This document shows, piece by piece, positions 1 through 64,000 of a DNA stretch of 64,000 nt. The notes below the pieces were generated by a model. It made no database searches and was not told the origin of the DNA. It was given only the letters and a program-made list of their open reading frames with translations. A program made the position numbers and the translations under genes. Source of the stretch: Methanosarcinales archaeon Met12 (lineage in GTDB: Archaea; Halobacteriota; UBA148; JAJOKI01); NCBI GenBank assembly GCA_002813105.2, contig CP017966.2, forward strand, positions 1-64,000, in the 5' to 3' direction. Within the stretch, counting starts at the first letter, position 1. Each line of letters begins with the position of its first letter.

Positions 1-62
1 TATCGCCTAATAGCAGGTATATGGCTTCGCCTTCGGCACTCCACCCAAATTTGCTTTGTAAA
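1..62 (-). repeat. Partial dispersed repeat at window edge
   Basis: Read on the minus strand, this segment has CAAATTTGGG, then GCCGAAGGC, then a TTAGGCGA end. The same words occur in the longer repeats near 38.06-38.15 kb (plus) and 63.40-63.52 kb (minus). No reading frame is convincing here. The rest up to about 228 is AT-rich with no supportable gene. The match is short and by eye. Confidence 0.3.
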
Positions 63-228
63 CTTCTTTTATCCGCAAACAGTTATACGAATACTCAAAA
101 ATAACAGTTGGTTGTATAAAATAGTAAGAGCACAGATTCAGGATGCGCCGTGTTTTAACAGGTCTACCTATTTTCCTTCTTCTTCAACACCCTTGAACTG
201 TAGTTCAAGGTAGTTATAATTCTTTGAA

Positions 229-387
229 TTATAACACCCTCCATGTTCTCACGATCTCTGCAATAGCAGGTCTCCCCTCGACAAAGAGCTCGATCGCCCT
301 GTGTCTGCCGGTCTGCTGAATCAGTCTGGGACTGGATATCCTTCTGCCAACACATCTTATCTTCTCGCCCTTGATCACATCATTCAT
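229..387 (-). CDS. Small basic protein paired with RHH gene, function unknown
   Basis: A 52-residue reading frame whose ATG overlaps the stop of the upstream ribbon-helix-helix gene in an ATGA junction, the usual sign of translational coupling. The product is arginine-rich (HRAIELFVEGRPAIAEIVRTW near its end) and has no motif I recognise. Its position after an RHH gene suggests a toxin-like partner or a truncated remnant of one. An alternative start 27 bases upstream would overlap the RHH gene by 31 bases. Coding status is uncertain. Confidence 0.35.
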   Translation of the reverse strand: MNDVIKGEKIRCVGRRISSPRLIQQTGRHRAIELFVEGRPAIAEIVRTWRVL

Positions 388-737
388 TCTGGTTCTACCC
401 ATCCTTCCTGCCATAGCTCTAGTAAAGCTTCATTCACCATGCCCATATCGATTCTGAGGGCATCGCTTATATCGTCTGCAGCAATCCTTTCCTTTCCCTT
501 TATGTAATCTTGGACATCTTTTTTAGCCTGCTCATTGCTTATGCTTCTGTACGTCGCAACCTCCAAACCATGCACGTATTCCGCATAATGCCGTATCGCA
601 TCCCGTATCGCATCAGCCTTTGAGCAACCCACTTTTTCCACGATTATATCAAGCGATTCATTTACGTCCTTCAGGTCTACAGGATAAACATAACGATGTG
701 CTTGTTTTGTCGCAGCGCTTACTCTCATTTTCATCAT
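384..737 (-). CDS. Ribbon-helix-helix (CopG/Arc-like) DNA-binding protein
   Basis: About 117 residues from the first of the clustered ATGs (MMKMRVS). Residues about 18-55 read as an RHH fold: a short beta strand (YVYPVDL), then a helix with the pattern SLDIIVEKVGCSKADAIRDAIRHYAEY. The rest is a helical, acidic C-terminus that could be a partner-binding domain. Such proteins act as antitoxins or autorepressors. Three 10-bp direct repeats lie immediately upstream and fit an autoregulatory operator. A frame extending 16 codons upstream exists but would run through that repeat, so I prefer the ATG cluster. The downstream gene overlaps in an ATGA junction. Confidence 0.6.
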   Translation of the reverse strand: MMKMRVSAATKQAHRYVYPVDLKDVNESLDIIVEKVGCSKADAIRDAIRHYAEYVHGLEVATYRSISNEQAKKDVQDYIKGKERIAADDISDALRIDMGMVNEALLELWQEGWVEPE

Positions 738-740
738 GAT

Positions 741-770
741 GTATAAAGTGGTATAAACTTGTATAAAACA
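741..770 (-). promoter_or_regulatory. Three 10-bp direct repeats containing TATAAA: promoter/operator
   Basis: The plus strand reads gtataaagtg, gtataaactt, gtataaaaca in immediate succession, i.e. GTATAAA repeated exactly every 10 bp, on one face of the helix. It lies directly upstream of the RHH gene start. RHH repressors typically bind tandem sites at about helical spacing, so this could be promoter and operator combined. Inferred from position and spacing only. Confidence 0.5.
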
Positions 771-869
771 GTTTCGATGCAGCATCTCTAAGAATGTTTC
801 TTAAGACTTGGGATGGCGAGTTATATAACTAGCAACCAAGGAAAAAAATTCACTGCGAGGGATGGCAAG

Positions 870-932
870 ACTTAAATACATAGATAACTAATTTGACTTT
901 GCATAACTGACTTTCTACTTTTAATCAGAGGT
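870..932 (+). promoter_or_regulatory. psmB promoter
   Basis: A TTAAATA box at 872-878 sits about 55 bases before the psmB start, predicting a leader of roughly 30 nucleotides. An AGAGG stretch at 927-931 lies too close to the first ATG to be a clean ribosome binding site, but suits the second ATG at 939. Confidence 0.4.
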
Positions 933-1568
933 ATGACAATGGCTGACGGTAATCAATACAAAGGCACTACTACAGTTGGATTAACCTGTGAGAACGGCGT
1001 TGTACTAGCAAGCGAAAAACGAGCTACAATGGGCAATTTTATCGCAAGCAAAGATGCCAAGAAGATATATCAAATCGACGACAGGCTGAGTATGGCCACG
1101 GCAGGTGCAATTGGTGATGCGCAGACCCTTGTAAGAATAATCTCAGCAGAGACAAAACTCTACAAAATACGAAGAGAGGAACCGATGACGGTCGGTGCGA
1201 TGGCAACCTTGCTGTCCAACATTCTGTTCACTCGAAGGTATTTTCCATATCTAGTTCATCTGATCGTGGGCGGAATAGATAAAAAAGGCCCTGGTTTATA
1301 TTCATTGGATGCACTGGGCGGACAGATCGAGGAGAAAAAAGCAGTCGCTACCGGTTCAGGATCGCCAATCGCATATGGCGTCCTGGAAGATAGATACAAA
1401 GAGAACATGCCACTGCGAGATGGAGTCACCCTTGCCATACGTGCAGTATACGCGGCCATCAAGAGGGATTCCGCTTCAGGTAACGGAATCGAAGTGGTAA
1501 CTATTACGCCAGAAGAGTATAAAACATTAGATTCAACGGAGATCTCCAAAATAGTCGACAAATTATAG
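933..1568 (+). CDS. psmB: Proteasome subunit beta
   Basis: Catalytic subunit of the archaeal 20S proteasome, a cytoplasmic N-terminal-nucleophile threonine protease. The 211-residue precursor has a short propeptide ending in Gly11 just before Thr12 (KG|TTTVGL), the autoprocessing site that exposes the nucleophile. The downstream lysine is seen in SEKRATMGN and the conserved GSGSP serine/glycine motif near residue 140. Length is normal. ATG at 933 or 939 are both possible and only change the propeptide. The neighbour aCPSF1 follows on the same strand, a pairing seen in many archaea. The alpha subunit gene is far away at 52 kb. Confidence 0.97.
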   Translation: MTMADGNQYKGTTTVGLTCENGVVLASEKRATMGNFIASKDAKKIYQIDDRLSMATAGAIGDAQTLVRIISAETKLYKIRREEPMTVGAMATLLSNILFTRRYFPYLVHLIVGGIDKKGPGLYSLDALGGQIEEKKAVATGSGSPIAYGVLEDRYKENMPLRDGVTLAIRAVYAAIKRDSASGNGIEVVTITPEEYKTLDSTEISKIVDKL

Positions 1569-1637
1569 GCATAATCGTTTTCGATTCATATTTTATATCC
1601 ACTCTAGCGCTACTAGCGTCAGGAGAACAAAAGCACG

Positions 1638-3542
1638 ATGTCAGTAGAAGAAGTTCTTGATGAGCTTAGAACAAAGACCAAAAATAGCCTACCTGCTGGT
1701 GTGACCATATCCGACCTTGATTTTGAAGGTCCAATGCTGGTGATATATACAGAGGAGCCGCGAAAATTCGCAGATAATGGTGACATAATTCGAGCACTCG
1801 CCAAGGAGCTACGTAAACGAGTCGTCGTGCGACCGGATCCCAAGGTACTTGTTGACCCAGGGGATGCTATCAAAAGTATCGAAGAAATCGTCCCGGTAGA
1901 AGCAGGGATTACCGACCACTACTTTGAGGCAGATACGGGTGAAGTCGTCATCGAGGCGCAAAAGCCAGGATTGGTAATAGGACGACATGGCGTCACACTT
2001 CGAGAAATTACGAAAAGCATTGGATGGACTCCCAAGGTAATCCGAACGCCACCAATAGAGTCCTCTATCGTGAAAAACATACGCCAGTACATGCGGTCTG
2101 AATGCGATGATAGAAAAGCCATTTTAAAACAAATCGGCAGAAAAATCCACCGTGATATAACTTACAAAGATTCGTGGGTGCGTATGACGAGTTTAGGTGG
2201 CTGTAGAGAGGTCGGAAGGAGCTCGTTCATATTATCAACGCCAGAGACGCGAGTGTTAATCGATTGTGGCGTCAACGTTGGGTCAGTGGATAATGGTACG
2301 CCATATTTATACGTGCCAGAGGCAAGCCCAATAAGCCAGTTCGATGCAGTAGTCATCACGCATGCCCATCTCGACCATGCAGGACTGGTGCCGCTATTAT
2401 TCAAATATGGGTACGAAGGGCCAATATATCTAACCCCTCCTACTATAGACTTGATGTCTTTGCTACAGCTAGATTACATAGAGGTCGCCGCCAGAGAAGC
2501 GAAGAAAGCGCCATATGACTCATCTATGATACGAAAATGGTTAAAACACACCATTGCGCTGGATTATGGAGATGTGACGGACATAGCCCCTGATGTTAGA
2601 TTGACGTTTCATAACGCCGGACATATACTTGGGTCTGCCATAGCACACTTCCATGTCGGAAATGGATTATACAATGTGGCGTTTACGGGCGACTTCAAAT
2701 ATGAATTGACCAGATTATTCGACCCAGCCGTTAACGAGTTTCCAAGACTGGAAACCATCGTGATGGAGGCAACTTACGGGGGGAGTCAAGATGGCCAACC
2801 ATCCAGACGTGAAGCAGAACAAAAGCTGTATTCTATCATAAAGCAAACGATTGCCAAGGGCGGAAAAGTATTGATCCCGGCATTCGCTGTTGGGAGAAGT
2901 CAAGAGGTCATGATCGTACTGGAGGAGGCGATCAGAACAGGCCTCATCGATAAGATACCCATATACTTGGATGGCATGATCTGGGAGGCTACTGCCATTC
3001 ATACAACATATCCCGAATATCTGAACAATGAACTTCGAGACCTTATTTTCCACAAAGGACTGAATCCATTCATCTCAGATTGTTTCATCCGAGTTGAGCC
3101 GGCGAATCGCCAGAAGATTCTCGAAGGAGAACCTGGAGTGGTGCTCGCAACATCTGGCATGTTGAACGGCGGACCTGTGATGGAGTATCTCAGGGCGTTT
3201 GCTTCGGACAGCAAAAACACGCTAGTATTCGTAGGTTACCAGGGGGAAGGGACCCTCGGACGACGTATCCAGAAAGGCTGGAGCGAAATTCCATTCTCGA
3301 GCGATGGCAAGACGGAGACGGTCAAGGTCAATATGCGAGTAGAGACCGTAGATGGATTTTCCGGTCACTCGGACAGGCAACAGTTGATGAGCTATATCAG
3401 GCGCATGAAGCCGCGACCGGAGCGGATTCTGACCAATCACGGCGATGAGGGCAAGTGCATAGACCTGGCAGGTTCGATATATACGAAATATGGAATAGAG
3501 ACGAGAGCGCCGATGAACCTGGAGACGATACGGTTTATATGA
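1638..3542 (+). CDS. aCPSF1, KH-domain beta-CASP ribonuclease (transcription termination factor)
   Basis: Archaeal homologue of cleavage and polyadenylation factor CPSF73, a dual endo/5'-3' exoribonuclease that cuts U-rich transcript ends and drives termination. The 634 residues comprise N-terminal KH-type RNA-binding domains (about 1-150, with VIGRHG at about 115), then a metallo-beta-lactamase domain from about residue 180 with THAHLDHAG as the HxHxDH zinc motif. The beta-CASP domain follows, with late motifs GFSGHSD and TNHGDEG. Length fits the family. It is probably co-expressed with psmB, about 70 bp upstream. Confidence 0.95.
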
Positions 3543-3580
3543 CCACGTGCGGATTGACTATTGGAATCGGCATTCTCGGT

Positions 3581-3706
3581 GCATTTCTGCTGAAATTCCA
3601 TGTCACCTACCGCCAGCACTTCATCGAGCAGCAATATCTCCGGCTCGGTTTGAATCGCAGTTGAGAATGCTAAACGAACTACCATCCCACGTGAAAACTC
3701 CTTCAT
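3581..3706 (-). pseudogene. Remnant of polysaccharide-export type ABC ATPase
   Basis: About 42 codons read [31 protein letters not shown] and FQQKC. This is the signature loop, Walker B and D-loop region of Wzt/TagH-type ABC ATPases (family pattern SSGMKVRLAFS...[13 protein letters not shown]...F..KC). Walker A and both ends are missing, and the frame runs on into sequence antisense to the 3' end of aCPSF1. The ATG overlaps the stop of the vapC gene, but this is clearly a fragment, not a working ATPase. Confidence 0.6.
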
Positions 3707-4122
3707 GCCTGAGGAATTTTCTGAAATCCCATTCCTACTTGAGCGAAATGGTCATCTTGCGTAAGAATATTGGTGATTCCTATCTCAGCCATGACCACCA
3801 TTGAGGTCAAATCGGTAAATGATACTCTTGGCTTGTCCTGAAACTTTATTCTTAAGATTTTTGCTTTCTCAAATCGCTCTGCGGTAATACGCTCTAAACG
3901 TAGATAACCTTCTTTGATAGCAAGGTCTATTACATCCAGCTGTCTCTTAGCTTCCTTAAAGGATAACTGTCTAAAAAGAAGAGTAAATGTTTCGTCCAGG
4001 ACATAATCTGTCGTGTAGCTCATACTCTTTTGTTTTTTCCATGACGAATAAAGCTCTGTATGCCTTGACTCACGCTTATTTCCCAATACAATCCACCCCC
4101 ATGTGTCAATGAAGTGTTTCAA
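3703..4122 (-). CDS. vapC: PIN-domain ribonuclease, VapC-type toxin
   Basis: A 139-residue PIN-domain protein. It opens with FIDTWGWI (first acidic residue of the PIN active site), has LDETFTLLF with the second acidic cluster in the middle, and [17 protein letters not shown] with the third. The C-terminus [18 protein letters not shown] is typical of VapC-like toxins, which cleave tRNA or other RNA when freed from antitoxin. It follows its predicted antitoxin gene with a 4-base overlap. Downstream is an ABC-ATPase fragment, suggesting insertion into degraded DNA. Confidence 0.85.
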
Positions 4123-4370
4123 TCTTCTTCACCGTAGAGTATTTCGTCTATCTTGTGAGCAAAGGGTTCAACCGATACACCCCCTATATAATATTTCAGA
4201 ATGGGGTCTTTTTGGGGGTCCAATTCCATTTCTTCCTCTCCTTCTTCTCTCTTCTCTTTTGCTAAAAGATAACTTACGAAATCAAAGACCTCGGCAAGTT
4301 TATCCTCCGATAGACGTTCCACAGCTGCCTTAACTACGTCCTCCAATGTCTGCCTTTTATATTTGCCCAA
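4119..4370 (-). CDS. Antitoxin of VapBC-type module (DUF2281-like)
   Basis: An 83-residue protein. The N-terminal segment (LEDVVKAAVERLSEDKLAEVFDFVSYLLA) matches the helical pattern common to small antitoxins that precede PIN toxins. It is followed by a very acidic linker (KEKREEGEEEMELD) and a C-terminal segment that probably masks the toxin. The stop overlaps the vapC start. Such antitoxins usually repress their own promoter; no clear operator is visible in the AT-rich 200 bp upstream. Confidence 0.75.
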   Translation of the reverse strand: MGKYKRQTLEDVVKAAVERLSEDKLAEVFDFVSYLLAKEKREEGEEEMELDPQKDPILKYYIGGVSVEPFAHKIDEILYGEED

Positions 4371-4586
4371 CTATAATTACGCCCCTTGCTAACTTGTATT
4401 TGTCTATTAGATAGTAAGGTATATAAATTTCATCGTTCTATCGTTCAGAAATTTTCGCTCCCTTTTGCACGTCATCCTCTCATTTTATGCTACTACAATG
4501 TCATCCAATCGTATTTAACAGTTATGAAACCTTATATACTGTGGCAGTTGCGTTACGCAAATTTGATCAGGCAGTTCATCATCATA

Positions 4587-5237
4587 TTAAAATGAATCCT
4601 TAGACTCACACAAATCATCCAATGGACATTTCCCACATCTGGGAGTCCTTGCTCTACAAAATTCTCTGCCAAAGGATATCAGTGCTATATGGGCTGGGCC
4701 GATTTTATCTGGAGAAATCTGACGTTCTAAGACCTTCTTTACTTCCTCGTGGTCGACGTGAATTGGTACAAGTCCAAGCCGCTTTGTCACACGGAATATG
4801 TGCGTATCCACCGGCAGAACAGCATACCCTCCAGCAAAAAGAAGTACGCAGTCCGCAGTCTTAGGACCTATTCCATCTATATCCAGAAGTTCCTTTCGGG
4901 CTTCGTCCATGCCCTTTTGAATCACGCGATTTATATCCCCACCATATCTCGTCATGATCAACTTTGATATGTCCTTAATTCGTCTGGCTTTTATATTGTG
5001 CAATCCTGCAGGCCTTATCAAATCCGTGAGTTCATCGATGTCCGCGTTGGCAATTTCTTCTATCGTCTTGAATCTGGAAAACAGGTTTTGAAATGCGATG
5101 TCGGTATTTTTAGAATTGGTATGTTGCGACAGGACCGTCTTTATCAACGTGCGGAACGGATCATCGTCCTCCCAAATAGGATATCTATATATCTCAAGCA
5201 GTCTGTCTACGATTTTTTGTGCCTTATTCATACTCAT
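4587..5237 (-). CDS. nth: Endonuclease III (DNA glycosylase/AP lyase)
   Basis: Base-excision repair enzyme that removes oxidised pyrimidines and nicks AP sites. The 216 residues show the helix-hairpin-helix GIGPKTADCVLLF carrying the catalytic lysine, and LPVDTHIFRV with the catalytic aspartate. The C-terminal [4Fe-4S] ligand set follows exactly the Cys-x6-Cys-x2-Cys-x5-Cys spacing (CRARTPRCGKCPLDDLC). Length is standard. A second HhH-GPD glycosylase (Ogg type) lies at 61.6 kb. The gene is convergent with nothing and sits downstream of the thermosome gene on the same strand. Confidence 0.95.
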   Translation of the reverse strand: MSMNKAQKIVDRLLEIYRYPIWEDDDPFRTLIKTVLSQHTNSKNTDIAFQNLFSRFKTIEEIANADIDELTDLIRPAGLHNIKARRIKDISKLIMTRYGGDINRVIQKGMDEARKELLDIDGIGPKTADCVLLFAGGYAVLPVDTHIFRVTKRLGLVPIHVDHEEVKKVLERQISPDKIGPAHIALISFGREFCRARTPRCGKCPLDDLCESKDSF

Positions 5238-5318
5238 GGAAAAAATAAAAAAGTGACAGAGGACCTGAATTCATATCGAGAATGCAGGCCCTTCATTGAG
5301 GGGGCGTTAGACACTAAG

Positions 5319-6956
5319 TTACATTTCCATGTCGCCCATTCCGCCCATGCCTGGTGGCATGTCTGGAGCTCCTCTTCCGCCTTTCGGAGTGCTGGCTGCA
5401 ATCACATCGTCGATTCTCAGAATCATGGTGGCAGATTCGGCTGCAGATTTAACTGCATGTGTCTTGAGTCTCAATGGCTCGATGACGCCAGCTTTCTGCA
5501 TGTCGATGACGTCGCCGGTGTTCACATCCAGCCCCGCAGTCTTTTTGCCCTTTTCGTGTTGAGCACGCAGTGAGACCAGCGCATCGATTGGGTCAAGACC
5601 TGCGTTTTCAGCTAACGTCCTGGGAATGATGTCCATCGTATCCGCAAATGCTTCGATAGCTAACTGTTCACGCCCACCAACCGTGGCCGCGTATCTCCTG
5701 AGTCCAAGCGCGACCTCCATCTCGGGAGATGCGCCTCCTGCCACAACTTTCTTATCTTCCATCGCAACCCCTACTACACGCAGCGCGTCATGCACAGCAC
5801 GTTCGACCTCATCGACGACGTGTTCGCTTCCGCCGTGTATGATCAACGATACCGATTTCGGATTCTCGCACCCAGTGATGAACATCATATCTTCCTCTGC
5901 GATCTTCTTTTCCTCGACCAATCCAGCGCTGCCAAGATCACCCTCCTCGACATCGTCAAGGCTCGTCACTATGGACCCGCCAGTTGCACGAGCCAATTTC
6001 TCCATATCGGACTTCTTAACACGTCGTGCAGCCAAGATGCCATGCTTGGCGAGATAGTGCTGCGCCAGGTCATCGATGCCCTTCTGGCAGAATAAGACAT
6101 TTGCACCAGTATCTTTGATTTTGTCTACCATGTCTTTCAGCATGCGCTCCTCTTCATTCAAGAAGGCTTGCAATTGATCTGGAGAGGTTATAGATATCTC
6201 TGCATCAACTGATGTCTTTTTGTACTCAATAGCTGCATCAGAGAGCAAGATCTTTGCATTCTCGACGCACTTGGGCATGCTTGGGTGAACTCTCTCTTTG
6301 TCGATTACCATGCCTTCAATGAGCTCAGAATCTCCGACGGTCCCTCCCACTATCTTCTCAACTTTGATATCATCTATATCAGCTACCCCGTCTTCGAGAA
6401 CAGCCGTGACTGCTCTTACGCAGAGTAGTGGGAATATATCCTTTCCTAATGCCATGCCCTTTCCCGTCATCGCAGTAGCTGCGACTTTCCGAAGCATTTC
6501 TTCGTCATCTTCAGACACTGGTATCGCAATGTTGTCCAGAATATCTACTGCTTTTTGGGCTGCCATTTGATACCCTGACGTGATAATCGTCGGGTGGATA
6601 TCTTGCTCTAAAAGAGCTTCTGCCCTCTTCAACAGTTCTCCTGCAAGAACGACAGTAGTAGTGGTACCATCGCCGACCTCGTCGTCTTGGGTCTTTGCGA
6701 TCTCCACCATCATCTTTGCGGCTGGATGCTCGATATCCATCTCTTTCAGGATGGTTACGCCGTCATTTGTGATGACGACATCCCCCAACGAATCCACGAG
6801 CATCTTGTCCATGCCCTTTGGACCCAAAGTAGTTCTTACGGCATTTGCAACGGTCTTCGCTGCCATAATATTCATGCTCTGGGCTTCCCTGCCCTTCGTT
6901 CTCTGACTACCTTCTCTTAAAATCAATATTGGTTGACCACTTAGTTGTCCTGTCAT
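5319..6956 (-). CDS. thsA: Thermosome subunit (group II chaperonin)
   Basis: ATP-dependent cytosolic chaperonin that folds proteins in a double-ring chamber without a GroES-type cap. The 545 residues include the equatorial motifs [19 protein letters not shown] and the nucleotide loop GDGTTTTV, then a Gly/Met-rich C-terminus ([12 protein letters not shown]) typical of the family. No internal breaks. Only one subunit gene is in this window, so whether the ring is homo- or hetero-oligomeric is unknown. A strong-looking promoter lies about 50 bp upstream. Confidence 0.97.
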
Positions 6957-7003
6957 ACTATACCCTCCACTAATTGAGTTAACGAGATATAACTGTTTGT
7001 ATT

Positions 7004-7018
7004 CCTATATAACCTTTT
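7004..7018 (-). promoter_or_regulatory. Thermosome promoter (BRE/TATA)
   Basis: On the minus strand an A-rich BRE-like stretch (CAAAAAGG) is followed directly by TTATATAG, centred about 53 bases before the thermosome start. This predicts a leader of about 25 nucleotides. The divergent tiaS gene has its own TATA-like sequences at 7181-7190 (TATATAATAA) and 7198-7205. The rest of the 276-bp interval shows nothing else I can support. Confidence 0.45.
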
Positions 7019-7232
7019 TGGAAATCGGTTCTGATGCTCGTTTTACTACTCAATCACCGACTTGGTTGCCAGAATTTGACACTTTCAGAACTACTGTGTA
7101 GTAAATCCAGCGTACTCTAAGATATCTAAAACCTTAGCCATGTGCAAATCTTGGTACATCATTTACTCATCCAATGCTCCTATATAATAAATACTACTAT
7201 AAATAGCAGATATTTGATACGATATTCAATTT

Positions 7233-8594
7233 ATGTCGATGTTCATCGGAATTGATGATACGGACTCAAAAATGAGAATGTGCACCACTTATCTGGCGGC
7301 AGTGTTAGTGGAACGGTTGCAGAACTATGGAGTTATAGTCGACCATCCCAAATTGATCAGGCTTAATCCGAACGTCAGGTACAAGACAAGAGGAAACGGT
7401 GCAATCGCCATTCAAATTCATGTCAACGAAGGGCAGGAGTCTCAAATTGAGGATATCGTCGTCGGTACAGTAAAAGAAATGGCAGAACTTGATGACCCAA
7501 ACACAAACCCAGGGATTGTATTTTTGGATGCGGAAGTTCCCCCTGAAATCACAGAATTCTCCAGACGTGTGATACAGGATGTCGTTACCATCCCAGAGGC
7601 GATGGAACTCGCTAAAAGATATGGTAAAGTATATAGTTTCAAAAATGGGCGGGGCGTCATCGGTGCACTGGCTGCCATCGGGGCAACACTCGAGGAAGAT
7701 TTTACATACGAGCTGATAGCTTATCGTCAAAAAGGGCGATACGGCACTCCACGAAATATCGACAAAGAATCTGTATTAAAAGCAGATCAGACAACATATC
7801 CGTTGACATGGGATACGGTAGACGTTTCCAACGATATAATCGTATTCGCGCCGAGCTCGTCGTGTCCTGTATTATTTGGTATCAGGGGCGACGATATCAA
7901 TGCAATCCAGAATGCATTTGAAATCATCAAATCAGAGCCATTGGAGCGCCACATCCTTTTCAAAACCAATCATGGCACTGATGCACACTTAATGCACGAA
8001 AAGATTTCCTCTGTAAAAAACGAGCGCTCATATATCCTAAGTGGTGTTGTGGTCAAACAGCCACATTCGATCCGGGGGGGACATGTCTTCTTCACCGTTG
8101 CAGAAAACGGTCACAATATCGACTGTGCAGCTTACGAGCCGACAAAGGGATTCAGAGATGTGGTGCGGAGATTATGCGTTGGTGACGAAGTGGTAGTTTA
8201 TGGTGCGTTGAATTTCCGAAGGAAATACAACTGTCGAAATCTCAAAGAGATTACGACTCCACCAGATGTCCCATCTGATGCATCTCACAGATGTTCCATC
8301 TGTGACATCATGAAGAACCGGACCATCAACTTAGAGAAAATAGAAATCGTATCGCTCGCCGACCAGTTCATCAAGCAAAATCCAGTATGTACATGCGGGA
8401 AAAGAATGAAATCGGCTGGCAGGCATCAAGGATATAGGTGTAAAAAGTGCGGAACGGCTGCTGATAAACCAGAGCACATCTCGATAAAAAGAGATCTTGA
8501 GATAGGGCTATATGAAGTACCTCCATCTGCAAGACGACATATTTCAAAGCCGCTGGTTCGGGTGAGGGGCAAAAAAGTTCACCCAGTCCGATAG
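7233..8594 (+). CDS. tiaS: tRNA(Ile2) 2-agmatinylcytidine synthetase TiaS
   Basis: Modifies C34 of the CAU-anticodon tRNA-Ile2 with agmatine, using ATP, so that it reads AUA; an archaea-specific essential step. The 453 residues begin with [10 protein letters not shown], the family hallmark phosphate-binding motif. The middle has the TiaS catalytic region, then an OB-fold-like segment ([11 protein letters not shown] to [15 protein letters not shown]). The C-terminal zinc ribbons show CSICDIM and later CTCGKRMK...YRCKKCG. ATG at 7233 or 7239 would both work. Confidence 0.93.
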
Positions 8595-8667
8595 GCTCGA
8601 CAGTAGTATCGTTAGCTTTATCATTGAAGATGCCAAAAAGAAGGGCGAGTATAAAAGGAGAAAGACG

Positions 8668-9564
8668 ATGAAATTAGAGGAACTACGACATGGCACTGAG
8701 TTGCTCAAGCGCGGTTTTGCCAAAATGCAAAAAGGCGGCGTCATCATGGATGTCACCAGTAAAGAGCAGGCAGTGATAGCGGAAAAGGCTGGCGCCGTAG
8801 CCGTGATGGCTCTCCATGCCGTACCGGCAGATATTCGAAAAGTCGGCGGAGTGGCAAGGATGGCGGACCCACTTGTCATAACGGAGATAATGGATGCGGT
8901 CACGATTCCAGTGATGGCAAAGGTGCGGATAGGACACTTTGTCGAGGCGGAGATACTCGAGGCGCTGGGCGTCGATATGGCCGATGAATCAGAGGTATTG
9001 ACGCCTGCTGACGAAAAATATCACATCGACAAGAGAAAGTTCATAATCCCATTCGTATGTGGTGCACGGGACCTTGGGGAAGCCCTGCGTCGCATCGACG
9101 AAGGGGCGGCGATGATACGAACAAAGGGCGAGGCAGGAACTGGCGACGTTAAAGAGGCGGTTAGACACATGAGAGCGATCATGGGCACAATCAGGGAGTT
9201 GAAAGGCAAAAGCGATGAGGAACTGCAACGCGTTGCACGGGAAATCGAAGCACCATTTGAGCTCGTGAAAGAGACGATGAAAATGCAGCGACTGCCGGTC
9301 GTCAACTTTGCAGCTGGCGGAATTGCCACACCTGCAGATGCGGCTTTAATGATGAAATTGGGAGCGGACGGAGTTTTTGTGGGCTCGGGTATTTTCAAGG
9401 CAGAATGCCAGGAGAAAATGGCCAGGGCAATCGTGGATGCGGTGAGCAATTATGACCGTCCTGAGGTACTCGCAGAGATTTCTAAAGGACTGGGCAGTGC
9501 AATGAAGGGGATTGACACTCACACCCTGCCCGAAGGCGAAGTCCTTCAGACGCGCGGTTGGTAA
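8668..9564 (+). CDS. pdxS: Pyridoxal 5'-phosphate synthase, PdxS subunit
   Basis: TIM-barrel synthase that makes PLP from ribose 5-phosphate, glyceraldehyde 3-phosphate and ammonia. The 298 residues show [12 protein letters not shown], the Schiff-base lysine in [12 protein letters not shown], the conserved [10 protein letters not shown] and the phosphate-binding GGIATPADA and GSGIF near the C-terminus. An RBS-like AAGGAG is present before the ATG. The glutaminase partner pdxT follows 10 bp after the stop, so the two form an operon. The PLP made here would serve IscS, SepCysS and MetY elsewhere in the window. Confidence 0.97.
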
Positions 9565-9574
9565 GTTTGAAGCA

Positions 9575-10126
9575 ATGATTAAAATCGGAATCATCGCACT
9601 ACAGGGAGATATCGAAGAACATATAAAGGCCATGGAGCTGGCGCTATCCGAGCGCAGTGGCGAGGTTGTCGCCATTAAACACAGCGGAATCGTCCCCTCA
9701 TGTGATGCCATCGTCATGCCTGGTGGTGAGAGTACGACCATGAATCTGCTGATGGAGCAGGAGGGCATCGCCTCTGAAATAAAGATTGCTGCAAAACAGG
9801 GCACGCCGATTCTCGGTACTTGTGCAGGCCTTATCCTGCTGTCAAAACTGGGGCTCATGGGCATTCGCGTGACGAGAAATACGTTTGGCCATCAGAGGGA
9901 TTCGTTTGAGTTTCCGCTGAAGATCGGCGCCATAGGCGACGAGCCGTTCAATGCCGTGTTTATCAGAGCGCCAATCATCACAAAGGTTGAAAAGAACGTC
10001 GAGATACTTGCGACGTATGATGGATGCATCGTTGCAGCGAAACAGGATAAACTATTGGCACTCGCGTTCCATCCAGAATTGACTCGAGATATGAGATTAC
10101 ATCACTTCTTTCTGGACATGATATGA
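9575..10126 (+). CDS. pdxT: Pyridoxal 5'-phosphate synthase glutaminase, PdxT subunit
   Basis: Class I glutamine amidotransferase that feeds ammonia to PdxS. From ATG 9575 it is 183 residues, starting MIKIGIIALQGDIEEH. The PGGEST motif, the nucleophile cysteine in LGTCAGLILL and the C-terminal His-x-Glu in AFHPELT form the triad. I rejected a longer frame because the first 21 residues overlap pdxS and have no family match. Its 3' end overlaps the convergent E1-like gene by about 25 bp. Confidence 0.95.
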   Translation: MIKIGIIALQGDIEEHIKAMELALSERSGEVVAIKHSGIVPSCDAIVMPGGESTTMNLLMEQEGIASEIKIAAKQGTPILGTCAGLILLSKLGLMGIRVTRNTFGHQRDSFEFPLKIGAIGDEPFNAVFIRAPIITKVEKNVEILATYDGCIVAAKQDKLLALAFHPELTRDMRLHHFFLDMI

Positions 10127-10860
10127 CGCACATCAGCACAGACTTCGCATTTTTCGCTCTTTTTGATTTCAATGATGTCGAAGTTGTAGGATAAAAGGTC
10201 ATAGGAAAGCAATTTTCCTGCCAGCACTTCACCCGCACCTGTGATGAGCTTTATGGTCTCGTTTGCCTCTAAAATGCCAAACAATCCTGCTGTGACGCCG
10301 ATTATCGGAAATATTTTTTTATCTGCCATGCCGGAGAATATGCAGTTCAGGCACGGAGTCTTCGATGGAATAATCGTCGTTAGTTGTCCATAAAAGCCCT
10401 CCACTGCCGCATGTATGAGTGGTTTTCGATTTTTCACGCAGAATTCATTTAGAAGGTATCTCGTGCTGAAGTTGTCCAGACAGTCCACCATGACATCGAC
10501 ATCATCGAACATCGATATGTTTTGATTCGTTATCCTCTCAGTTATGGTCTCTATTTCAATGTCGGAATTCTGTGACGATAACTTTTCGGCAAAGGACTCT
10601 GCTTTGTTAGTTCTGCCAATATCTTTTTCCCAGTGGAGCATTTGTCGATTCAAATTACTCAAATCAGGAACATCACAATCTGCTATAATCAGCTTTCCTA
10701 CGCCGGCGGCTACTATATATAAGGATGCTGTAGTTCCAAGACCGCCTGCACCAAGGAGTCCAACCGTGGCATTCTTCAGTTTTTCCTGCCCGCCTCTACC
10801 AATGTTGTCCAGCAGGATTTGCCTACTATACCTTTCCATGTCATTATCTGTAAGTGTCAT
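10102..10860 (-). CDS. E1-like adenylyltransferase (MoeB/HesA/ThiF family)
   Basis: ATP-dependent activator of a small ubiquitin-like sulfur-carrier protein by C-terminal adenylation. The 252 residues contain the nucleotide loop GLLGAGGLGT, the conserved DCDVPDLSNLNRQML with the arginine finger, and VDCLDNFSTRYLLN. Two CxxC zinc pairs are visible (CLNC about residue 180 and CEVC near the C-terminus). It follows the ubiquitin-like gene with a 4-base overlap, the expected enzyme-substrate pair. Whether the pair serves molybdopterin synthesis, tRNA thiolation or protein sampylation cannot be told from the sequence. Confidence 0.9.
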   Translation of the reverse strand: MTLTDNDMERYSRQILLDNIGRGGQEKLKNATVGLLGAGGLGTTASLYIVAAGVGKLIIADCDVPDLSNLNRQMLHWEKDIGRTNKAESFAEKLSSQNSDIEIETITERITNQNISMFDDVDVMVDCLDNFSTRYLLNEFCVKNRKPLIHAAVEGFYGQLTTIIPSKTPCLNCIFSGMADKKIFPIIGVTAGLFGILEANETIKLITGAGEVLAGKLLSYDLLSYNFDIIEIKKSEKCEVCADVRHIMSRKK

Positions 10861-11177
10861 CCTCCTCCAACCGGCGGAAATATGGCGACCGTATCGTTGT
10901 CGTCCAGTCGGGTCTTTAGCTTATCGAGGAGTTCTATACTTTTTCCATTGACCAAGATTTTGACATAATCATGGAGTTCAACGTGCGCCAGATCAGAGAT
11001 CTGACGGAGTTGCAGTCTCCGAGAGACTTCAACATCCTCAAAAATGAGTTTCTCAAATTTTTTACCGTACTTGTCCACGAGCTTGCGCAAAAGCTCCGCT
11101 ATGTCATGTGCCTCCATCTCCACCTCTTTTTCATTTGTCGCTTCCCTGAACGTCGCAAAAAACTTTACTTTGACCAT
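10857..11177 (-). CDS. Ubiquitin-like small modifier/sulfur carrier (MoaD/SAMP family)
   Basis: A 106-residue beta-grasp protein: KVKFFATFREATNEKEVEM at the start, VKILVNGKSIELL in the middle, and a C-terminal tail DTVAIFPPVGGG. The terminal Gly-Gly is the residue pair that is adenylated and thiocarboxylated or conjugated. The length is a little greater than typical MoaD (about 80-90) and like archaeal SAMP1-type proteins. The E1-like partner is immediately downstream. Upstream on the same strand is the RPA pair. Confidence 0.9.
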   Translation of the reverse strand: MVKVKFFATFREATNEKEVEMEAHDIAELLRKLVDKYGKKFEKLIFEDVEVSRRLQLRQISDLAHVELHDYVKILVNGKSIELLDKLKTRLDDNDTVAIFPPVGGG

Positions 11178-11188
11178 GATATTATAAC

Positions 11189-11899
11189 CTATATCTGGCT
11201 CATATCGATCACATCAAATCCGCCCTTGTCGGAATTCTCCTCTTCGGTTGGTTCGTCGGTCATGGACATAAGTGCCATCAGCACCATTTGCTTGTAATGC
11301 CGTCTGTCAGGCGAATAGTGTTCTACCGCTTTTTTAACGTCGGGATCTTCAGAACGTGTCAGTGAGGATAGGCGTTCCAATGTATGCCTGGCAGTCTCCA
11401 TAATCCACACGTCTCTGGTCTCGGCATCGACCACGGATATGGACTCGGGGCGGATGGAAGTAATTTTACCATCGCCGGGATCATATACGTTGACCTTTCC
11501 CGCAACCGCCACGAATTGCGGCGGCTCGATTTCTCCGAGCGCCTGGGAAGCTTCTGGTTGATACTGTCCGGCATATACTGTGAAGACGCCAGTAGGGTCT
11601 GCAACGCGCGCGCGCCAAAATTCTACACCAGCCCCTATGTCCTCTTTCTCGGTCAGCGTGCCCACGACGAACACCCTATTGCATTTCGCGCCAGTTGGAG
11701 TCAATAAATAGAGCGGCGCATATTGATCATCACTCTCCTTGAATGTCAGATTGGATTCTCTGTATTCCTTGGCGAAAATCCGCTTGGCTACTTCTCTTTG
11801 TCGTAAACTTCCAGACCTTCGACTTATGGAGTGTTCCGTGTCCTCAGAGATTTGAGCATGCCGCGGTGCGAATCCCTTCGGAAATTCATCATCCTGCAT
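11189..11899 (-). CDS. RPA-associated OB-fold protein (COG3390-type)
   Basis: A 236-residue protein with an N-terminal basic segment, one OB-fold (about residues 65-150: APLYLLTPTGAKCNRVFVVGTLTE, then FWRARVADPTGVFTVYAG and FVAVAGKVNVY) and a C-terminal helical region. This matches archaeal RPA-associated proteins that are co-transcribed with RPA and bind single-stranded DNA with it. The start overlaps the last base of the upstream RPA gene. It probably acts in replication or repair as part of an RPA complex. Confidence 0.8.
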   Translation of the reverse strand: MQDDEFPKGFAPRHAQISEDTEHSISRRSGSLRQREVAKRIFAKEYRESNLTFKESDDQYAPLYLLTPTGAKCNRVFVVGTLTEKEDIGAGVEFWRARVADPTGVFTVYAGQYQPEASQALGEIEPPQFVAVAGKVNVYDPGDGKITSIRPESISVVDAETRDVWIMETARHTLERLSSLTRSEDPDVKKAVEHYSPDRRHYKQMVLMALMSMTDEPTEEENSDKGGFDVIDMSQI

Positions 11900-12834
11900 T
11901 ATATCGCCTCCACTTGCGCGATTAACTCCTTGACATCATCGTTCGATGCCATGGACATTTTTTGAATCTCTTCCACCAACATATAGCGACCGATTTTTGG
12001 ACCCTGTACTTTGAAGTATCGCCCGATCAGTTTGTCTGCAAGCGCATCTAAAACCACTGAAGAGTCCAATGCCTCTGCCGCCATCTTCCTTGCCCGGTCC
12101 AGAGTTATGCCGGTCAATGTCTCGATAGCATCCCTGTTCAAAAGAGCGTCCTGCACGATTTTGCCATCGTCTATAATTGCTTTCACTCGCAAGTCATATT
12201 TACCCTCGACCTTTCCATGCTCGCCGCAGGAACCTTTGACAAGGGCCCGGTTACAAGATTCACACCGTTTGATCAGACCAGAACCAGACTGAATATCTAT
12301 TATCACTCCCATAATCTCTTCCACAAGAGAGCCTACCTCTATCTCCTCTTCTATTCCCTGTATCTCGGTGTTCTTGTTGAAGTTCACCTGGAATCTGCCC
12401 TGCCATGAATCGGTCACCACGTTCTTGAATACATAGTTTCTATCTTCTTCAACCATGGTGCAGTTTGATTTCGCCCAATTGACGAATTTGATCGTGCCCG
12501 TGTCATCTCCTATCAGCCCGACCTGTGCTATTGATTCGCTCTCAGAGGACCATAGTTGAACTACTTTAGCCTTCAGACTGACCCATCGTCCTTCGGATTG
12601 AATATCTCTAATCTTGACAAAATCGGACTCTGACCGGACATAAAATTCATTCCTGGGTATGTCCGACTTTCTTAAATATTGGTTAACAACGCTACGCTTC
12701 GCTTCATCAACTGGAACGCGATATTCGTTGATTAAAGCGCCCAGTTTGGATTCGATCTCTTCCAGAGGGGCTTCTATGCCCATCTCAGAAAAACGAGTCT
12801 TTAGCTGTTTAGCTATTTCTTTTATCATGTTCAC
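11899..12834 (-). CDS. rpa: Replication protein A (single-stranded DNA-binding protein)
   Basis: A 311-residue single-stranded-DNA-binding protein. The N-terminal helical region (about 1-60) is followed by an OB-fold (about 65-165: SEGRWVSLKAKVVQLW, GLIGDDTGTIKFVNWAKS, YVFKNVVTDSWQG). A zinc-finger-containing second OB-fold comes next (about 185-290), with CESCNRALVKGSCGEHG as ligands. The last segment MLVEEIQKMS resembles the RPA41 C-terminal OB strand. ATG at 12834 or 12828. The RPA partner gene overlaps its stop. Confidence 0.88.
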   Translation of the reverse strand: MNMIKEIAKQLKTRFSEMGIEAPLEEIESKLGALINEYRVPVDEAKRSVVNQYLRKSDIPRNEFYVRSESDFVKIRDIQSEGRWVSLKAKVVQLWSSESESIAQVGLIGDDTGTIKFVNWAKSNCTMVEEDRNYVFKNVVTDSWQGRFQVNFNKNTEIQGIEEEIEVGSLVEEIMGVIIDIQSGSGLIKRCESCNRALVKGSCGEHGKVEGKYDLRVKAIIDDGKIVQDALLNRDAIETLTGITLDRARKMAAEALDSSVVLDALADKLIGRYFKVQGPKIGRYMLVEEIQKMSMASNDDVKELIAQVEAI

Positions 12835-12877
12835 ACCTCAAACCGCTTGTTTATCATTTTACTGAAGCATATATAAG

Positions 12878-12912
12878 TCATTGCTACAATAACAAATCAT
12901 TACCACAATAAA
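12878..12912. promoter_or_regulatory. Direct repeat between divergent rpa and guaAa
   Basis: Two near-identical 14-mers, CATTGCTACAATAA and CATTACCACAATAA, are separated by five bases in the divergent intergenic region. Both flank AT-rich sequence that may include the TATA boxes (ATATATAAG just to the left). This could be a shared operator; only sequence and position support it. Confidence 0.3.
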
Positions 12913-12940
12913 TAAAACTAACGATAGCAGGGTGAAAGTA

Positions 12941-13510
12941 ATGAGCAGTCCAAGAATCCTCATCATAAACAACTACGGACAGTTCTGTCATCTGATACAC
13001 AGAGCGATAAGAGACCTGGGTATCGATAACCAGCTGGTAAAAAACACATTATCCGCAGAAGAAATCTTAGAAAAGGAGCCGGACGGACTGATTCTGAGTG
13101 GTGGACCGGCCATGGGGCAAATAGGAAACTGCATGAAATACGTGCATGAGCTCGATGTGCCCATTCTTGGCATCTGCTTGGGGCATCAATTGATGGCAAA
13201 GGCATTTGGCGGTGAGGTGCGCAAAGGCAAACACGGAGGGTATGCAGAGGTATTAGTTGAAATCCTCGATGAAGATGACATACTCAAAGGACTAAGTCCG
13301 ACGACGTATACCTGGGCATCCCATGCAGACGAGGTCAGCGTTCTGCCTGAAAATTTCATTCGATTGGCGCGTTCAGACATCTGCGAAAACGAAGCCATGA
13401 AACATGTAGAGCGCCCCCTATACGGCGTGCAGTGGCATCCAGAGGTGTCGCATACTGTTCATGGCATCGACCTGTTTAAGAATTTTTTAGACGTTTGCAG
13501 AAGTCGTTAG
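12941..13510 (+). CDS. guaAA: GMP synthase, glutaminase subunit (GuaAa)
   Basis: Archaeal GMP synthase is split; this 189-residue subunit hydrolyses glutamine and passes ammonia to the separate ATP-pyrophosphatase subunit, which is not in this window. Motifs are RILIINNYGQFCHLI, LSGGPAMG, the nucleophile in GICLGHQLMAKAFGG, and QWHPEVSHT with the His and Glu of the triad. GGTGA at 12931-12935, five bases before ATG 12941, decides the start. An upstream GTG at 12932 lies inside that RBS. Confidence 0.95.
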   Translation: MSSPRILIINNYGQFCHLIHRAIRDLGIDNQLVKNTLSAEEILEKEPDGLILSGGPAMGQIGNCMKYVHELDVPILGICLGHQLMAKAFGGEVRKGKHGGYAEVLVEILDEDDILKGLSPTTYTWASHADEVSVLPENFIRLARSDICENEAMKHVERPLYGVQWHPEVSHTVHGIDLFKNFLDVCRSR

Positions 13511-13572
13511 ACGTCCTATATCGATTGTTTCACCAGTTAACGTTTTGTATCCCTTCTACATATTGTACCATA

Positions 13573-14703
13573 ATGAGCGCTACTCGGGTATATTTCGTAG
13601 ATTCAAGGGCGCAGGTCGGTCAGCCCGAAAAATGGTATCAGCCAAAGTTGAGCACTGTCAGCAAGCTGGAGCGTCTTTTGGAAAAAAGTGGCATTTTGGA
13701 TGACATCGAAAAAGGAGACCAAGTCGCCATCAAGACGCACTTCGGCGTCCACGGAACGACAAAACCGCTGCGCTCTGTGTTCATCCGTAAGGTCGCCCAG
13801 ATGGTCAGGGAAAAAGGTGGAAAGCCCTTCGTGACCGAGACCACTGGACTTGGAATGACCCGTGATAGGTGCTTCGCGGTTGGAAAAATCGAGACTGCAG
13901 AGGAAAATGGATATACTCACCAGACGCTGTCCGCACCGATCATAATCGCCGATGGATTAAAGGGCTTTGATGGCGTCGAGGTTCAAATTGATGGTCTTCA
14001 GCTCAAAAGCGTATATGTAGCAAAGCACATTGCAGAAGCGGACAAAATCATCTCCTTAGCTCATTTTAAGGGACATATGAACTCTGGATTTGGCGGGGCG
14101 CTCAAAAACATAGGCGTTGGCTGCACCACCAAGACGTCAAAATATGATGTGCATATGTATGATCCACCTGTAATCGACCAGGGACGCTGTACAAAATGTG
14201 GTGAGTGTGTTGGGATATGCCCAGTTGATGCCATAAAAGACTGGAAGGTCGACCATGAAAAATGCATCAGATGTCAGGGATGTGCTGAAGTATGTGAAGA
14301 AGATGCTATACTGGCCAAATGGACATCTTCGAAAGACCTTTCTGAGCGATTCGTTGATTGTGCCAGAGCAGTTTTAGAGTTAGTTGGAAGGGAGAACGTT
14401 AGATACGTGAACTTTCTGCTCGACATCACGCCGCACTGCGATTGCTGTCCTTTCTCAGATAATGCAATCGTCCCAGATCTGGGCATCCTTGCCTCAGAGG
14501 ATATACTTGCGATAGATAAGGCATCGGTGGACATGGTAAATGAGGCCCCAATGCTCCCAAACTCAATGGCAACTCCAAAGGAGTTTCACGATGAGGACAA
14601 GTTCCACAGCATCTTTGAATGGACTCGCGCTAAATATCAATTGGAAGCGGCAGAAAAACTTCAGCTCGGCTCGATGAAATATGATATTATCAAAGTGGAA
14701 TAA
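13573..14703 (+). CDS. DUF362 protein with two-cluster ferredoxin domain
   Basis: About 376 residues from ATG 13573 (MSATRVYFVDSRAQ). The N-terminal DUF362 domain (about 1-190) is followed by a ferredoxin domain with two Cys-x2-Cys-x2-Cys-x3-Cys sets (CTKCGECVGICP and CIRCQGCAEVCEE). More cysteines follow at CDCCPF. DUF362 proteins are widespread in anaerobes; the electron-transfer partner is unknown. The 26 codons upstream of this ATG have no family likeness and are probably untranslated. Confidence 0.85.
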   Translation: MSATRVYFVDSRAQVGQPEKWYQPKLSTVSKLERLLEKSGILDDIEKGDQVAIKTHFGVHGTTKPLRSVFIRKVAQMVREKGGKPFVTETTGLGMTRDRCFAVGKIETAEENGYTHQTLSAPIIIADGLKGFDGVEVQIDGLQLKSVYVAKHIAEADKIISLAHFKGHMNSGFGGALKNIGVGCTTKTSKYDVHMYDPPVIDQGRCTKCGECVGICPVDAIKDWKVDHEKCIRCQGCAEVCEEDAILAKWTSSKDLSERFVDCARAVLELVGRENVRYVNFLLDITPHCDCCPFSDNAIVPDLGILASEDILAIDKASVDMVNEAPMLPNSMATPKEFHDEDKFHSIFEWTRAKYQLEAAEKLQLGSMKYDIIKVE

Positions 14704-15585
14704 CTACTCCATCTGCGCAATCCAGATGCCCAGCAAGACCAAAGCGCCGCATGCGATTTGATATGGGTGAATCGTCTCGGCGAGGAGCACGGACGCCTGG
14801 ATGATAGCAAATACCGGTATTAGAAGTGCGAAGAAGCCCGTCTTCGATGCTTCCAGTTCTTTGAGCGCCTCGAAATATAATAATGTTCCTATCACCGTAC
14901 AAATGACTGCCAACACAAGGATAGCAGACCAGGTTACCGCCGAATATAAGAAGTTGACAGGTTCCGTCAATATCGAGATTATGTTCAATAATACCGTTCC
15001 CATGAGCGTGCTGACCGTCAAAATTAGCAGGGGGCTGTTGTTCTCCAGGAGCTTCTTGCCGATGATGGCATAAATGGAATAGCATATCGCCGAGGATATG
15101 AGCATCAAATTGCCATAAAAAAGAGGAGAGCCATTGCCGATGGTTGAAAAATCTCCATTGGTCGATATGATGACGACGCCTATGGAGGAGATGAACAAAC
15201 CAGACAGTTTTTTGTATCCAAGCGACTCGCGCAAAAATATCGCCGCCAGGATTAACGTGAACGCAGGGCTACTGTTTTGCAAAATGCTCGCCATGGAGGC
15301 GCTCACGTAAAGCATCCCCAAGTTCTGCAGTATATTTGGGATGGGGATACCAACGATGCCAAGCGCAAGCAATGTTACGAAATTATTCTTCGTGAATTGT
15401 TCGATTTCTCGTATTTCGAATTGGACCAGCGCAAAACCTACAAGTATCATCGTGGCAATGGAAAATCGCAACGCTGCCAGATAAATCGGCGTTACCTCTT
15501 CCAGCCCTATCTTGACGAGGACGAACGTTGCCGACCATAGCATCATGGCAATCAGAATTGTCGCGTAGGTTTTCAGCGAGTTCAT
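14704..15585 (-). CDS. EamA/DMT-family membrane transporter
   Basis: A 293-residue integral membrane protein with about ten hydrophobic segments arranged as two EamA repeats. The first starts at ATILIAMMLWSATFVLVKIGLEE and the second at about residue 155 (GNLMLISSAICYSIYAIIGKK). This is the drug/metabolite transporter fold; the substrate cannot be predicted. Its stop abuts the stop of the DUF362 gene (convergent). It is divergent from the VIT1-like gene, with a short regulatory interval between. Confidence 0.88.
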   Translation of the reverse strand: MNSLKTYATILIAMMLWSATFVLVKIGLEEVTPIYLAALRFSIATMILVGFALVQFEIREIEQFTKNNFVTLLALGIVGIPIPNILQNLGMLYVSASMASILQNSSPAFTLILAAIFLRESLGYKKLSGLFISSIGVVIISTNGDFSTIGNGSPLFYGNLMLISSAICYSIYAIIGKKLLENNSPLLILTVSTLMGTVLLNIISILTEPVNFLYSAVTWSAILVLAVICTVIGTLLYFEALKELEASKTGFFALLIPVFAIIQASVLLAETIHPYQIACGALVLLGIWIAQME

Positions 15586-15594
15586 GATATCACC

Positions 15595-15642
15595 TTAGTT
15601 CTCACTAAAGATTTATTTATTTGGACACACATGTATTATGTG
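15595..15642. promoter_or_regulatory. Two inverted repeats in the EamA/VIT1 divergent promoter
   Basis: TTAGT-tctc-ACTAA (15595-15608) and CACAT-gtatt-ATGTG (15628-15642) flank an AT-rich ATTTATTTAT box (15611-15620). Either palindrome could bind a dimeric regulator, for example a metal-responsive one given the adjacent VIT1-like gene. No regulator is identified. Confidence 0.35.
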
Positions 15643-15672
15643 AACGCAAGTAATTGAAATGGAGAGAACAAA

Positions 15673-16272
15673 TTGAAAGAAACTATCGAGACTTATCTTG
15701 ATATCTCAGGCGTATCAAAGATTGCAAGGCGATACTTCGTCATGAATTCTTTTGATGGTGTCTTGACGGTGATGGGACTCATCATAGGCGCATATATAGC
15801 TGGCATAAGAGAGCCTGAGACGATCCTGAGTACAGGCATTGCAGCGAGCATTGCATTGAGCATCTCGGGTGCTAGCAGTGCTTATATGACCGAGCAGGCG
15901 GAAAGAGCTATGGAACTCAAGCATTTAGGGAGCGCTATGCTGGTCGATCTCAACGACACGAAACATGAACAGGCATCAAAGTTTGCATCGATCTATACGG
16001 CAGCGGTTAATGGAGCAACTCCATTGATAGTAGGGTCAATCGTGTTGTTGCCATTTTTCATATCGACTTTCATCCTGCCAATAGATGAGATATTTAGGAT
16101 AGGTGCGTTTGAATCATCATTGGTCATATCCTATGTCACATTGATATCGTTGAGCATCTATCTTGCAAAGATAAGCGGCGAGAATGTATGGAAGTATGGA
16201 CTTCGAATGCTCTTCATTATAACGCTTACAGTGGCAGCGTGCATTGGCATAACGATGCTATTTGTATACTGA
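15673..16272 (+). CDS. VIT1/CCC1-family membrane protein (metal transporter-like)
   Basis: A 199-residue protein with an N-terminal amphipathic helix and four to five hydrophobic segments. The conserved stretch FVMNSFDGVLTVMGLIIGAY matches the first membrane helix of VIT1/CCC1 iron/manganese exporters. MTEQAERAMELKHL resembles the shortened cytosolic metal-binding loop. It starts at TTG 15673 preceded by GGAG at 15661-15664. Its stop directly abuts the stop of the convergent larE gene. Confidence 0.8.
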   Translation: MKETIETYLDISGVSKIARRYFVMNSFDGVLTVMGLIIGAYIAGIREPETILSTGIAASIALSISGASSAYMTEQAERAMELKHLGSAMLVDLNDTKHEQASKFASIYTAAVNGATPLIVGSIVLLPFFISTFILPIDEIFRIGAFESSLVISYVTLISLSIYLAKISGENVWKYGLRMLFIITLTVAACIGITMLFVY

Positions 16273-17070
16273 TTATAAAACCTCGTCCATACTCCCGCTC
16301 CTGTATCCCTCAAGGTCGAGCGTTACATACTTAAATCCAATCGCCTTCAATTTCTTTACGATTATATCTCTCAAATCCAATGCCCTTTCCAGTTCATCTT
16401 CCAATAGCTCCACTCTCGCAATCTCTCCATGCATCCTGACCCTGACCTGTGCAAAACCCTCCTTTATTAACATCTCTTCGGCCCTTTCGACCATCAAAAG
16501 TTTATCTTTCGTGATCGCCTCACCATAAGGTATCCTCGAGGATAAACATGCAGAAGATGGTTTACCCCAAAATGATAACCCAAGTTCTTTTGACATCTCG
16601 CGAATGTCAGATTTCGTTATTCCAACATCGACAAAAGGGTGCCATATCCCGGCTTCATCACATGCTTTTATTCCGGGGCGGTGTTCATCAAAATCCGACA
16701 GATTAACGCCATCTGCTATGCATTTTATCCCCCTATCTGACGCCGCTTTCTTTAAAACCTTTGCAAATTCATTCTTACAATAATAACATCTATCTGGTGG
16801 GTTTTTAATGAAATCTTCATTCTCCAGTTCGGAGTGTTTTATTATCTCGTATCGACATCCAAGACCTTCTACGAACTCTTTTGCATGTTTCAGTTCGATT
16901 CTCGGCAGCGTTTCGGTATCCAAAATGACACAGAAGGCATCATCACCGAGTGCATCATATGCCACTTTCAGAAGAAGTCCGCTATCAACGCCCCCGGAGA
17001 ATGCAACCAATACCTTTTTTTTATCGGCGATATTCTCTTTTAGCTTTTTGAGTTTATCTGAGCAGTTCAT
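16273..17070 (-). CDS. larE: LarE-type ATP-dependent sulfur transferase
   Basis: A 265-residue PP-loop enzyme. Motifs are VLVAFSGGVDSGLLLK (PP-loop), PDRCYYCKNEF and KPSSACLSSRIPYGE. LarE adenylates a pyridinium dicarboxylate mononucleotide and inserts sulfur, in lactate racemase cofactor synthesis or related pathways. The trio of cysteines (CYYC plus ACLSSR) is the arrangement linked to [4Fe-4S]-type LarE rather than the single sacrificial cysteine type; that is inference. It overlaps the upstream small gene by 17 bp and ends the seven-gene block. No larA, larB or larC lies nearby. Confidence 0.88.
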   Translation of the reverse strand: MNCSDKLKKLKENIADKKKVLVAFSGGVDSGLLLKVAYDALGDDAFCVILDTETLPRIELKHAKEFVEGLGCRYEIIKHSELENEDFIKNPPDRCYYCKNEFAKVLKKAASDRGIKCIADGVNLSDFDEHRPGIKACDEAGIWHPFVDVGITKSDIREMSKELGLSFWGKPSSACLSSRIPYGEAITKDKLLMVERAEEMLIKEGFAQVRVRMHGEIARVELLEDELERALDLRDIIVKKLKAIGFKYVTLDLEGYRSGSMDEVL

Positions 17071-17311
17071 ATATTTTATCCGCCGCCTCTTTTGCTTTCT
17101 CTTCCGAATCTGTTTTTATGATGAGCTTCCCAGTCCGGTGTATTGATATTTCGCACGCACCTTTAACGATCAACATGATTTTAGCATTCGCCACGATATC
17201 GTAGTCTTGTTTCAATCTTTCGGCAGATTCGTCAATGTCAAAACAAAGGTCCTTATCGGGAATTGCCTCATACGCGGCAGAGGTCTTACACGGCTTAACA
17301 AGATACAACAC
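17054..17311 (-). CDS. Small conserved-looking protein between ThiI-like and LarE
   Basis: An 85-residue protein I do not recognise. It starts best at GTG 17311, seven bases after GGAG, with MLYLVKPCKTSAAYEAIPDK. The C-terminal half (IMLIVKGACEISIHRTGKLIIKT, then EEKAKEAADKIYELL) resembles one half-repeat of TATA-binding-protein-like or Pcc1-like folds: two strands with a conserved Arg-Thr-Gly-Lys turn, then a helix. It overlaps thiI by 17 bp and larE by 17 bp, so it is surely translated with them. One cysteine in the N-terminal KPCK and one in GACE could matter for sulfur transfer. Confidence 0.65.
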   Translation of the reverse strand: MLYLVKPCKTSAAYEAIPDKDLCFDIDESAERLKQDYDIVANAKIMLIVKGACEISIHRTGKLIIKTDSEEKAKEAADKIYELLR

Positions 17312-17924
17312 GAGCACTCTCCATCGATTCTTCAATCAATGATTCTATGTTAACCTTCTCCTCTTCCCTTAACACAATCTCCAATTTTGCAGCAGTCGAG
17401 GGTTTTTCTGGAACGATCGTACAACATAAACCAGGCAAAATTGAAAGGTCATAAGTACCGATCTTCCTGGCGATGTCAATGATATCGACCTTATCCATTC
17501 CGATCAAAGGCCTCATTATTGGCGTTTTAACTGCCTGATTTGTCACATAGATATTTTGTAGCGTCTGGGATGCGACTTGTCCGAGCGACTCCCCGGTGAG
17601 TATTCCATCGGCGCCCTCTCTTTCTACAATATTCGCCGCAATTCTCAACATCATCCTTCTACATAACACACATTGTAACTTCTCAATGCAGTTTCTCGCA
17701 AATGCGGCCTGATTGTCTCCATGCGGGACGACGAACGTTTTTATGCCCTTATCGAAGAGATTTTCAAGGTGTTTTACCAATTTCAATGACTTGTCAAGCT
17801 GTTTTTCATCAGTGAATGGGCGATTATCGAGATGAAGCGCAATTACTTCCACGCCCTTCTTCATCATAAGATATGTCGCAACTGGTGAGTCTATTCCGCC
17901 CGAAATTAGTGATACGAGTTTCAT
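17295..17924 (-). CDS. ThiI-like PP-loop sulfurtransferase lacking THUMP and rhodanese domains
   Basis: About 209 residues from ATG 17924, which overlaps the upstream stop as TAATG. Motifs are LISGGIDSPVATYLMMKKG (PP-loop), HGDNQAAFARNC, CVLCRRMMLRIA and LTGESLGQVASQTLQN, typical of the ThiI catalytic domain that forms 4-thiouridine in tRNA or assists thiazole synthesis. The usual N-terminal ferredoxin-like and THUMP domains are absent, so tRNA binding must be different or supplied by another protein. The paired cysteines CVLC could carry sulfur. Confidence 0.82.
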   Translation of the reverse strand: MKLVSLISGGIDSPVATYLMMKKGVEVIALHLDNRPFTDEKQLDKSLKLVKHLENLFDKGIKTFVVPHGDNQAAFARNCIEKLQCVLCRRMMLRIAANIVEREGADGILTGESLGQVASQTLQNIYVTNQAVKTPIMRPLIGMDKVDIIDIARKIGTYDLSILPGLCCTIVPEKPSTAAKLEIVLREEEKVNIESLIEESMESARVVSC

Positions 17925-18289
17925 TATAGTGTCCTCAAACACACATCGCAGTCTTCCTGGACCACCTCCTGTCCTTTATGCAATTCGCAGAGCTCCCCGC
18001 TTATCCTGATTTGCGTACAGATTCTACAGAGTCGGGGGATCAAATCATCAAAGGCACCATCCTCGGCGATATCATTTGTCAGTCTCCTTATGGCATCTTT
18101 GGCCTCTTCTTTGAATTTCATGGTTTTTCCTCTCTTTTCCTTCACATACTGCGAAACCGCTGCCTGCGTAATCCCAAGTCTTTCAGACACTTCTTTTTGA
18201 GATAGCCCCAGCTTGAGGAGTTCCTTGGTCAATTCATACCTTATGCTTGGCAGGACATACCAGACTATTAGTTCACAGGGCGATTTCAT
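17924..18289 (-). CDS. HTH transcriptional regulator with cysteine-rich C-terminus
   Basis: A 121-residue protein from ATG 18289 (MKSPCELIVWYVLPSIR). The helix-turn-helix is LSQKEVSERLGITQAAVSQYVKEKRG (about residues 29-54). The C-terminal part carries cysteines in LCRICTQIRISGELCELH and DCDVCLRTL, which could form an Fe-S or zinc sensor. Its ATG overlaps the stop of the lipoprotein gene. A duplicate of its first 17 or so codons lies as a remnant at 22.3 kb. It may sense sulfur or metal status for this operon; that is inference. Confidence 0.78.
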   Translation of the reverse strand: MKSPCELIVWYVLPSIRYELTKELLKLGLSQKEVSERLGITQAAVSQYVKEKRGKTMKFKEEAKDAIRRLTNDIAEDGAFDDLIPRLCRICTQIRISGELCELHKGQEVVQEDCDVCLRTL

Positions 18290-18672
18290 CTCACAATCAC
18301 GTCTCCGACCTTTACCACAATTACCTGTGGTCGTGGAGCTTGATAAAAAGTGCCTCTTACTTCCACGATTTTTCCAATGCTTGGTGGTATCGGCTTTTCC
18401 CACGCCTCCCCTATCATTTCCACAAACATAACGCCAGTACCATCATTTATATTAAACTTGCATCCCCTGCTGCATTGATTGATTATCGTCCCTTTAATCG
18501 CAACCTCTACCCCATCGTATTTCTCCCTGTTTTCAAGCAAATCACGAATGGATATCAACTCAACTGTTCTATCGTCTCCTGTAGGGGCTGTTTCATCGTC
18601 TATGCATCCGCTGACTAACATTATCGCCATAACCATTAAAACAATTAAGATATGGCTTAATTTGGTTTTCAT
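18286..18672 (-). CDS. Lipoprotein with OB-fold-like domain
   Basis: A 128-residue protein. The signal peptide with hydrophobic core (ILIVLMVMAIMLVSGC) ends at a lipobox cysteine at about residue 22. The mature part reads like a tRNA-anti/OB fold (VAIKGTIINQCSRGCKFNINDG then GKIVEVRGTFYQ). It would be membrane-anchored outside the cell. It overlaps the ATPase gene upstream and the HTH gene downstream by ATGA junctions. It is probably an accessory to the MacB-like transporter. Confidence 0.75.
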   Translation of the reverse strand: MKTKLSHILIVLMVMAIMLVSGCIDDETAPTGDDRTVELISIRDLLENREKYDGVEVAIKGTIINQCSRGCKFNINDGTGVMFVEMIGEAWEKPIPPSIGKIVEVRGTFYQAPRPQVIVVKVGDVIVR

Positions 18673-19328
18673 ATTATCATCCCATCAAACAATTTTATCT
18701 TTTTTCTAGCTGTGTTTGCTATCTTTTCATCATGCGTTATTATGACCATGGCAACTCCCTTTTCTTTATTTAACTCCGTTAACAAATTCAATATTTTATT
18801 GCCAGATGCAGAATCTAAATTTCCTGTCGGCTCGTCAGCAAGTATTAATTCAGGATTATTTGCCAATGCCCTGGCAATTGCAACTCTCTGCTGCTCACCA
18901 CCAGACAGTCCCGAAGGATAGTTATCCAGCTTATCTGCCAGTCCAACCAACCCCAACAACCTAACTGCCTTTTCCTTCCTGTTATTGTCCCTGCTAAATT
19001 CCAAGGGCAACATGACATTTTGCAATGCGCTCATGCTGTCATTCAAATAATACTGTTGAAAAACAAAGCCTACCCTATCCCGCCTTACCATAGTCAATTC
19101 ATCGTCACTAAGTCTTTCTGCATGCTTTCCATCGATCAAGACAGCCCCTTTTGTAGGCTTATCCAAAAAACCCAATATGTGTAAGAGCGTGGACTTCCCA
19201 GAGCCCGAAGGACCGACAATGGAAGTAAAATCACCCTTCTCGATTTTCAAATTAATATTTCTCAGTGCCCAAAACTCGTTCTCCCCTCCTTCATACGATT
19301 TTGATACATTTATGAGTTCTATCATCAT
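18669..19328 (-). CDS. ABC transporter ATP-binding protein (MacB/LolD family)
   Basis: A 219-residue ATPase with Walker A GPSGSGKST, Q-loop FVFQQYYL, signature LSGGEQQRVAIARAL, Walker B LILADEPTGNLD and switch histidine IITHDE. This set is typical of the LolD/MacB/FtsE branch, which powers mechanotransmission rather than classical transport. The start overlaps the permease stop by 4 bases. Confidence 0.93.
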   Translation of the reverse strand: MMIELINVSKSYEGGENEFWALRNINLKIEKGDFTSIVGPSGSGKSTLLHILGFLDKPTKGAVLIDGKHAERLSDDELTMVRRDRVGFVFQQYYLNDSMSALQNVMLPLEFSRDNNRKEKAVRLLGLVGLADKLDNYPSGLSGGEQQRVAIARALANNPELILADEPTGNLDSASGNKILNLLTELNKEKGVAMVIITHDEKIANTARKKIKLFDGMII

Positions 19329-20443
19329 AACTCCTTCAATGCGTTAATTGGTGTTGTTTTTGCAGCACTCATCGCCGGATATATTCCTGAAATAGTACCC
19401 ACGCCACATGCCACGATCAAACATATCAGCACATATTGTGGTGAGAAATATGGGCTATACTCGATACCTAAAATACCTGCTATGGGAAAAAGGTTCATAA
19501 AGACATAACCCATCAAAACTCCAAATATTCCTGCAACCACCGAAAGAAACAGTGATTCAAACATAAACAATTTGAATATATCTTTTTTAGTTGCACCTAT
19601 AGCCCTAAACAGCCCGATATCCTTTTTTCGCTCATACGCTGCCATCATCATGGTATTTACTGTGGTGAACATTCCTGTCACGATTGCTATCCCTGTAATC
19701 AGCAGCAGATTTGCTTTTATCATGGCAAACAAACTCATGAGTGTATCAAAGACCTCTGACGGAGGAACAGCTTGCATGTTTCCTAACCTGCCAAGCACTT
19801 CTCTTGTTTCAGGCGCCCTTCCAACGTCCTCTGTTATTACGAGTATTGCGCTTAAACTCCCCTCTAGGTCAAAGATTTCTTGGGCAACATCCAGCGGCAC
19901 GAATATAAAAGTGTCATCCCTCCCACCCGTTTCATCCAAAATTTTGATTATTTTTATGTTTAATTCGTTAAATCCTCTCAGATAGATGGTCTGCCCCTGG
20001 GCAAGATTCAGGTCACCAGCTACATCACTCCCAACCACGGCGCCGTTAAACTCTTCAATGTCCCATTGCTTTAATTCATTTATTTCTTCTGTAGTGCCGT
20101 ATATGGATACTAAATTGTCGGCGACCGTGGCCTTCCCGACAACCACCGGCACAGCAAGTTTCACGTTATCCTCTCCCTTTATATGGGAGAGCTTCTCCTC
20201 CGGAATATATTCCATTGTATCTACGCCTTGCATCAGAGCGATGATGAGCATATGAGGACAGCCCTCCGGGAGGAGAATGATATGAGCACCCAGGCCCGCT
20301 ATTTCTCGTTCCAATGTCAGTTCAATTCCGGCACTGATAGACAACAGTGCAAACAAAGTGGCAACACCAATAGAAATCCCAACTATTGTTAACAAGGTTC
20401 TTGCTTTCCTTTTCCTTAGATTAGCATATATCATCCACCACAC
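19325..20443 (-). CDS. ABC transporter permease (FtsX/MacB family)
   Basis: A 372-residue membrane protein. The first transmembrane segment lies at about residues 15-38 (ARTLLTIVGISIGVATLFALL), then a large extracytoplasmic domain of about 200 residues. Three C-terminal membrane segments follow, including the FtsX-type stretch YERKKDIGLFRAIGATKKDIFKLF. It is the first gene of the seven-gene overlapping block that ends with larE. ATG at 20443 or 20434 is possible. Substrate unknown. Confidence 0.9.
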   Translation of the reverse strand: MWWMIYANLRKRKARTLLTIVGISIGVATLFALLSISAGIELTLEREIAGLGAHIILLPEGCPHMLIIALMQGVDTMEYIPEEKLSHIKGEDNVKLAVPVVVGKATVADNLVSIYGTTEEINELKQWDIEEFNGAVVGSDVAGDLNLAQGQTIYLRGFNELNIKIIKILDETGGRDDTFIFVPLDVAQEIFDLEGSLSAILVITEDVGRAPETREVLGRLGNMQAVPPSEVFDTLMSLFAMIKANLLLITGIAIVTGMFTTVNTMMMAAYERKKDIGLFRAIGATKKDIFKLFMFESLFLSVVAGIFGVLMGYVFMNLFPIAGILGIEYSPYFSPQYVLICLIVACGVGTISGIYPAMSAAKTTPINALKEL

Positions 20444-20519
20444 GATACCGCCCCCACAAATTTAGATACACGATACACGGCACTTCACCCTTTTTCAACC
20501 TTTTTATTTCCTGAATCAA

Positions 20520-20978
20520 TTATGCTTTTTTTTCTGTCGTTTCCAATTCTTTTCCAATCCTTTCATGAGTTTTAACTAACTCTCTAGATATTGGCAAATC
20601 GTTCTTAGATAGATAATCATAAACAGCCTCACTTAAAGCGTCTGCAGCAAGGACGGAACAATGAATTTTAATCGGCGGCAGACCGCCCAAAGCATTAGCT
20701 ACATCCTGCTTTGTTATCTTTAGTGCTCCTTCCAAAGTTTCTCCTTTAGCAAGTTCTGTTATCATAGAAGAAGTAGCAATAGCAGCTGCACAACCCAGTG
20801 TTTTAAATTTGATATCTTTGAGTATCACTTCTTCTTTTTTATTTTTTTCTACCTTAATAAAAATCCACATTATATCGCCACAAATAAAATTCCCGGCTTT
20901 TCCTATTCCATCTGCATTCTTTATTTCCCCCATATTTTTTGGGTGCATAAACTGCTTCATGACTTCTTCAGTGTACAT
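20520..20978 (-). CDS. iscU: Iron-sulfur cluster scaffold IscU/NifU N-terminal type
   Basis: A 152-residue scaffold on which [2Fe-2S]/[4Fe-4S] clusters are assembled. The three ligand cysteines are visible in NFICGDIMW, KTLGCAAAIATSS and IKIHCSVLAADAL. GGTGA inside the iscS 3' end, spaced five bases from ATG 20978, fixes the start. A GTG 12 bases upstream is less likely. The preceding gene is iscS, giving the standard donor-scaffold pair. Confidence 0.93.
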   Translation of the reverse strand: MYTEEVMKQFMHPKNMGEIKNADGIGKAGNFICGDIMWIFIKVEKNKKEEVILKDIKFKTLGCAAAIATSSMITELAKGETLEGALKITKQDVANALGGLPPIKIHCSVLAADALSEAVYDYLSKNDLPISRELVKTHERIGKELETTEKKA

Positions 20979-20979
20979 T

Positions 20980-22128
20980 TTAATCACCAAATGGACTAAT
21001 TTTTCTTAAATTCTTAATTTCTTCTCTTAATGTATTTATCGTGTATTCCATTTCCTCCTCCGTATTCCCTTTTCCAACAGTAATCCTTAAGCTACTGTGA
21101 GCATCTTCCGGTGTTAAACCAATGGACAACAGAACATGAGATGGTCCTAAGGTGTGGGAGGAGCAGGCACTACCAGTAGAGCATGCAATACCTCTTGCAT
21201 CTAAACGCAAAACCAGAGATTCACCTTCTATATATTTGAAAGAAAAATTAGCATTGTTACAAAGTCTCATAGTTGGATGGCCATTTAATTTTGTATTGGG
21301 GATCTCTTCTAACACACCCTTAATCAATACATCTCTAAGTTTTGCCATACGTTGAATATCATGCTCTTTAGCGATTTCAACTGCTTTTGCAAATCCCACT
21401 ATCCCGGGAACATTTTCCGTTCCTGATCTTATATCTTTTTCATGTCCTCCGCCATGTTGCCATGTTTCGATTTTAACGCCTTCTTTTATATACAAAGCAC
21501 CAACGCCCATGGGGCCATAAATTTTATGGGAGTTTATCGTAACCAAATCCAAATTTCGTTTTTTTACGTCTAAAGGAACTTTTGTAAATGATTGGCAGGC
21601 ATCAGTATGAAAGTGAACATCATGCTCTTTACAAATTTTCCCAATTTTTTCGATTGGTTCTATCGTTCCAACCTCGTTATTAGCATGTATAACCGAAACA
21701 AGAATTGTATCCTTTCTTATCGCCTTTTCTAAATCTTCAAGCCTGACAAACCCATACTGATCAACCGGCAGACGTGTGACTTCGAAACCCTGCTTCTCCA
21801 GCCACTTACATGAATTTAATATACATTCATGTTCTATTCGTGAAGTGATTATATGTTTTCCTTTGTTTCTGTTAGCAAATGCAACCCCTTTTAATGCTAA
21901 ATTATTTGACTCTGTACCGCCAGATGTAAAGACTATTTCTTTGGAATCGGCGTTGATTTTTTTAGCAATGATTTCTCTCGAATTCTCCAAAGCCACTTTT
22001 GCTTCTTGTCCAAATTGGTGGATAGATGATGCGTTTCCAAACTTTTTTGTGAAATGATTGAGCATTGCCTCTACTACCACAGGGTCAACCGATGTTGTAG
22101 CAGCATGATCTAAGTATATCCGTTTCAT
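20980..22128 (-). CDS. iscS: Cysteine desulfurase IscS/NifS
   Basis: A 382-residue class V aminotransferase-fold enzyme that takes sulfur from cysteine. The PLP lysine is in TINSHKIYGPMG and the persulfide-forming loop is CSTGSACSSHTLGPSHVL with the active cysteine in SACSS. HFHTDACQSF is the cofactor-stacking region. It lies divergent from the tRNA-Cys/SepCysS cassette about 300 bp away, so cysteine production and cysteine use face each other across a shared regulatory interval. Confidence 0.95.
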   Translation of the reverse strand: MKRIYLDHAATTSVDPVVVEAMLNHFTKKFGNASSIHQFGQEAKVALENSREIIAKKINADSKEIVFTSGGTESNNLALKGVAFANRNKGKHIITSRIEHECILNSCKWLEKQGFEVTRLPVDQYGFVRLEDLEKAIRKDTILVSVIHANNEVGTIEPIEKIGKICKEHDVHFHTDACQSFTKVPLDVKKRNLDLVTINSHKIYGPMGVGALYIKEGVKIETWQHGGGHEKDIRSGTENVPGIVGFAKAVEIAKEHDIQRMAKLRDVLIKGVLEEIPNTKLNGHPTMRLCNNANFSFKYIEGESLVLRLDARGIACSTGSACSSHTLGPSHVLLSIGLTPEDAHSSLRITVGKGNTEEEMEYTINTLREEIKNLRKISPFGD

Positions 22129-22286
22129 TTATATTCTCCATCTCCGCCCAATATATACTTTACAACCATTCAGTTTCGCGTCGTGAGCCCTATTTTGATG
22201 TTTCTCTCACTTCTCGATTCCATCAATAATTTTGGTTCTTTGAGTTAAATTAGACTTATCTACTATAAATCATGGCAAGCCCCCTT

Positions 22287-22346
22287 CTACCTCCTTCTTA
22301 TTATGGGCAGGACATGCCAGACTATTAATTCACAAGAAACTTTCAT
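22287..22346 (-). pseudogene. Remnant duplicate of the HTH regulator N-terminus
   Basis: Nineteen codons read MKVSCELIVWHVLPIIRRR then stop. The first 17 closely match the start of the HTH gene at 18289 (MKSPCELIVWYVLPSIR), and the nucleotides GACAT-CCAGACTATTA-TTCACA are shared. The helix-turn-helix is gone. This lies in the 299-bp interval between iscS and tRNA-Cys; nothing else there is convincing except AT-rich promoter-like stretches. Confidence 0.6.
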
Positions 22347-22427
22347 TTTACCACCGTAACGTTTTAATACTTTTAACTCTTATACTTAACAATTGTTAAG
22401 TCATACATTTAAATTTAACTGTGTTAT

Positions 22428-22497
22428 GCTGGGATGGCAGAGTGGCTATGCAACTGACTGCAGACCAGTTTAGGCCGGTTCGACTCCGGCTCCCAGC
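22428..22497 (+). tRNA. tRNA-Cys (anticodon GCA)
   Basis: Folds by eye as a cloverleaf. The acceptor is GCTGGGA/TCCCAGC, the D-stem GCA/TGC, the anticodon stem ACTGA/CCAGT with loop CTGCAGA (anticodon GCA, one A-C mismatch next to the loop), and the T-arm GCCGG-TTCGACT-CCGGC. CCA is not encoded. A TTATACTT stretch at 22379-22386 could be its TATA box. It lies 20 bp before the ThrRS-editing-domain gene and 455 bp before SepCysS, the enzyme whose substrate is this tRNA charged with phosphoserine. Confidence 0.9.
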
Positions 22498-22517
22498 TTT
22501 ATTAGAAAAGGAGATGC

Positions 22518-22949
22518 ATGAGACTTCAATTCAAGCACTGTGATTATATAAAATGGAAAGTAAAGAAAAAAGCGAAGTCCTCAATAATTGAAGAACTGGG
22601 CAGCAACAACGAGGGCTATGTTGACGAGGCTTTAGTCGTTTTCATGGCTTCTGAAGGGCTTGATCAGAAAAATCCTCAAGAGGTGAGCCAGAAGGCAGTG
22701 GAATCGATAGGAGACGTTGCGAACCAAATTAAAATCAAAAGGGTCGTTTTATTTCCATATGTCCATCTGTTTCCAGAATCTTTGCCTCCTGCAGAGTTTG
22801 CATTTGATTGTATAAAACAAATAGGATATATCCTGGAAAGAGAGGGATATGAAGCTTGGAGGGTGCCATTCGGTTGGTATAAAATGCATGAATTGAGATG
22901 CAAAGGTCACCCATTATCTGAACTTTCAAAAACCATAAGATGTGATTGA
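22518..22949 (+). CDS. Freestanding archaeal threonyl-tRNA synthetase editing domain
   Basis: A 143-residue protein matching the archaeal ThrRS N-terminal editing domain (DTD-like fold) along its whole length. Motifs are MRLQFKHCDYIKWKVK (family: HSDYIEYEVK), RVVLFPYVHLFPE (family: YPFAHLSSE), PFGWYK and RCKGHPLSELSKTI (family: SCKGHPLAELSRTI). It ends exactly where the domain ends, with no catalytic core. In ThrRS this domain hydrolyses Ser-tRNA-Thr. Freestanding forms are known as halves of split crenarchaeal ThrRS. Here the partner in the operon is SepCysS instead. GGAG at 22510-22513 precedes the ATG. Confidence 0.85.
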   Translation: MRLQFKHCDYIKWKVKKKAKSSIIEELGSNNEGYVDEALVVFMASEGLDQKNPQEVSQKAVESIGDVANQIKIKRVVLFPYVHLFPESLPPAEFAFDCIKQIGYILEREGYEAWRVPFGWYKMHELRCKGHPLSELSKTIRCD

Positions 22950-22951
22950 AA

Positions 22952-24352
22952 ATGAGTATCAAAACCCAAAAAATTTTTGAAGCAGAATTTTTGTTAGAAG
23001 ATATGAGAGAAATCATTAGAAAAACCAGTCCTCACAGCGCATTCTCAAAAGACGACAAAATACAATTTAATGAAAAATTAAAAAAACTTAGTGAAATAGT
23101 AGAAGAATTAAGAACGAATAAGTATACTGAATTAAAGATTAAATACATCACAAATGGAATAGAATTAAGGACGAGAGAAGAAGATTTTATAAACATTCAT
23201 CCAATTCAAGCAGCTGGAAGATTAACACTTGAAGCAAGAAAAGCATTAATTTCCTATGGTGATGGTTATTCTACCTGCGACTGGTGCCGAAAACCATTTA
23301 GGTTAGATAAAATCCATAGGCCGCCAATAGATGAATTTCACAGTGAACTAGCTGAGTTTGTAGGAATGGATCAAGCAAGAGTAGTCCCGGGAGCAAGACG
23401 TGGCTTTCAAGCAGTTGTATCATCGCTCATTGAGAAAGGCGATAGCGTGCTTCTTTCAGCCATATCACATTACACCGAGTTTTTGGCGGTAGAAGACAGC
23501 GGTGGGACCGTTAAAGAGATACCCCTAAACGAGAAAAACATAGTTACCGCAGATGCTACTGTTCAGAAGATAGAAGACGTGAAAAAGAACACGAAAAAGC
23601 TGCCAAAATTAATAATGCTCGATCACTTTGACTATATGTTCGGAAATGAACATGATGTCTATGGTATTGCAAAGGTAGCCAATGAATACGATATTCCATT
23701 TTTATACAACGGAGCATATACCGTTGGGATAATGCCAGTCGATGGGAAGAAGATAGGCGCCGATTTTGTAGTTGGTTCCGGACATAAGAGCATGGCGTCA
23801 GTAGCTCCTTCCGGCGTCCTCGCCACAACCGATGAATGGGCATCCAAAGTGTTTAGAACAACTCAGATGGTGGGGGACATCACTGGTAGAAAGTTTGGAA
23901 TCAAAGAAGTAGAGATGTTGGGTTGCACACTGATGGGCGGCACATTGATTTCAATGATGGCATCTTTTCCAAAAGTAGTGGAAAGGACAAAACACTGGGA
24001 TGATGAGGTGAAGAAGTCGAACCAATTCCTCGATGAGTTTTTGGCAGTAGAAGGGAGCAAGGTCATAAGCGAATATCCAAGAAAACACACACTCACAAAG
24101 GTCAATACCACCGAAAGTTTCGACAAAATAGCAAAAACGCATAAGAGACGGGGCTTCTTCCTTAGCGACGAGCTGAGAAAAAGAGGTATCGTTGGCGAGT
24201 TTGCCGGCTCCACACGGACCTGGAAGTTGAACACCTATGGACGCACATGGGACCAGATAAAGTATCTTGGACATGCGTTCATCGACATCGCTGAGAAATA
24301 TGACGTGCCAGTGAAAGCAAATAAGCAAGGGCAGTATAGCGGCGATGTGTGA
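22952..24352 (+). CDS. pscS: O-phosphoseryl-tRNA(Cys):cysteinyl-tRNA synthase SepCysS with N-terminal extension
   Basis: PLP enzyme that converts Sep-tRNA-Cys to Cys-tRNA-Cys using a sulfur donor. 466 residues from ATG 22952, two bases after the previous stop. The core begins at about residue 78 with NIHPIQAAGRLT. Active-site cysteines are Cys109 and Cys112 (YSTCDWC) and Cys325 (EMLGCTLMGG). The PLP lysine is Lys279 (GSGHKSMAS). The core alone is the usual length of about 390, so the first 75 residues, mostly helical and charged, are extra. Extended forms have been reported in some archaea and bacteria. SepRS is not in the window. Confidence 0.95.
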   Translation: MSIKTQKIFEAEFLLEDMREIIRKTSPHSAFSKDDKIQFNEKLKKLSEIVEELRTNKYTELKIKYITNGIELRTREEDFINIHPIQAAGRLTLEARKALISYGDGYSTCDWCRKPFRLDKIHRPPIDEFHSELAEFVGMDQARVVPGARRGFQAVVSSLIEKGDSVLLSAISHYTEFLAVEDSGGTVKEIPLNEKNIVTADATVQKIEDVKKNTKKLPKLIMLDHFDYMFGNEHDVYGIAKVANEYDIPFLYNGAYTVGIMPVDGKKIGADFVVGSGHKSMASVAPSGVLATTDEWASKVFRTTQMVGDITGRKFGIKEVEMLGCTLMGGTLISMMASFPKVVERTKHWDDEVKKSNQFLDEFLAVEGSKVISEYPRKHTLTKVNTTESFDKIAKTHKRRGFFLSDELRKRGIVGEFAGSTRTWKLNTYGRTWDQIKYLGHAFIDIAEKYDVPVKANKQGQYSGDV

Positions 24353-24373
24353 TGAAATTAGACAAGTGACACG

Positions 24374-24817
24374 ATGAAACTATTGGCCGTCTGCAAAAGT
24401 GACAAAAAAGGAATCAGCAAGAAGAACGTTGAAGAATGTTTTATAGAAGAAAATTATGGGCTCGCTGGCGACGCGCATAGCGATTGCAACACACACCGAC
24501 AGGTGAGTCTGTTGGCGATCGAGAGCATTGACAAGATGTGCAAGCTTGGATTGGACATTCATCCCGGGGATTTTGCAGAGAACCTCACGACCGAAGGGAT
24601 TGATATCATATCCTTGCCCATAGGCACCCAAATATCCATAGGGAAAGACATCACCTTAGAGGTAACCCAAATCGGCAAAGACTGTCCTGCCCCCTGCGCT
24701 ATCTATTATCAAGTAGGGAAATGTATAATGCCACAAGAAGGAGTGTTTGCCAAAGTAATCAGAAGCGGCCTGGCAAAGGTCGGAGACGAAATAAAGATCG
24801 TTGGTGAGTCAAAGTGA
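24374..24817 (+). CDS. MOSC-domain protein
   Basis: A 147-residue stand-alone MOSC domain (MKLLAVCKSDKKGI, LAGDAHSDCNTHRQVSLLA, GDFAENLTTEGID, then a conserved cysteine in QIGKDCPAPC). MOSC domains bind sulfur through a cysteine and occur in molybdenum cofactor sulfurases. It is 21 bp downstream of SepCysS on the same strand and may supply or handle sulfur for it; that is inference. A role in molybdenum or tungsten cofactor maturation is the alternative. Confidence 0.85.
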   Translation: MKLLAVCKSDKKGISKKNVEECFIEENYGLAGDAHSDCNTHRQVSLLAIESIDKMCKLGLDIHPGDFAENLTTEGIDIISLPIGTQISIGKDITLEVTQIGKDCPAPCAIYYQVGKCIMPQEGVFAKVIRSGLAKVGDEIKIVGESK

Positions 24818-24875
24818 AGAAGATAATACCCGCTTCCTGCGTTCTACTTGGTGTGCCCTGATATGAAAAGCGTCC

Positions 24876-25442
24876 TTATACTCGAACGATCTTTAGCAAA
24901 TCCGCTTTTGTTATTATGCCCGTCGTCACCCCTTTTTTTATCGTCAATACGGCCGGACTATATTGTAAAAGTGGCATCATCATCTCTACTGGCGCGTCTT
25001 CGCTTATCTGGGGTAGTCCCTCTTCCATCACCTTCTCCACGGGCATCTCTGATAGTTTTTTTAGGTCTTTCTTTTGCGCTATATAGTTGGTTATGATTTT
25101 TTCAGTAATGCTACCAACAGGCGTATTTTTATCGTATACTGGTAGCTGTGATATCTCATATTTTCGCATGAGTTCTATTGCCTCATGAACTGCGTCTTTT
25201 TTGTCCACACTGATGATATTTTTGTTGCTTATTTCCTTTGCCAATACCGTCCTTTTTTGTTTACTCATCACCCGTTCCAACGCTTCGAATATTCTCTTGA
25301 CGTTTCTATATGCGGGTTCAATTTTTCCGCCCTCTACCTTTGCTATCAATGATTGGCTCACGCCTGCATACGATGCCAGTTGTTTTTGCGAAAGACCGAG
25401 ACTTCTTCTCCTTTTTTGTATTTCCCCCAAATCCGGAAGCAT
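24876..25442 (-). CDS. HTH (XRE-type) regulator with paired CBS domains
   Basis: A 188-residue protein with an N-terminal helix-turn-helix (LGLSQKQLASYAGVSQSLIAKVEGG, about residues 14-38) and two CBS repeats: NIISVDKKDAVHEAIELMRK with ISQLPVYD, and a second with MPVEKVMEEG and VTTGIITKADLL. CBS pairs bind adenosyl ligands such as AMP or S-adenosylmethionine. It is divergent from metY by about 110 bp and probably controls the metY-metX operon; metX itself carries a CBS pair. A typical archaeal layout. Confidence 0.88.
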   Translation of the reverse strand: MLPDLGEIQKRRRSLGLSQKQLASYAGVSQSLIAKVEGGKIEPAYRNVKRIFEALERVMSKQKRTVLAKEISNKNIISVDKKDAVHEAIELMRKYEISQLPVYDKNTPVGSITEKIITNYIAQKKDLKKLSEMPVEKVMEEGLPQISEDAPVEMMMPLLQYSPAVLTIKKGVTTGIITKADLLKIVRV

Positions 25443-25451
25443 AGTTGTTAG

Positions 25452-26843
<1,392 letters not shown>

Positions 26844-26850
26844 AAAAAAG

Positions 26851-28332
26851 ATGAAAAAGGAATCGGTTGGCATTGTGAAAACACAATACTATCATCTGCC
26901 GGATGATTTGGTTCTGGAGGGAGGGGGTACTCTCAGCCATGTGACGATAGCTTATGAGACATATGGTAAATTAAATAAAGACAAAAGTAATGTCATTCTC
27001 GTTTGTCACGCCCTGTCCGGGGATGCCCATGCAGCCGGCTGGCACAAAGGAGATAAAAAGCCTGGGTGGTGGGACATCGTGATTGGTCCTGGAAAGGCGT
27101 TTGACACGACGAAGTATTTTGTCGTCTGCTCCAATAGTATTGGTGGCTGTAAAGGGTCGACTGGGCCTTCTTCGATTAATCCAAAAACAGGCAGACCATA
27201 TGGATTGGACTTTCCGATGATCACGATCTTGGACATGGTGAATGCCCAGAAAAAATTAATTGACCATTTGGGCGCCAAACAACTTTTCGCGGTTATAGGC
27301 GGATCGTCAGGGGGCATGCAGGTCTTGCAATGGTGTGTTTCATACCCGGAGATGGTCCGTCTGGCCATCCCAATCGCAACAGCGGCATGTTCTTCTCCAC
27401 AACAGATAGCCTTCAATGAAGTTGGAAGAAGGGCAATCACCTCAGACCCAAATTGGAATAATGGCGATTATTATTCCAAATGTCCACCCACGAATGGCCT
27501 AGCTTTGGCACGAATGATCGGACATATAACATACCTTAGTGATGAGTCCATGTATCAAAAGTTTGGCAGAAAACTTCAAGATAAAGAGAAGTATGGCTTC
27601 GACTTCTCCACGGACTTTCAAGTGGAAAGTTATCTTCATCATCAAGGAGATACTTTCGTCAAGAGATTCGATGCCAATTCTTATTTGTATATAACAAAGG
27701 CAATAGACTACTTCGATTTGTCGCAGTTCGGAGAGAACGGTTCTTTGGCCGAAAGTTTTAAGAAGGTAAAATCCAAATTTTTGGTCGTTTCAATTACCTC
27801 TGATTGGCTCTATCCCCCATACCAATCAGAGGAAATCGTGATGGCTCTAAGCGCAAACGATATTGATGTAACCTATCATGAGATCACATCGAATTATGGT
27901 CACGACGCCTTTTTAGTGGAGGCGGGTCAGTTGAATTACGTCATCGCCAATTTTCTTTCACACCCATTGGTCAGGGATGTGATGACCCAAGATGTTGCCA
28001 CAATACGAGAAGGTTCCAGTATTAAAAAGGCATCGGAGATAATGATAAAGAGGAAAATTACACATTTACCGGTGATATCCGAGGGAGGTCGACTGACAGG
28101 TATTGTAACTGCGTGGGATATATCCAAGGCAGTTGCATTAAAATACAGCCAATTGAATGAAATAATGACGAAAGATGTCATAACGTCTAAATTGGATGAG
28201 CCGATTGGAGTAGCAGCCAAAAAGATGGAGAGGCATAACATTTCAGCCTTACCGGTTGTCGATGGGCACCAAAAGGTCATTGGAATATTGACCAGCGATA
28301 GCATAAGTAAATTAATAGGACGACAGAGATAA
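26851..28332 (+). CDS. metX: Homoserine O-acetyltransferase fused to a CBS pair
   Basis: Acetylates homoserine for MetY. The 493 residues comprise an alpha/beta-hydrolase domain (about 1-370) with the nucleophile in [12 protein letters not shown], the aspartate in ITSDWLYPP and the histidine in [12 protein letters not shown]-terminal CBS pair follows (about 375-490: [45 protein letters not shown]). Free-standing MetX is about 370 residues. The CBS domains probably allow feedback control by an adenosyl compound. It lies seven bases after metY. Confidence 0.95.
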
Positions 28333-28367
28333 GAGTATAAAGATATTCTAACGAAAAGGTGAAGCAG

Positions 28368-29147
28368 ATGTTTGAGATTGTAGGAGAAAAGGATATAACA
28401 AGGGCAATTGTGAGGGGGTTTGCGAAAGACTTGCAGGATTATGCTGAGAGCGAGGTAATCATAGTTGGAGGCGGTCCATCCGGGTTGATGGCAGGCAAGG
28501 AGCTCGCAAATAAAGGAGTTAAAATACTCATAATTGAACGAAACAATTATCTCGGCGGTGGTTTTTGGATCGGCGGCTTTTTGATGAACAAGATCACCGT
28601 TAGGGCCCCTGCAGAAAAGGTTCTCGATGAATTAGGAATACCATACGAGGAGTTCAGCAAGGGACTTTATGTCACCAGCGGCCCTCACGCATGCTCAAAG
28701 CTCGTCGCTGCGGCATGTGATGCAGGGGTGAATATCCTGAACATGGTAAAATTCGATGACGTTGTATTCCATGAAGACAGGGTAAGCGGTGTGGTAGTGA
28801 ACTGGACTCCTGTTTCTGCTTTGCCAAGGGAAATCACGTGTGTTGATCCGATTGCGCTCGAGTCAAGGATCGTAATCGATGCAACAGGGCACGATGCCTG
28901 CGTGGTTAAAAAATTGGAGGAACGGGGTTTGCTCAAAACCAGAGGATTTGGCGCCATGTGGGTTGAAAAATCAGAGGGCCTTATAGTCGAGCACACGGGC
29001 GAAGTCCATCCAGGATTAATAACTACGGGTATGGCAGTATCAACGACTTACGGGCTTCCTCGAATGGGGCCGACATTTGGAGCCATGCTACTTTCAGGAA
29101 AAAGAGCTGCTGAGATTGCTCATGAAAAACTCAGTAAGAGCAAATGA
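28368..29147 (+). CDS. thi4: Thiamine thiazole synthase Thi4
   Basis: Makes the ADP-thiazole precursor of thiamine from NAD and glycine, with sulfur either from its own cysteine (suicide type) or from sulfide. 259 residues from ATG 28368 after GGTGA. Motifs are [14 protein letters not shown] (FAD/NAD-type loop), [16 protein letters not shown] and [11 protein letters not shown]. The position aligned with the yeast active cysteine reads TCVDP, so cysteine is present where methanococcal enzymes have histidine (HVDP). Downstream gene overlaps in ATGA. Confidence 0.93.
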
Positions 29148-29941
29148 GAACCCATGTCCATCTTTATGATGACCCGTCGGCGAAAACCCTTCACATAGAT
29201 GAGATAGCAAAGTATTTGAGGAAAAAGCTTCCTGGGCTAAAAATCGACAAGAGAGGTAAGTTTATAACCCACCATTTAAAAAATGATGTAAATGGTCTTG
29301 CTATGGAGTTGGCGAGGGCAAGGGTTAGAGAGTTGGACAGTCCAGATACGAGTTTTGAGCCATTATATGGTGAGGTTGAATATGAAAGGAGAGCTCTTAA
29401 AGACCCCTATTGTGAATCCGGTAGTGTCTTGTATGATGGGTTTAAATTACACTTGCTCATTCAAAAACTGGTACCCAAGCGGGAATTCGGCCACTTTCAC
29501 ATCTTATTTACAAACAGATTGTTTGGAACGTGGGATGAGAGCGACCATAGGTATCACGCTCGAGTGATCATCTGTGGCCATCCTTCCATCATCTCCACGA
29601 CAGGTATCGTTGAGGCACCGGCGAAGCCCAAGGAATTCTACTATCTCAAGCGACAATACGCAATGCTCGGTATGCAAATTCCCTTAGAGGTATTGAAAGA
29701 GAAGGTCAAAGGCAGATTCATTGACTATGATGATGAAAGATTGACAGAGGTCATGAAAGGATACGCGATGCAGGCGATATCCTATCATCTTACACATGAG
29801 CCTTTTTGCGAGAAAAAATATTGCAGACTTTATAATGCACACTGGCAGGAAGAAGTTTTAGATGCGCAACTAAGCTCTCCTGAGTTTTGCGAGCGCCATG
29901 AAAAAATGCTGGAAGAGTTGAGAGGCAGTTATAATAAGTAA
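29144..29941 (+). CDS. Conserved archaeal protein, metallopeptidase-like (DUF6775-like)
   Basis: A 265-residue protein translationally coupled to thi4. The central part has [28 protein letters not shown]. The C-terminal part has a Cys/His set: [21 protein letters not shown] and EFCERH, spaced as in the structural-zinc region of archaemetzincin-like proteins. A standard HExxH is not seen. I recall this as a conserved archaeal family without a demonstrated function. Its link to thiamine synthesis is only by position. Confidence 0.7.
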
Positions 29942-30092
29942 TGAAAAACGAACTATTACTTTAAGCGTTGATAGCAAAACTTATGAAGATTATAAAAGAA
30001 TATATTAGGATGTGGGTTGGCTATTATCAAAACAATTTGAGAATTTCGTGGTTGAGCAACTAAAAAAAGAAGGTAAGAAGAATGGCAGATAA
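29941..30092 (+). pseudogene. Broken RHH-type antitoxin-like gene
   Basis: Codons from 29943 read EKRTITLSVDSKTYEDYKRIY, then TAG (30006-30008), then DVGWLLSKQFENF and VVEQLKKEGKKNGR before TAA. The pattern (LSVD..TYE.YK...GWLLSKQ.E.F..EQLK) is that of small RHH/CopG-like proteins. To use ATG 29941 one extra base is needed in the A-run, so there is both a frameshift and an internal stop. It overlaps the restriction gene start. Reading TAG as pyrrolysine would not cure the frameshift. Confidence 0.55.
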
Positions 30093-30966
30093 AAAACTTT
30101 GGACAAAGTATCAGGAGATAGATTTTTTCACAAAATCATTAGAAGTTGCTTCGCCAGAACAATTGTTCTATACAACGGAAGATAAGAAATATTATGCTTA
30201 TTGGCCAAAAAAATACAAAGGCGTTAAAACAACATTACAGAGTAGGAATGCGTTTATCGGAGCATACACAGAAAAATGGTCTCTTGAACTTCTAAAAGAT
30301 ATTGCCAGAGAATTAAATGTATATGCAGTAAGGAATGTTGTTTGTGAAGAATTAGAATTAACAAAAGGTTCTCCGGCGGATGTTGCGATATGTAAAACGG
30401 ATTCTTTGATTCAAAAGCCAGAGGATATAATCGCCATATTTGAAGTTAAGATGTCTATTGTGTGGAATTGGGAACTCTTGAAAACTAATTCAGATTATTC
30501 TTTGAAATGTTTAGGAGATTACCAAACACATCAGGGAAATCCTGGATTGCTGAGATCAGATAGTATGCTTAAAGCAATAGGAAAAAGCATAAGTGTGAGA
30601 ATTTCATCATTAAATTCTGCAAGAATCCCAATAATAATCTTGGGGAATACGCCTGTAACAAAAAGCTATTACACAAAGGTTGATAACCTAAAAAATTATG
30701 GAATAATACAAGGTTTCTGGTCATTGAATCCCTCTCCACTGGATAATAATGGAGAAAACATAAAATCTACAAAAATAGAGGGGTTTTTGAGATTTGATTC
30801 ATTTTCTGAATTTAGAAATAATCTTTTGATTTTATTAAAAGAAGAGCAAATGTTCTTTGCGGGAATGAGGACTAAACATGAGTTAGGAAGATTTGTTGAA
30901 ATTGCCAACAAAGAAGAAACTTATGAGAGAAAAGCCGAGAAGCTCTTGAGTTTAATGAGGGATTGA
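30082..30966 (+). CDS. Type II restriction endonuclease (PD-(D/E)xK type)
   Basis: A 294-residue protein. The nuclease core is GSPADVAIC followed about 20 residues later by IIAIFEVKM, i.e. D-x(n)-E-x-K. It sits four bases before a DNA methyltransferase gene on the same strand, the classical restriction-modification layout. The DNA is distinctly more AT-rich than the flanking housekeeping genes, pointing to horizontal transfer. The recognition sequence cannot be deduced. Family assignment beyond the motif is uncertain. Confidence 0.8.
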   Translation: MADKKLWTKYQEIDFFTKSLEVASPEQLFYTTEDKKYYAYWPKKYKGVKTTLQSRNAFIGAYTEKWSLELLKDIARELNVYAVRNVVCEELELTKGSPADVAICKTDSLIQKPEDIIAIFEVKMSIVWNWELLKTNSDYSLKCLGDYQTHQGNPGLLRSDSMLKAIGKSISVRISSLNSARIPIIILGNTPVTKSYYTKVDNLKNYGIIQGFWSLNPSPLDNNGENIKSTKIEGFLRFDSFSEFRNNLLILLKEEQMFFAGMRTKHELGRFVEIANKEETYERKAEKLLSLMRD

Positions 30967-30970
30967 GAAA

Positions 30971-31894
30971 ATGATAAGCAGACATAACGGAACAAAAACG
31001 AGCGCTTTTGGTTCACCAGGTAGAATGAACCATGATTCATCAAAATTTTATGGAAGTCGTTTATACGAAGGATTGCCGACAGAGAAACAAGTAAAATTAG
31101 TGGAAAATAAGATACCTGAAGAAAATATTAATAAAATATTTTGTAAATCCAGCGAAAAAATGAAAGAGTTACCCGACAACAGTGTTCATTTAATGATAAC
31201 TTCGCCACCATACAATGTTGGAAAAGAATACGATGAAAATCTCTCTCTTCAGGAATATAGAAACTTTTTATCAAGAGTATGGAAAGAAGTCCACAGAGTT
31301 CTTGTTTCTGGTGGAAGAGTTTGTATTAATATCGCAAACTTGGGAAGAAAACCATACATTCCTCTCCATACATTTATAATAGCGGATATGCTAAAAATAG
31401 GTTTTTTGATGCGGGGTGAAATAATCTGGAACAAGGCGTCATCTGCAAGCCCATCAACAGCATGGGGTAGTTGGATGTCAGCAAAGAATCCCGTGTTAAG
31501 AGACATCCATGAGTATATCTTAGTTTTTTCTAAAGACACTTTCTCCAGAAAAAATCATAATAATGAAAAAGCAACTATGACAAGGGATGAATTTTTGGAA
31601 CTAACAAAAAGCGTCTGGACTTTTGGAGCTGAATCTGCAAAAAAAGTAGGGCATCCTGCACCATTTCCTGTTGAATTGCCGTTAAGATGCATAAAACTCT
31701 ATACCTTTGAAAATGATGTAGTGCTTGACCCATTTATTGGTAGCGGAACAGTTGCAGTAGCATCTTTAATGGAAAATCGTAAATTTGTTGGTTATGATGT
31801 AGAAGAAGAGTATGTAAAGATAGCTGAAAAACGGATTAAAGAAATCTTGGATAAACAAAAACAGAGGAAAATAACAGAGATAATAAACGAATAA
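30971..31894 (+). CDS. Type II DNA methyltransferase (beta class, N4-cytosine or N6-adenine)
   Basis: A 307-residue methyltransferase. The catalytic motif TSPPYNVGKEYDE (motif IV) lies near residue 77, before the SAM-binding motif VVLDPFIGSGTVAVA (motif I) near residue 250, which is the circularly permuted beta-class order. TSPPY is common among N4-cytosine enzymes. The first 55 residues are an extension without recognisable motif. It protects host DNA from the adjacent endonuclease. Confidence 0.9.
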   Translation: MISRHNGTKTSAFGSPGRMNHDSSKFYGSRLYEGLPTEKQVKLVENKIPEENINKIFCKSSEKMKELPDNSVHLMITSPPYNVGKEYDENLSLQEYRNFLSRVWKEVHRVLVSGGRVCINIANLGRKPYIPLHTFIIADMLKIGFLMRGEIIWNKASSASPSTAWGSWMSAKNPVLRDIHEYILVFSKDTFSRKNHNNEKATMTRDEFLELTKSVWTFGAESAKKVGHPAPFPVELPLRCIKLYTFENDVVLDPFIGSGTVAVASLMENRKFVGYDVEEEYVKIAEKRIKEILDKQKQRKITEIINE

Positions 31895-31949
31895 AGGTGA
31901 GACGTCTTAGGTGGTAAGAAAAGGATAGTCAAAAGATTCTTAAAGCCCC

Positions 31950-32576
31950 CTAAAACTCACACATCTTGATCAATCTCTTTGCCCACTGGAGTTTCTTTCT
32001 CTTGACCTTGTCGACATCATCGTCCTCAAAGTCAAAACCGATGAGAGTGACGCCTTTGGCGCCAAAATGGTGCGCTAAAAACACACATCGGTCACCATCA
32101 GTGAATCCCCCGAAGTTATAGACATTCTTTATCGGCTTGGACTGTGTACTTCCAATGACATTGTTCAACCGTGGTACGTATTCTCTTATGGCAGGAATGT
32201 TATCGCCGTGCGCATGCACCATGATGAATGCGCCGAGCCGATCCGCGCTGATAATGTCATCAATCTCTCCATCCAGATCAGTCACAACTATATCGGGAAG
32301 GATGGCGCGGTCCAAAAGTACCGAAGTTGCACCATCTGCCGCCATGATCAGATGGTTGGATATGTCGATGTATTGAAGCTCTTCTCGGAGGGATGGCGCG
32401 TTTCCGCAGATGATGATGCGCTTCCCTTTGACCAAAGAGCCCAGCTTCTGAATAATAGGAACGCGATTCTCCAGTAATTTGGATAAAACCATGGCTGAGC
32501 GCTCGTCCTCCTTTCGGTCAAAGCCAAAGTCCCTTAGAATCTCCTGATAGATTGGTTCAAAGTCCTCTAAGTCCAT
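31950..32576 (-). CDS. mptE: 6-hydroxymethyl-7,8-dihydropterin pyrophosphokinase MptE
   Basis: Archaeal (DUF115-type) pyrophosphokinase of the tetrahydromethanopterin/folate pathway. About 208 residues from ATG 32576 (MDLEDFEPIYQEIL). Motifs are RIIICGNAPSLREEL, AADGATSVLL, DIVVTDLDGEI and MVHAHGDN, with GDRCVFLAHHFGAKGVTLIGFDFE near the end. I discarded 14 upstream codons (MCSLYYAWRII...) because the family starts near MDLEDF. With MptA at 59 kb, the window supplies two methanopterin steps. Confidence 0.9.
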   Translation of the reverse strand: MDLEDFEPIYQEILRDFGFDRKEDERSAMVLSKLLENRVPIIQKLGSLVKGKRIIICGNAPSLREELQYIDISNHLIMAADGATSVLLDRAILPDIVVTDLDGEIDDIISADRLGAFIMVHAHGDNIPAIREYVPRLNNVIGSTQSKPIKNVYNFGGFTDGDRCVFLAHHFGAKGVTLIGFDFEDDDVDKVKRKKLQWAKRLIKMCEF

Positions 32577-32678
32577 TAGTGTCCAAATAATGCGCCAAGC
32601 GTAATAAAGGGAGCACAATGTTATTTATTTGGTATCACATCTTATATGAATAGCGATGAAAGGGTTACGAGTGATTAG

Positions 32679-33413
32679 ATGAAGATAACGTTATTAGGAA
32701 CTGGTGATGCCGTGGGCACCCCGACACTCGGATGCGATTGTTCGGCATGCATGGATGCCATCAATGGGGGGCGGAGCAAAAGATCCCGTTTTTCGATATT
32801 GATCGAAGGTGAAGGCACTGTGCTGATTGACACCAGCATAGATATGAGGCACCAGTTGCTCAAAGCAGGCGTCTCTCATATCGATGGCGTGATATGGACG
32901 CATTCCCACTACGACCACTACGCAGGATTTGGGGAGTTCTACAGAATACACAAAAAGGTCGATATATACGGGATAAAAGAAACACTGGACCAGATACTCA
33001 CGACCTTCAATTTTATGTGCTATCAGCGGCACGACGTAACATTGTACGAACCATTTTCATTGATCGGTTTGGAGTTCATGCTCTTTAAAGTGTCACATCC
33101 GCCATTGGATAATGCGATAGGGGTTAGAGTACGGGATGATGATAAAACGCTTGTGATTACGGGTGATACATCAAAAAACATTCCAGAGGAAAGCCTGAAG
33201 ATTATGTCCAACGCAGATTTATTGATCGCTGATGCACTCGCCCCCACCTTCGTACTCAGAAAGCACATGAACGCCGTTCAGGCGATCGCACTGGGCAGGG
33301 AACTGAATGCCAGTCGCGTTGTTTTAACTCATCTGAGCCACTCCTTTGGACAACACGATATTGCAGCTAAGAAATGGCCGCTGGGATACGATGGAATGAG
33401 TTTTGAATTATAG
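32679..33413 (+). CDS. Metallo-beta-lactamase-fold hydrolase (PhnP-like)
   Basis: A 244-residue MBL protein. It starts MKITLLGTGDAVGTP, then the PhnP-type double cysteine LGCDCSACMDA, the metal motif THSHYDHYAG (HxHxDH), VSHPPLDNAIG, LVITGDTS and LTHLSHSFG. PhnP is a cyclic phosphodiesterase, but the natural substrate of archaeal members is unknown; cyclic nucleotides or RNA ends are plausible. Divergent from mptE. Confidence 0.85.
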   Translation: MKITLLGTGDAVGTPTLGCDCSACMDAINGGRSKRSRFSILIEGEGTVLIDTSIDMRHQLLKAGVSHIDGVIWTHSHYDHYAGFGEFYRIHKKVDIYGIKETLDQILTTFNFMCYQRHDVTLYEPFSLIGLEFMLFKVSHPPLDNAIGVRVRDDDKTLVITGDTSKNIPEESLKIMSNADLLIADALAPTFVLRKHMNAVQAIALGRELNASRVVLTHLSHSFGQHDIAAKKWPLGYDGMSFEL

Positions 33414-33451
33414 CCCACACGCAAGTTATTATATGTGATGAATGAGAAGAT

Positions 33452-34705
33452 ATGTCATCACGACAAAATGGAGGAGCCAGGACTTTGAAACAACCCTGTA
33501 TCAACATCGGTATGGTCGGTCACGTGGACCATGGTAAAACCACGTTGGTAAGCGCCCTATCCGGCGTCTGGACCGATCGACATAGCGAAGAGATTAAAAG
33601 GGGAATTTCCATACGCCTGGGTTACGCGGATGCCACCTTTCGAAAGTGTCCGAAATGCCCTGAACCGGATTGTTATTCGGTTAAAGACAAGTGTCCACAT
33701 TGTGGAGCGGATACGGAAGAGTGCAGAGCGATTTCATTTGTAGATGCTCCAGGGCATGAGACGTTGATGGCCACGATGCTTTCAGGTGCTGCGATCATGG
33801 ACGGCGCGATGCTCGTAATTGCGGCAACCGAGCCCTGTCCACAGCCCCAGACCAAGGAGCATTTGATGGCACTGGATATAATTGGCATCGAAAATATCGT
33901 AATTGTTCAGAATAAGATAGACCTCGTCTCAAAAGAGGAAGCTATTGAACATTATCAACAGATCAAAGACTTCGTGCGAGGCACAATTGCGGAAAAAGCT
34001 CCGATTATACCGATATCCGCACAGCAAAATATAAACATCGATTTATTGATTGACACAATCGAGAAAACGATTCCCACTCCAGATCGCGATATGGATGAGC
34101 GCATGCAAATGTTCATCGCCCGTTCATTTGATGTCAACAGACCTGGCACTTCACCTGACCGAATTGTCGGCGGCGTCGTCGGTGGAACCTTGAGCCAGGG
34201 GCGATTAAAACTCGGCGATGAATTTGAGATTCGACCAGGCAGAAAGGTCGAGTTCGAGGGCAAGACGAAGTGGATACCGATCACCACCAAGGTCACGAAG
34301 ATAATAAAGGGTGGGCAGAATTTAGAAGAGGGTACGCCAGGAGGGTTATTGAGCATTGGGACTACTCTGGACCCGGCGATGACCAAAAGTGATGCGCTGG
34401 TGGGACAGGTGGCAAGCCATCCAGATTCGCTCCCGCCCGTATGGGATTCCTTTACTATGAAGGTACGGCTACTGGAACGGGTGGTCGGCTCTACCGACGA
34501 ACTGAAGGTCGAGCCGATTAGAGCGAACGAGCCACTGATGCTCAGTGTTGGAACTGCCACAACCGTTGGCGTTGTATCCAGTGCCAGGAAAGATGAAGTC
34601 GAAGTCAAACTGAAGCGCCCTGTCTGCGCATATGCTGGATCGAAGGTCGCAGTCAGCAGGAGGATCGGTGCCAGGTGGCGTCTTATTGGTGTGGGGGTGT
34701 TATAA
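33452..34705 (+). CDS. eif2g: Translation initiation factor aIF2 subunit gamma
   Basis: GTPase core of aIF2, which brings Met-tRNAi to the small ribosomal subunit. The 417 residues show G1 [14 protein letters not shown]3 DAPGHE, G4 NKID, and a zinc knuckle [19 protein letters not shown] at about residue 67, followed by two beta-barrel domains. Length is normal. The alpha and beta subunit genes are not here. It starts the cluster with Fcf1-like, rpoE1 and spt4. Confidence 0.96.
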
Positions 34706-34728
34706 CGTCAAAGACGTTATCAACTCCT

Positions 34729-35127
34729 GTGAGATCCTTGGTCGCACGCGATATTAAACAGAGAAGTGTAATCATAGATACCAATGCGCTGATGATTCCA
34801 TGTCAATTTGGTGTCGATGTGTTTTCTGAATTGAAGGAGATGGGTTATAATAAATTCCTGGTGCCAGAAGAGGTCGTCAAAGAATTGAATAAACTGTACG
34901 TCCATGCAAAAGGAAAAGATAAAACTGCCGCATCGATTGCCCTGTCGCTACTGGATAGATGCGATATCGTCGAGGCAGAGGGTAACCCCGACGATGTTAT
35001 CATTAAAATAGCAGAAGAACGAGGTGCTGCAGTCGTCACGAATGACATCGAGTTAAAAAGACGATTAAAAGAGAAAAAGATAACCACTGTATATCTACGG
35101 CAAAAGAAACGACTAATTGTAGGTTAA
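34729..35127 (+). CDS. Fcf1/Utp24-like PIN-domain ribonuclease
   Basis: About 132 residues from GTG 34729. The PIN motifs are SVIIDTNALMIPCQFGVD, LVPEEVVKELNKL and AAVVTNDIELKRRLKEKKI. This fits the archaeal Fcf1/Utp24 family that in eukaryotes cuts pre-rRNA near the small subunit; in archaea it lies typically next to aIF2-gamma, as here. An upstream GTG at 34675 would overlap aIF2-gamma by 31 bases; the start is not certain. Confidence 0.88.
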   Translation: MRSLVARDIKQRSVIIDTNALMIPCQFGVDVFSELKEMGYNKFLVPEEVVKELNKLYVHAKGKDKTAASIALSLLDRCDIVEAEGNPDDVIIKIAEERGAAVVTNDIELKRRLKEKKITTVYLRQKKRLIVG

Positions 35128-35168
35128 AAATAAATACCTGTATTGCAATAATTGGAGGATTTATAAAT

Positions 35169-35744
35169 ATGTATAGAAAAATGAGGCTTGTCGATGTCGT
35201 ACGCATTCCGCCAGAAAAACTGGGAGACGAAGTCAAAGGGGCCGTAGCAGAAGCACTGGAAGATAAATTAGAGGGGAGAATAGACAAAACGCTTGGTGCC
35301 ATCGTTGCTATCACCAGGGTCGTCGATGTCGGAGACGGAAGAATCTTAGTGGGTGATGGAGCAGTATATTATAAAACCACGTTTGATGCAATAGTGTACA
35401 AACCCGAGATGCAAGAAATAATCGAGGGAAAAATAGTAGAGATCGTCGAGTTCGGAGCATTTGTCAGCATGGGTCCTGTCGATGGCTTGCTCCATGTCAG
35501 CCAGATAGCCGATGATTATTTTTCGTATGATGAGAAAAATGCACGTCTGGTCGGCAAGGAAGGTGCCAATACACTTGCTGAAGGGGACGACGTCAGAACC
35601 AGAATCGTGGCAGTAAGCCTGAACGAAGTGGAGCCGAAGGAGAGCAAGATCGGGCTGACCATGAGACAGACTGCACTTGGCAAGTTCGAGTGGCTCGAAG
35701 ACGCACGTAAAAAAGAAGAGGCTAAAAAGGAGAAGGAAAAATGA
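35169..35744 (+). CDS. rpoE1: DNA-directed RNA polymerase subunit Rpo7 (E')
   Basis: Homologue of eukaryotic Rpb7; part of the polymerase stalk with Rpo4. The 191 residues have an N-terminal RNP-like domain (about 1-78) and a C-terminal S1 domain (about 80-165: GKIVEIVEFGAFVSMGPVDGLLHVSQI). The last 20 residues are a Lys/Glu-rich tail. GGAGG (35154-35158) precedes the ATG. Spt4 follows with an ATGA overlap. Confidence 0.95.
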   Translation: MYRKMRLVDVVRIPPEKLGDEVKGAVAEALEDKLEGRIDKTLGAIVAITRVVDVGDGRILVGDGAVYYKTTFDAIVYKPEMQEIIEGKIVEIVEFGAFVSMGPVDGLLHVSQIADDYFSYDEKNARLVGKEGANTLAEGDDVRTRIVAVSLNEVEPKESKIGLTMRQTALGKFEWLEDARKKEEAKKEKEK

Positions 35745-35926
35745 CTGAAATTGCCTGTAGAGAGTGCCATAATATCATAGAGGGGCAAACATGTCCCAAA
35801 TGTGGCTCGAATTCGACAAGCAAGGATTGGACAGGATTCGTCATCATAATAGACCCAAAAAAATCAGAGATTGCGAAGAAAATGAACATCGACCTGACTG
35901 GGAAATATGCGATAAAGGTGCGATAG
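35741..35926 (+). CDS. spt4: Transcription elongation factor Spt4 (RpoE2)
   Basis: A 61-residue zinc protein; forms the Spt4/5 elongation factor with Spt5 at the polymerase clamp. The zinc ligands are CRECHNI and CPKCGSNS; the second half has WTGFVIIIDPKKSEIAKKM as in the family. Length is full for archaeal Spt4. It overlaps rpoE1 upstream and ends two bases before the next ATG. Confidence 0.95.
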   Translation: MTEIACRECHNIIEGQTCPKCGSNSTSKDWTGFVIIIDPKKSEIAKKMNIDLTGKYAIKVR

Positions 35927-35927
35927 C

Positions 35928-36470
35928 ATGACGTTGAGACTGCCAGATGAACTAAGAATTGAACTAAAAAAGCCATTTGGCACCCTTTATAAAGGGAGAG
36001 GGCTGGAGTGCATAGAATCAATCAAACATGATTTCAGAAATACCACGAAAATGATTTCCGTTGGCGACCTTGCCACATTTTATCTGATCAAATCCGGGAC
36101 CATCCCCGACATAGGCGTCGTCGATGGCATGATCATGCGAAAACCTGCACCTGAAGAGGTGATCCAGGGCACAATGGCTCCAGAATTTAGAAATGTGTCC
36201 ATCGATAATCCTGCTGGCAAGATTACCGAAGAACTCATCCTCGCCCTGCGAGAATCGCTGGAGAATGACAAACCGACACGAATATTTGTGAATGGAGAGG
36301 AGGACCTGGCTACTTTGCCAGCGGTCATCTTGTCCCCCATCTCATCTGTCGTCATATACGGACAGCCCGATATGGGAGTGGTAGCAGTATCCGTTACTGG
36401 TACCAAGAAAGAAGAGGCGAGAGCACTGCTTCGTCGAATGGAGGGAAACACATGGAAATCACGATTGTAG
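35928..36470 (+). CDS. GTP-dependent dephospho-CoA kinase (DUF359)
   Basis: A 180-residue DUF359 protein, the archaeal enzyme that makes CoA from dephospho-CoA with GTP. Motifs are RLPDELRIELKKPFG, ISVGDLATFYLI, VVDGMIMRKP, NPAGKITEEL, NGEEDLATLPAV and VIYGQPDMGVVAV. Embedded in a transcription/translation operon, as commonly seen in Euryarchaeota. Overlaps eS24 by 19 bp. Confidence 0.92.
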   Translation: MTLRLPDELRIELKKPFGTLYKGRGLECIESIKHDFRNTTKMISVGDLATFYLIKSGTIPDIGVVDGMIMRKPAPEEVIQGTMAPEFRNVSIDNPAGKITEELILALRESLENDKPTRIFVNGEEDLATLPAVILSPISSVVIYGQPDMGVVAVSVTGTKKEEARALLRRMEGNTWKSRL

Positions 36471-36895
36471 AGGATAAAAAGAATCCGTTATTGAAAAGAC
36501 GAGAGATAAAATTCAAGATAAATCATGACACTGAAACCCCTAAGAGAAATGATGTGAAGACTAAATTGGCTGCTATGCTGAATGCAAAACAAGAATTAGT
36601 TGTCATCGAACGAATGAAAAGCGAATTTGGTAAAAGAGAGACGCTGGGCTATGTGAAGATATACGCATCTGGAGAACATCTCAAAAGGATAGAGCGCCCT
36701 CATATCGTCGAGCGGAACGCCCCCAAAGTAGTAGAAGAAGCCGTTAAAGAAGAGAGTAAGAAGGCACCAGAAGAAATAAAGGCAGAAGAGGAGAAAGTCG
36801 AAGGCAAAGCTGAGGAAGTTAAAGAAGGGGCGAAACCAAAGAAGGTCAAGGAAGTTGCCAAAAAACCAAAAAAGGATACTCAAGGAGAAAGGTAA
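36452..36895 (+). CDS. rps24e: Ribosomal protein eS24 with charged C-terminal tail
   Basis: Small-subunit protein eS24. The conserved fold spans about residues 1-88 (NPLLKRREIKFKINHD, RNDVKTKLAAML, FGKRETLGYVKIYAS). Residues about 89-147 are an extra low-complexity tail of Lys, Glu and Ala (e.g. KEESKKAPEEIKAEEEK), ending GER. The usual archaeal protein is about 100 residues, so the tail is a lineage-specific addition. Confidence 0.93.
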   Translation: MEITIVEDKKNPLLKRREIKFKINHDTETPKRNDVKTKLAAMLNAKQELVVIERMKSEFGKRETLGYVKIYASGEHLKRIERPHIVERNAPKVVEEAVKEESKKAPEEIKAEEEKVEGKAEEVKEGAKPKKVKEVAKKPKKDTQGER

Positions 36896-36898
36896 AAC

Positions 36899-37087
36899 AT
36901 GATCAGCAAATTATACGACATCACAGGTGATGCATTAAAACGGAAAAGGCAGTCCTGCCCACGTTGCGGCGACGGTGTTTTTCTAGCCAAGCACAGCGAT
37001 CGTCTTTCATGTGGCAGGTGTAGTTATACTCAGTTCTTCAAATCTCAAAAACCTGAAGATAGTTCCAATGAAGTCTCAGAAGGATAA
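36899..37087 (+). CDS. rps27ae: Ribosomal protein eS31 (S27ae)
   Basis: A 62-residue zinc-ribbon protein of the small subunit. The ligands are CPRCGDG and CGRCSY. Typical archaeal length; an RBS (GGAGAAAGGT) lies upstream. The end overlaps the kae1 start by 20 bases in another frame. Confidence 0.94.
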
Positions 37088-38051
37088 ATCGATTTTAGGA
37101 ATTGAAGGAACGGCTTGGAACCTAAGTGCCGCTATCATCAATGAGGCAGGTGTCATAGCAGAAGCTGAATCATCTTACCAGCCATTGAAGGGAGGGTTAC
37201 ACCCCCGAATGGCTGCCCAACACCATGCAGCTAAAATTGAAGATGTAATAAGTTATGTTTTGGATAAACATGGCACCGACATATCTGCCGTCGCTTTTTC
37301 CCAGGGTCCTGGATTTGGTCCCTGTTTGAGAGTCGTTGCCACTGCTGCCAGAGCGCTCTCTTTGACATTCAACATACCTTTAATTGGAGTGAATCACTGC
37401 ATAGCACATATCGAGATCGGTCGGTGGCTTTGTGGTGTTGATAGTCCTGTCGTGTTGTACGTGAGCGGTGCCAATTCCCAGGTGCTCTCATATAGGGATG
37501 GCAGGTACAGGATATTCGGCGAAACGCTGGATATTGGAATCGGCAATGCACTTGACAAGCTCGGGCGGCACGCAGGTCTCCAGCATCCTGGAGGTCCGAA
37601 GATCGAGCAGATGGCTAAAAATGCGAAGAAGTACATTCCTTTACCATATGTGGTCAAGGGAATGGATTTTTCATTTTCCGGGCTGACTACGGCGGCGAAG
37701 GATGCCTTGGCGCACGCATCCCTAGAAGACGTGTGCTATTCTTTTCAGGAGACCGCATTTGCGATGCTCGCAGAGGTATCCGAGCGGGCGCTGGCGCACA
37801 TTGGAAAGGATGAATTATTATTAACAGGCGGAGTGGGTGCAAATCAGCGACTGTGCGAGATGTTGAACACGATGTGCCAGGACAGAGGTGCGAGATTCTT
37901 TGCCCCAGACAAGAAATTCATGAAGGACAACGGTGCCATGATTGCCTATACCGGACTGCTAATGTTGAACAACGGAGCGACCATCTCGATCGAGGATTCT
38001 GCGGTGCGCCCGAACTACCGGCCGGATGATGTTGAGGTTACGTGGATATAG
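37068..38051 (+). CDS. kae1: KEOPS subunit Kae1 (tRNA threonylcarbamoyladenosine transferase)
   Basis: Catalytic subunit that transfers the threonylcarbamoyl group to A37 of ANN-decoding tRNAs. 327 residues from ATG 37068. Motifs are [15 protein letters not shown], metal-binding [10 protein letters not shown] (HxxxH), [12 protein letters not shown] and [12 protein letters not shown], with [11 protein letters not shown] near the end. In many euryarchaea Kae1 is fused to the kinase Bud32; here the two are separate, with about 1.1 kb of inserted debris between them. Confidence 0.96.
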
Positions 38052-38059
38052 TGCATGTT

Positions 38060-38155
38060 ATATGAATCAAGCCGAAGGCAATTTGGGCGAGCACAGCGAA
38101 CCGTATATTCTCCTGTTATCCGACCCGAAGGGCTAGGCACGAAGCGCCGCAGAGT
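38060..38155 (+). repeat. Dispersed repeat copy with CCCGAAGGGC core
   Basis: Contains GCCGAAGGCAATTTGGG, then GTTATCCGACCCGAAGGGC and GGCACGA. The same ordered words occur on the minus strand at 63.40-63.52 kb. Short palindromes (CCGAAGG, CCCGAAGGG) could form hairpins. It sits right after kae1 at the left edge of the inserted segment. Confidence 0.5.
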
Positions 38156-38171
38156 TCCGAACTCCACCATT

Positions 38172-38337
38172 CTATTTATTAATCTGCTTCTCAGCGAAAT
38201 CGCCTACTATGGGTAACTTAAATCTTTCACCCTTGAATGCCTTATACATCAACAGAAGCTGTTAGCCAACCCAAAACATAGCAGAGCAGGCCTTCAATGT
38301 TTTCATCTATACCCAGAGCTGTTTTGTTATTCCCCAT
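38172..38337 (-). pseudogene. DUF4870 membrane-protein gene with internal deletion
   Basis: The first 26 codons (MGNNKTALGIDENIEG, then LLCYVLGWLT) match the N-terminus of DUF4870 proteins. In another frame the last 22 codons (LLMYKAFKGERFKLP, IVGDFAEKQINK) match their C-terminus. The central membrane segments are missing, and the join shifts frame. GGAGG precedes the ATG, so the gene start is intact, but the product would be a short dead peptide. Confidence 0.7.
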
Positions 38338-38404
38338 GATTTGTTGCCTCCTTTCTTTTTAAATAGTTCACGTTCGACTTAAATTTTTCGAACTTCTCAC
38401 CAAA

Positions 38405-38444
38405 CCAGCCCCATTTTGTAATCTCCTTTTTGTAGAGAGAAAGG
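38405..38444 (-). repeat. Direct repeat copy A (gene-start duplication)
   Basis: About 40 bp nearly identical to 39025-39063. On the minus strand it contains AAAAGGAGATTACAAAATGG, i.e. an RBS and ATG like those of the gene at 39033, followed by a one-base shift and a divergent basic peptide (GEKFEKFKSNVNYLKRKE). It is a degraded second copy of the same gene start. Confidence 0.65.
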
Positions 38445-38448
38445 AGTT

Positions 38449-39033
38449 TTATCTTCTGAAGAGTTGGATTCCTCTCCCCAGTAAGATTCCCCCGCCCCAG
38501 ATTATGAGGAAGGCTCCACCGACTTTCGCACCCATGACGATGAAGGGCTCAAGCATGGCACCCATCGTGGACATTATAACCTGTCCGACGACGTCCTCAA
38601 TCGCACCTCCAAGTGCACCCCCTGACCCAACAGTGGGTGTAGAAAGGCTTGGAGGGTTGTTGTAGATTTCCATCACCAGTTGAAATCCCTGATATATGAA
38701 GAAGATTCCGAGCGCCATGATGGCTCCACCTATCCCCTTGTCTAATAGGATCTCCTTGGTCGCAAACGGATGCGTTGTTATCTCTGGTTTTTCCAGTTCA
38801 TAGCTCAGGATGGTCTCTAGTCCACTCGTAGTTAGCGCATAACGTTCACCAGACTCTGTGATGAAGTTCCTGGTGGTGGCGCTTGCGATGAAGTCGTCGA
38901 TTTGCTCTCTGGTGGCGCCTATGCCAAAGGATTTGTAGATTTTATTTTTTGTATTAGCGCTCGCTCTTATTGCTTTTAAGACCATCAGCTCGCCGGGACT
39001 GGGCTCTTCTACGTTTTCTGATAACCAGCCCAT
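38449..39033 (-). CDS. Predicted winged-helix plus membrane protein, unknown function
   Basis: A 194-residue protein. Residues about 10-75 look like a small winged helix (SPGELMVLKAIRASANTKN, ATREQIDDFIASATTRNFI, ERYALTTSGLETI). Residues about 98-122 and 150-188 are hydrophobic and glycine-rich membrane segments (GAIMALGIFFIYQGFQLVM; GGAFLIIWGGGILLGRGI). No family is recognised. A good RBS precedes it. It is the only intact gene in the insert between kae1 and bud32, beside a DUF4870 remnant. Confidence 0.65.
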   Translation of the reverse strand: MGWLSENVEEPSPGELMVLKAIRASANTKNKIYKSFGIGATREQIDDFIASATTRNFITESGERYALTTSGLETILSYELEKPEITTHPFATKEILLDKGIGGAIMALGIFFIYQGFQLVMEIYNNPPSLSTPTVGSGGALGGAIEDVVGQVIMSTMGAMLEPFIVMGAKVGGAFLIIWGGGILLGRGIQLFRR

Positions 39034-39063
39034 TTTGTAATCTCCTTTTTATAGAGAAAAGGG
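39025..39063 (-). repeat. Direct repeat copy B (start region of the winged-helix/membrane gene)
   Basis: Partner of the repeat at 38405-38444. It spans the RBS and first codons of the membrane-protein gene. The two copies differ by a few bases, including the one G that shifts the frame in copy A. Confidence 0.65.
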
Positions 39064-39161
39064 ATGTACACTCTATAAAAACTTTCGCACTGTCGCAGAT
39101 ACATTTTATTGTGCACCACTCTAGTGTATATGTGTTTAATGACATTGTTTAGAGGCATCAC

Positions 39162-39749
39162 ATGAATCTAAAGACGAGCGGCGCCGAGGCAATCATCGAA
39201 CTGCGTGACGGGTACGTGGTAAAACAGCGAATACTCAAGCGCTATAGGGTCGGAGAAGTGGATGAACGGCTTCGACGAGAGCGCACGAAGTCCGAGGCTA
39301 AACTGATCTCCGAGGCTCGCAGGTGCGGCGTGCCCACGCCCATCATCCATGATGTCACCGATTATGATATTGTGATGGAACATATAGAGGGACCACAGCT
39401 GAAACACGTGCTCGATGTTGAGTTGAGCGAGAAGGTTGGCGAGCTTGTAGGAAGGCTTCATACCTCAGGCATCGTTCACGGCGATTTGACCACGTCAAAT
39501 ATGATTATTTCAACATGTCGCATATATCTGATAGACTTCGGACTGGCGTACTTTGACCGAAGTATAGAAGCACAGGGTGTAGATGTTCATGTGTTGTTTC
39601 AGACATTTGAAGGTACGCATAAAGGGCATGATGATTTGATAAAGGCGTTCTCAAGAGGATATCGAAGGGCATTCAGTGGTGCGGACGCGGTTCTGCAGAG
39701 AGTAAAAGAGATTGAGAGCAGAGGAAGATATAGGACTGAACGACTGTGA
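39162..39749 (+). CDS. bud32: KEOPS subunit Bud32 (atypical kinase/ATPase)
   Basis: A 195-residue small kinase that regulates Kae1 in the KEOPS complex. Motifs are EAIIELRDGYVVKQRI, VGEVDERLRRERTKSEAKLI, VHGDLTTSNMI (catalytic loop) and YLIDFGLAYF (DFG), with a C-terminal basic tail RYRTERL. Length is normal for a free-standing Bud32. XTPase follows with a 4-base overlap starting at GTG. Confidence 0.95.
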   Translation: MNLKTSGAEAIIELRDGYVVKQRILKRYRVGEVDERLRRERTKSEAKLISEARRCGVPTPIIHDVTDYDIVMEHIEGPQLKHVLDVELSEKVGELVGRLHTSGIVHGDLTTSNMIISTCRIYLIDFGLAYFDRSIEAQGVDVHVLFQTFEGTHKGHDDLIKAFSRGYRRAFSGADAVLQRVKEIESRGRYRTERL

Positions 39750-40303
39750 AAACCATACATTTTGTTACCGGCAACGCTGGAAAAATGCAAGAGGCGAAGA
39801 AGCTGTGCGAAGAAGCTGGCATCCAGGTCAAGCAGGCCGAATATCCCTATCCAGAACTTCAATGTGAAGATATAGAAGAGATTGCAAGATATGGCGCTCG
39901 AGACGCTGCCAACCATCTGGGCAAACGAGTTATCGTGGAGGATGCCGGGCTATTTATTTCTGCACTAAATGGATTTCCAGGCCCCTATTCATCGTATGTG
40001 TTTAGAACATTAGGGAATGAAGGAATATTAAAACTGATGGCGGGCATAAAAGCTCGCAAAGCGTGCTTCAAGTCCGCCGTTGGATATTGTGAGCCAAATA
40101 GAGAGACGGTCACGTTTACTGGGGTCGTCGAGGGCGAGATCGCGCGGGAAATTAAAGGAGAACGTGGCTTTGGGTATGATTCAATATTCATCCACGATGG
40201 CAAGACGTTCGGTGAACTTACCATCGAGGAGAAGAACGAAGTATCGCATAGATGTAAGGCGCTGAAGACGTTCATAGAATGGTTCAATACAAAAGATATT
40301 TAA
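39746..40303 (+). CDS. XTP/dITP pyrophosphatase (RdgB/HAM1)
   Basis: House-cleaning enzyme that hydrolyses non-canonical purine nucleoside triphosphates. 185 residues from GTG 39746. Motifs are FVTGNAGKMQEAKKL, VEDAGLFISALNGFPGPYSSY, GERGFGYDSIF and FGELTIEEKNEVSHR. Placement beside KEOPS genes is common in archaea. Confidence 0.95.
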   Translation: MKTIHFVTGNAGKMQEAKKLCEEAGIQVKQAEYPYPELQCEDIEEIARYGARDAANHLGKRVIVEDAGLFISALNGFPGPYSSYVFRTLGNEGILKLMAGIKARKACFKSAVGYCEPNRETVTFTGVVEGEIAREIKGERGFGYDSIFIHDGKTFGELTIEEKNEVSHRCKALKTFIEWFNTKDI

Positions 40304-40343
40304 CGGTGGCAGTGGCTATATCCCCAAGATATGGAGGAGTCAC

Positions 40344-40787
40344 ATGGTCAATGTTCAAACCAATAAAAAGAGGAAAACACGACAACCATCTGCACCAGAA
40401 TGGGTGGATATGAGTGCTAAAGATACTGAAAAAGTCATCGTCAAATTACGGGAGCAAGATAAGTCATCCAGCGAGATTGGAATCATATTGCGAGATAAGT
40501 ATGGAATTCCCAATGCCAAACTGGTGACCGGTAAGAAAATCACACAAACCCTCGATGAAAACAAGATGGCTTCCAAGATGCCAGAGGACGTTCAAAACTT
40601 GATTCAGAAAGCGGTTGGACTTAAGAAGTATCTCGATCAAAACCCAAAGGATTTGCACAATAAGAGGGCACTTCAAATTACCGAATCCAAGATCAGACGA
40701 CTCGTCAAGTATTACAAAGGAGAAAGAGTGCTCCCAGAAGACTGGATTTACGATCTACAAACTGCCGAGATGCTGATTTCGAGATGA
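40344..40787 (+). CDS. rps15: Ribosomal protein uS15
   Basis: A 147-residue small-subunit protein with the archaeal/eukaryotic N-terminal extension (RKTRQPSAPEWVDMSAKD) and the uS15 core (LVKYYKGERVLPEDW). GGAGG precedes the ATG. Its stop overlaps the start of the nuclease gene. A uS15 / RecJ-like / Pcc1-like cluster is typical of Euryarchaeota. Confidence 0.96.
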   Translation: MVNVQTNKKRKTRQPSAPEWVDMSAKDTEKVIVKLREQDKSSSEIGIILRDKYGIPNAKLVTGKKITQTLDENKMASKMPEDVQNLIQKAVGLKKYLDQNPKDLHNKRALQITESKIRRLVKYYKGERVLPEDWIYDLQTAEMLISR

Positions 40788-42100
40788 GTATGATCGAGAA
40801 ACTGGATGAAGTAGCGGAATCTGCGGCCCAATTGCTTGTAGATTGTGACCACGTGAGGGTTATATCACACCAGGATGCAGATGGAATAACCTCCGGAGGA
40901 ATTATCTGCAACGCATTGTATCGGTGCGACATTCCATTTCATGCCAGCATACTAAGTCGTCTGGATGAAAAGGTTATAAAGGGCATAAAAGGACCTGTCG
41001 TATTTTGCGATATGGGCAGCGGACAGCCCGAATTGATATCTCAGATCGATGGGAAGATTTGCGTTATAGACCATCACAAGCCGACTGTCACTGATACCGA
41101 ATACCTACATGTAAATCCACATCTGGTCGGCATCGATGGGGCATTTGATATTTCAGCGTCAGGAACTGCTTACGCTGTTGCCATGCATCTTGGAAATAAT
41201 GTCGATCTCGCCGGACTCGCCATTGCTGGCGCATTGGGCGATCAGCAGGAGATGGTCGGAGCAAATAAGGACATTTTAGAAGAGGCGGTCGAGCACGGCA
41301 TCATCACCATTAACCGCGGTTTGAGAATCGGAGAGGGAGACATCTCGAAGCTGTTAGAGCATTCTACTGACCCATATCTGGACATTAGCGGCGATGTCAA
41401 GACACTATTGGATCAATTAGGGATTCATGGAAGGGTAGAAGACCTAAACGAGGATGAACTGCGACGTCTATCGTCTGTATTAATTTTGAATATACTGAAA
41501 TCCCAAAAGGGTCTCGAGCGTTGTAACTCCGTTGAAGTGAGCGAATCGCTAATCGGCGAACGGTACAAATTGAACCATGAGGTCGTATCGGATGCGCTTC
41601 ATCTAAGCAATATAGTCAACGCCGCTGGCAAGGTGGGGGAGACGGCCCTGGCATTATCTTTGTGCCTGAGAGATAAAAGTGTACTCGACAGAGCAGAACA
41701 GCTCCATCTGGAGTATCAGAAAAAAGTCATATCAGAACTAAAACGGATCGAGCAGGAGATTAAAGATGCGGACTGCATTCGATATGTCCACTCCGGCGAT
41801 AAGGAGGTCATAGGAGCACTGGGGAGCACGATCATTCGATATGTGGCGCCAGATAAGCCAATACTTGTACTCATTAAAGAGGGTGAGAGAATAAAAATCT
41901 CTGCACGTGGGACAAAAAAACTCGTCGAGGAGGGATTGGACTTGTCGGTAGCGATGCGCGAAGGAGCGGCACAGGTCGGGGGAGATGGAGGAGGACACAG
42001 CATTGCATCTGGCGGAGCCATTCCTGCCGATGCGGAATCGAAATTTATCGAAATCGTAGACGGCATCATAATGAAGCAATTACGTGGTGAAAATGAATAA
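40784..42100 (+). CDS. DHH-family single-strand nuclease (RecJ-like/GAN)
   Basis: A 438-residue DHH/DHHA1 phosphoesterase. The motifs are ISHQDADGITSGG, VIDHHKPTV (DHH), ALGDQQEM, and the C-terminal DHHA1 RNA/DNA-binding signature GGDGGGHSIASGGAIP. Archaeal homologues are the GINS-associated nuclease in the CMG replisome and related 5'-3' or 3'-5' exonucleases. Which activity applies cannot be told here. Confidence 0.9.
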   Translation: MSMIEKLDEVAESAAQLLVDCDHVRVISHQDADGITSGGIICNALYRCDIPFHASILSRLDEKVIKGIKGPVVFCDMGSGQPELISQIDGKICVIDHHKPTVTDTEYLHVNPHLVGIDGAFDISASGTAYAVAMHLGNNVDLAGLAIAGALGDQQEMVGANKDILEEAVEHGIITINRGLRIGEGDISKLLEHSTDPYLDISGDVKTLLDQLGIHGRVEDLNEDELRRLSSVLILNILKSQKGLERCNSVEVSESLIGERYKLNHEVVSDALHLSNIVNAAGKVGETALALSLCLRDKSVLDRAEQLHLEYQKKVISELKRIEQEIKDADCIRYVHSGDKEVIGALGSTIIRYVAPDKPILVLIKEGERIKISARGTKKLVEEGLDLSVAMREGAAQVGGDGGGHSIASGGAIPADAESKFIEIVDGIIMKQLRGENE

Positions 42101-42329
42101 ATACAGGTGCATGGGCAGAATTATAACGACACATAAAAAGCCATATGTCATCGCAGATGCCATTAAGCCAGATAACACCAGAAACATGAGCACTGCGTGT
42201 GGAAACGAGAGCATAACCACTGAGTTTATGCTTGAGGAGATAGGAACCCTGATAGCGACAGTTGACGATTACCTGTTAAATCTCAAGATTGCAGAGGAGA
42301 TGGCGGGAAAAGATGCAGAAAGAGAGTGA
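42093..42329 (+). CDS. KEOPS Pcc1-family protein (Pcc2-like paralogue)
   Basis: About 78 residues from ATG 42093, which lies inside the nuclease 3' end. A first strand (CMGRIITTHKKP) is followed by AIKPDN at the KEOPS-contact helix, SITTEFMLEEIGTLIATVDDYLLNLKIAEEM as in Pcc1-like folds. The uS15-nuclease neighbourhood is that of the Pcc1 paralogue reported as a fifth KEOPS subunit (Pcc2). A second, more canonical Pcc1 is at 56.3 kb. Confidence 0.75.
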   Translation: MNKYRCMGRIITTHKKPYVIADAIKPDNTRNMSTACGNESITTEFMLEEIGTLIATVDDYLLNLKIAEEMAGKDAERE

Positions 42330-43818
42330 ATTCAGTTTTCATATAATCGGGCGCTTTAAATCGAGCGGTAGCATCACGGAGATGAAAGAAGAGATTGCAT
42401 CGGTGATCAAAGAAGCAAACATAGAGCTTTTAAAGAGGGGCGCTCCGAAAGGATGCGGTGCCGAGATAGTCAAATGGGATATTGATGATGATGCGCTAAC
42501 AGTTGATATCAAATCCGATCGACATGTGAGAGCCCACGATGCACTGTTGCGACTGCGCAAGCCATTGACAAACGCGCTGGGCAAGCACCGTATCGGAATC
42601 AGGAGCGTCGAGATTGAAAAATTTACCATTCAGGTGCCAACGGAAAGACCATTCAAGGAATTTAAGATACCATTTGTCGAGCGTATGCAGTATAAAGATG
42701 GAAAAATCTCAATTACCCTCAAGGTGACGGAATCGCATATAGAAGATAAGATACCGGACCGCATTATTACGTTGATCCAGGAAAAGATATCAGCACAACG
42801 TTACGGCGGAAAAAGTGAACACTGGAAACTGTTGTGGTCATCAATGGAGAAAACTCCAAAGTTCACCGGCGACCCGACACAGGAGCTGATAAATCGCAAA
42901 TGGATACGCCACTTTGCCAAGGGACAGTGGATTTACGGACCGCAAATTACAAAGGTCTTCCGCGCATTCGAATATATCATTGAAAGAGAAATTCTGAATC
43001 CGCTTGGATATCAGGAGATGATACTCCCCAAGGTGGAGACGTGGGACGTGTGGAAGAGATCTGGCCATGCCAAAACGATTTACCCGGAGACGTATTATAT
43101 CTGCCCGCCAAAGACGCGCGACCCGGAATACTGGGAAGAAGTCATGGATTATTATAAAGTCACAAACGAAATTCCACTTGATATGATACGGGAAAAGATA
43201 GGCGCCCCCATAGGTGGGCTGTGTTATGCGCAGTGTCCGCCTGCGTGGATGTTTTTCAAGGGGGGTACCATCGCAGATGATGAGTTTCCAATACGGCTCT
43301 TTGATCGATCTGGGACGTCTCATAGGTATGAAAGCGGCGGCACACACGGCATCGAGCGCTTAGACGAATTTCACAGAATTGAGGTTGTGTGGATGGGTTC
43401 ATCAGAGCAGGTTATAGAGGAGGGTAATAAACTGCACGATGCATATGCACAGATATTCAATGACATATTGGACCTGCAGTGGAGAATGGCAGAGGTCACC
43501 CCGTGGTTCATGGCGCATGAAGGTCTGGCTGGCAAGGCCGAAAATGAAGGAGTGGGGACAACGGATTATGAAGCATATCTGCCATACAAAAAAGGATGGC
43601 TCGAATTCCAGAATGTCAGCATCAATGGTGATAAGTATCCAAAGGGATTCAACGTGAAGTCGCAAAGCAGAGGAGAATTCTGGTCAGGGTGCTCAGGGAT
43701 AGGATTGGAAAGGTGGGGCGCTGCTTTTTTCGCCCAAAAAGGGCTTGACCCTGATGATTGGCCCAATAAGTTCAGAAAGATTGTGGGCGAGCTGCCAGAT
43801 GTCTTTAAGTTTCTCTGA
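42313..43818 (+). CDS. serS: Seryl-tRNA synthetase, methanogen (type 2) class
   Basis: Charges tRNA-Ser. 501 residues from ATG 42313. The N-terminal domain is unlike that of ordinary SerRS. The catalytic core has ILNPLGYQEMILPKVETWDVW, the zinc ligand region CYAQCPPAWMFF, RLDEFHRIEVVWMGS (motif 2) and EFWSGCSGIGLERWGAAFFAQ (motif 3 with a second zinc cysteine). This form is restricted to methanogens and close relatives. It overlaps the Pcc2-like gene by 17 bp. Confidence 0.93.
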   Translation: MQKESEFSFHIIGRFKSSGSITEMKEEIASVIKEANIELLKRGAPKGCGAEIVKWDIDDDALTVDIKSDRHVRAHDALLRLRKPLTNALGKHRIGIRSVEIEKFTIQVPTERPFKEFKIPFVERMQYKDGKISITLKVTESHIEDKIPDRIITLIQEKISAQRYGGKSEHWKLLWSSMEKTPKFTGDPTQELINRKWIRHFAKGQWIYGPQITKVFRAFEYIIEREILNPLGYQEMILPKVETWDVWKRSGHAKTIYPETYYICPPKTRDPEYWEEVMDYYKVTNEIPLDMIREKIGAPIGGLCYAQCPPAWMFFKGGTIADDEFPIRLFDRSGTSHRYESGGTHGIERLDEFHRIEVVWMGSSEQVIEEGNKLHDAYAQIFNDILDLQWRMAEVTPWFMAHEGLAGKAENEGVGTTDYEAYLPYKKGWLEFQNVSINGDKYPKGFNVKSQSRGEFWSGCSGIGLERWGAAFFAQKGLDPDDWPNKFRKIVGELPDVFKFL

Positions 43819-43834
43819 GATGGGTTTTGATGGC

Positions 43835-43918
43835 AAGAAAGTTTAAATAGTTGAAAAGTAAATCGGTATACCCGAGGGGAAGGGATACACAAAGAAAGTT
43901 TAAATAGTTGAAAAGTAA
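43835..43918. repeat. Direct repeat of a 27-bp promoter-like unit
   Basis: AAGAAAGTTTAAATAGTTGA with the following AAAGTAA occurs at 43835-43861 and again at 43892-43918, 57 bp apart. Each holds a TTTAAATA box. The second box is 24-31 bases before the ATG of the coiled-coil gene, the spacing expected for a leaderless transcript. Confidence 0.6.
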
Positions 43919-43929
43919 TTCCACTTAAA

Positions 43930-44289
43930 ATGTTAAAATCAGACCTTAGTGAATTCGGAAAGATAGAAAAAATACTTACAATAAAGCTTGAAAGTATGGA
44001 TGCAAGACTTTCCGAAAGGCTTGAAAATATTGAAAACGTGCTTTTAAGAAGGTCTGAAATTGCAGAAAGGCTTGAAAGGATTGAAAGGATTGAAAGGCTC
44101 GAAGCAAGGCTTTCAGAAAAGTCTGAAATTTTAAAAAGGATTGAAGGGATCGAAGCAAGGCTTTCAGAAAAGTCTGAAGTTTCTAAATTTTCAGTTTTAG
44201 GAATGACTGGAGAGGACGAAGCAAGGCTTTCAGAAAATTCTGAACAAACTATGGTTAAATTCAATACCATAAAGGGTTCGAAAGGTTGA
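43930..44289 (+). CDS. Coiled-coil repeat protein, unknown function
   Basis: A 119-residue protein made largely of short heptad-like repeats: variants of ERLERIE and EARLSEKSEILKRIEGI recur at least three times between residues 25 and 95. The repeats are also visible in the DNA, so internal duplication is recent. No other domain or membrane segment is seen. It may be an oligomerising or adaptor protein. The predicted TATA box suggests a leaderless mRNA. A long antisense frame across it is an artefact of the repeats. Confidence 0.6.
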   Translation: MLKSDLSEFGKIEKILTIKLESMDARLSERLENIENVLLRRSEIAERLERIERIERLEARLSEKSEILKRIEGIEARLSEKSEVSKFSVLGMTGEDEARLSENSEQTMVKFNTIKGSKG

Positions 44290-44553
44290 TATTCTTCGGT
44301 TTCGATTAAATAGACCAAAACAGCCAACTTTTAACGTCACCAGCGAGCTTTAGAAAGAATATATTGAGGCATGTTGGTGCCAAGACTGGATAAGTAGTAG
44401 GGAGACTGTCAACTTAACACCCCTAGATAGTGGTGAAGCAATTGTGTATAACGTTCTCGGGCTATAGCGGAGCCAGATACGCTGTGTTATCTGCTGTTAC
44501 GCCCCTCTTGAATGTCAAGGACTTTGTGCTCATCGTTTCATGAGAGAACATCT
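44290..44553. other. Gene-free stretch with repeat-like end sequence
   Basis: No supportable reading frame. GTTATCTGCTGTTACGCCCCTC near 44489-44510 resembles the CTGTTAGGCGA end of the dispersed repeat but is not identical. The rest appears to be leftover intergenic DNA between the coiled-coil gene and the HepT-MntA module. Confidence 0.35.
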
Positions 44554-44898
44554 TCACAGACATCCCTCGTGCTCAATGACCTTTTCGAGTTCAGCGTTTA
44601 GAGAAGGAATATCTTCTTTAACGGTCTTCCAGACAATATCTAAGTTTATGTCATAGTAGCCGTGGATAAGCCGGTTACGCATCCCGACAATGCCACTCCA
44701 GGGAATTTGAGGATATGTCTCTCTGAACTCTGAAGATACACCGACTGTAGCCTCACCAATAATCTCCAATAGATGGACAAGCGAGAGGCACAACATCCTA
44801 TCAATATCCAGATCAAGCCGTGTTTTATCAGCAGAAAACACCAATACTTCACGGGTTGCATCCAGCATATGATGAACATGAACCAAATCAGCTTTCAA
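44554..44898 (-). CDS. hepT: HepT-like ribonuclease toxin
   Basis: A 114-residue helical protein with the R-x4-H-x-Y active motif in [15 protein letters not shown]. HepT-type HEPN nucleases cleave tRNA or mRNA and are silenced by AMPylation by their MntA partner. It overlaps the mntA 3' end by 11 bases. [18 protein letters not shown] is the usual helix preceding the motif. Confidence 0.85.
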
Positions 44899-45199
44899 TG
44901 TACACCGCCTCCGCCTCCGCTAACACATCATCACGAAAGTACCTACTCAAGTCATTGGGAGTTCTCAAATCGACCTTCCGTCCACCGAACATAGAAGAAA
45001 GTTCTTCTTCCATCTCAATCAAATCAAAAAAACCCGGCACACAGCCAATTTCAAATTCAACAAGCACATCAATATCACTATTCCGCGAAAAATCATTACG
45101 CAAAATAGAGCCAAACAAAGACAAACTTCGGATATGATTCCGCTTACAAAACTCAACAATCTTCCGCTTCGATGCCTTAAGACCAAACTTCTTCATCAA
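44888..45199 (-). CDS. mntA: MntA-type nucleotidyltransferase antitoxin
   Basis: A 103-residue minimal nucleotidyltransferase. The motif [20 protein letters not shown] has the expected Gly-Ser followed by Asp-x-Asp. It transfers AMP to the tyrosine of HepT and neutralises it. It is the first gene of the pair. Confidence 0.87.
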
Positions 45200-45456
45200 A
45201 CCACCCTTCTATCCTCAAGATATTATCTTTTAATATCATAAGACCTATCAACTAGTGATTAGTCAACCCTAATTTCCAGTCCTTGACATTCTACATCATT
45301 AACTATACTATAGAGGTATCTTATAATTTTGGACGGAATTTCATATAATTACTTATATACGAAATTCGCATTTTGTCCCCTTTTCCTTAAGTTGGCAGAT
45401 TCATTAGGGGCAGAGTTATCTTTATATATCCACACGCATATCGAAGTTGAGATACC

Positions 45457-46092
45457 ATGGCAAAAAAATCATCAGGGAAAGACGGCTGGAAAGCGAAGAG
45501 ATGGTATAACGTGCTCGCTCCAGATATGTTCAACAGGGCAAACATTGGAAAAACGCCTGCAGATGAGCCGGAAAAACTCATCGGACGGGTTATCGAGACG
45601 TCGCTGAGCGATTTGACCAATGACTGGTCCAAGCAAAACACAAAAATCATATTTAAAATAAGCGATGTTGGCGCCGATAATGCGCACACAAAATTCATCA
45701 GGCACGAGATGGCACGAGATTACATGCGCTCGTTGATCAAGAGGGGGACGTCCAAGATCGACGCTAACATCACCGCAACCACGACGGATGGATACAAGTT
45801 AAAGGTCAAGCCGTCATGCTTCACGATTAAACGAGTGCTTCATCCGCAAATCAGGACAATTCGGCAGAGAATGCACGACGTCGTAACATCCAGGGCAGAA
45901 AAACTCGATTTTGGTCAATTCGTCCACGAAATCGTACTCGGCAAGGTGGCATCGGATATATATAAGGGAGCAAAGGACATCTATCCCATACGCAAGGCGG
46001 AAGTCGGCAAAACTGAAGTGATCTTCGAGCCCGATATGACTGCAAAGACGATTGATGCCCAGCCACAAGAAGAAGCGGTTGCAGCAGAATGA
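45457..46092 (+). CDS. rps3ae: Ribosomal protein eS1 (S3ae)
   Basis: A 211-residue small-subunit protein. Conserved parts are KDGWKAKRWYNVLAPDMF, IGKTPADEPEKLIGR and VLHPQIRTIRQRM. A TTTATATA box at 45420-45427 gives a leader of about 10-15 bases or leaderless transcription. Often adjacent to the uS15/Pcc2 cluster; here separated by the HepT-MntA insert. Confidence 0.95.
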   Translation: MAKKSSGKDGWKAKRWYNVLAPDMFNRANIGKTPADEPEKLIGRVIETSLSDLTNDWSKQNTKIIFKISDVGADNAHTKFIRHEMARDYMRSLIKRGTSKIDANITATTTDGYKLKVKPSCFTIKRVLHPQIRTIRQRMHDVVTSRAEKLDFGQFVHEIVLGKVASDIYKGAKDIYPIRKAEVGKTEVIFEPDMTAKTIDAQPQEEAVAAE

Positions 46093-46179
46093 TAACCTTA
46101 TGATAAGATGGCAAACAGCCATGTGACGAATCATAGTTCTGGAAGTTTTAAGTACAAAGCAGAGATAACATCTATTCAT

Positions 46180-47379
46180 ATGAGCATCGCCAGGAAGATA
46201 TTATTGGTCGTTTTAGATGGCATTTCAGATAGGCCAACAGAAGGAAAAACCCCATTACAGAGTGCCGATGCACCCAATCTCGACAGAATAGCGAGTCTTG
46301 GCATCAACGGAATCATGGACCCCATCGCGCCTGGGATCCGACCAGGCTCAGATGTTGCGCATTTGGCATTGTTGGGATATGACCCATACGAAGTTTATAC
46401 AGGCAGGGGACCCCTCGAGGCAGCAGGCGTGGGTATTCATCTGAAAGAGGGGGATATTGCCTTCAGATGTAATTTTGCGACGATGAAAGACGGCATAATC
46501 GTGGACCGGCGCGCTGGACGAATACGGGACACGATGGAATTAACAAGGGCTGTTCAGGATGGAGTTCAATTAGATGGAGAGTTCATCTTCGAGAGGTCAA
46601 CAGGGCATCGGGCGGTGCTGGTTTTGAGGGGGGCTGGTTTGAGCCCATACGTCTCGGATTCGGATCCAAAACACGAGGGTATGCCATCCAAAACCATCGA
46701 GGCGCTAAAATCAGAAGCGCAAAAAACCGCAGATATCCTGAAAGAGTTTGTCATACAATCGGACAACTTACTGAAAAAACATCCCGTTAATGCAGAACGT
46801 ATAAAAGTGGGCAAAGCCCCTGCGAACACCATATTGGTCAGAGGCGCAGGCATGATGCCAAATATAAGGACGTTTTCAGAAAGATATGGATTAAAGGGCG
46901 CAATAATCGCTGAGACGGGAGTGGTCATCGGCATTGGACGGATATGTGGTCTGAAGCACGGTGAAGTCGGTGGCGTCGATTCTGATATCGATGCAAAGGT
47001 CAGGAGTGCAATCGATGCGCTGAAAGACCATGAGTTTGTGCTGTTGAATGTCAAAGGTGCGGATGAAGCTTCTCACGATGGAAACGTTGAGAAGAAGATA
47101 AAATTCATCACCAGGGTCGATAAAGCGTTGAAGCCCATACTCGAGCTCAAAGATACGCTGGTGGTCGTGACGGCAGACCATTCGACGCCTGTATCCGTTA
47201 GAGACCATTCCGCCGACCCAGTCCCAGTAACGATTATGGGTCCTGGTGTACGAGTGGATGCCGTTCGTGTTTATGATGAAATTAATGCCGCAACAGGAGG
47301 GTTAAACCGCATCCGTGCCATATATCTGATGCCCATTTTGATGGATTTGGTCAATCGGACGAAAAAATTTGGAGCATGA
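46180..47379 (+). CDS. apgM: 2,3-bisphosphoglycerate-independent phosphoglycerate mutase (ApgM)
   Basis: Interconverts 3- and 2-phosphoglycerate in archaeal glycolysis/gluconeogenesis. About 399 residues from ATG 46180 ([19 protein letters not shown]). Alkaline-phosphatase-superfamily motifs are [26 protein letters not shown]-like [11 protein letters not shown], and [19 protein letters not shown]. The upstream 24 codons show no family match. It overlaps the next gene in ATGATG. Confidence 0.94.
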
Positions 47380-48560
47380 TGATATCCATTGCACTTGCAG
47401 GTAAGCCGAATGTCGGCAAATCATCGTTTTTCAAAGCTGCGACGATGATAGATGTCGAAATCGCCAGTTACCCCTTTACGACCATAGATGCCAACCATGG
47501 CATATCACACGTGCGCACGAAATGTCCCTGTAAAGAGCTCAAGGTCGATTGTAAAAACTGCATAGAAGGGGACAGATTCGTCCCGATCGAGTTGATAGAC
47601 GTGGCTGGCCTAGTCCCTGACGCACATAAAGGAAGAGGGCTTGGAAACGAATTCCTGGATAACCTGCGTCAGGCCAAAGCCATCATACATGTAATAGATG
47701 CTTCCGGTGGCACGGATGCGGAGGGCAATCCAGTAGAAGTGGGGACGCACGCTCCCGTTGATGACGTACGGTTCTTTGAGAAGGAAATTACAATGTGGTT
47801 GTATGGCATCATCAAGCGCCACTGGGCACGGTTGTCGCGAAAACTACAAAGTAGTCGAGGGCCAATGGAGCATGTCCTTGCGGAGTTGCTGGCAGGAGTC
47901 GGCACAGATGAAACGCAGATAAAGGTCGCACTCCATAATACGATGCTTACGCCCACAAACTGGTCAGACGAAGACCTGATGAAGTTTGCTGATGAAATCA
48001 GAAAGCTCAGCAAACCGATGATAATCGCGGCAAATAAGATCGATATAGCACCTGACGAATGTATCCAACAACTTCGTTCACTGGAGAAGGAAGGACGCAC
48101 CATAGTGCAGACGAGTGCGGGGGGTGAACTTGCACTCAGACTGGCAGAGAAAAAAGGACTGATATCATATCTGCCAGGAGATGCCGATTTTCAGAGCATA
48201 ATGCCAGAAGAATTGACAGATGCACAGAGAGAAGGGCTGGAGCGCATAAGGGCGCTATTGAAGAAGTATGGTGGCACAGGCGTCCAGCAGTGCATAAACT
48301 GCGCAGTCCTGGGATTGCTGGACAATATCGTCGTATATCCTGTGGAAGACGAGAACAAGTTTACGGATAAGAACGGTAATGTGCTGCCAGACGCGTTTTT
48401 GGTGCGGAAGGGGAATACTGCACATGACCTGGCATACATGATTCACACCGATTTAGGAGCGGGGTTCCTATATGCAGTGGATGCCAGGGCGAAGCGCAGA
48501 GTGGCTGAAAAGCATGTGCTTGAAGATGGAGATATCATCAAAATAGTTTCAACCAAGTAA
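47376..48560 (+). CDS. Obg-like GTPase (archaeal YchF/DRG relative) with TGS domain
   Basis: A 394-residue GTPase. Motifs are AGKPNVGKSSFFKAA (G1), DVAGLVPDAHKGRGLGN (G3) and AANKID (G4), with a C-terminal TGS-like domain (HDLAYMIHTDLGAGFLYAVDAR). Such proteins bind ribosomes. Length and architecture match the archaeal redox-regulated ATPase/YchF-like group. The exact role is unknown. Confidence 0.9.
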   Translation: MMISIALAGKPNVGKSSFFKAATMIDVEIASYPFTTIDANHGISHVRTKCPCKELKVDCKNCIEGDRFVPIELIDVAGLVPDAHKGRGLGNEFLDNLRQAKAIIHVIDASGGTDAEGNPVEVGTHAPVDDVRFFEKEITMWLYGIIKRHWARLSRKLQSSRGPMEHVLAELLAGVGTDETQIKVALHNTMLTPTNWSDEDLMKFADEIRKLSKPMIIAANKIDIAPDECIQQLRSLEKEGRTIVQTSAGGELALRLAEKKGLISYLPGDADFQSIMPEELTDAQREGLERIRALLKKYGGTGVQQCINCAVLGLLDNIVVYPVEDENKFTDKNGNVLPDAFLVRKGNTAHDLAYMIHTDLGAGFLYAVDARAKRRVAEKHVLEDGDIIKIVSTK

Positions 48561-48610
48561 TGCCAATGAAGAGGGGTAGTATTAAGATTATTCTGACGAG
48601 ATGAGGTAAT

Positions 48611-49663
48611 ATGGTCGATGTAGCTCAGGTAACTGGATGGGAATACTTCAACTACATAATAGCGGTAACAATAGTCCTCCTAACTCCGGTCGTAGCCAAG
48701 ATGATTCTCTACGTCTTCGAAAGATATCTGGAGCCGTTTGCAGCGAAGAAGAAGACGAACATATACATCCTGATTATCGGAGCGATAAAGGTCCCCACAT
48801 ACACTATATCATTTCTTTTTGGCCTTTATCTGGCACTCTGGTATGTGGAATTTCCGTGGTTAGATCAGTTCCAAGTAGGCAGTATGGTAATTGGCGCTAT
48901 AATGGGCACTCTGATTGCGTATAGCATCATTCCTGCTCTGATAAAGGAGTATAGTCATCGCCTTGCGAAGAAAACCAAGTCCAGGGTCGATGAAGCAATG
49001 ATTCTTGTCACATTGAAAGTGGTGAGAATACTTATCGTGGTTGTGGGTATCATGATAATTCTGGACATGTTGGGGGTGGACATAATGCTGATACTGACAG
49101 GCATGGGCATCGCAGGTCTCGCCGTCGCACTGGCATTTAGAGACACTTTATCAAACATGCTCTCTGGATTTTACCTGATGGTCGACAAGCCATTCAAGAT
49201 GGGGGATAGGCTCTCATTGGACACTGGAGAGGTCTGTGAGGTCATGGATATCGGTTTGAGAAGTACGAGATTATATAACGAGATAGACCATACGTTGATC
49301 ACCATACCAACCGCAGAGCTTTCGAAGATGAAGATAGTCAACATTTCTGAACCAGATATTAGATTAAAAGTGAGGATTCCGATAAGAGTTGCGTATGGGT
49401 CGGACATAAACAAGGTGAAGGGCATCTTAATGGAGATAGCAAAAGGGTCGCCAGATGTATTGAATGACCCACCTCCTGCAGCATTTTTCATGGAGTTTGG
49501 AGAGTTTTCGATAAACCTGCTTTTGGTTGCGTGGATAGGCGATGTAAAAAAGAAGCTTGTGGCCACGGACTATCTAAACTGCAGAATCAATGAACGGTTT
49601 GAAGAGGAGAACATCGAGATACCGTTTCCAATCAGGACCATTTATATGAAGGGTGGCAAATGA
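48611..49663 (+). CDS. mscS: MscS-family mechanosensitive ion channel
   Basis: A 350-residue membrane protein. Three to four transmembrane segments lie in the first 130 residues, then the pore helix and beta domain typical of MscS (LTGMGIAGLAVALAFRDTLSNMLSG, then DRLSLDTGEVCEVMDIGLRSTRL). Opens to release solutes on osmotic downshock. GAGGT precedes the ATG. Confidence 0.92.
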   Translation: MVDVAQVTGWEYFNYIIAVTIVLLTPVVAKMILYVFERYLEPFAAKKKTNIYILIIGAIKVPTYTISFLFGLYLALWYVEFPWLDQFQVGSMVIGAIMGTLIAYSIIPALIKEYSHRLAKKTKSRVDEAMILVTLKVVRILIVVVGIMIILDMLGVDIMLILTGMGIAGLAVALAFRDTLSNMLSGFYLMVDKPFKMGDRLSLDTGEVCEVMDIGLRSTRLYNEIDHTLITIPTAELSKMKIVNISEPDIRLKVRIPIRVAYGSDINKVKGILMEIAKGSPDVLNDPPPAAFFMEFGEFSINLLLVAWIGDVKKKLVATDYLNCRINERFEEENIEIPFPIRTIYMKGGK

Positions 49664-49714
49664 AAGGTGAAGTTAAATCAAGAAACCTTTATTAATCTTG
49701 AGCAACCTGCAGAA

Positions 49715-49804
49715 GCAGAGTGATAAAAATATCGCAGTTGCGGGAGAAAATCCCGCTGGGATGTGGCTGACAACAGCTGAACCGTAAAACTTTGAGGGAT
49801 ATCA
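49715..49804 (+). ncRNA. Structured leader candidate upstream of eL15
   Basis: The TTTATTA box at 49688-49694 predicts a leader of about 90 bases. It holds a hairpin GCGGGA-gaaaa-TCCCGC (49740-49756) and a second weak one GCTG-acaa-CAGC (49766-49777). TGATAA at 49721 and two CTGA at 49767 and 49777 resemble C and D boxes but do not fit a standard C/D sRNA well. It may be an autoregulatory ribosomal leader. Confidence 0.35.
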
Positions 49805-50395
49805 ATGGCAAAATCACTATATGGATATATACGCGATGCTTACAAAAAACCAGATGAGACCTACGTAGATGAATTGATGTGGCAGCGCCTTCAGGAATGG
49901 CGCAGAGAGCCAGTGGTAAACAGAATTGAGCGCCCAACGCGCCTCGACAGGGCGAGAGCGCTTGGATACAAAGGCAAACAGGGCATAATCGTAGTCAGAG
50001 TCGGGGTACGGAGAGGTGGCAGAAGAAAGTCAAGATATGTGCGCGGACGCAGAACTGCGCATATGGGCATGGCTAAGATTACCGCAGGCAAAAGCATCCA
50101 GCGCATCGCCGAGGAAAGGGCTGCGCGCAGGTATCCAAATCTGGAGGTCTTAAACTCCTACTGGGTTGGCGAAGATGGCAAGAAAAAATGGTATGAAGTC
50201 ATACTCGTCGACCCGGAGCACCCCGTAATCAAGAAGGATTCCAATCTCAACTGGTTGTGTGCACCATCCCAGAAGGGGCGCGTTTTCAGGGGCAAGACAA
50301 GTGCAGGCATGAAAGGCAGGGGTATGCGCAAACGTGGAAAGGGCACCGAAAAAACGAGACCGAGCATACGAGCCAAGATGGGCAGGGGCAAGTGA
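49805..50395 (+). CDS. rpl15e: Ribosomal protein eL15
   Basis: A 196-residue, very basic large-subunit protein. Conserved stretches are [32 protein letters not shown] and [13 protein letters not shown]. Its stop overlaps a GTG start for the next gene (GTGA), beginning the superoperon of RNA-processing and translation genes. Confidence 0.96.
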
Positions 50396-50832
50396 TACAT
50401 CAAATCACTATCAGGGCATTTGTACATGCGACTGAAGACCCGTCCAGGGTAGAAAAAGCATTGCGGTTATTCATCCCAGAAGACCATGCAATCGAGATAT
50501 GTAGGACAGAGGGGCATTTTGGGAATCCCATTACAATTTTCACGGTGAAATTGAAGGGAGAACGGCAGTGCAGGACGTTCATGGGCGCTTTAAAAAGCGG
50601 CCTACCTGCATCTGAATTAACGATGTTGATAAATCAAGCAAATCAACGTGTTGACGATAGTTACAATTTTTATATCAAGCTCGACAAACAGTCTGCATAT
50701 GACGGCGCTGTCAGATTAGCTCAAAGAGAAGATGCGATTTTGATACGAATAAAAATAAAGACATATCCAGCAAAACGCGAAAACGCGATCAAAATTGTGA
50801 GGAGTTTGTTAAGCGATGCCCATGTATTATGA
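50392..50832 (+). CDS. RNA-binding protein of the exosome superoperon (DUF54/COG1325-type)
   Basis: 146 residues from GTG 50392. It resembles the archaeal family with [33 protein letters not shown] and [12 protein letters not shown], which is encoded between eL15 and Rpp30 in many archaea. Thought to bind RNA and act with RNase P/exosome. It overlaps rpp30 by 17 bases. Confidence 0.85.
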
Positions 50833-51496
50833 CCTTCATGTGCATTCCCTTCCAGAATGTGCTGATTCGCCCAGCAGGTTGGAGCTGGTGGCAAAGAAAT
50901 ATGGATACGCAGAAATAGCGATCACTAATCATTCTGACTATTGGAATGAAGTAACCGGTGATGGCATCATCAACGGCATTGAAATCGTAGCCAGCAACCC
51001 TGCTGAGTTAAGAAAAAAGATCGAAAAGTTCCGACCCAGAGTAGACGTCCTTCTCGTTCATGGTGGCGACCCCAAAATCAATCGGGCAGCGGTCGAGAAT
51101 GCATGCGTCGATATACTGGCACATCCTGAGATTGGAAAGGATGACGGATTTAACCATGTGCTCGCCAAATCTGCCGCCGACAACGATGTCGCCATTGAGT
51201 TCAATCTCGATGCACTCATATGCCTGAGAGGCGGCACAAGGGTGCACGCTCTTTCAGATTTTCGCCGCAATCTAAAACTGGCTATGAAATTCGACGTACC
51301 GGTAGTTCTCACGAGCAACGCCAAATCCCATTATGACATGAGAGCACCCAGGGAGATGATAGCGCTGGCTGGTTTGTTCGGTATGACCGAAGAGGAGGCG
51401 ATTCGGGCCATCAGTACGACCCCTGCCAGAATCATAGAGCAAAATAGGAAAAAGAGACAAGGTTATATATGCGATGGGGTGGAGGTGGTTAGATGA
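50816..51496 (+). CDS. rnp3: RNase P protein component 3 (Rpp30)
   Basis: A 226-residue TIM-barrel-like protein of RNase P. Motifs are [38 protein letters not shown] and VVLTSNAKSHYDMR. It pairs with Pop5 in the holoenzyme, whose gene follows with an ATGA overlap. Confidence 0.93.
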   Translation: MPMYYDLHVHSLPECADSPSRLELVAKKYGYAEIAITNHSDYWNEVTGDGIINGIEIVASNPAELRKKIEKFRPRVDVLLVHGGDPKINRAAVENACVDILAHPEIGKDDGFNHVLAKSAADNDVAIEFNLDALICLRGGTRVHALSDFRRNLKLAMKFDVPVVLTSNAKSHYDMRAPREMIALAGLFGMTEEEAIRAISTTPARIIEQNRKKRQGYICDGVEVVR

Positions 51497-52038
51497 AGAT
51501 TCTACCCTCCTCATTACGTGAGCGAAAGAGATATCTCGCATTCGAGGTCACATCCACAGGTGAAGTGAATCGAAGAGAACTGATAGATGAACTGTGGGCT
51601 GCTGCTAGGTCACTTATAGGGGATGTCGGCACAAGCCAATGCGACCTGTGGCTGCTCGATTTCGATGGTAGATTCGGTATTCTCAGATGTGCTCGCGATA
51701 AAACTGCTACAGCACGAGCAGTACTGGCAATCATCGACAGAGTTGGAAAGATTAGAGTGGGAATCGCCGTTCTCGGAACTTCGGGGACGATAAAGAGTGC
51801 AACGGAAAAGTTTATACAACGAGGAAGCATACCCAAAGATACTGTAAAAATCGATCGGGTCCAGATTATGGGTGGTATATCTGGAACTATCAAGAGGATA
51901 CACGGTAACGAAATCGATTTAATACCTGACGACGATAATATCGTAAAGCGTTCAAATGTCAATTTAGTCGGAGTTACGGTTTTTGATTTAGAGGAGTTGG
52001 TGAAGCAACGTGCAAATGATATCCCAGATGGCATATGA
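51493..52038 (+). CDS. rnp2: RNase P protein component 2 (Pop5) with C-terminal extension
   Basis: A 181-residue protein. The Pop5 fold spans about residues 1-120 (LRERKRYLAFEVTSTGE, DGRFGILRCARDKTATARAVLAII, GTSGTIKSATEKFI). The last about 60 residues (VQIMGGISGTIKRI to VGVTVFDLEEL) are beyond the usual archaeal length of about 120 and look like a small beta-rich, Sm-like segment ending in a helix. It overlaps psmA by 29 bp. Confidence 0.9.
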   Translation: MKILPSSLRERKRYLAFEVTSTGEVNRRELIDELWAAARSLIGDVGTSQCDLWLLDFDGRFGILRCARDKTATARAVLAIIDRVGKIRVGIAVLGTSGTIKSATEKFIQRGSIPKDTVKIDRVQIMGGISGTIKRIHGNEIDLIPDDDNIVKRSNVNLVGVTVFDLEELVKQRANDIPDGI

Positions 52039-52765
52039 CAGAACTATAACCGTTTTCAGCCCAGACGGGCGATTGTTCCAAGTAGAATACGCTAGAGAGG
52101 CGGTTAAAAGAGGAACTACCGCGATTGGTATCAAGGCGACGGATGGAGTCGTACTCTTGGTGGACAAACGAGTTACAAGTCGTTTGCTTGAGGTTCAATC
52201 CGTGGAGAAGATATTCAAAATAGATGAGCATATTGGCGCTGCTACCTCTGGACTGGTCGCCGATGCCAGAGCGCTAATTGATCGGGCACGAATAGAAGCA
52301 CAGATAGCCAGGATGACATATAACGAGGATATCCATGTGGAGGAACTGTCCAAAAAGATCTGCGACCACATGCAGAGTTATACTCAATATGGCGGGGCCC
52401 GTCCATACGGGACTGCGCTGCTAATCGCGGGTGTAAATGGCGATTCTATTTACCTTTTTGAGATGGATCCAAGCGGAACGTTGCTCGAATACAAGGCGAC
52501 TGGGATTGGCGCTGGACGAAACGCTGTTATGGAAGTTTTCGAGGCTAAGTATAAGGAGGACATGGGCATAGATGAAGCGGTCCTGCTCGGTCTTGAGGCG
52601 CTCCATAAGGTGGTAGAGAGAGAATTTAGTGCTCAGACCATAGACGTATGTGTTATCAAACTGAAAACAAGAACGTTTGAAAGGATGCCCCCCGAATATG
52701 TTTACGCCAAGGTTCAGCAGGTCCTTGAACAACATGGTTCTGATGTTAAAGAATCCAAAGAGTAG
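52010..52765 (+). CDS. psmA: Proteasome subunit alpha
   Basis: Outer ring subunit of the 20S proteasome that gates substrate entry. 251 residues from GTG 52010, with GGTGA at 51999-52003. It starts MQMISQMAYDRTITVFSPDGRLFQVEYAREAV, split here by reading only; the gate and HbYX-docking lysine region is present. Encoded in the exosome superoperon as in most archaea. Confidence 0.96.
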   Translation: MQMISQMAYDRTITVFSPDGRLFQVEYAREAVKRGTTAIGIKATDGVVLLVDKRVTSRLLEVQSVEKIFKIDEHIGAATSGLVADARALIDRARIEAQIARMTYNEDIHVEELSKKICDHMQSYTQYGGARPYGTALLIAGVNGDSIYLFEMDPSGTLLEYKATGIGAGRNAVMEVFEAKYKEDMGIDEAVLLGLEALHKVVEREFSAQTIDVCVIKLKTRTFERMPPEYVYAKVQQVLEQHGSDVKESKE

Positions 52766-52774
52766 GCGATCTCC

Positions 52775-53476
52775 ATGGTTGCCATCGATAAAGCCGTAAC
52801 TGCCAGATATAAAAAACATGGAGTGTCTTTTGAGATTTTAGTCGATCCAGAGATGGCGATCGCCCTTAAACGAGGAGAAGAGGGAGATATAAGTATCAAT
52901 ATGATGCTGGCTGCAGAAGACGTATTCGAGGATGCGAGCAGAGGAGATCGAGCTTCTGAGGAAGACCTGATAAAAGCCTTCGGCACCACCGACATACGTG
53001 CCATCACAAAGGAGATAATCCTCCATGGGGACCTTCAGCTGACGTCCGAGCAGCGAAAGCGCATGCAGGAGGATAAGCGCAAACGGGTGATCGATGTGAT
53101 TGCTCAAAATGCCATCAATCCCCAGACGGGTGCACCTCATCCACCTGCTAGAATCGAAAAGGCGATGGAAGAGGCTGGTGTGCACATCGATCCGTTTAAG
53201 AGCGTGGATGAAATGGTAAAGGAGGTCATGAAAAAGATTAGGCCTATAATCCCCATCCGCTTTGAGGAAGTGAACATCGCGGTCAAGATTCCCTCACAAT
53301 ACGCTGCCAAATCATACGGTGAAATTGCGAGTTTTGGATCGTTACAAAAGCAGGAATGGCAAGACGACGGGTCGTGGATCACCGTTGTCAAGATTCCGGC
53401 AGGAATGCAAGACAATTTCTATAACCTTGTGAACCGCCTTACAAAAGGAGAGGCTGAAACCAAACTATTAAGATAG
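52775..53476 (+). CDS. sdo1: Ribosome maturation protein SBDS
   Basis: A 233-residue homologue of Shwachman-Bodian-Diamond protein, helps release anti-association factor aIF6 from the 50S subunit. Motifs are ARYKKHGVSFEILVDPE, QLTSEQRKRMQEDKRKRVI and the C-terminal ferredoxin-like domain. Tightly packed between psmA and rrp4. Confidence 0.94.
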   Translation: MVAIDKAVTARYKKHGVSFEILVDPEMAIALKRGEEGDISINMMLAAEDVFEDASRGDRASEEDLIKAFGTTDIRAITKEIILHGDLQLTSEQRKRMQEDKRKRVIDVIAQNAINPQTGAPHPPARIEKAMEEAGVHIDPFKSVDEMVKEVMKKIRPIIPIRFEEVNIAVKIPSQYAAKSYGEIASFGSLQKQEWQDDGSWITVVKIPAGMQDNFYNLVNRLTKGEAETKLLR

Positions 53477-53516
53477 ATATAGGCATACTTGATTGAACAT
53501 TAGAGGTCATGATTAC

Positions 53517-54182
53517 ATGAATAAAAATTTGGCGATTCCAGGAGATTTGCTCTCAAGTGACGTTAAACAGGCAGGAGAGGGCACTTATGTTAAAGACGGA
53601 CATGTCTTCGCTGCCATATTTGGTTTTGTGAATAAAAAAGATCGAATCCAGGTAATTCCACTCACAGGTAAATACATGCCGCATAGTGGCGATATCGTCA
53701 TCGGTAAAATAGTAGATATCCGTTTTTCAAATTGGTTGGTGAATATTAGCTCACCATATAAAGCGCTTTTACACGTTTCAGAGTACCCTGAGCGAATAGA
53801 CGCCGACCAGATGAGCCAATACTTAGGGATTGGAGATTTGGTCGTTGTGGGGGTAAAAGACGTGGATGTAACCATGAAAGTGGAATTGACCATGGTGGGA
53901 GAGTCGTTCAGAAAACTTGATAGTGGAAGGGTGATTGAGATATCACATGCCAAGATTCCAAGAGTAATCGGACGAAAAGGGTCGATGATAAGTCTGTTGA
54001 AAAGCAAGCTGAATTGTGATATATTCGTTGGTCAAAACGGACGAATCTGGATTGAAGGTAGAGAAGAGGATGTGGACTATACCATTAAGGCGCTGTTGAA
54101 AATTGAGTGCGAATCGCACACATCTGGATTGACGGATCGGATTAATGAATTTATCAGTGATAGAGAACCAACTACAAAGTAG
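53517..54182 (+). CDS. rrp4: Exosome RNA-binding subunit Rrp4
   Basis: A cap protein of the archaeal exosome with N-terminal, S1 and KH domains. 221 residues from ATG 53517. The S1 domain is HSGDIVIGKIVDIRFSNWLVNI, the KH motif is RVIGRKGSMISLLKS. An upstream TTG at 53493 is unlikely. AGAGGT lies upstream of the ATG. Confidence 0.94.
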   Translation: MNKNLAIPGDLLSSDVKQAGEGTYVKDGHVFAAIFGFVNKKDRIQVIPLTGKYMPHSGDIVIGKIVDIRFSNWLVNISSPYKALLHVSEYPERIDADQMSQYLGIGDLVVVGVKDVDVTMKVELTMVGESFRKLDSGRVIEISHAKIPRVIGRKGSMISLLKSKLNCDIFVGQNGRIWIEGREEDVDYTIKALLKIECESHTSGLTDRINEFISDREPTTK

Positions 54183-54194
54183 AGAGGGAGTAAA

Positions 54195-54911
54195 ATGAGC
54201 GATAAAACGATAGAATTTATAAAAAATGGGGGGCAGCGACTCGATGGAAGAAAATTAGACGAGCTCAGGCCTATTAAAATAGAAGTAGGCGTTTTGAAAA
54301 GGGCAGATGGCTCGTGTTATATGGAGGCTGGTGGAAACAAAGTGATGGCCGCAGTATATGGGCCGCGAGAAGTTCATCCGCGCCGCCTCGAGGATGCTAC
54401 AAAGGCCATCATCAGAGTCAGGTATAATATGGCATCATTCTCGGTAGAGGATCGAAAAAGACCTGGGCCAGACCGCAGATCGGTCGAGATATCAAAAGTA
54501 AGCAGAGAAGCAATCGAACCAATTATCATCAAAGAACATTTTTCAAGGTCCGTGATAGACATCTTTATAGAGATATTGCAGGCAGATGCTGGAACGAGAA
54601 CTGCTGGCATCAACGCTGCATCGGTCGCACTGGCAGATGCAGGAATTCCAATGAGGGGGTTGGTGTCGGCTTGCGCCGCTGGGAAAGTTGGAGGACATAT
54701 CGTCCTCGATTTGAAGAAAGAAGAAGATAACCATGGAGAGGCAGACATTCCGATCGCGATGGACGTTCAAAACGACAAAATCACGTTATTACAGATGGAT
54801 GGACGTTTAACACAAGACGAATTTAAGCAAGCACTTGAGCTGGCCAAGAAGGGTTGCAAAGAGATCTACGAGATGCAGCGACAAGCGTTGATCGCGAAAT
54901 ATACGGTATGA
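54195..54911 (+). CDS. rrp41: Exosome catalytic subunit Rrp41
   Basis: RNase PH-fold subunit that degrades RNA 3'-5' with phosphate. The 238 residues show [48 protein letters not shown] (phosphate-binding arginines) and the catalytic aspartate region [14 protein letters not shown]. Forms the hexameric ring with Rrp42, encoded next. Confidence 0.96.
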
Positions 54912-54928
54912 CATAAAAGGTGAAAACG

Positions 54929-55705
54929 ATGGATGAAGATATCATTTCAGAAATAAAAAAAGATTACATTTACGCCCTATCGGAAAAAGGAGAGCGCGAA
55001 GATGGACGTGCCCCTGACCAATACAGGGACATATCGATTGAAAACGGAGTTGTGAATACAGCTGAAGGGTCTGCATACGTCAAAATTGGAGACACCAAGG
55101 TTCTTGTCGGCATAAAGCTCCAGCCAGGAGAGCCTTTTCCAGATACGCCGGACAAGGGCGTGCTAATCACGAATGTAGAGCTGTCGCCACTTGCCTCACC
55201 CACGTTTGAGGCAGGACCTCCACGAGATGACGCAATAGAATTGGCACGAGTTGTAGATCGCGGCATTCGTGAATCCGGTGCGTTAGAGCTATCAAAACTA
55301 TGCATCGAAGAGGGCGTTAAAGTCTGGATGGTCTTTATCGACGTACAAGTTATCGATTATGATGGCAATTTGATAGATGCCGCTTCATTGGGTGCGATAT
55401 CCGCATTGCTGAACGCAAAATTGCCAAATGAGCGATATGGATTGGGCAAAGACGTTCCATTGCCAGTTAGCGACCTGCCCGTTGCCGTTACTGTGATGAA
55501 GATAGGTAAAAAATTTATACTTGATCCAAACTTAGACGAGGAACAAGCCGCATCTACGAAGTTGACGGTGATATCCAACAAGGATGGGAGTCTTGCAGGT
55601 ATGCAAAAGAGTGGAGCTGGTACGCTCTCGCCAGATGAGGTGTACCATATAGTAGAGATGGCATGTAAAACGGCAAAAGACATACGAAAGAGATTCTTGA
55701 AGTAA
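54929..55705 (+). CDS. rrp42: Exosome subunit Rrp42
   Basis: Non-catalytic RNase PH-fold partner of Rrp41. 258 residues from ATG 54929 after GGTGA. Motifs are GEREDGRAPDQYRDI, LVGIKLQPGEPFPDTPDKG and LDEEQAASTKLTVI. An in-frame GTG nine bases upstream lies within the RBS. Followed by a 5 x 26 bp repeat before eL37A. Confidence 0.95.
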   Translation: MDEDIISEIKKDYIYALSEKGEREDGRAPDQYRDISIENGVVNTAEGSAYVKIGDTKVLVGIKLQPGEPFPDTPDKGVLITNVELSPLASPTFEAGPPRDDAIELARVVDRGIRESGALELSKLCIEEGVKVWMVFIDVQVIDYDGNLIDAASLGAISALLNAKLPNERYGLGKDVPLPVSDLPVAVTVMKIGKKFILDPNLDEEQAASTKLTVISNKDGSLAGMQKSGAGTLSPDEVYHIVEMACKTAKDIRKRFLK

Positions 55706-55714
55706 AGAAGTTTT

Positions 55715-55844
55715 GGGAAGAAATTTTAGAAAGAAAATTTGGGAAGAAATTTTAGAAAGAAAATTTGGGAAGAAATTTTAGAAAGAAAATTTGGGAAGAA
55801 ATTTTAGAAAGAAAATTTGGGAAGAAATTTTAGAAAGAAAATTT
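55715..55844. repeat. Tandem repeat, five copies of 26 bp
   Basis: The unit gggaagaaattttagaaaga + aaattt occurs at 55715, 55741, 55767, 55793 and 55819 without visible divergence. It fills the whole gap between rrp42 and eL37A. The period is not a multiple of three, and the strand is purine-rich, so it is non-coding. GGAG for eL37A follows at 55845. Confidence 0.92.
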
Positions 55845-55857
55845 TGGAGTAAAATCA

Positions 55858-56139
55858 ATGGCAAAAAAGGTGGGAAAGAAGGGGCAAAAGACCAGATCTG
55901 CCGGTCGTTTTGGCCCTAGATATGGACGAAAAGTCAGGAAGATGGTAGCCGATATTGAGGAATTGATGCGGGCGCCGCACAAGTGTCCACGGTGTGATCG
56001 CATGTCCGTATCACGGGTGGGCACAGGTATCTGGCGATGCCCAAAATGTGAAATAACGTTTTCTGGTGGCGCCTATATCCCACAAACATCTATGGGGCCT
56101 TCAAAAGTCATACCCATTAAAGCAGAAAAAGAGGGATAG
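55858..56139 (+). CDS. rpl37ae: Ribosomal protein eL43 (L37Ae)
   Basis: A 93-residue zinc-finger protein of the large subunit. [16 protein letters not shown] and ligands CPRCDRM and CPKCEI are visible, spaced normally. GGAG precedes the ATG. Start of the trio eL37A-RpoP-Pcc1. Confidence 0.95.
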
Positions 56140-56142
56140 ATA

Positions 56143-56280
56143 ATGGCATATAAGTGCGCTAAATGTAAACGAACAGTAGAAATCGATCATGAGTATGGGG
56201 GAGTTCGTTGCCCATACTGTGGGCATAGAGTGCTCTTGAAAGAAAGGGGCACAATAATAAAAAGGATAAAGGCCGAATGA
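56143..56280 (+). CDS. rpoP: RNA polymerase subunit P (Rpo12)
   Basis: A 45-residue zinc ribbon ([34 protein letters not shown]), homologue of eukaryotic Rpb12, needed for polymerase assembly. Too short for most gene callers but fully conserved. Overlaps the Pcc1 start by ATGA. Confidence 0.95.
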
Positions 56281-56522
56281 GACGGATGTATTCTCAATTT
56301 GAGTTCGATTTGGGCAAACACGTCGATAATGTATATCGTTCATTGCTCCCGGAATTAAAAGATGCGCCATCCCAACGAGTGGAGGTCAATCTTGAACTGA
56401 GAAACGATATGGTCAAACTCCATATAAATTCAGACGATATAGTCTCATTTCGAGCCGCACTGAACACTTGGTTGAGACTGGTTAAAGTCGCATATGACAT
56501 GGCGAAATGGAAAACGGCGTGA
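56277..56522 (+). CDS. pcc1: KEOPS subunit Pcc1
   Basis: An 81-residue protein with two short strand-helix units: [25 protein letters not shown] and [39 protein letters not shown] (written from reading; motif positions 3-27 and 37-75). It dimerises in KEOPS and binds tRNA with Kae1. RpoP-Pcc1-PfdB is the classic arrangement. Confidence 0.9.
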
Positions 56523-56526
56523 TAAA

Positions 56527-56886
56527 ATGAATAATGAATTACCACAACAAGTTCAACATCAATTAGCACAGTTGCAACAGATACAGCATCAGGCACAGGT
56601 CATAATCGGGCAAAAAACCAAGATGGAGCTGATGTTGCGTGAAACCGAGCAAGCACAGGAAGAGCTGGAAAAGCTGGAAAAAGATGCAGTAGTTTACAAG
56701 GGAATCGGCCAGTTGTTGATTAAATCTGAAAAGACGGCTGTAACAGAAGACCTGGCGGAGAAAAAAGAGGTCCTGAGCGTACGACTCAAGACGCTTGAAA
56801 AGCAAGAGCAAAAAATCCAGGAAAAGTTTCAACAACTACAGAACCAAATTCGGACGGCGCTTGGCCAGAAAGAGGGCGCTGGATGA
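56527..56886 (+). CDS. pfdB: Prefoldin subunit beta
   Basis: A 119-residue coiled-coil chaperone subunit; with alpha it forms a jellyfish hexamer that hands proteins to the thermosome. The two helices flank a short hairpin (DAVVYKGIGQLLIK). ATG 56527 is four bases after the pcc1 stop. Last gene of the superoperon. Confidence 0.93.
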   Translation: MNNELPQQVQHQLAQLQQIQHQAQVIIGQKTKMELMLRETEQAQEELEKLEKDAVVYKGIGQLLIKSEKTAVTEDLAEKKEVLSVRLKTLEKQEQKIQEKFQQLQNQIRTALGQKEGAG

Positions 56887-56970
56887 ATATAATCCTTCGA
56901 GTGATAAAATTGAGTTTGGGTATAAGTAGTTAGGCGAAATGTCCTTAATAAAAGATTGAAACTCTAGCAT

Positions 56971-57353
56971 TTATTCCCTCAAGCTGAGCACGTCCTTGAT
57001 GTCATCAAAATGTGGATCGCCTGTTAAAACCGTTAGACCGTGAACCCTTGCTGAGGCTATAACAACGCAATCTACTGCGCCCATCCTTTTCATTTTCGAT
57101 TTAATTCTTGAAGCTTCAATGGCGATCTTTCTGGTACATCTAAGCTTTTCGCATGATTTTCAACGGTCTTAACAAATTCATCGGCTGTTTTTGCATCCCT
57201 GATCTCTTCTACTCTATATCTAATCTCATAGAGGTTTAAGACAGATGTATAAATTTGTCCAGCATTTTCTTTAAGAATATGCAGTACTTTTCTTCCCGTG
57301 ACAGAGCCTTGAAAGAGCTCCAACCATGCAAAACTATCAATCAAAATGTTCAT
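56971..57353 (-). pseudogene. vapC: VapC toxin gene with frameshift
   Basis: The first 76 or so codons (MNILIDSFAWLELFQGS, YEIRYRVEEI) are a PIN domain start, then the frame is lost near 57130. Continuing in the other frame gives KIAIEASRIKSKMKRMGA, VDCVVIASARVHGLTVLTGD and FDDIKDVLSL up to TAA at 56971, the missing half with its catalytic acidic residues. One inserted or deleted base explains it. A sequencing error is possible. The antitoxin gene upstream is intact. Confidence 0.75.
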
Positions 57354-57549
57354 TTCTGGCTTCCTCTTCGTGCTCTCTCTTAATCAACTTTAGATCTAGT
57401 TCTGGTAGACTTCCAAACAGCTCATCCAAACTTTTTATGGGTTTCAACTCTATCTTTTCCTTCTTCACGCCTATCTCAAACCTGTTTGTCTTAAAGATCT
57501 TTCGAACACGCTTCGGGATGACAATCCTTCCATGCGTATCAACTATCAC
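57337..57549 (-). CDS. AbrB-family antitoxin (VapB)
   Basis: A 70-residue swapped-hairpin DNA-binding protein: MIVDTHGRIVIPKRVRKIF is the AbrB/MazE motif. It partners the PIN-domain gene that it overlaps by 17 bases. Its C-terminal half (LPELDLKLIKREHEEEARNE) binds the toxin in relatives. Confidence 0.82.
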   Translation of the reverse strand: MIVDTHGRIVIPKRVRKIFKTNRFEIGVKKEKIELKPIKSLDELFGSLPELDLKLIKREHEEEARNEHFD

Positions 57550-57577
57550 TACATTTCTTTCTGCCGTAATTTAATGG

Positions 57578-59077
57578 TCATCGTTTCCGTAGCATCAGCC
57601 CGTTTATCGCGCTTACCAATGCCTCAACAGAAGCCATGACGATATCCTCGCGTGCAGCTCTCGCGGTGACGATATTCCCCTTTTCGTCCTCTACGCCGAT
57701 CGTCACTTCGGCCAGCGCGTCAGAGCCGCCGGTAATGGCCTCCAGCCTAAAATCTCGCAACTTTATTTTGTCTTTCTTTCCGAGAATGGTTTGCACCGCC
57801 TTCAGCGCAGCATCGACGGGTCCAACGCCAGTCTGCCTTCCTATTTTTTGCTTTCCGTGAACTTTTGCCTTTATCACGGCAGTAGGTGCGATCTTACTGC
57901 CGGTCGTGACCAAAACTTCCTCCAATATGATCGTTTGCTCTCCTTTGGCTATTTCGCCCATGATTGCCTCAGCGATGGCATAAAGATCTGCATCTGTCAC
58001 GCGTTTTCCTTTGTCACCCAAGTCTTTGAGCCGTTGCAGTATTTCATCAAGCTGGGCATCTGTCGGTTCCAATCCGATCTCGTGCAATATTTTCTTCACG
58101 GCGTGCTTTCCAGCGTGCTTGCCAACTACAATTCTGCGTTTGTGCCCGACCATTTCGGGCGTCATCACTCCTGGTTCAAACGTCTCTGCCATCCTGAGCA
58201 CGCCATGTGTGTGAATGCCAGATTCATGAGAAAAAGCGTTATCTCCGACAACGGGCGTGTTTGGCGGTATGTGAATTCCAGACAGACGCTCCACCAGCCG
58301 TGACGTTTCGACCAGATACTTGGTCCTGATGTTCGTCTTGATGCCATAGATGGAATGAAGGCTCATAACCGTTTCTTCCAAGGAGGCGTTTCCCGCCCTC
58401 TCGCCAAGACCGTTGATGGTCACATGAACCTGTTGCGCTCCTGCTTCAACGGCGGCAAGAGTATTCGCCACCCCCAGCCCAAAGTCATTGTGGCAGTGTA
58501 CATCGATGGGCGTGTTCATGATACTACGGATATCTTCGATGAATCGATACATGAGGGAGGGTATCATCACGCCAACGGTGTCAGGGACGTTGATGATGTC
58601 CGCACCAGCTTTCTCGACACTTTGATACACGTCGAGCAGATATTTCATATCCGTTCTGGTAGCATCCATTGCTGAAAAGAGGCATTTGGCCCCATGCGCT
58701 TTGATATATTCGACAGCCTCCACTGACAGCTGTATTACCTCTTCTCTGCTCTTCCCAATCGTATATTTTATCTGGACATCCGATGTGGGTACAAAAGTAT
58801 GAACCACGTCCACGTCGCAATCTAGACACGCCTCAATATCCGCCTTCGTCACCCTGGCCAATCCACATATCTGCGAATCCAAGCGGGCACCTGTGATTTT
58901 TTTCACTGCATCTTTTTCACCTTTTGACGACGTGGGAAAACCCGCCTCGATTATGTCAACGCCCAGTTTATCCAGTTGATGCGCGAGGATTAGTTTATCA
59001 TCGGCTGTGAATGAAACGCCTGGCGTCTGCTCCCCATCTCTAAGCGTGGTATCAAATATCCGAACAGTTTTGTGCAT
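57578..59077 (-). CDS. 2-isopropylmalate synthase / (R)-citramalate synthase family
   Basis: A 499-residue condensing enzyme using acetyl-CoA. RIFDTTLRDGEQTPGVSF, HCHNDFGLGVANTLAA, GLGERAGNASLEE and the C-terminal regulatory LeuA dimer domain (from about residue 375) are seen. Isopropylmalate, citramalate and homocitrate synthases share these motifs and cannot be separated by eye. Divergent from mptA over a 165-bp interval holding TATA-like boxes. Confidence 0.9.
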   Translation of the reverse strand: MHKTVRIFDTTLRDGEQTPGVSFTADDKLILAHQLDKLGVDIIEAGFPTSSKGEKDAVKKITGARLDSQICGLARVTKADIEACLDCDVDVVHTFVPTSDVQIKYTIGKSREEVIQLSVEAVEYIKAHGAKCLFSAMDATRTDMKYLLDVYQSVEKAGADIINVPDTVGVMIPSLMYRFIEDIRSIMNTPIDVHCHNDFGLGVANTLAAVEAGAQQVHVTINGLGERAGNASLEETVMSLHSIYGIKTNIRTKYLVETSRLVERLSGIHIPPNTPVVGDNAFSHESGIHTHGVLRMAETFEPGVMTPEMVGHKRRIVVGKHAGKHAVKKILHEIGLEPTDAQLDEILQRLKDLGDKGKRVTDADLYAIAEAIMGEIAKGEQTIILEEVLVTTGSKIAPTAVIKAKVHGKQKIGRQTGVGPVDAALKAVQTILGKKDKIKLRDFRLEAITGGSDALAEVTIGVEDEKGNIVTARAAREDIVMASVEALVSAINGLMLRKR

Positions 59078-59242
59078 ATCCTTGCGAATCGATTTAATGC
59101 TGTAAAAAACGATCCCTCTGTTTGCTTTTGTTCATAACTACCACCTGATACTCTATGTATGTGCCAATTTATAAGACCATTCCTTTCGAAGCATATAATT
59201 ATAACCCATAAAATGACTTAAAGAGGTATACATCAACAGATT

Positions 59243-60187
59243 ATGAAGAGGCTGCACATGCGTTTACCAGATGTACAGGCGAACTGCCCTGATATTCGGA
59301 TCAACCTGACACGAGTTGGTGTCACCGACGTAAAGAAACTCGTAGAGGTTGCAAGGGATAAAGAAAGACCGATCATCTTGATCGCGACGTTCGATATATT
59401 CGTGGACCTGCCATCCAACAGGAAAGGGGCAAATCTGTCACGAAATTTTGAAGTAATCGACGAGGTACTGGAAGAGTGTATAGCTGCTCCTGTATACATG
59501 ACCGAAGAACTCTGTGAAGTGATCGCACGCCGTCTCCTTGAAAGACATGAATACGCATCCCGTGCTGAGGTCAAGATGTCAAGCGAATATGTCATCAAGC
59601 ACAAAACACCGAAGACAAAAACTCAGTGCCAGGAAGTTGTGAATATTTTTGTGGGGGCGACTGCTAATAAGTCAGAAAAAAGGACGAGAAAAACAATAGG
59701 CGTCGAGGCGGCTGGGATGACCGCCTGTCCTTGTGTACAGCAGATCATGCACGAGAAAGCTGAAGAAGAACTGTCGAAATTGAACGTTTCGAAAACGGCA
59801 ATAAAGAAGTTCCTGAAGAATATTCCGATGGCAACGCACAATCAGAGGGGACGCGGCTCCATCTTCATCGAGGTTGGGGACTTACACAAAGTCAGCATCG
59901 AGAGGTTAATCGACATAATAAAAAGTTCGATGAGCTCGCAGATATATGAGTTATTAAAGCGCTCGGACGAGATATTCGTGGTCGAGACGGCGCATAAAAA
60001 TCCGAGATTTGTCGAAGACTGTGTGAGAATAATGGCACAAAAGGTCGTACAGGAATTCTCGGACATACCAGATGACTCCATCGTATCGATTAAACAGATT
60101 AACGAGGAAAGCATTCACCAGCACAACGCATTCGCAGAGCGTGTTGCTACGATGAGGGAGCTGCGGTCAGAGATGGACGGCATATGA
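59243..60187 (+). CDS. mptA: GTP cyclohydrolase MptA
   Basis: First step of methanopterin synthesis: Fe(II)-dependent conversion of GTP to 7,8-dihydroneopterin 2',3'-cyclic phosphate. 314 residues. [20 protein letters not shown] at the start, GMTACPCVQ with the metal cysteine and [11 protein letters not shown] are diagnostic. ATG 59243 or 59258. Together with mptE this supports methanopterin biosynthesis. Confidence 0.95.
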
Positions 60188-60197
60188 GATGAAAATA

Positions 60198-60303
60198 CAT
60201 CAAGAGGAATGGTCCGCTCCTGCGGCTCAGTGGACACTAAAAAACCTCTTTCCCTAAGTGCCTCTTGAATTCTTGTGTCCAGAGAATCAAATGCTGTCGT
60301 CAT
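60198..60303 (-). pseudogene. Remnant of a large helicase N-terminus (Lhr-like)
   Basis: The frame from ATG 60303 reads AFDSLDTRIQEALRERGF and then TEPQERTIP, the Q-motif region at the start of archaeal Lhr-type superfamily 2 helicases. After about 33 codons it runs into the mptA 3' end and the homology stops before Walker A. Its ATG overlaps the stop of the reductase gene by ATGA, as if the helicase once followed it in an operon. Confidence 0.5.
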
Positions 60304-61370
60304 ATCGTTCGCAATGATACCATGATCGTTCTGATAAGCAAACCTGGTCTTGTCAGCATTGCTCTATAGAGCCTGTATGGGCTGTCAAGCATCTCAAAGC
60401 TTATATCCAATTTCTCAGGCCCATCACAAAACATTTGATACTGATTTTTCATTATATTTCGCATTAACCGACCGACGTACAGTCGACCACCGATTTTTGC
60501 CATCACCATGTCCCTGTATCCATCGATGCTATGCTTAAGGATACATCTAGCTGCGATCCTCCCGCTTATGATCGCGTTGTTCGTCCCCTCTCCCGTAAAT
60601 GAATTGGCTAATCCTGCAGCATCTCCAACCAAGAGAATGTTATCATAGGTGAATCTCTTCAGGGGCTTACATGGAATGTTACCTCCTGTCTTGTTGATGA
60701 TGTCCCCCTCAATGTTTTCCATTTCTAATATCCTTTTTAACTCAGCATGTAGATCGCCGGAGTCAACCCGTCCAATGCCAACGTTCGCTTTTTTCGGTGA
60801 CTTAGGAAATATCCAGTAAAATCCAATATAGTGCGGTTCGTATCCCATCACTATTGTCTTGCCCTCATAGTATTCTGAAAAATCACCTTCTATCGTGTAT
60901 TGGAGTGCCCTGCTCACGTCTTCATATCTAAATCCATATTCTTTCGATGTCTGGGAATAGCAACCACTGGCATCTATGACGTATTCTGATTTCCTTTTCA
61001 GCTCTCTGACGGTAGCTCTTCTGGCTGTCTGTATGTCGACGCCAAGTTTTTCACATCGGTTTGCGAGTAACTGCTCATATTTCGGCCGGTCAATTATCCA
61101 CGTTCGCTCTTTTTCAGATGATATCGTCCTATCCTTTCTAACTCCGTTCTGCCATGTCCGAACGATGCAGCTATGAATGGTGCAATCTATGACATTTCTC
61201 GGTGGCACTTCGAGCTCATAAGTAGCTAGATATCCTTCAGCACATTGGAGTAGATGGCCTATCTCCTCATGTGTCTCATAGATGGTGACATCGTAGCCAT
61301 CGTTTTCTTTCAGTGCAATAGCAGAACTAAGACCGCCGACGCTTCCACCAATTATCGATATATGCATCAT
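60300..61370 (-). CDS. Geranylgeranyl reductase-family flavoprotein
   Basis: A 356-residue FAD enzyme. ISIIGGSVGGLSSAIALKE is the dinucleotide loop; ADG/ATG-like YVIDASGCYSQ and LLVGDAAGLANSFTGEGTNNAI are the conserved GD motifs. The family saturates isoprenoid chains of archaeal lipids or quinone tails. Shorter than the 390-400 of typical digeranylgeranylglycerophospholipid reductase, so the substrate is uncertain. Confidence 0.88.
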   Translation of the reverse strand: MMHISIIGGSVGGLSSAIALKENDGYDVTIYETHEEIGHLLQCAEGYLATYELEVPPRNVIDCTIHSCIVRTWQNGVRKDRTISSEKERTWIIDRPKYEQLLANRCEKLGVDIQTARRATVRELKRKSEYVIDASGCYSQTSKEYGFRYEDVSRALQYTIEGDFSEYYEGKTIVMGYEPHYIGFYWIFPKSPKKANVGIGRVDSGDLHAELKRILEMENIEGDIINKTGGNIPCKPLKRFTYDNILLVGDAAGLANSFTGEGTNNAIISGRIAARCILKHSIDGYRDMVMAKIGGRLYVGRLMRNIMKNQYQMFCDGPEKLDISFEMLDSPYRLYRAMLTRPGLLIRTIMVSLRTI

Positions 61371-61489
61371 CTCACCCTTCTAATATCCCTGACCTTCCCA
61401 ATGTGCGTTCCATCCAGCAGGTATGCCTCTGCTCTCTCTAATGTGATGCCTCGTTAAAAGGGGGTAAATTCCTCTGCAAAATCCTCCAT
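61367..61489 (-). pseudogene. Short gene upstream of reductase with an in-frame stop
   Basis: From ATG 61489: MEDFAEEFTPF, then TAA (61456-61454), then RGITLERAEAYLLDGTHIGK and VRDIRRVR before TGA, which overlaps the reductase start. The amphipathic, charged reading on both sides suggests one small protein of about 40 residues broken by the stop. I do not recognise the family. Confidence 0.4.
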
Positions 61490-61562
61490 GCCAATTCTCT
61501 TTCAGCAAACATTCCAGAGCACCAATATGTTAATGGTTCAAAAGCGATAAAAAGTCATCGGA

Positions 61563-62387
61563 ATGAAGACATATCAAATACCTGTCCCGACTTTCGATCT
61601 TGACCATACGTTGCGATGTGGTCAAGTTTTTAGATGGCGGGAAAATAAAGAGGAATGGACGGGCATCGTCCTGAATTCGATCGTCAGGGCAAGACAAAGA
61701 GGCGATATGTTGGTCATCGAATCCGACCTATCAAAAAAAGACATTATAAATTATTTTAGACTGGACGATGACCTGGAAAACATATACAAGCACATTGGTA
61801 AAGACAAATTGATGAAAAAAATTATCGCCAGATACAATGGTTTGCGGTTGATCAGGCAGGACTCCTGGGAATGTCTGGTTTCTTACATCTGTTCCATCAA
61901 CAATAGAATACCACAAATCGAGAGCATGATTCAAAATCTATGCACGCAATTTGGAGATGATATCGGTGGTGCATATGGATTTCCATGCCCGGAGAGAATA
62001 TATAAAGCAAGCCAGAGTGAACTAAAAAAATGTAAATTAGGGTTCAGAGAGAGGTGGATCAGAGGCGTAGCTAAGAAAGTTTATGATGACAGGCTACAAT
62101 TAAGTCAATTGAAAAATCTCGATTATCAGAGTGCCAAGAAGACGCTGATGGGAGTCGAGGGAGTAGGACATAAAGTCGCCGATTGTGTCCTCTTGTTTTC
62201 ATTGGACAAGTTGGAGGCATTTCCAATTGATGTCCACATAAGAAGATTCATGCGACGCGAATATTTTCAAAACAAGGTGGTGTCCGATGAGAAAATCCGT
62301 GAGTTGGCAAGAGGATATTTTGGAAAATACGCCGGGTATGCCCAGGAATACTTATTTTATTATGAGAGATCGGAGAGTAGAAAATGA
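61563..62387 (+). CDS. ogg: 8-oxoguanine DNA glycosylase/AP lyase (Ogg1 type)
   Basis: Removes oxidised guanine. 274 residues with the OGG N-terminal domain (TLRCGQVFRWRENKEEW), then helix-hairpin-helix GVGHKVADCVLLFSL with the catalytic lysine and AFPIDVHIRRFM with the catalytic aspartate. Length is between Ogg1 and the shorter archaeal Ogg2; the N-terminal domain favours Ogg1. Overlaps the next gene by 4 bases. Confidence 0.93.
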   Translation: MKTYQIPVPTFDLDHTLRCGQVFRWRENKEEWTGIVLNSIVRARQRGDMLVIESDLSKKDIINYFRLDDDLENIYKHIGKDKLMKKIIARYNGLRLIRQDSWECLVSYICSINNRIPQIESMIQNLCTQFGDDIGGAYGFPCPERIYKASQSELKKCKLGFRERWIRGVAKKVYDDRLQLSQLKNLDYQSAKKTLMGVEGVGHKVADCVLLFSLDKLEAFPIDVHIRRFMRREYFQNKVVSDEKIRELARGYFGKYAGYAQEYLFYYERSESRK

Positions 62388-63025
62388 AACATAAACGACC
62401 ATTCGTCTTCATCAATGCAGCGATGAGCGCGGATGGAAAGATATCCACATATGAGCGCAGGCAAATAAGAATATCGAGCGATGCGGATATGAGGCGGGTT
62501 GATGAACTTAGAGCAGGTGCTGACGCCATAATGGTCGGCATAGGCACCGTTCTGGCAGATAACCCTAGTTTAACTATGAAGTCAGGAGAGAAGAATCCAA
62601 TTCGAATAGTTGTGGACAGCATGGCGAGGACGCCTGTAGATGCAGAGATTATCTCCAGAAAAGGCAGTCCAACAATTATCGCTGTGTCCAAGTCTGCACC
62701 CCCCAAAAGAGTTGAGGCGCTGAGGGGAAAGGCAGAGATTATCACAGTTGGCGATAGGCAAGTTTCACTGCCAGAATTGCTCAGTGAATTGAAAAGTAGA
62801 GGTATCAATCGGTTGATGGTTGAAGGAGGCGCAACGCTTAACTGGGGGTTGATTTCAGAAAGATTGGTCGATGAGATTTATGTTTATATCGGGAATATGA
62901 TTATTGGTGGCAAGGATGCGCCAACGCTTGTAGATGGACTCGGCTTTACCAAACCAGTAAAATTGGATTTGTTAAGCATCGAAAAGCTGGATGATGGCGT
63001 TTTGGTGAAGTGGTGCGTGCTTTGA
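62384..63025 (+). CDS. 2,5-diamino-6-ribosylamino-pyrimidinone 5'-phosphate reductase
   Basis: RibD C-terminal-type reductase used in archaeal riboflavin/F420 synthesis. The 213 residues start RPFVFINAAMSADGKIST; MVGIGTVLADNPSLT, RLMVEGGATLNWGLI and the C-terminal GGKDAPTLVDG are diagnostic. NADPH-dependent. Coupled to ogg by overlap only. Confidence 0.93.
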   Translation: MKHKRPFVFINAAMSADGKISTYERRQIRISSDADMRRVDELRAGADAIMVGIGTVLADNPSLTMKSGEKNPIRIVVDSMARTPVDAEIISRKGSPTIIAVSKSAPPKRVEALRGKAEIITVGDRQVSLPELLSELKSRGINRLMVEGGATLNWGLISERLVDEIYVYIGNMIIGGKDAPTLVDGLGFTKPVKLDLLSIEKLDDGVLVKWCVL

Positions 63026-63123
63026 ACCTGAGCAAAAAGTGGTAGTAAATAGTTTGAATATATAAGGAGTTAGGCGACATTTTGCTTGGTCGTCGTTATG
63101 CTCTAAAAGGAAAGGTATTAAAG

Positions 63124-63351
63124 ATGAAGTGCTATCGGCTATCTGTGGTGACTGAAAAAGATGCAGACGGATACTTTGCTTTCTGTCCTGAGCTTCAGGG
63201 ATGTTATACTCAGGGTGATAGTTATGAGGAGGCTTTAGAAAACATTAAAGACGCAATTCGTCTTCTTCATATAGAGGATAGATTAGAAAATAAGGAGGAT
63301 ATTCCTCTCATTGAATCTATCAGCCTGACTTCTTTGGAAGTGGCGGTATGA
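63124..63351 (+). CDS. hicB: HicB-like antitoxin
   Basis: A 75-residue partial RNase H-fold protein: KDADGYFAFCPELQGCYTQGD is the HicB motif, followed by SYEEALENIKDAIRLL. From ATG 63124; an upstream TTG is less likely. The HicA reading frame overlaps its stop (ATGA) but is truncated. Confidence 0.88.
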   Translation: MKCYRLSVVTEKDADGYFAFCPELQGCYTQGDSYEEALENIKDAIRLLHIEDRLENKEDIPLIESISLTSLEVAV

Positions 63352-63395
63352 GGGAGAAGCTTCCTCGAGTGCCTGCTGATGAGGTGGGTATATGA
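63348..63395 (+). pseudogene. hicA: Truncated HicA toxin
   Basis: Only 15 codons: MREKLPRVPADEVGI, then stop. This is the N-terminus of HicA-type RNA-binding toxins, whose catalytic histidine comes later. The rest is missing, replaced by the dispersed repeat. HicB is thus an orphan. Confidence 0.7.
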
Positions 63396-63399
63396 AAAC

Positions 63400-63520
63400 G
63401 GCCAAGCAAAACGCTACGCCACTATCGTGGCTCGCCCTTCGGGTCGCCTAACAGCGGATAAAAGGAAAATCAAAGATTTCCCCAAATTGCCTTCGGCAAC
63501 TTCATATATCCACAATATGT
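63400..63520 (-). repeat. Dispersed repeat copy with CCCGAAGGGC core
   Basis: On the minus strand it reads GCCGAAGGCAATTTGGGG, then CCGCTGTTAGGCGACCCGAA, GGGCGAGCCACGA. Most words match the copy at 38.06-38.15 kb in the same order. It sits directly where hicA is truncated, so it may have caused the truncation. Confidence 0.5.
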
Positions 63521-63596
63521 TATATGATATTGGACTTGGTGGCTAAGGAAAGAAATCTTGGATAGAGGATTGTAAATAGTGTAATAAGGTGATCGC

Positions 63597-63776
63597 ATGA
63601 CGGAGGCAATGATGGAGAAGATAGATCATATCGAAAAACTGTTAATGGAAATAAATGCAAAAATAGATAATTTTCTTGGATTTGAAGAGTTAAGCGAGGA
63701 GGAATTAGAAGAAATAGAGAGACTCAGAGAAGAAGTTAAATCAGGGGAGTACGTGAGATTTGAGGAAATGTTTTAG
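63597..63776 (+). CDS. RelB-like antitoxin
   Basis: A 59-residue acidic helical protein (HIEKLLMEINAKIDNFLGF, SEEELEEIERLREEVKSGEY, FEEMF). The ending is like that of short antitoxins before RelE. Two bases separate it from the RelE frame, which uses a TTG start. Confidence 0.7.
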   Translation: MTEAMMEKIDHIEKLLMEINAKIDNFLGFEELSEEELEEIERLREEVKSGEYVRFEEMF

Positions 63777-63778
63777 GA

Positions 63779-64000
63779 TTGATTATCTATGAAATCATTT
63801 TTACCAAACAAGCAGCAGATTTTGTAGAGTCTTTAGATAAAGGTTACAAGAACAAAATAAGGGGCGTTTTCGAGAGACTGAAGGAAAATCCATTTTCGTA
63901 TCCGTACAGAAAAATCAGGGGCGAACAAGATCTATACAGAATTAGAATTGGCAGATATAGGATATTGTATAAGGTAGATCAACCAGAGAGCAGGATCATT
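63779..64000 (+). CDS. RelE/ParE-family toxin (partial at window end)
   Basis: 74 codons from TTG 63779 to the window end: IIYEIIFTKQAADFVESLDK, KIRGVFERLKENPF and DLYRIRIGRYRILYKVDQ. These are the RelE fold strands, including the conserved Arg-x-Arg-x-Gly-x-Tyr-Arg segment that contacts mRNA in the ribosomal A site. The end is outside the window. Confidence 0.88.
   Translation, partial: MIIYEIIFTKQAADFVESLDKGYKNKIRGVFERLKENPFSYPYRKIRGEQDLYRIRIGRYRILYKVDQPESRII

Follow-up and report, generated by a model that had tools for sequence, protein, structure and literature searches.

A candidate split tRNA 4-thiouridine synthetase in Methanosarcinales archaeon Met12: a lone ThiI PP-loop domain in an overlapping gene array and a distant ThiI with a dead catalytic domain

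A seven-gene overlapping array in Methanosarcinales archaeon Met12 was resolved into two joined modules, an upstream ABC transporter trio and a downstream sulfur-transfer module that continues a NifS-IscU pair. Judging from sequence, we propose with a probability of roughly 0.7 that tRNA 4-thiouridine synthetase is split between two genes in this organism, with the lone ThiI-type PP-loop domain of the array as catalytic subunit and the native ThiI of the genome, the PP domain of which is dead, as its partner. In the crystal structure of ThiI with RNA, the PP domains dimerise, and the tRNA is held by the NFLD-THUMP part of one subunit and modified in the other (PMC4041423). Since the tRNA-binding site and the active site used in a ThiI dimer thus belong to different subunits, a heteromeric s4U8 synthetase is the best reading of the two genes.

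The array occupied positions 20443 to 16273 on the minus strand of the window, i.e. the whole stretch of 64,000 nucleotides that was analysed. According to the open reading frames and the sequence, its genes overlapped successively by 4, 4, 4, 1, 17 and 17 nt, in agreement with the 1–17 bases at every junction given in the preliminary description. On the same strand, 76 nt upstream of the first gene (the permease), were a NifS/IscS-type cysteine desulfurase (22128–20980; TIGR03402 518 bits, slightly below the cut-off of 530.75) and an IscU/NifU-N Fe-S scaffold (20990–20520; PF01592 139 bits, above the cut-off), which overlapped each other by 11 nt. Because of this position and orientation, the array may comprise nine genes. 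A VIT1/CCC1-like membrane protein gene (15673–16272, plus strand; PF01988 48 bits, above the cut-off) was convergent with larE, the last gene of the array, abutted its stop and is probably outside the unit. A scan for sigma-70 promoters and terminators gave signals not above those of shuffled sequences, the sigma-70 model being ill-suited to archaea.

The lone PP-loop protein (gene 5; 17295–17924, minus strand; 209 aa) was assigned to the ThiI catalytic domain by PF02568 (225 bits, far above the gathering score) and by phylogeny, as had been suggested earlier. Its scores were below the curated cut-offs of TIGR00342 (223.1 vs 264.5 bits) and PRK08349 (245.5 vs 251 bits). It carried the ATP-site motif SGGIDS at residue 8 and, by sequence, C85, C88 and C167 or C168 as the three predicted cluster cysteines of the archaeal Fe-S type of ThiI/TtuI. 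An NFLD-THUMP region was absent from this chain, which begins at the PP-domain boundary; the THUMP part was encoded by a separate gene at 774.7 kb. The lone domain was the sole other ThiI match in the genome besides the native ThiI. With the active C-terminal domain in a tandem ThiI of Methanolliviera it shared 73% identity, and both were followed by LarE.

The native ThiI (321 aa) was located 757 kb from the lone PP domain. It retained the NFLD-THUMP region, was the strongest THUMP match in the genome (two weaker THUMP proteins corresponded to other open reading frames) and was 60–63% identical to intact ThiI proteins of its order. In its PP domain, SGGIDS was replaced by TDDISSS, the CxxC stretch was deleted and the C-terminus was truncated. 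The second species of the genus (G001) shared these lesions, with SDDINSH at the ATP site. Between Met12 and G001, dN/dS was 0.24 for the native ThiI, with 0.22 for THUMP and 0.25 for the dead PP domain; the dead domain is therefore maintained under purifying selection. An in-frame TGA, considered as a selenocysteine codon or a sign of a pseudogene, was dismissed: the alignment had merely run onto the stop codon, and the open reading frame was intact, also in G001.

The split was not restricted to Met12. It was also found in two other families, and a dead THUMP-ThiI accompanied a lone PP domain in genomes G208 and G218 and in G096, G154, G193 and G258. In Methanolliviera, THUMP, dead PP and active PP domains were fused in tandem in a single chain. 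Among sampled full-length ThiI proteins from genomes with no lone PP domain, 10 of 11 had an exact SGGxDS motif; the eleventh (G054) had SSGIDS. A dead ThiI was present in 7/10 genomes with and 0/10 without a lone PP domain (Fisher p 0.003), a value that serves as a guide only, as the genomes are non-independent and the second group did not include G054. Open-licence PMC papers on ThiI pseudoenzymes, ThiI heterodimers and COG2522 contained no report of a split ThiI.

These occurrences bear on two other explanations. The first is that the lone PP domain and the small protein encoded after it form a separate, THUMP-less thiolation enzyme with its own substrate, the dead ThiI being a decaying relic and s4U8 having been lost. 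The pair of PP domain and small protein recurred in both gene orders and, in G060 and G197, coexisted with an intact ThiI; there it adjoined a SufS-like desulfurase and a ThiF-like E1 with the same TBP-like domain, and in G060 a cysteine synthase was nearby as well. We nevertheless regard this explanation as unlikely: the open reading frame of the dead ThiI is intact in two species with constraint over both domains, and a relic should persist less often than is observed, given that dead THUMP-ThiI proteins co-occur with, or are fused to, a lone PP domain in further groups. In the second explanation, the dead ThiI binds tRNA for some other purpose, as a regulator or chaperone, and has nothing to do with the lone PP domain. 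THUMP proteins with no catalytic domain exist, such as Tan1 (PMC9957541), and PH1313 of Pyrococcus horikoshii has a solved structure and no confirmed activity. Methanolliviera, on the other hand, has precisely this pair of parts fused into a single protein, which makes an unrelated role highly improbable.

In the preferred heteromeric enzyme, tRNA would bind to the NFLD-THUMP part of the dead ThiI chain, which would dimerise with the lone PP protein through the PP domains, the dead one still being folded. U8 would thereby be presented to a [4Fe-4S] active site in the lone PP chain, and sulfur would reach this cluster from the NifS persulfide or from sulfide. By the same cluster chemistry, LarE would thiolate a nickel-pincer precursor, and the small protein would act as a helper within the sulfur-transfer module. 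Counting against this enzyme, G060 and G197 carry an intact ThiI in addition to the lone PP/small pair, so a lone PP domain could have a substrate of its own.

The small protein (gene 6; 17054–17311, minus strand; 85 aa) had a GTG start, 17-nt overlaps on both sides and weak similarity to TBP. Its profile found matches beside ThiI genes, and it was a recurrent neighbour of ThiI PP domains in several arrangements. An origin as a THUMP remnant was rejected, since the profile matched TBP-like domains. A single-sequence AlphaFold model was poor (pLDDT 63), and its Foldseek matches were not significant.

LarE (16273–17070, minus strand), already named in the preliminary description, was of the CxxC-C type (C95, C98, C175) with SGG at residue 25, and scored 318.5 bits against TIGR00268 (cut-off 150). 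As expected for the NPN pathway, LarC was encoded in the same genome (441679–442824; PF01969, E 8.5e-126). The HTH protein (17924–18289, minus strand) indeed contained cysteines, C5, C88, C91 and C101, three of which were invariant in 30/30 homologues and the fourth conserved in 25/30. Four-cysteine HTH proteins of this kind adjoined LarE or NifS-IscU in many archaea. With its conserved cysteines and Fe-S/sulfur neighbours, this COG2522-like regulator is probably an Fe-S sensor of the sulfur locus, with a putative cluster and putative DNA binding. The pairs HTH-LarE, HTH-NifS-IscU, ThiI-LarE and ThiI-small recurred across many genomes, and by this pattern the sulfur half of the array is a recurrent module.

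The remaining three genes encoded an FtsX/MacB-type ABC permease, an ATPase and a lipoprotein. The permease (19325–20443, minus strand; 372 aa) had a GTG start, with an N-terminus (MWWMIYA) that agreed with its sister-family orthologues. It scored above the cut-offs for FtsX (PF02687, 76.5 bits) and MacB_PCD (PF12704, 66.2 bits), so the MacB-like character given previously held. An identity as MacB or LolCDE did not, as all curated cut-offs were missed (MacB 218.8/966, LolCE 84.9/362.45 and LolD 244.8/307.75 bits). LolD was the top NCBIfam model of the LolD/MacB-like ATPase (18669–19328, minus strand; 219 aa; PF00005 119 bits; 4-nt overlap). The lipoprotein (18286–18672, minus strand; 4-nt overlap) had the lipobox LVSGC and a CSRGC motif (C67, C71). 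Its previously noted OB fold was weakly supported by sequence and was borne out by the predicted structure (AlphaFold pLDDT 79), which resembled OB folds in Foldseek, with a TM score of 0.70 to E. coli YgiW. No relatives of it were detectable among 177 genomes. Orthologues of the permease (49–52% identity) were found in four sister-family genomes only; there they were paired with the ATPase, the third protein was another one, and the adjacent gene was hisS and not a sulfur gene. We read the trio as a lineage-specific FtsX/MacB-type module, probably unconnected with sulfur.

From the tight coupling, a common process had been proposed for all seven genes. In such a process, the transporter and the lipoprotein would carry into or out of the cell a small molecule that contains or accepts sulfur and is handled by ThiI and LarE, or else iron for the clusters. 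The recurrent pairs uphold a common process for the sulfur genes. Inclusion of the transporter is unsupported because its orthologues are neighbours of hisS and go with another third protein, and from sequence comparison its place in the array appears to be due to chance. The six close overlaps do imply co-translation, and an iron theme is conceivable, given the NifS-IscU and VIT1/CCC1-like genes flanking the array and a permease orthologue in one sister genome (G002, L138) some 0.6 kb from where a putative FeoB/DtxR-like iron cluster ends, as read from translations. Against this, the transporter-sulfur linkage occurred in no sampled genome. Gene overlap is, moreover, ordinary in Met12: 15 of 48 same-strand neighbour pairs in the window overlapped by 1–20 nt with a crude ORF caller, about 12 of them outside the array by our reading of the ORF list, and some of these were functionally unrelated (e.g. 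46108–47379 and 47376–48560). The full seven-gene order, whose uniqueness to this genome had been named beforehand as counting against the proposal, was repeated in no sampled genome; the genus was represented by one other genome, G001 (76% complete), in which the permease orthologue, the HTH, PP-loop and small genes, any close LarE and a catalytic partner for the dead ThiI were not found. A single process is thus quite improbable, and the overlap with the ABC genes makes co-expression and some link possible.

More broadly, it seems fairly likely that a heteromeric 4-thiouridine synthetase arose more than once in archaea. In each case a mobile lone PP domain, frequently accompanied by a TBP-like helper and LarE, would have assumed the catalytic role, and the resident ThiI would have decayed into a tRNA-holding pseudoenzyme. 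If so, a tRNA enzyme thought to be homodimeric was split several times into active and dead subunits, at least one of the active parts being foreign and gained through gene transfer, and the dead ThiI would be a pseudoenzyme preserved by selection. Such splitting would account for the orphan structure of PH1313, mirror Ctu1/Ctu2 at another tRNA position and give PH1313 and 'hypothetical' lone PP-loop proteins a testable function. The analysis also corrects the reading of the operon as a transporter system, and it points to the four-cysteine HTH protein, which is widespread, as a candidate archaeal Fe-S/sulfur regulator.

The array can be compared with several known systems. Like MacB and LolCDE, the trio combines an FtsX and MacB_PCD permease, a LolD-like ATPase and an exported partner, but it falls below the LolC/E, LolD and MacB family cut-offs, and its partner is an OB-fold lipoprotein. 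LarE shares SGGxDS and CxxC-C with the [4Fe-4S]-type LarE of Thermotoga maritima, with LarC likewise in the genome, but lies within a ThiI/Isc locus and not a lar operon. The small-protein profile matches the TBP-like C-terminal domain of the E1-like MoeB/ThiF (PMC2948915); unlike that domain, the small protein is free-standing, overlaps a ThiI PP gene and has no GG tail. The archaeal Fe-S type tRNA U8 4-sulfurtransferase ThiI/TtuI is matched by SGGIDS, CxxC and a third cysteine in the lone PP domain and by an NFLD-THUMP in the genome, but in Met12 the catalytic and tRNA-binding parts are on distant genes and the PP domain of the THUMP chain is dead. PH1313 (PDB 1VBK) was the structure in the PDB that the dead ThiI matched best (E 4.9e-37); it also lacks SGGxDS in the alignment, but stems from the Thermococcales. 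Its candidate partner would be a Thermococcales lone PP protein of the PRK08349 type. Ctu1/Ctu2 (Ncs6/Ncs2) similarly pairs an active PP-loop subunit with a paralogue devoid of cluster cysteines in a modelled heterodimer (PMC10067955), but belongs to another PP-loop subclass, acts at another tRNA position and has no THUMP domain.

The permease, ATPase, lipoprotein, HTH, ThiI-like PP-loop, small-protein and LarE genes followed one another on the minus strand from position 20443 to 16273, with successive overlaps of 4, 4, 4, 1, 17 and 17 nt. This layout, reported in the preliminary description, matched exactly when re-derived from the window ORFs. Since genes for NifS and IscU preceded the array on the same strand after a 76-nt gap, the sulfur context begins ahead of the reported interval. 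The overlaps had also been taken to imply a common process; six consecutive overlaps are notable, yet alone they are no evidence of one process. Gene overlap is a habit of the Met12 genome (one contig, 1.07 Mb, 97% complete): in a crude ORF call of the window, 15 of 48 same-strand neighbour pairs overlapped by 1–20 nt, the majority outside the array. Among the sampled genomes, drawn evenly but not exhaustively from the phylum, the array order was present in one genome only. The sole congener compared (G001, 76% complete) had no permease orthologue, HTH, PP or small-protein gene, nor any close LarE, a gap for which the absence of a single locus would account. A VIT1/CCC1-like gene (iron/manganese transporter family; 15673–16272, plus strand) was convergent with the array and abutted the LarE stop. 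Further sulfur genes probably surround the locus, as the translation at 22946–24352 (plus strand), divergent from NifS, resembled Sep-tRNA:Cys-tRNA synthase (SepCysS) and was followed by a MOSC-like protein.

Permease orthologues (49–52% identity) were found in only four genomes, all from one sister family within the Met12 order; the remaining full-length matches had approximately 34% identity or less. In the sister family, permease and ATPase also overlapped and were followed by a third anchored protein, which was not an OB-fold lipoprotein. The window lipoprotein had no detectable relative among 177 genomes of the phylum; its mature part was modelled by AlphaFold as an OB barrel (pLDDT 79) matching OB folds, including E. 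coli YgiW, in Foldseek. Since a diverged MacB-like pair adjoining an extracytoplasmic anchored protein was also seen elsewhere, the trio is naturally read as a portable set of permease, ATPase and exterior partner. The trio did not reach the family cut-offs for LolCDE or MacB. A 28%-identical permease was located approximately 4.4 kb from LarE, on the opposite strand, in genome G015. In the sister genome G002 (L138:7660–12503), the permease orthologue lay approximately 0.6 kb from a cluster resembling FeoB and a DtxR/MntR-type regulator, a neighbourhood from which a link of the transporter to iron is possible.

The proposed linkage was supported for the sulfur genes but not for the transporter, whose sister-family orthologues adjoined hisS. 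The HTH gene directly preceded LarE in many genomes, often with NifS-IscU divergent beside the pair (loci L085, L095, L096 and L098), and one Nanohalarchaeota and one Micrarchaeota MAG (L163, L212) carried HTH-NifS-IscU as an unbroken stretch. In the window, the ABC trio lay between IscU and HTH, the position expected had it been inserted into a locus of this kind. Cysteines C5, C88 and C91 of the HTH protein were invariant in 30/30 homologues and C101 was conserved in 25/30, which makes a cluster-sensing regulator plausible but unproven. LarE was of the CxxC-C type (C95, C98, C175), which in Thermotoga holds a sulfur-carrying [4Fe-4S] cluster (PMC9283937). LarC was found in the Met12 genome.

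Gene 5, the ThiI-like gene, encoded the catalytic PP domain alone, with SGGIDS, CxxC and one further Cys and without NFLD-THUMP. The only other ThiI match in the genome, also the strongest THUMP match, was a 321-aa gene at 774.7 kb (L039:6721–7686), whose product shared 60–63% identity with intact ThiI proteins from the same order. In this protein SGGIDS was replaced by TDDISSS, approximately 17 residues including CxxC were deleted, and the chain ended at an IGT(Y/F) motif; judged by its motifs, it is catalytically dead. The G001 ThiI (L040:6070–7041; 81% identity) carried the same lesions (SDDINSH). Since dN/dS between the two was 0.24, and similarly low for THUMP (0.22) and dead PP (0.25), the dead ThiI is maintained under purifying selection and is not decaying freely. 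We propose it as the partner of gene 5. The best PDB match of the dead ThiI by sequence was Pyrococcus horikoshii PH1313 (1VBK, E 4.9e-37), which also lacked SGGxDS in the alignment; a 2023 review noted its missing conserved residues and unconfirmed activity (PMC9957541).

The split recurred in other archaea. Methanolliviera (family f9) and relatives encoded a tandem ThiI of approximately 500 aa (L033:7849–9339, L034:64–1605, L035:11540–13039, L036:8882–10381), comprising NFLD-THUMP, a PP domain lacking the same elements, and an active PP domain; in Methanolliviera the latter was 70–73% identical to gene 5, and LarE followed. A second dead THUMP-ThiI (306 aa) was present in addition to the tandem gene in Methanolliviera (G050, contig 23, L311:1486–2406). 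A dead THUMP-ThiI (299–343 aa) and a lone PP (approximately 200–216 aa) co-occurred in two genomes of family f31 (G208, G218), and the same pairing was found in G096, G154, G193 and G258, from one genus of a family (f7) that we infer to be Archaeoglobi. Genomes G060 and G197 had intact ThiI plus a lone PP. In trees, gene 5 grouped with Methanolliviera (support 99/94; 93/91 in a smaller tree), LarE clustered with Methanolliviera together with some ANME-1 sequences (88/94), and dead ThiI copies nested within their own order. From these placements, gene 5 and LarE look transferred and the THUMP chain native.

Matches to a profile of the small protein, built from six members, adjoined ThiI genes. 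The small gene overlapped and followed PP in the window, G060 and G197, preceded it with a 4-nt overlap in G208 and G218, and was convergent beside full ThiI in G037, G191 and G386. In G033 (L088:5726–5848), 40 codons from the C-terminal half of the small gene remained and overlapped the LarE start, the N-terminal half being gone. A related domain was C-terminal in ThiF-like E1 proteins of G060, G197, G112 and G179. Loci encoding E1 enzymes of this kind were L303:1483–2553, L304:622–1746, L294:1486–2511 and L295:727–1743; in ANME-1 (L294), LarE and the HTH gene flanked the E1 gene. E1 enzymes ending in a TBP-like domain were reported in 2010 (PMC2948915); no description of a free-standing, ThiI-linked form was found in the literature searched.

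In the ThiI–RNA structure (PMC4041423), tRNA is bound by NFLD-THUMP of one subunit and catalysis occurs in the other of a PP-domain dimer. It follows from this architecture that one complete site would remain when a chain bearing THUMP and a dead PP pairs with an active PP that stands alone; we propose that lone PP and dead ThiI form such a heterodimer. A parallel to the split ThiI is provided by Ctu1/Ctu2, in which Ctu2 lacks the cluster cysteines (PMC10067955).
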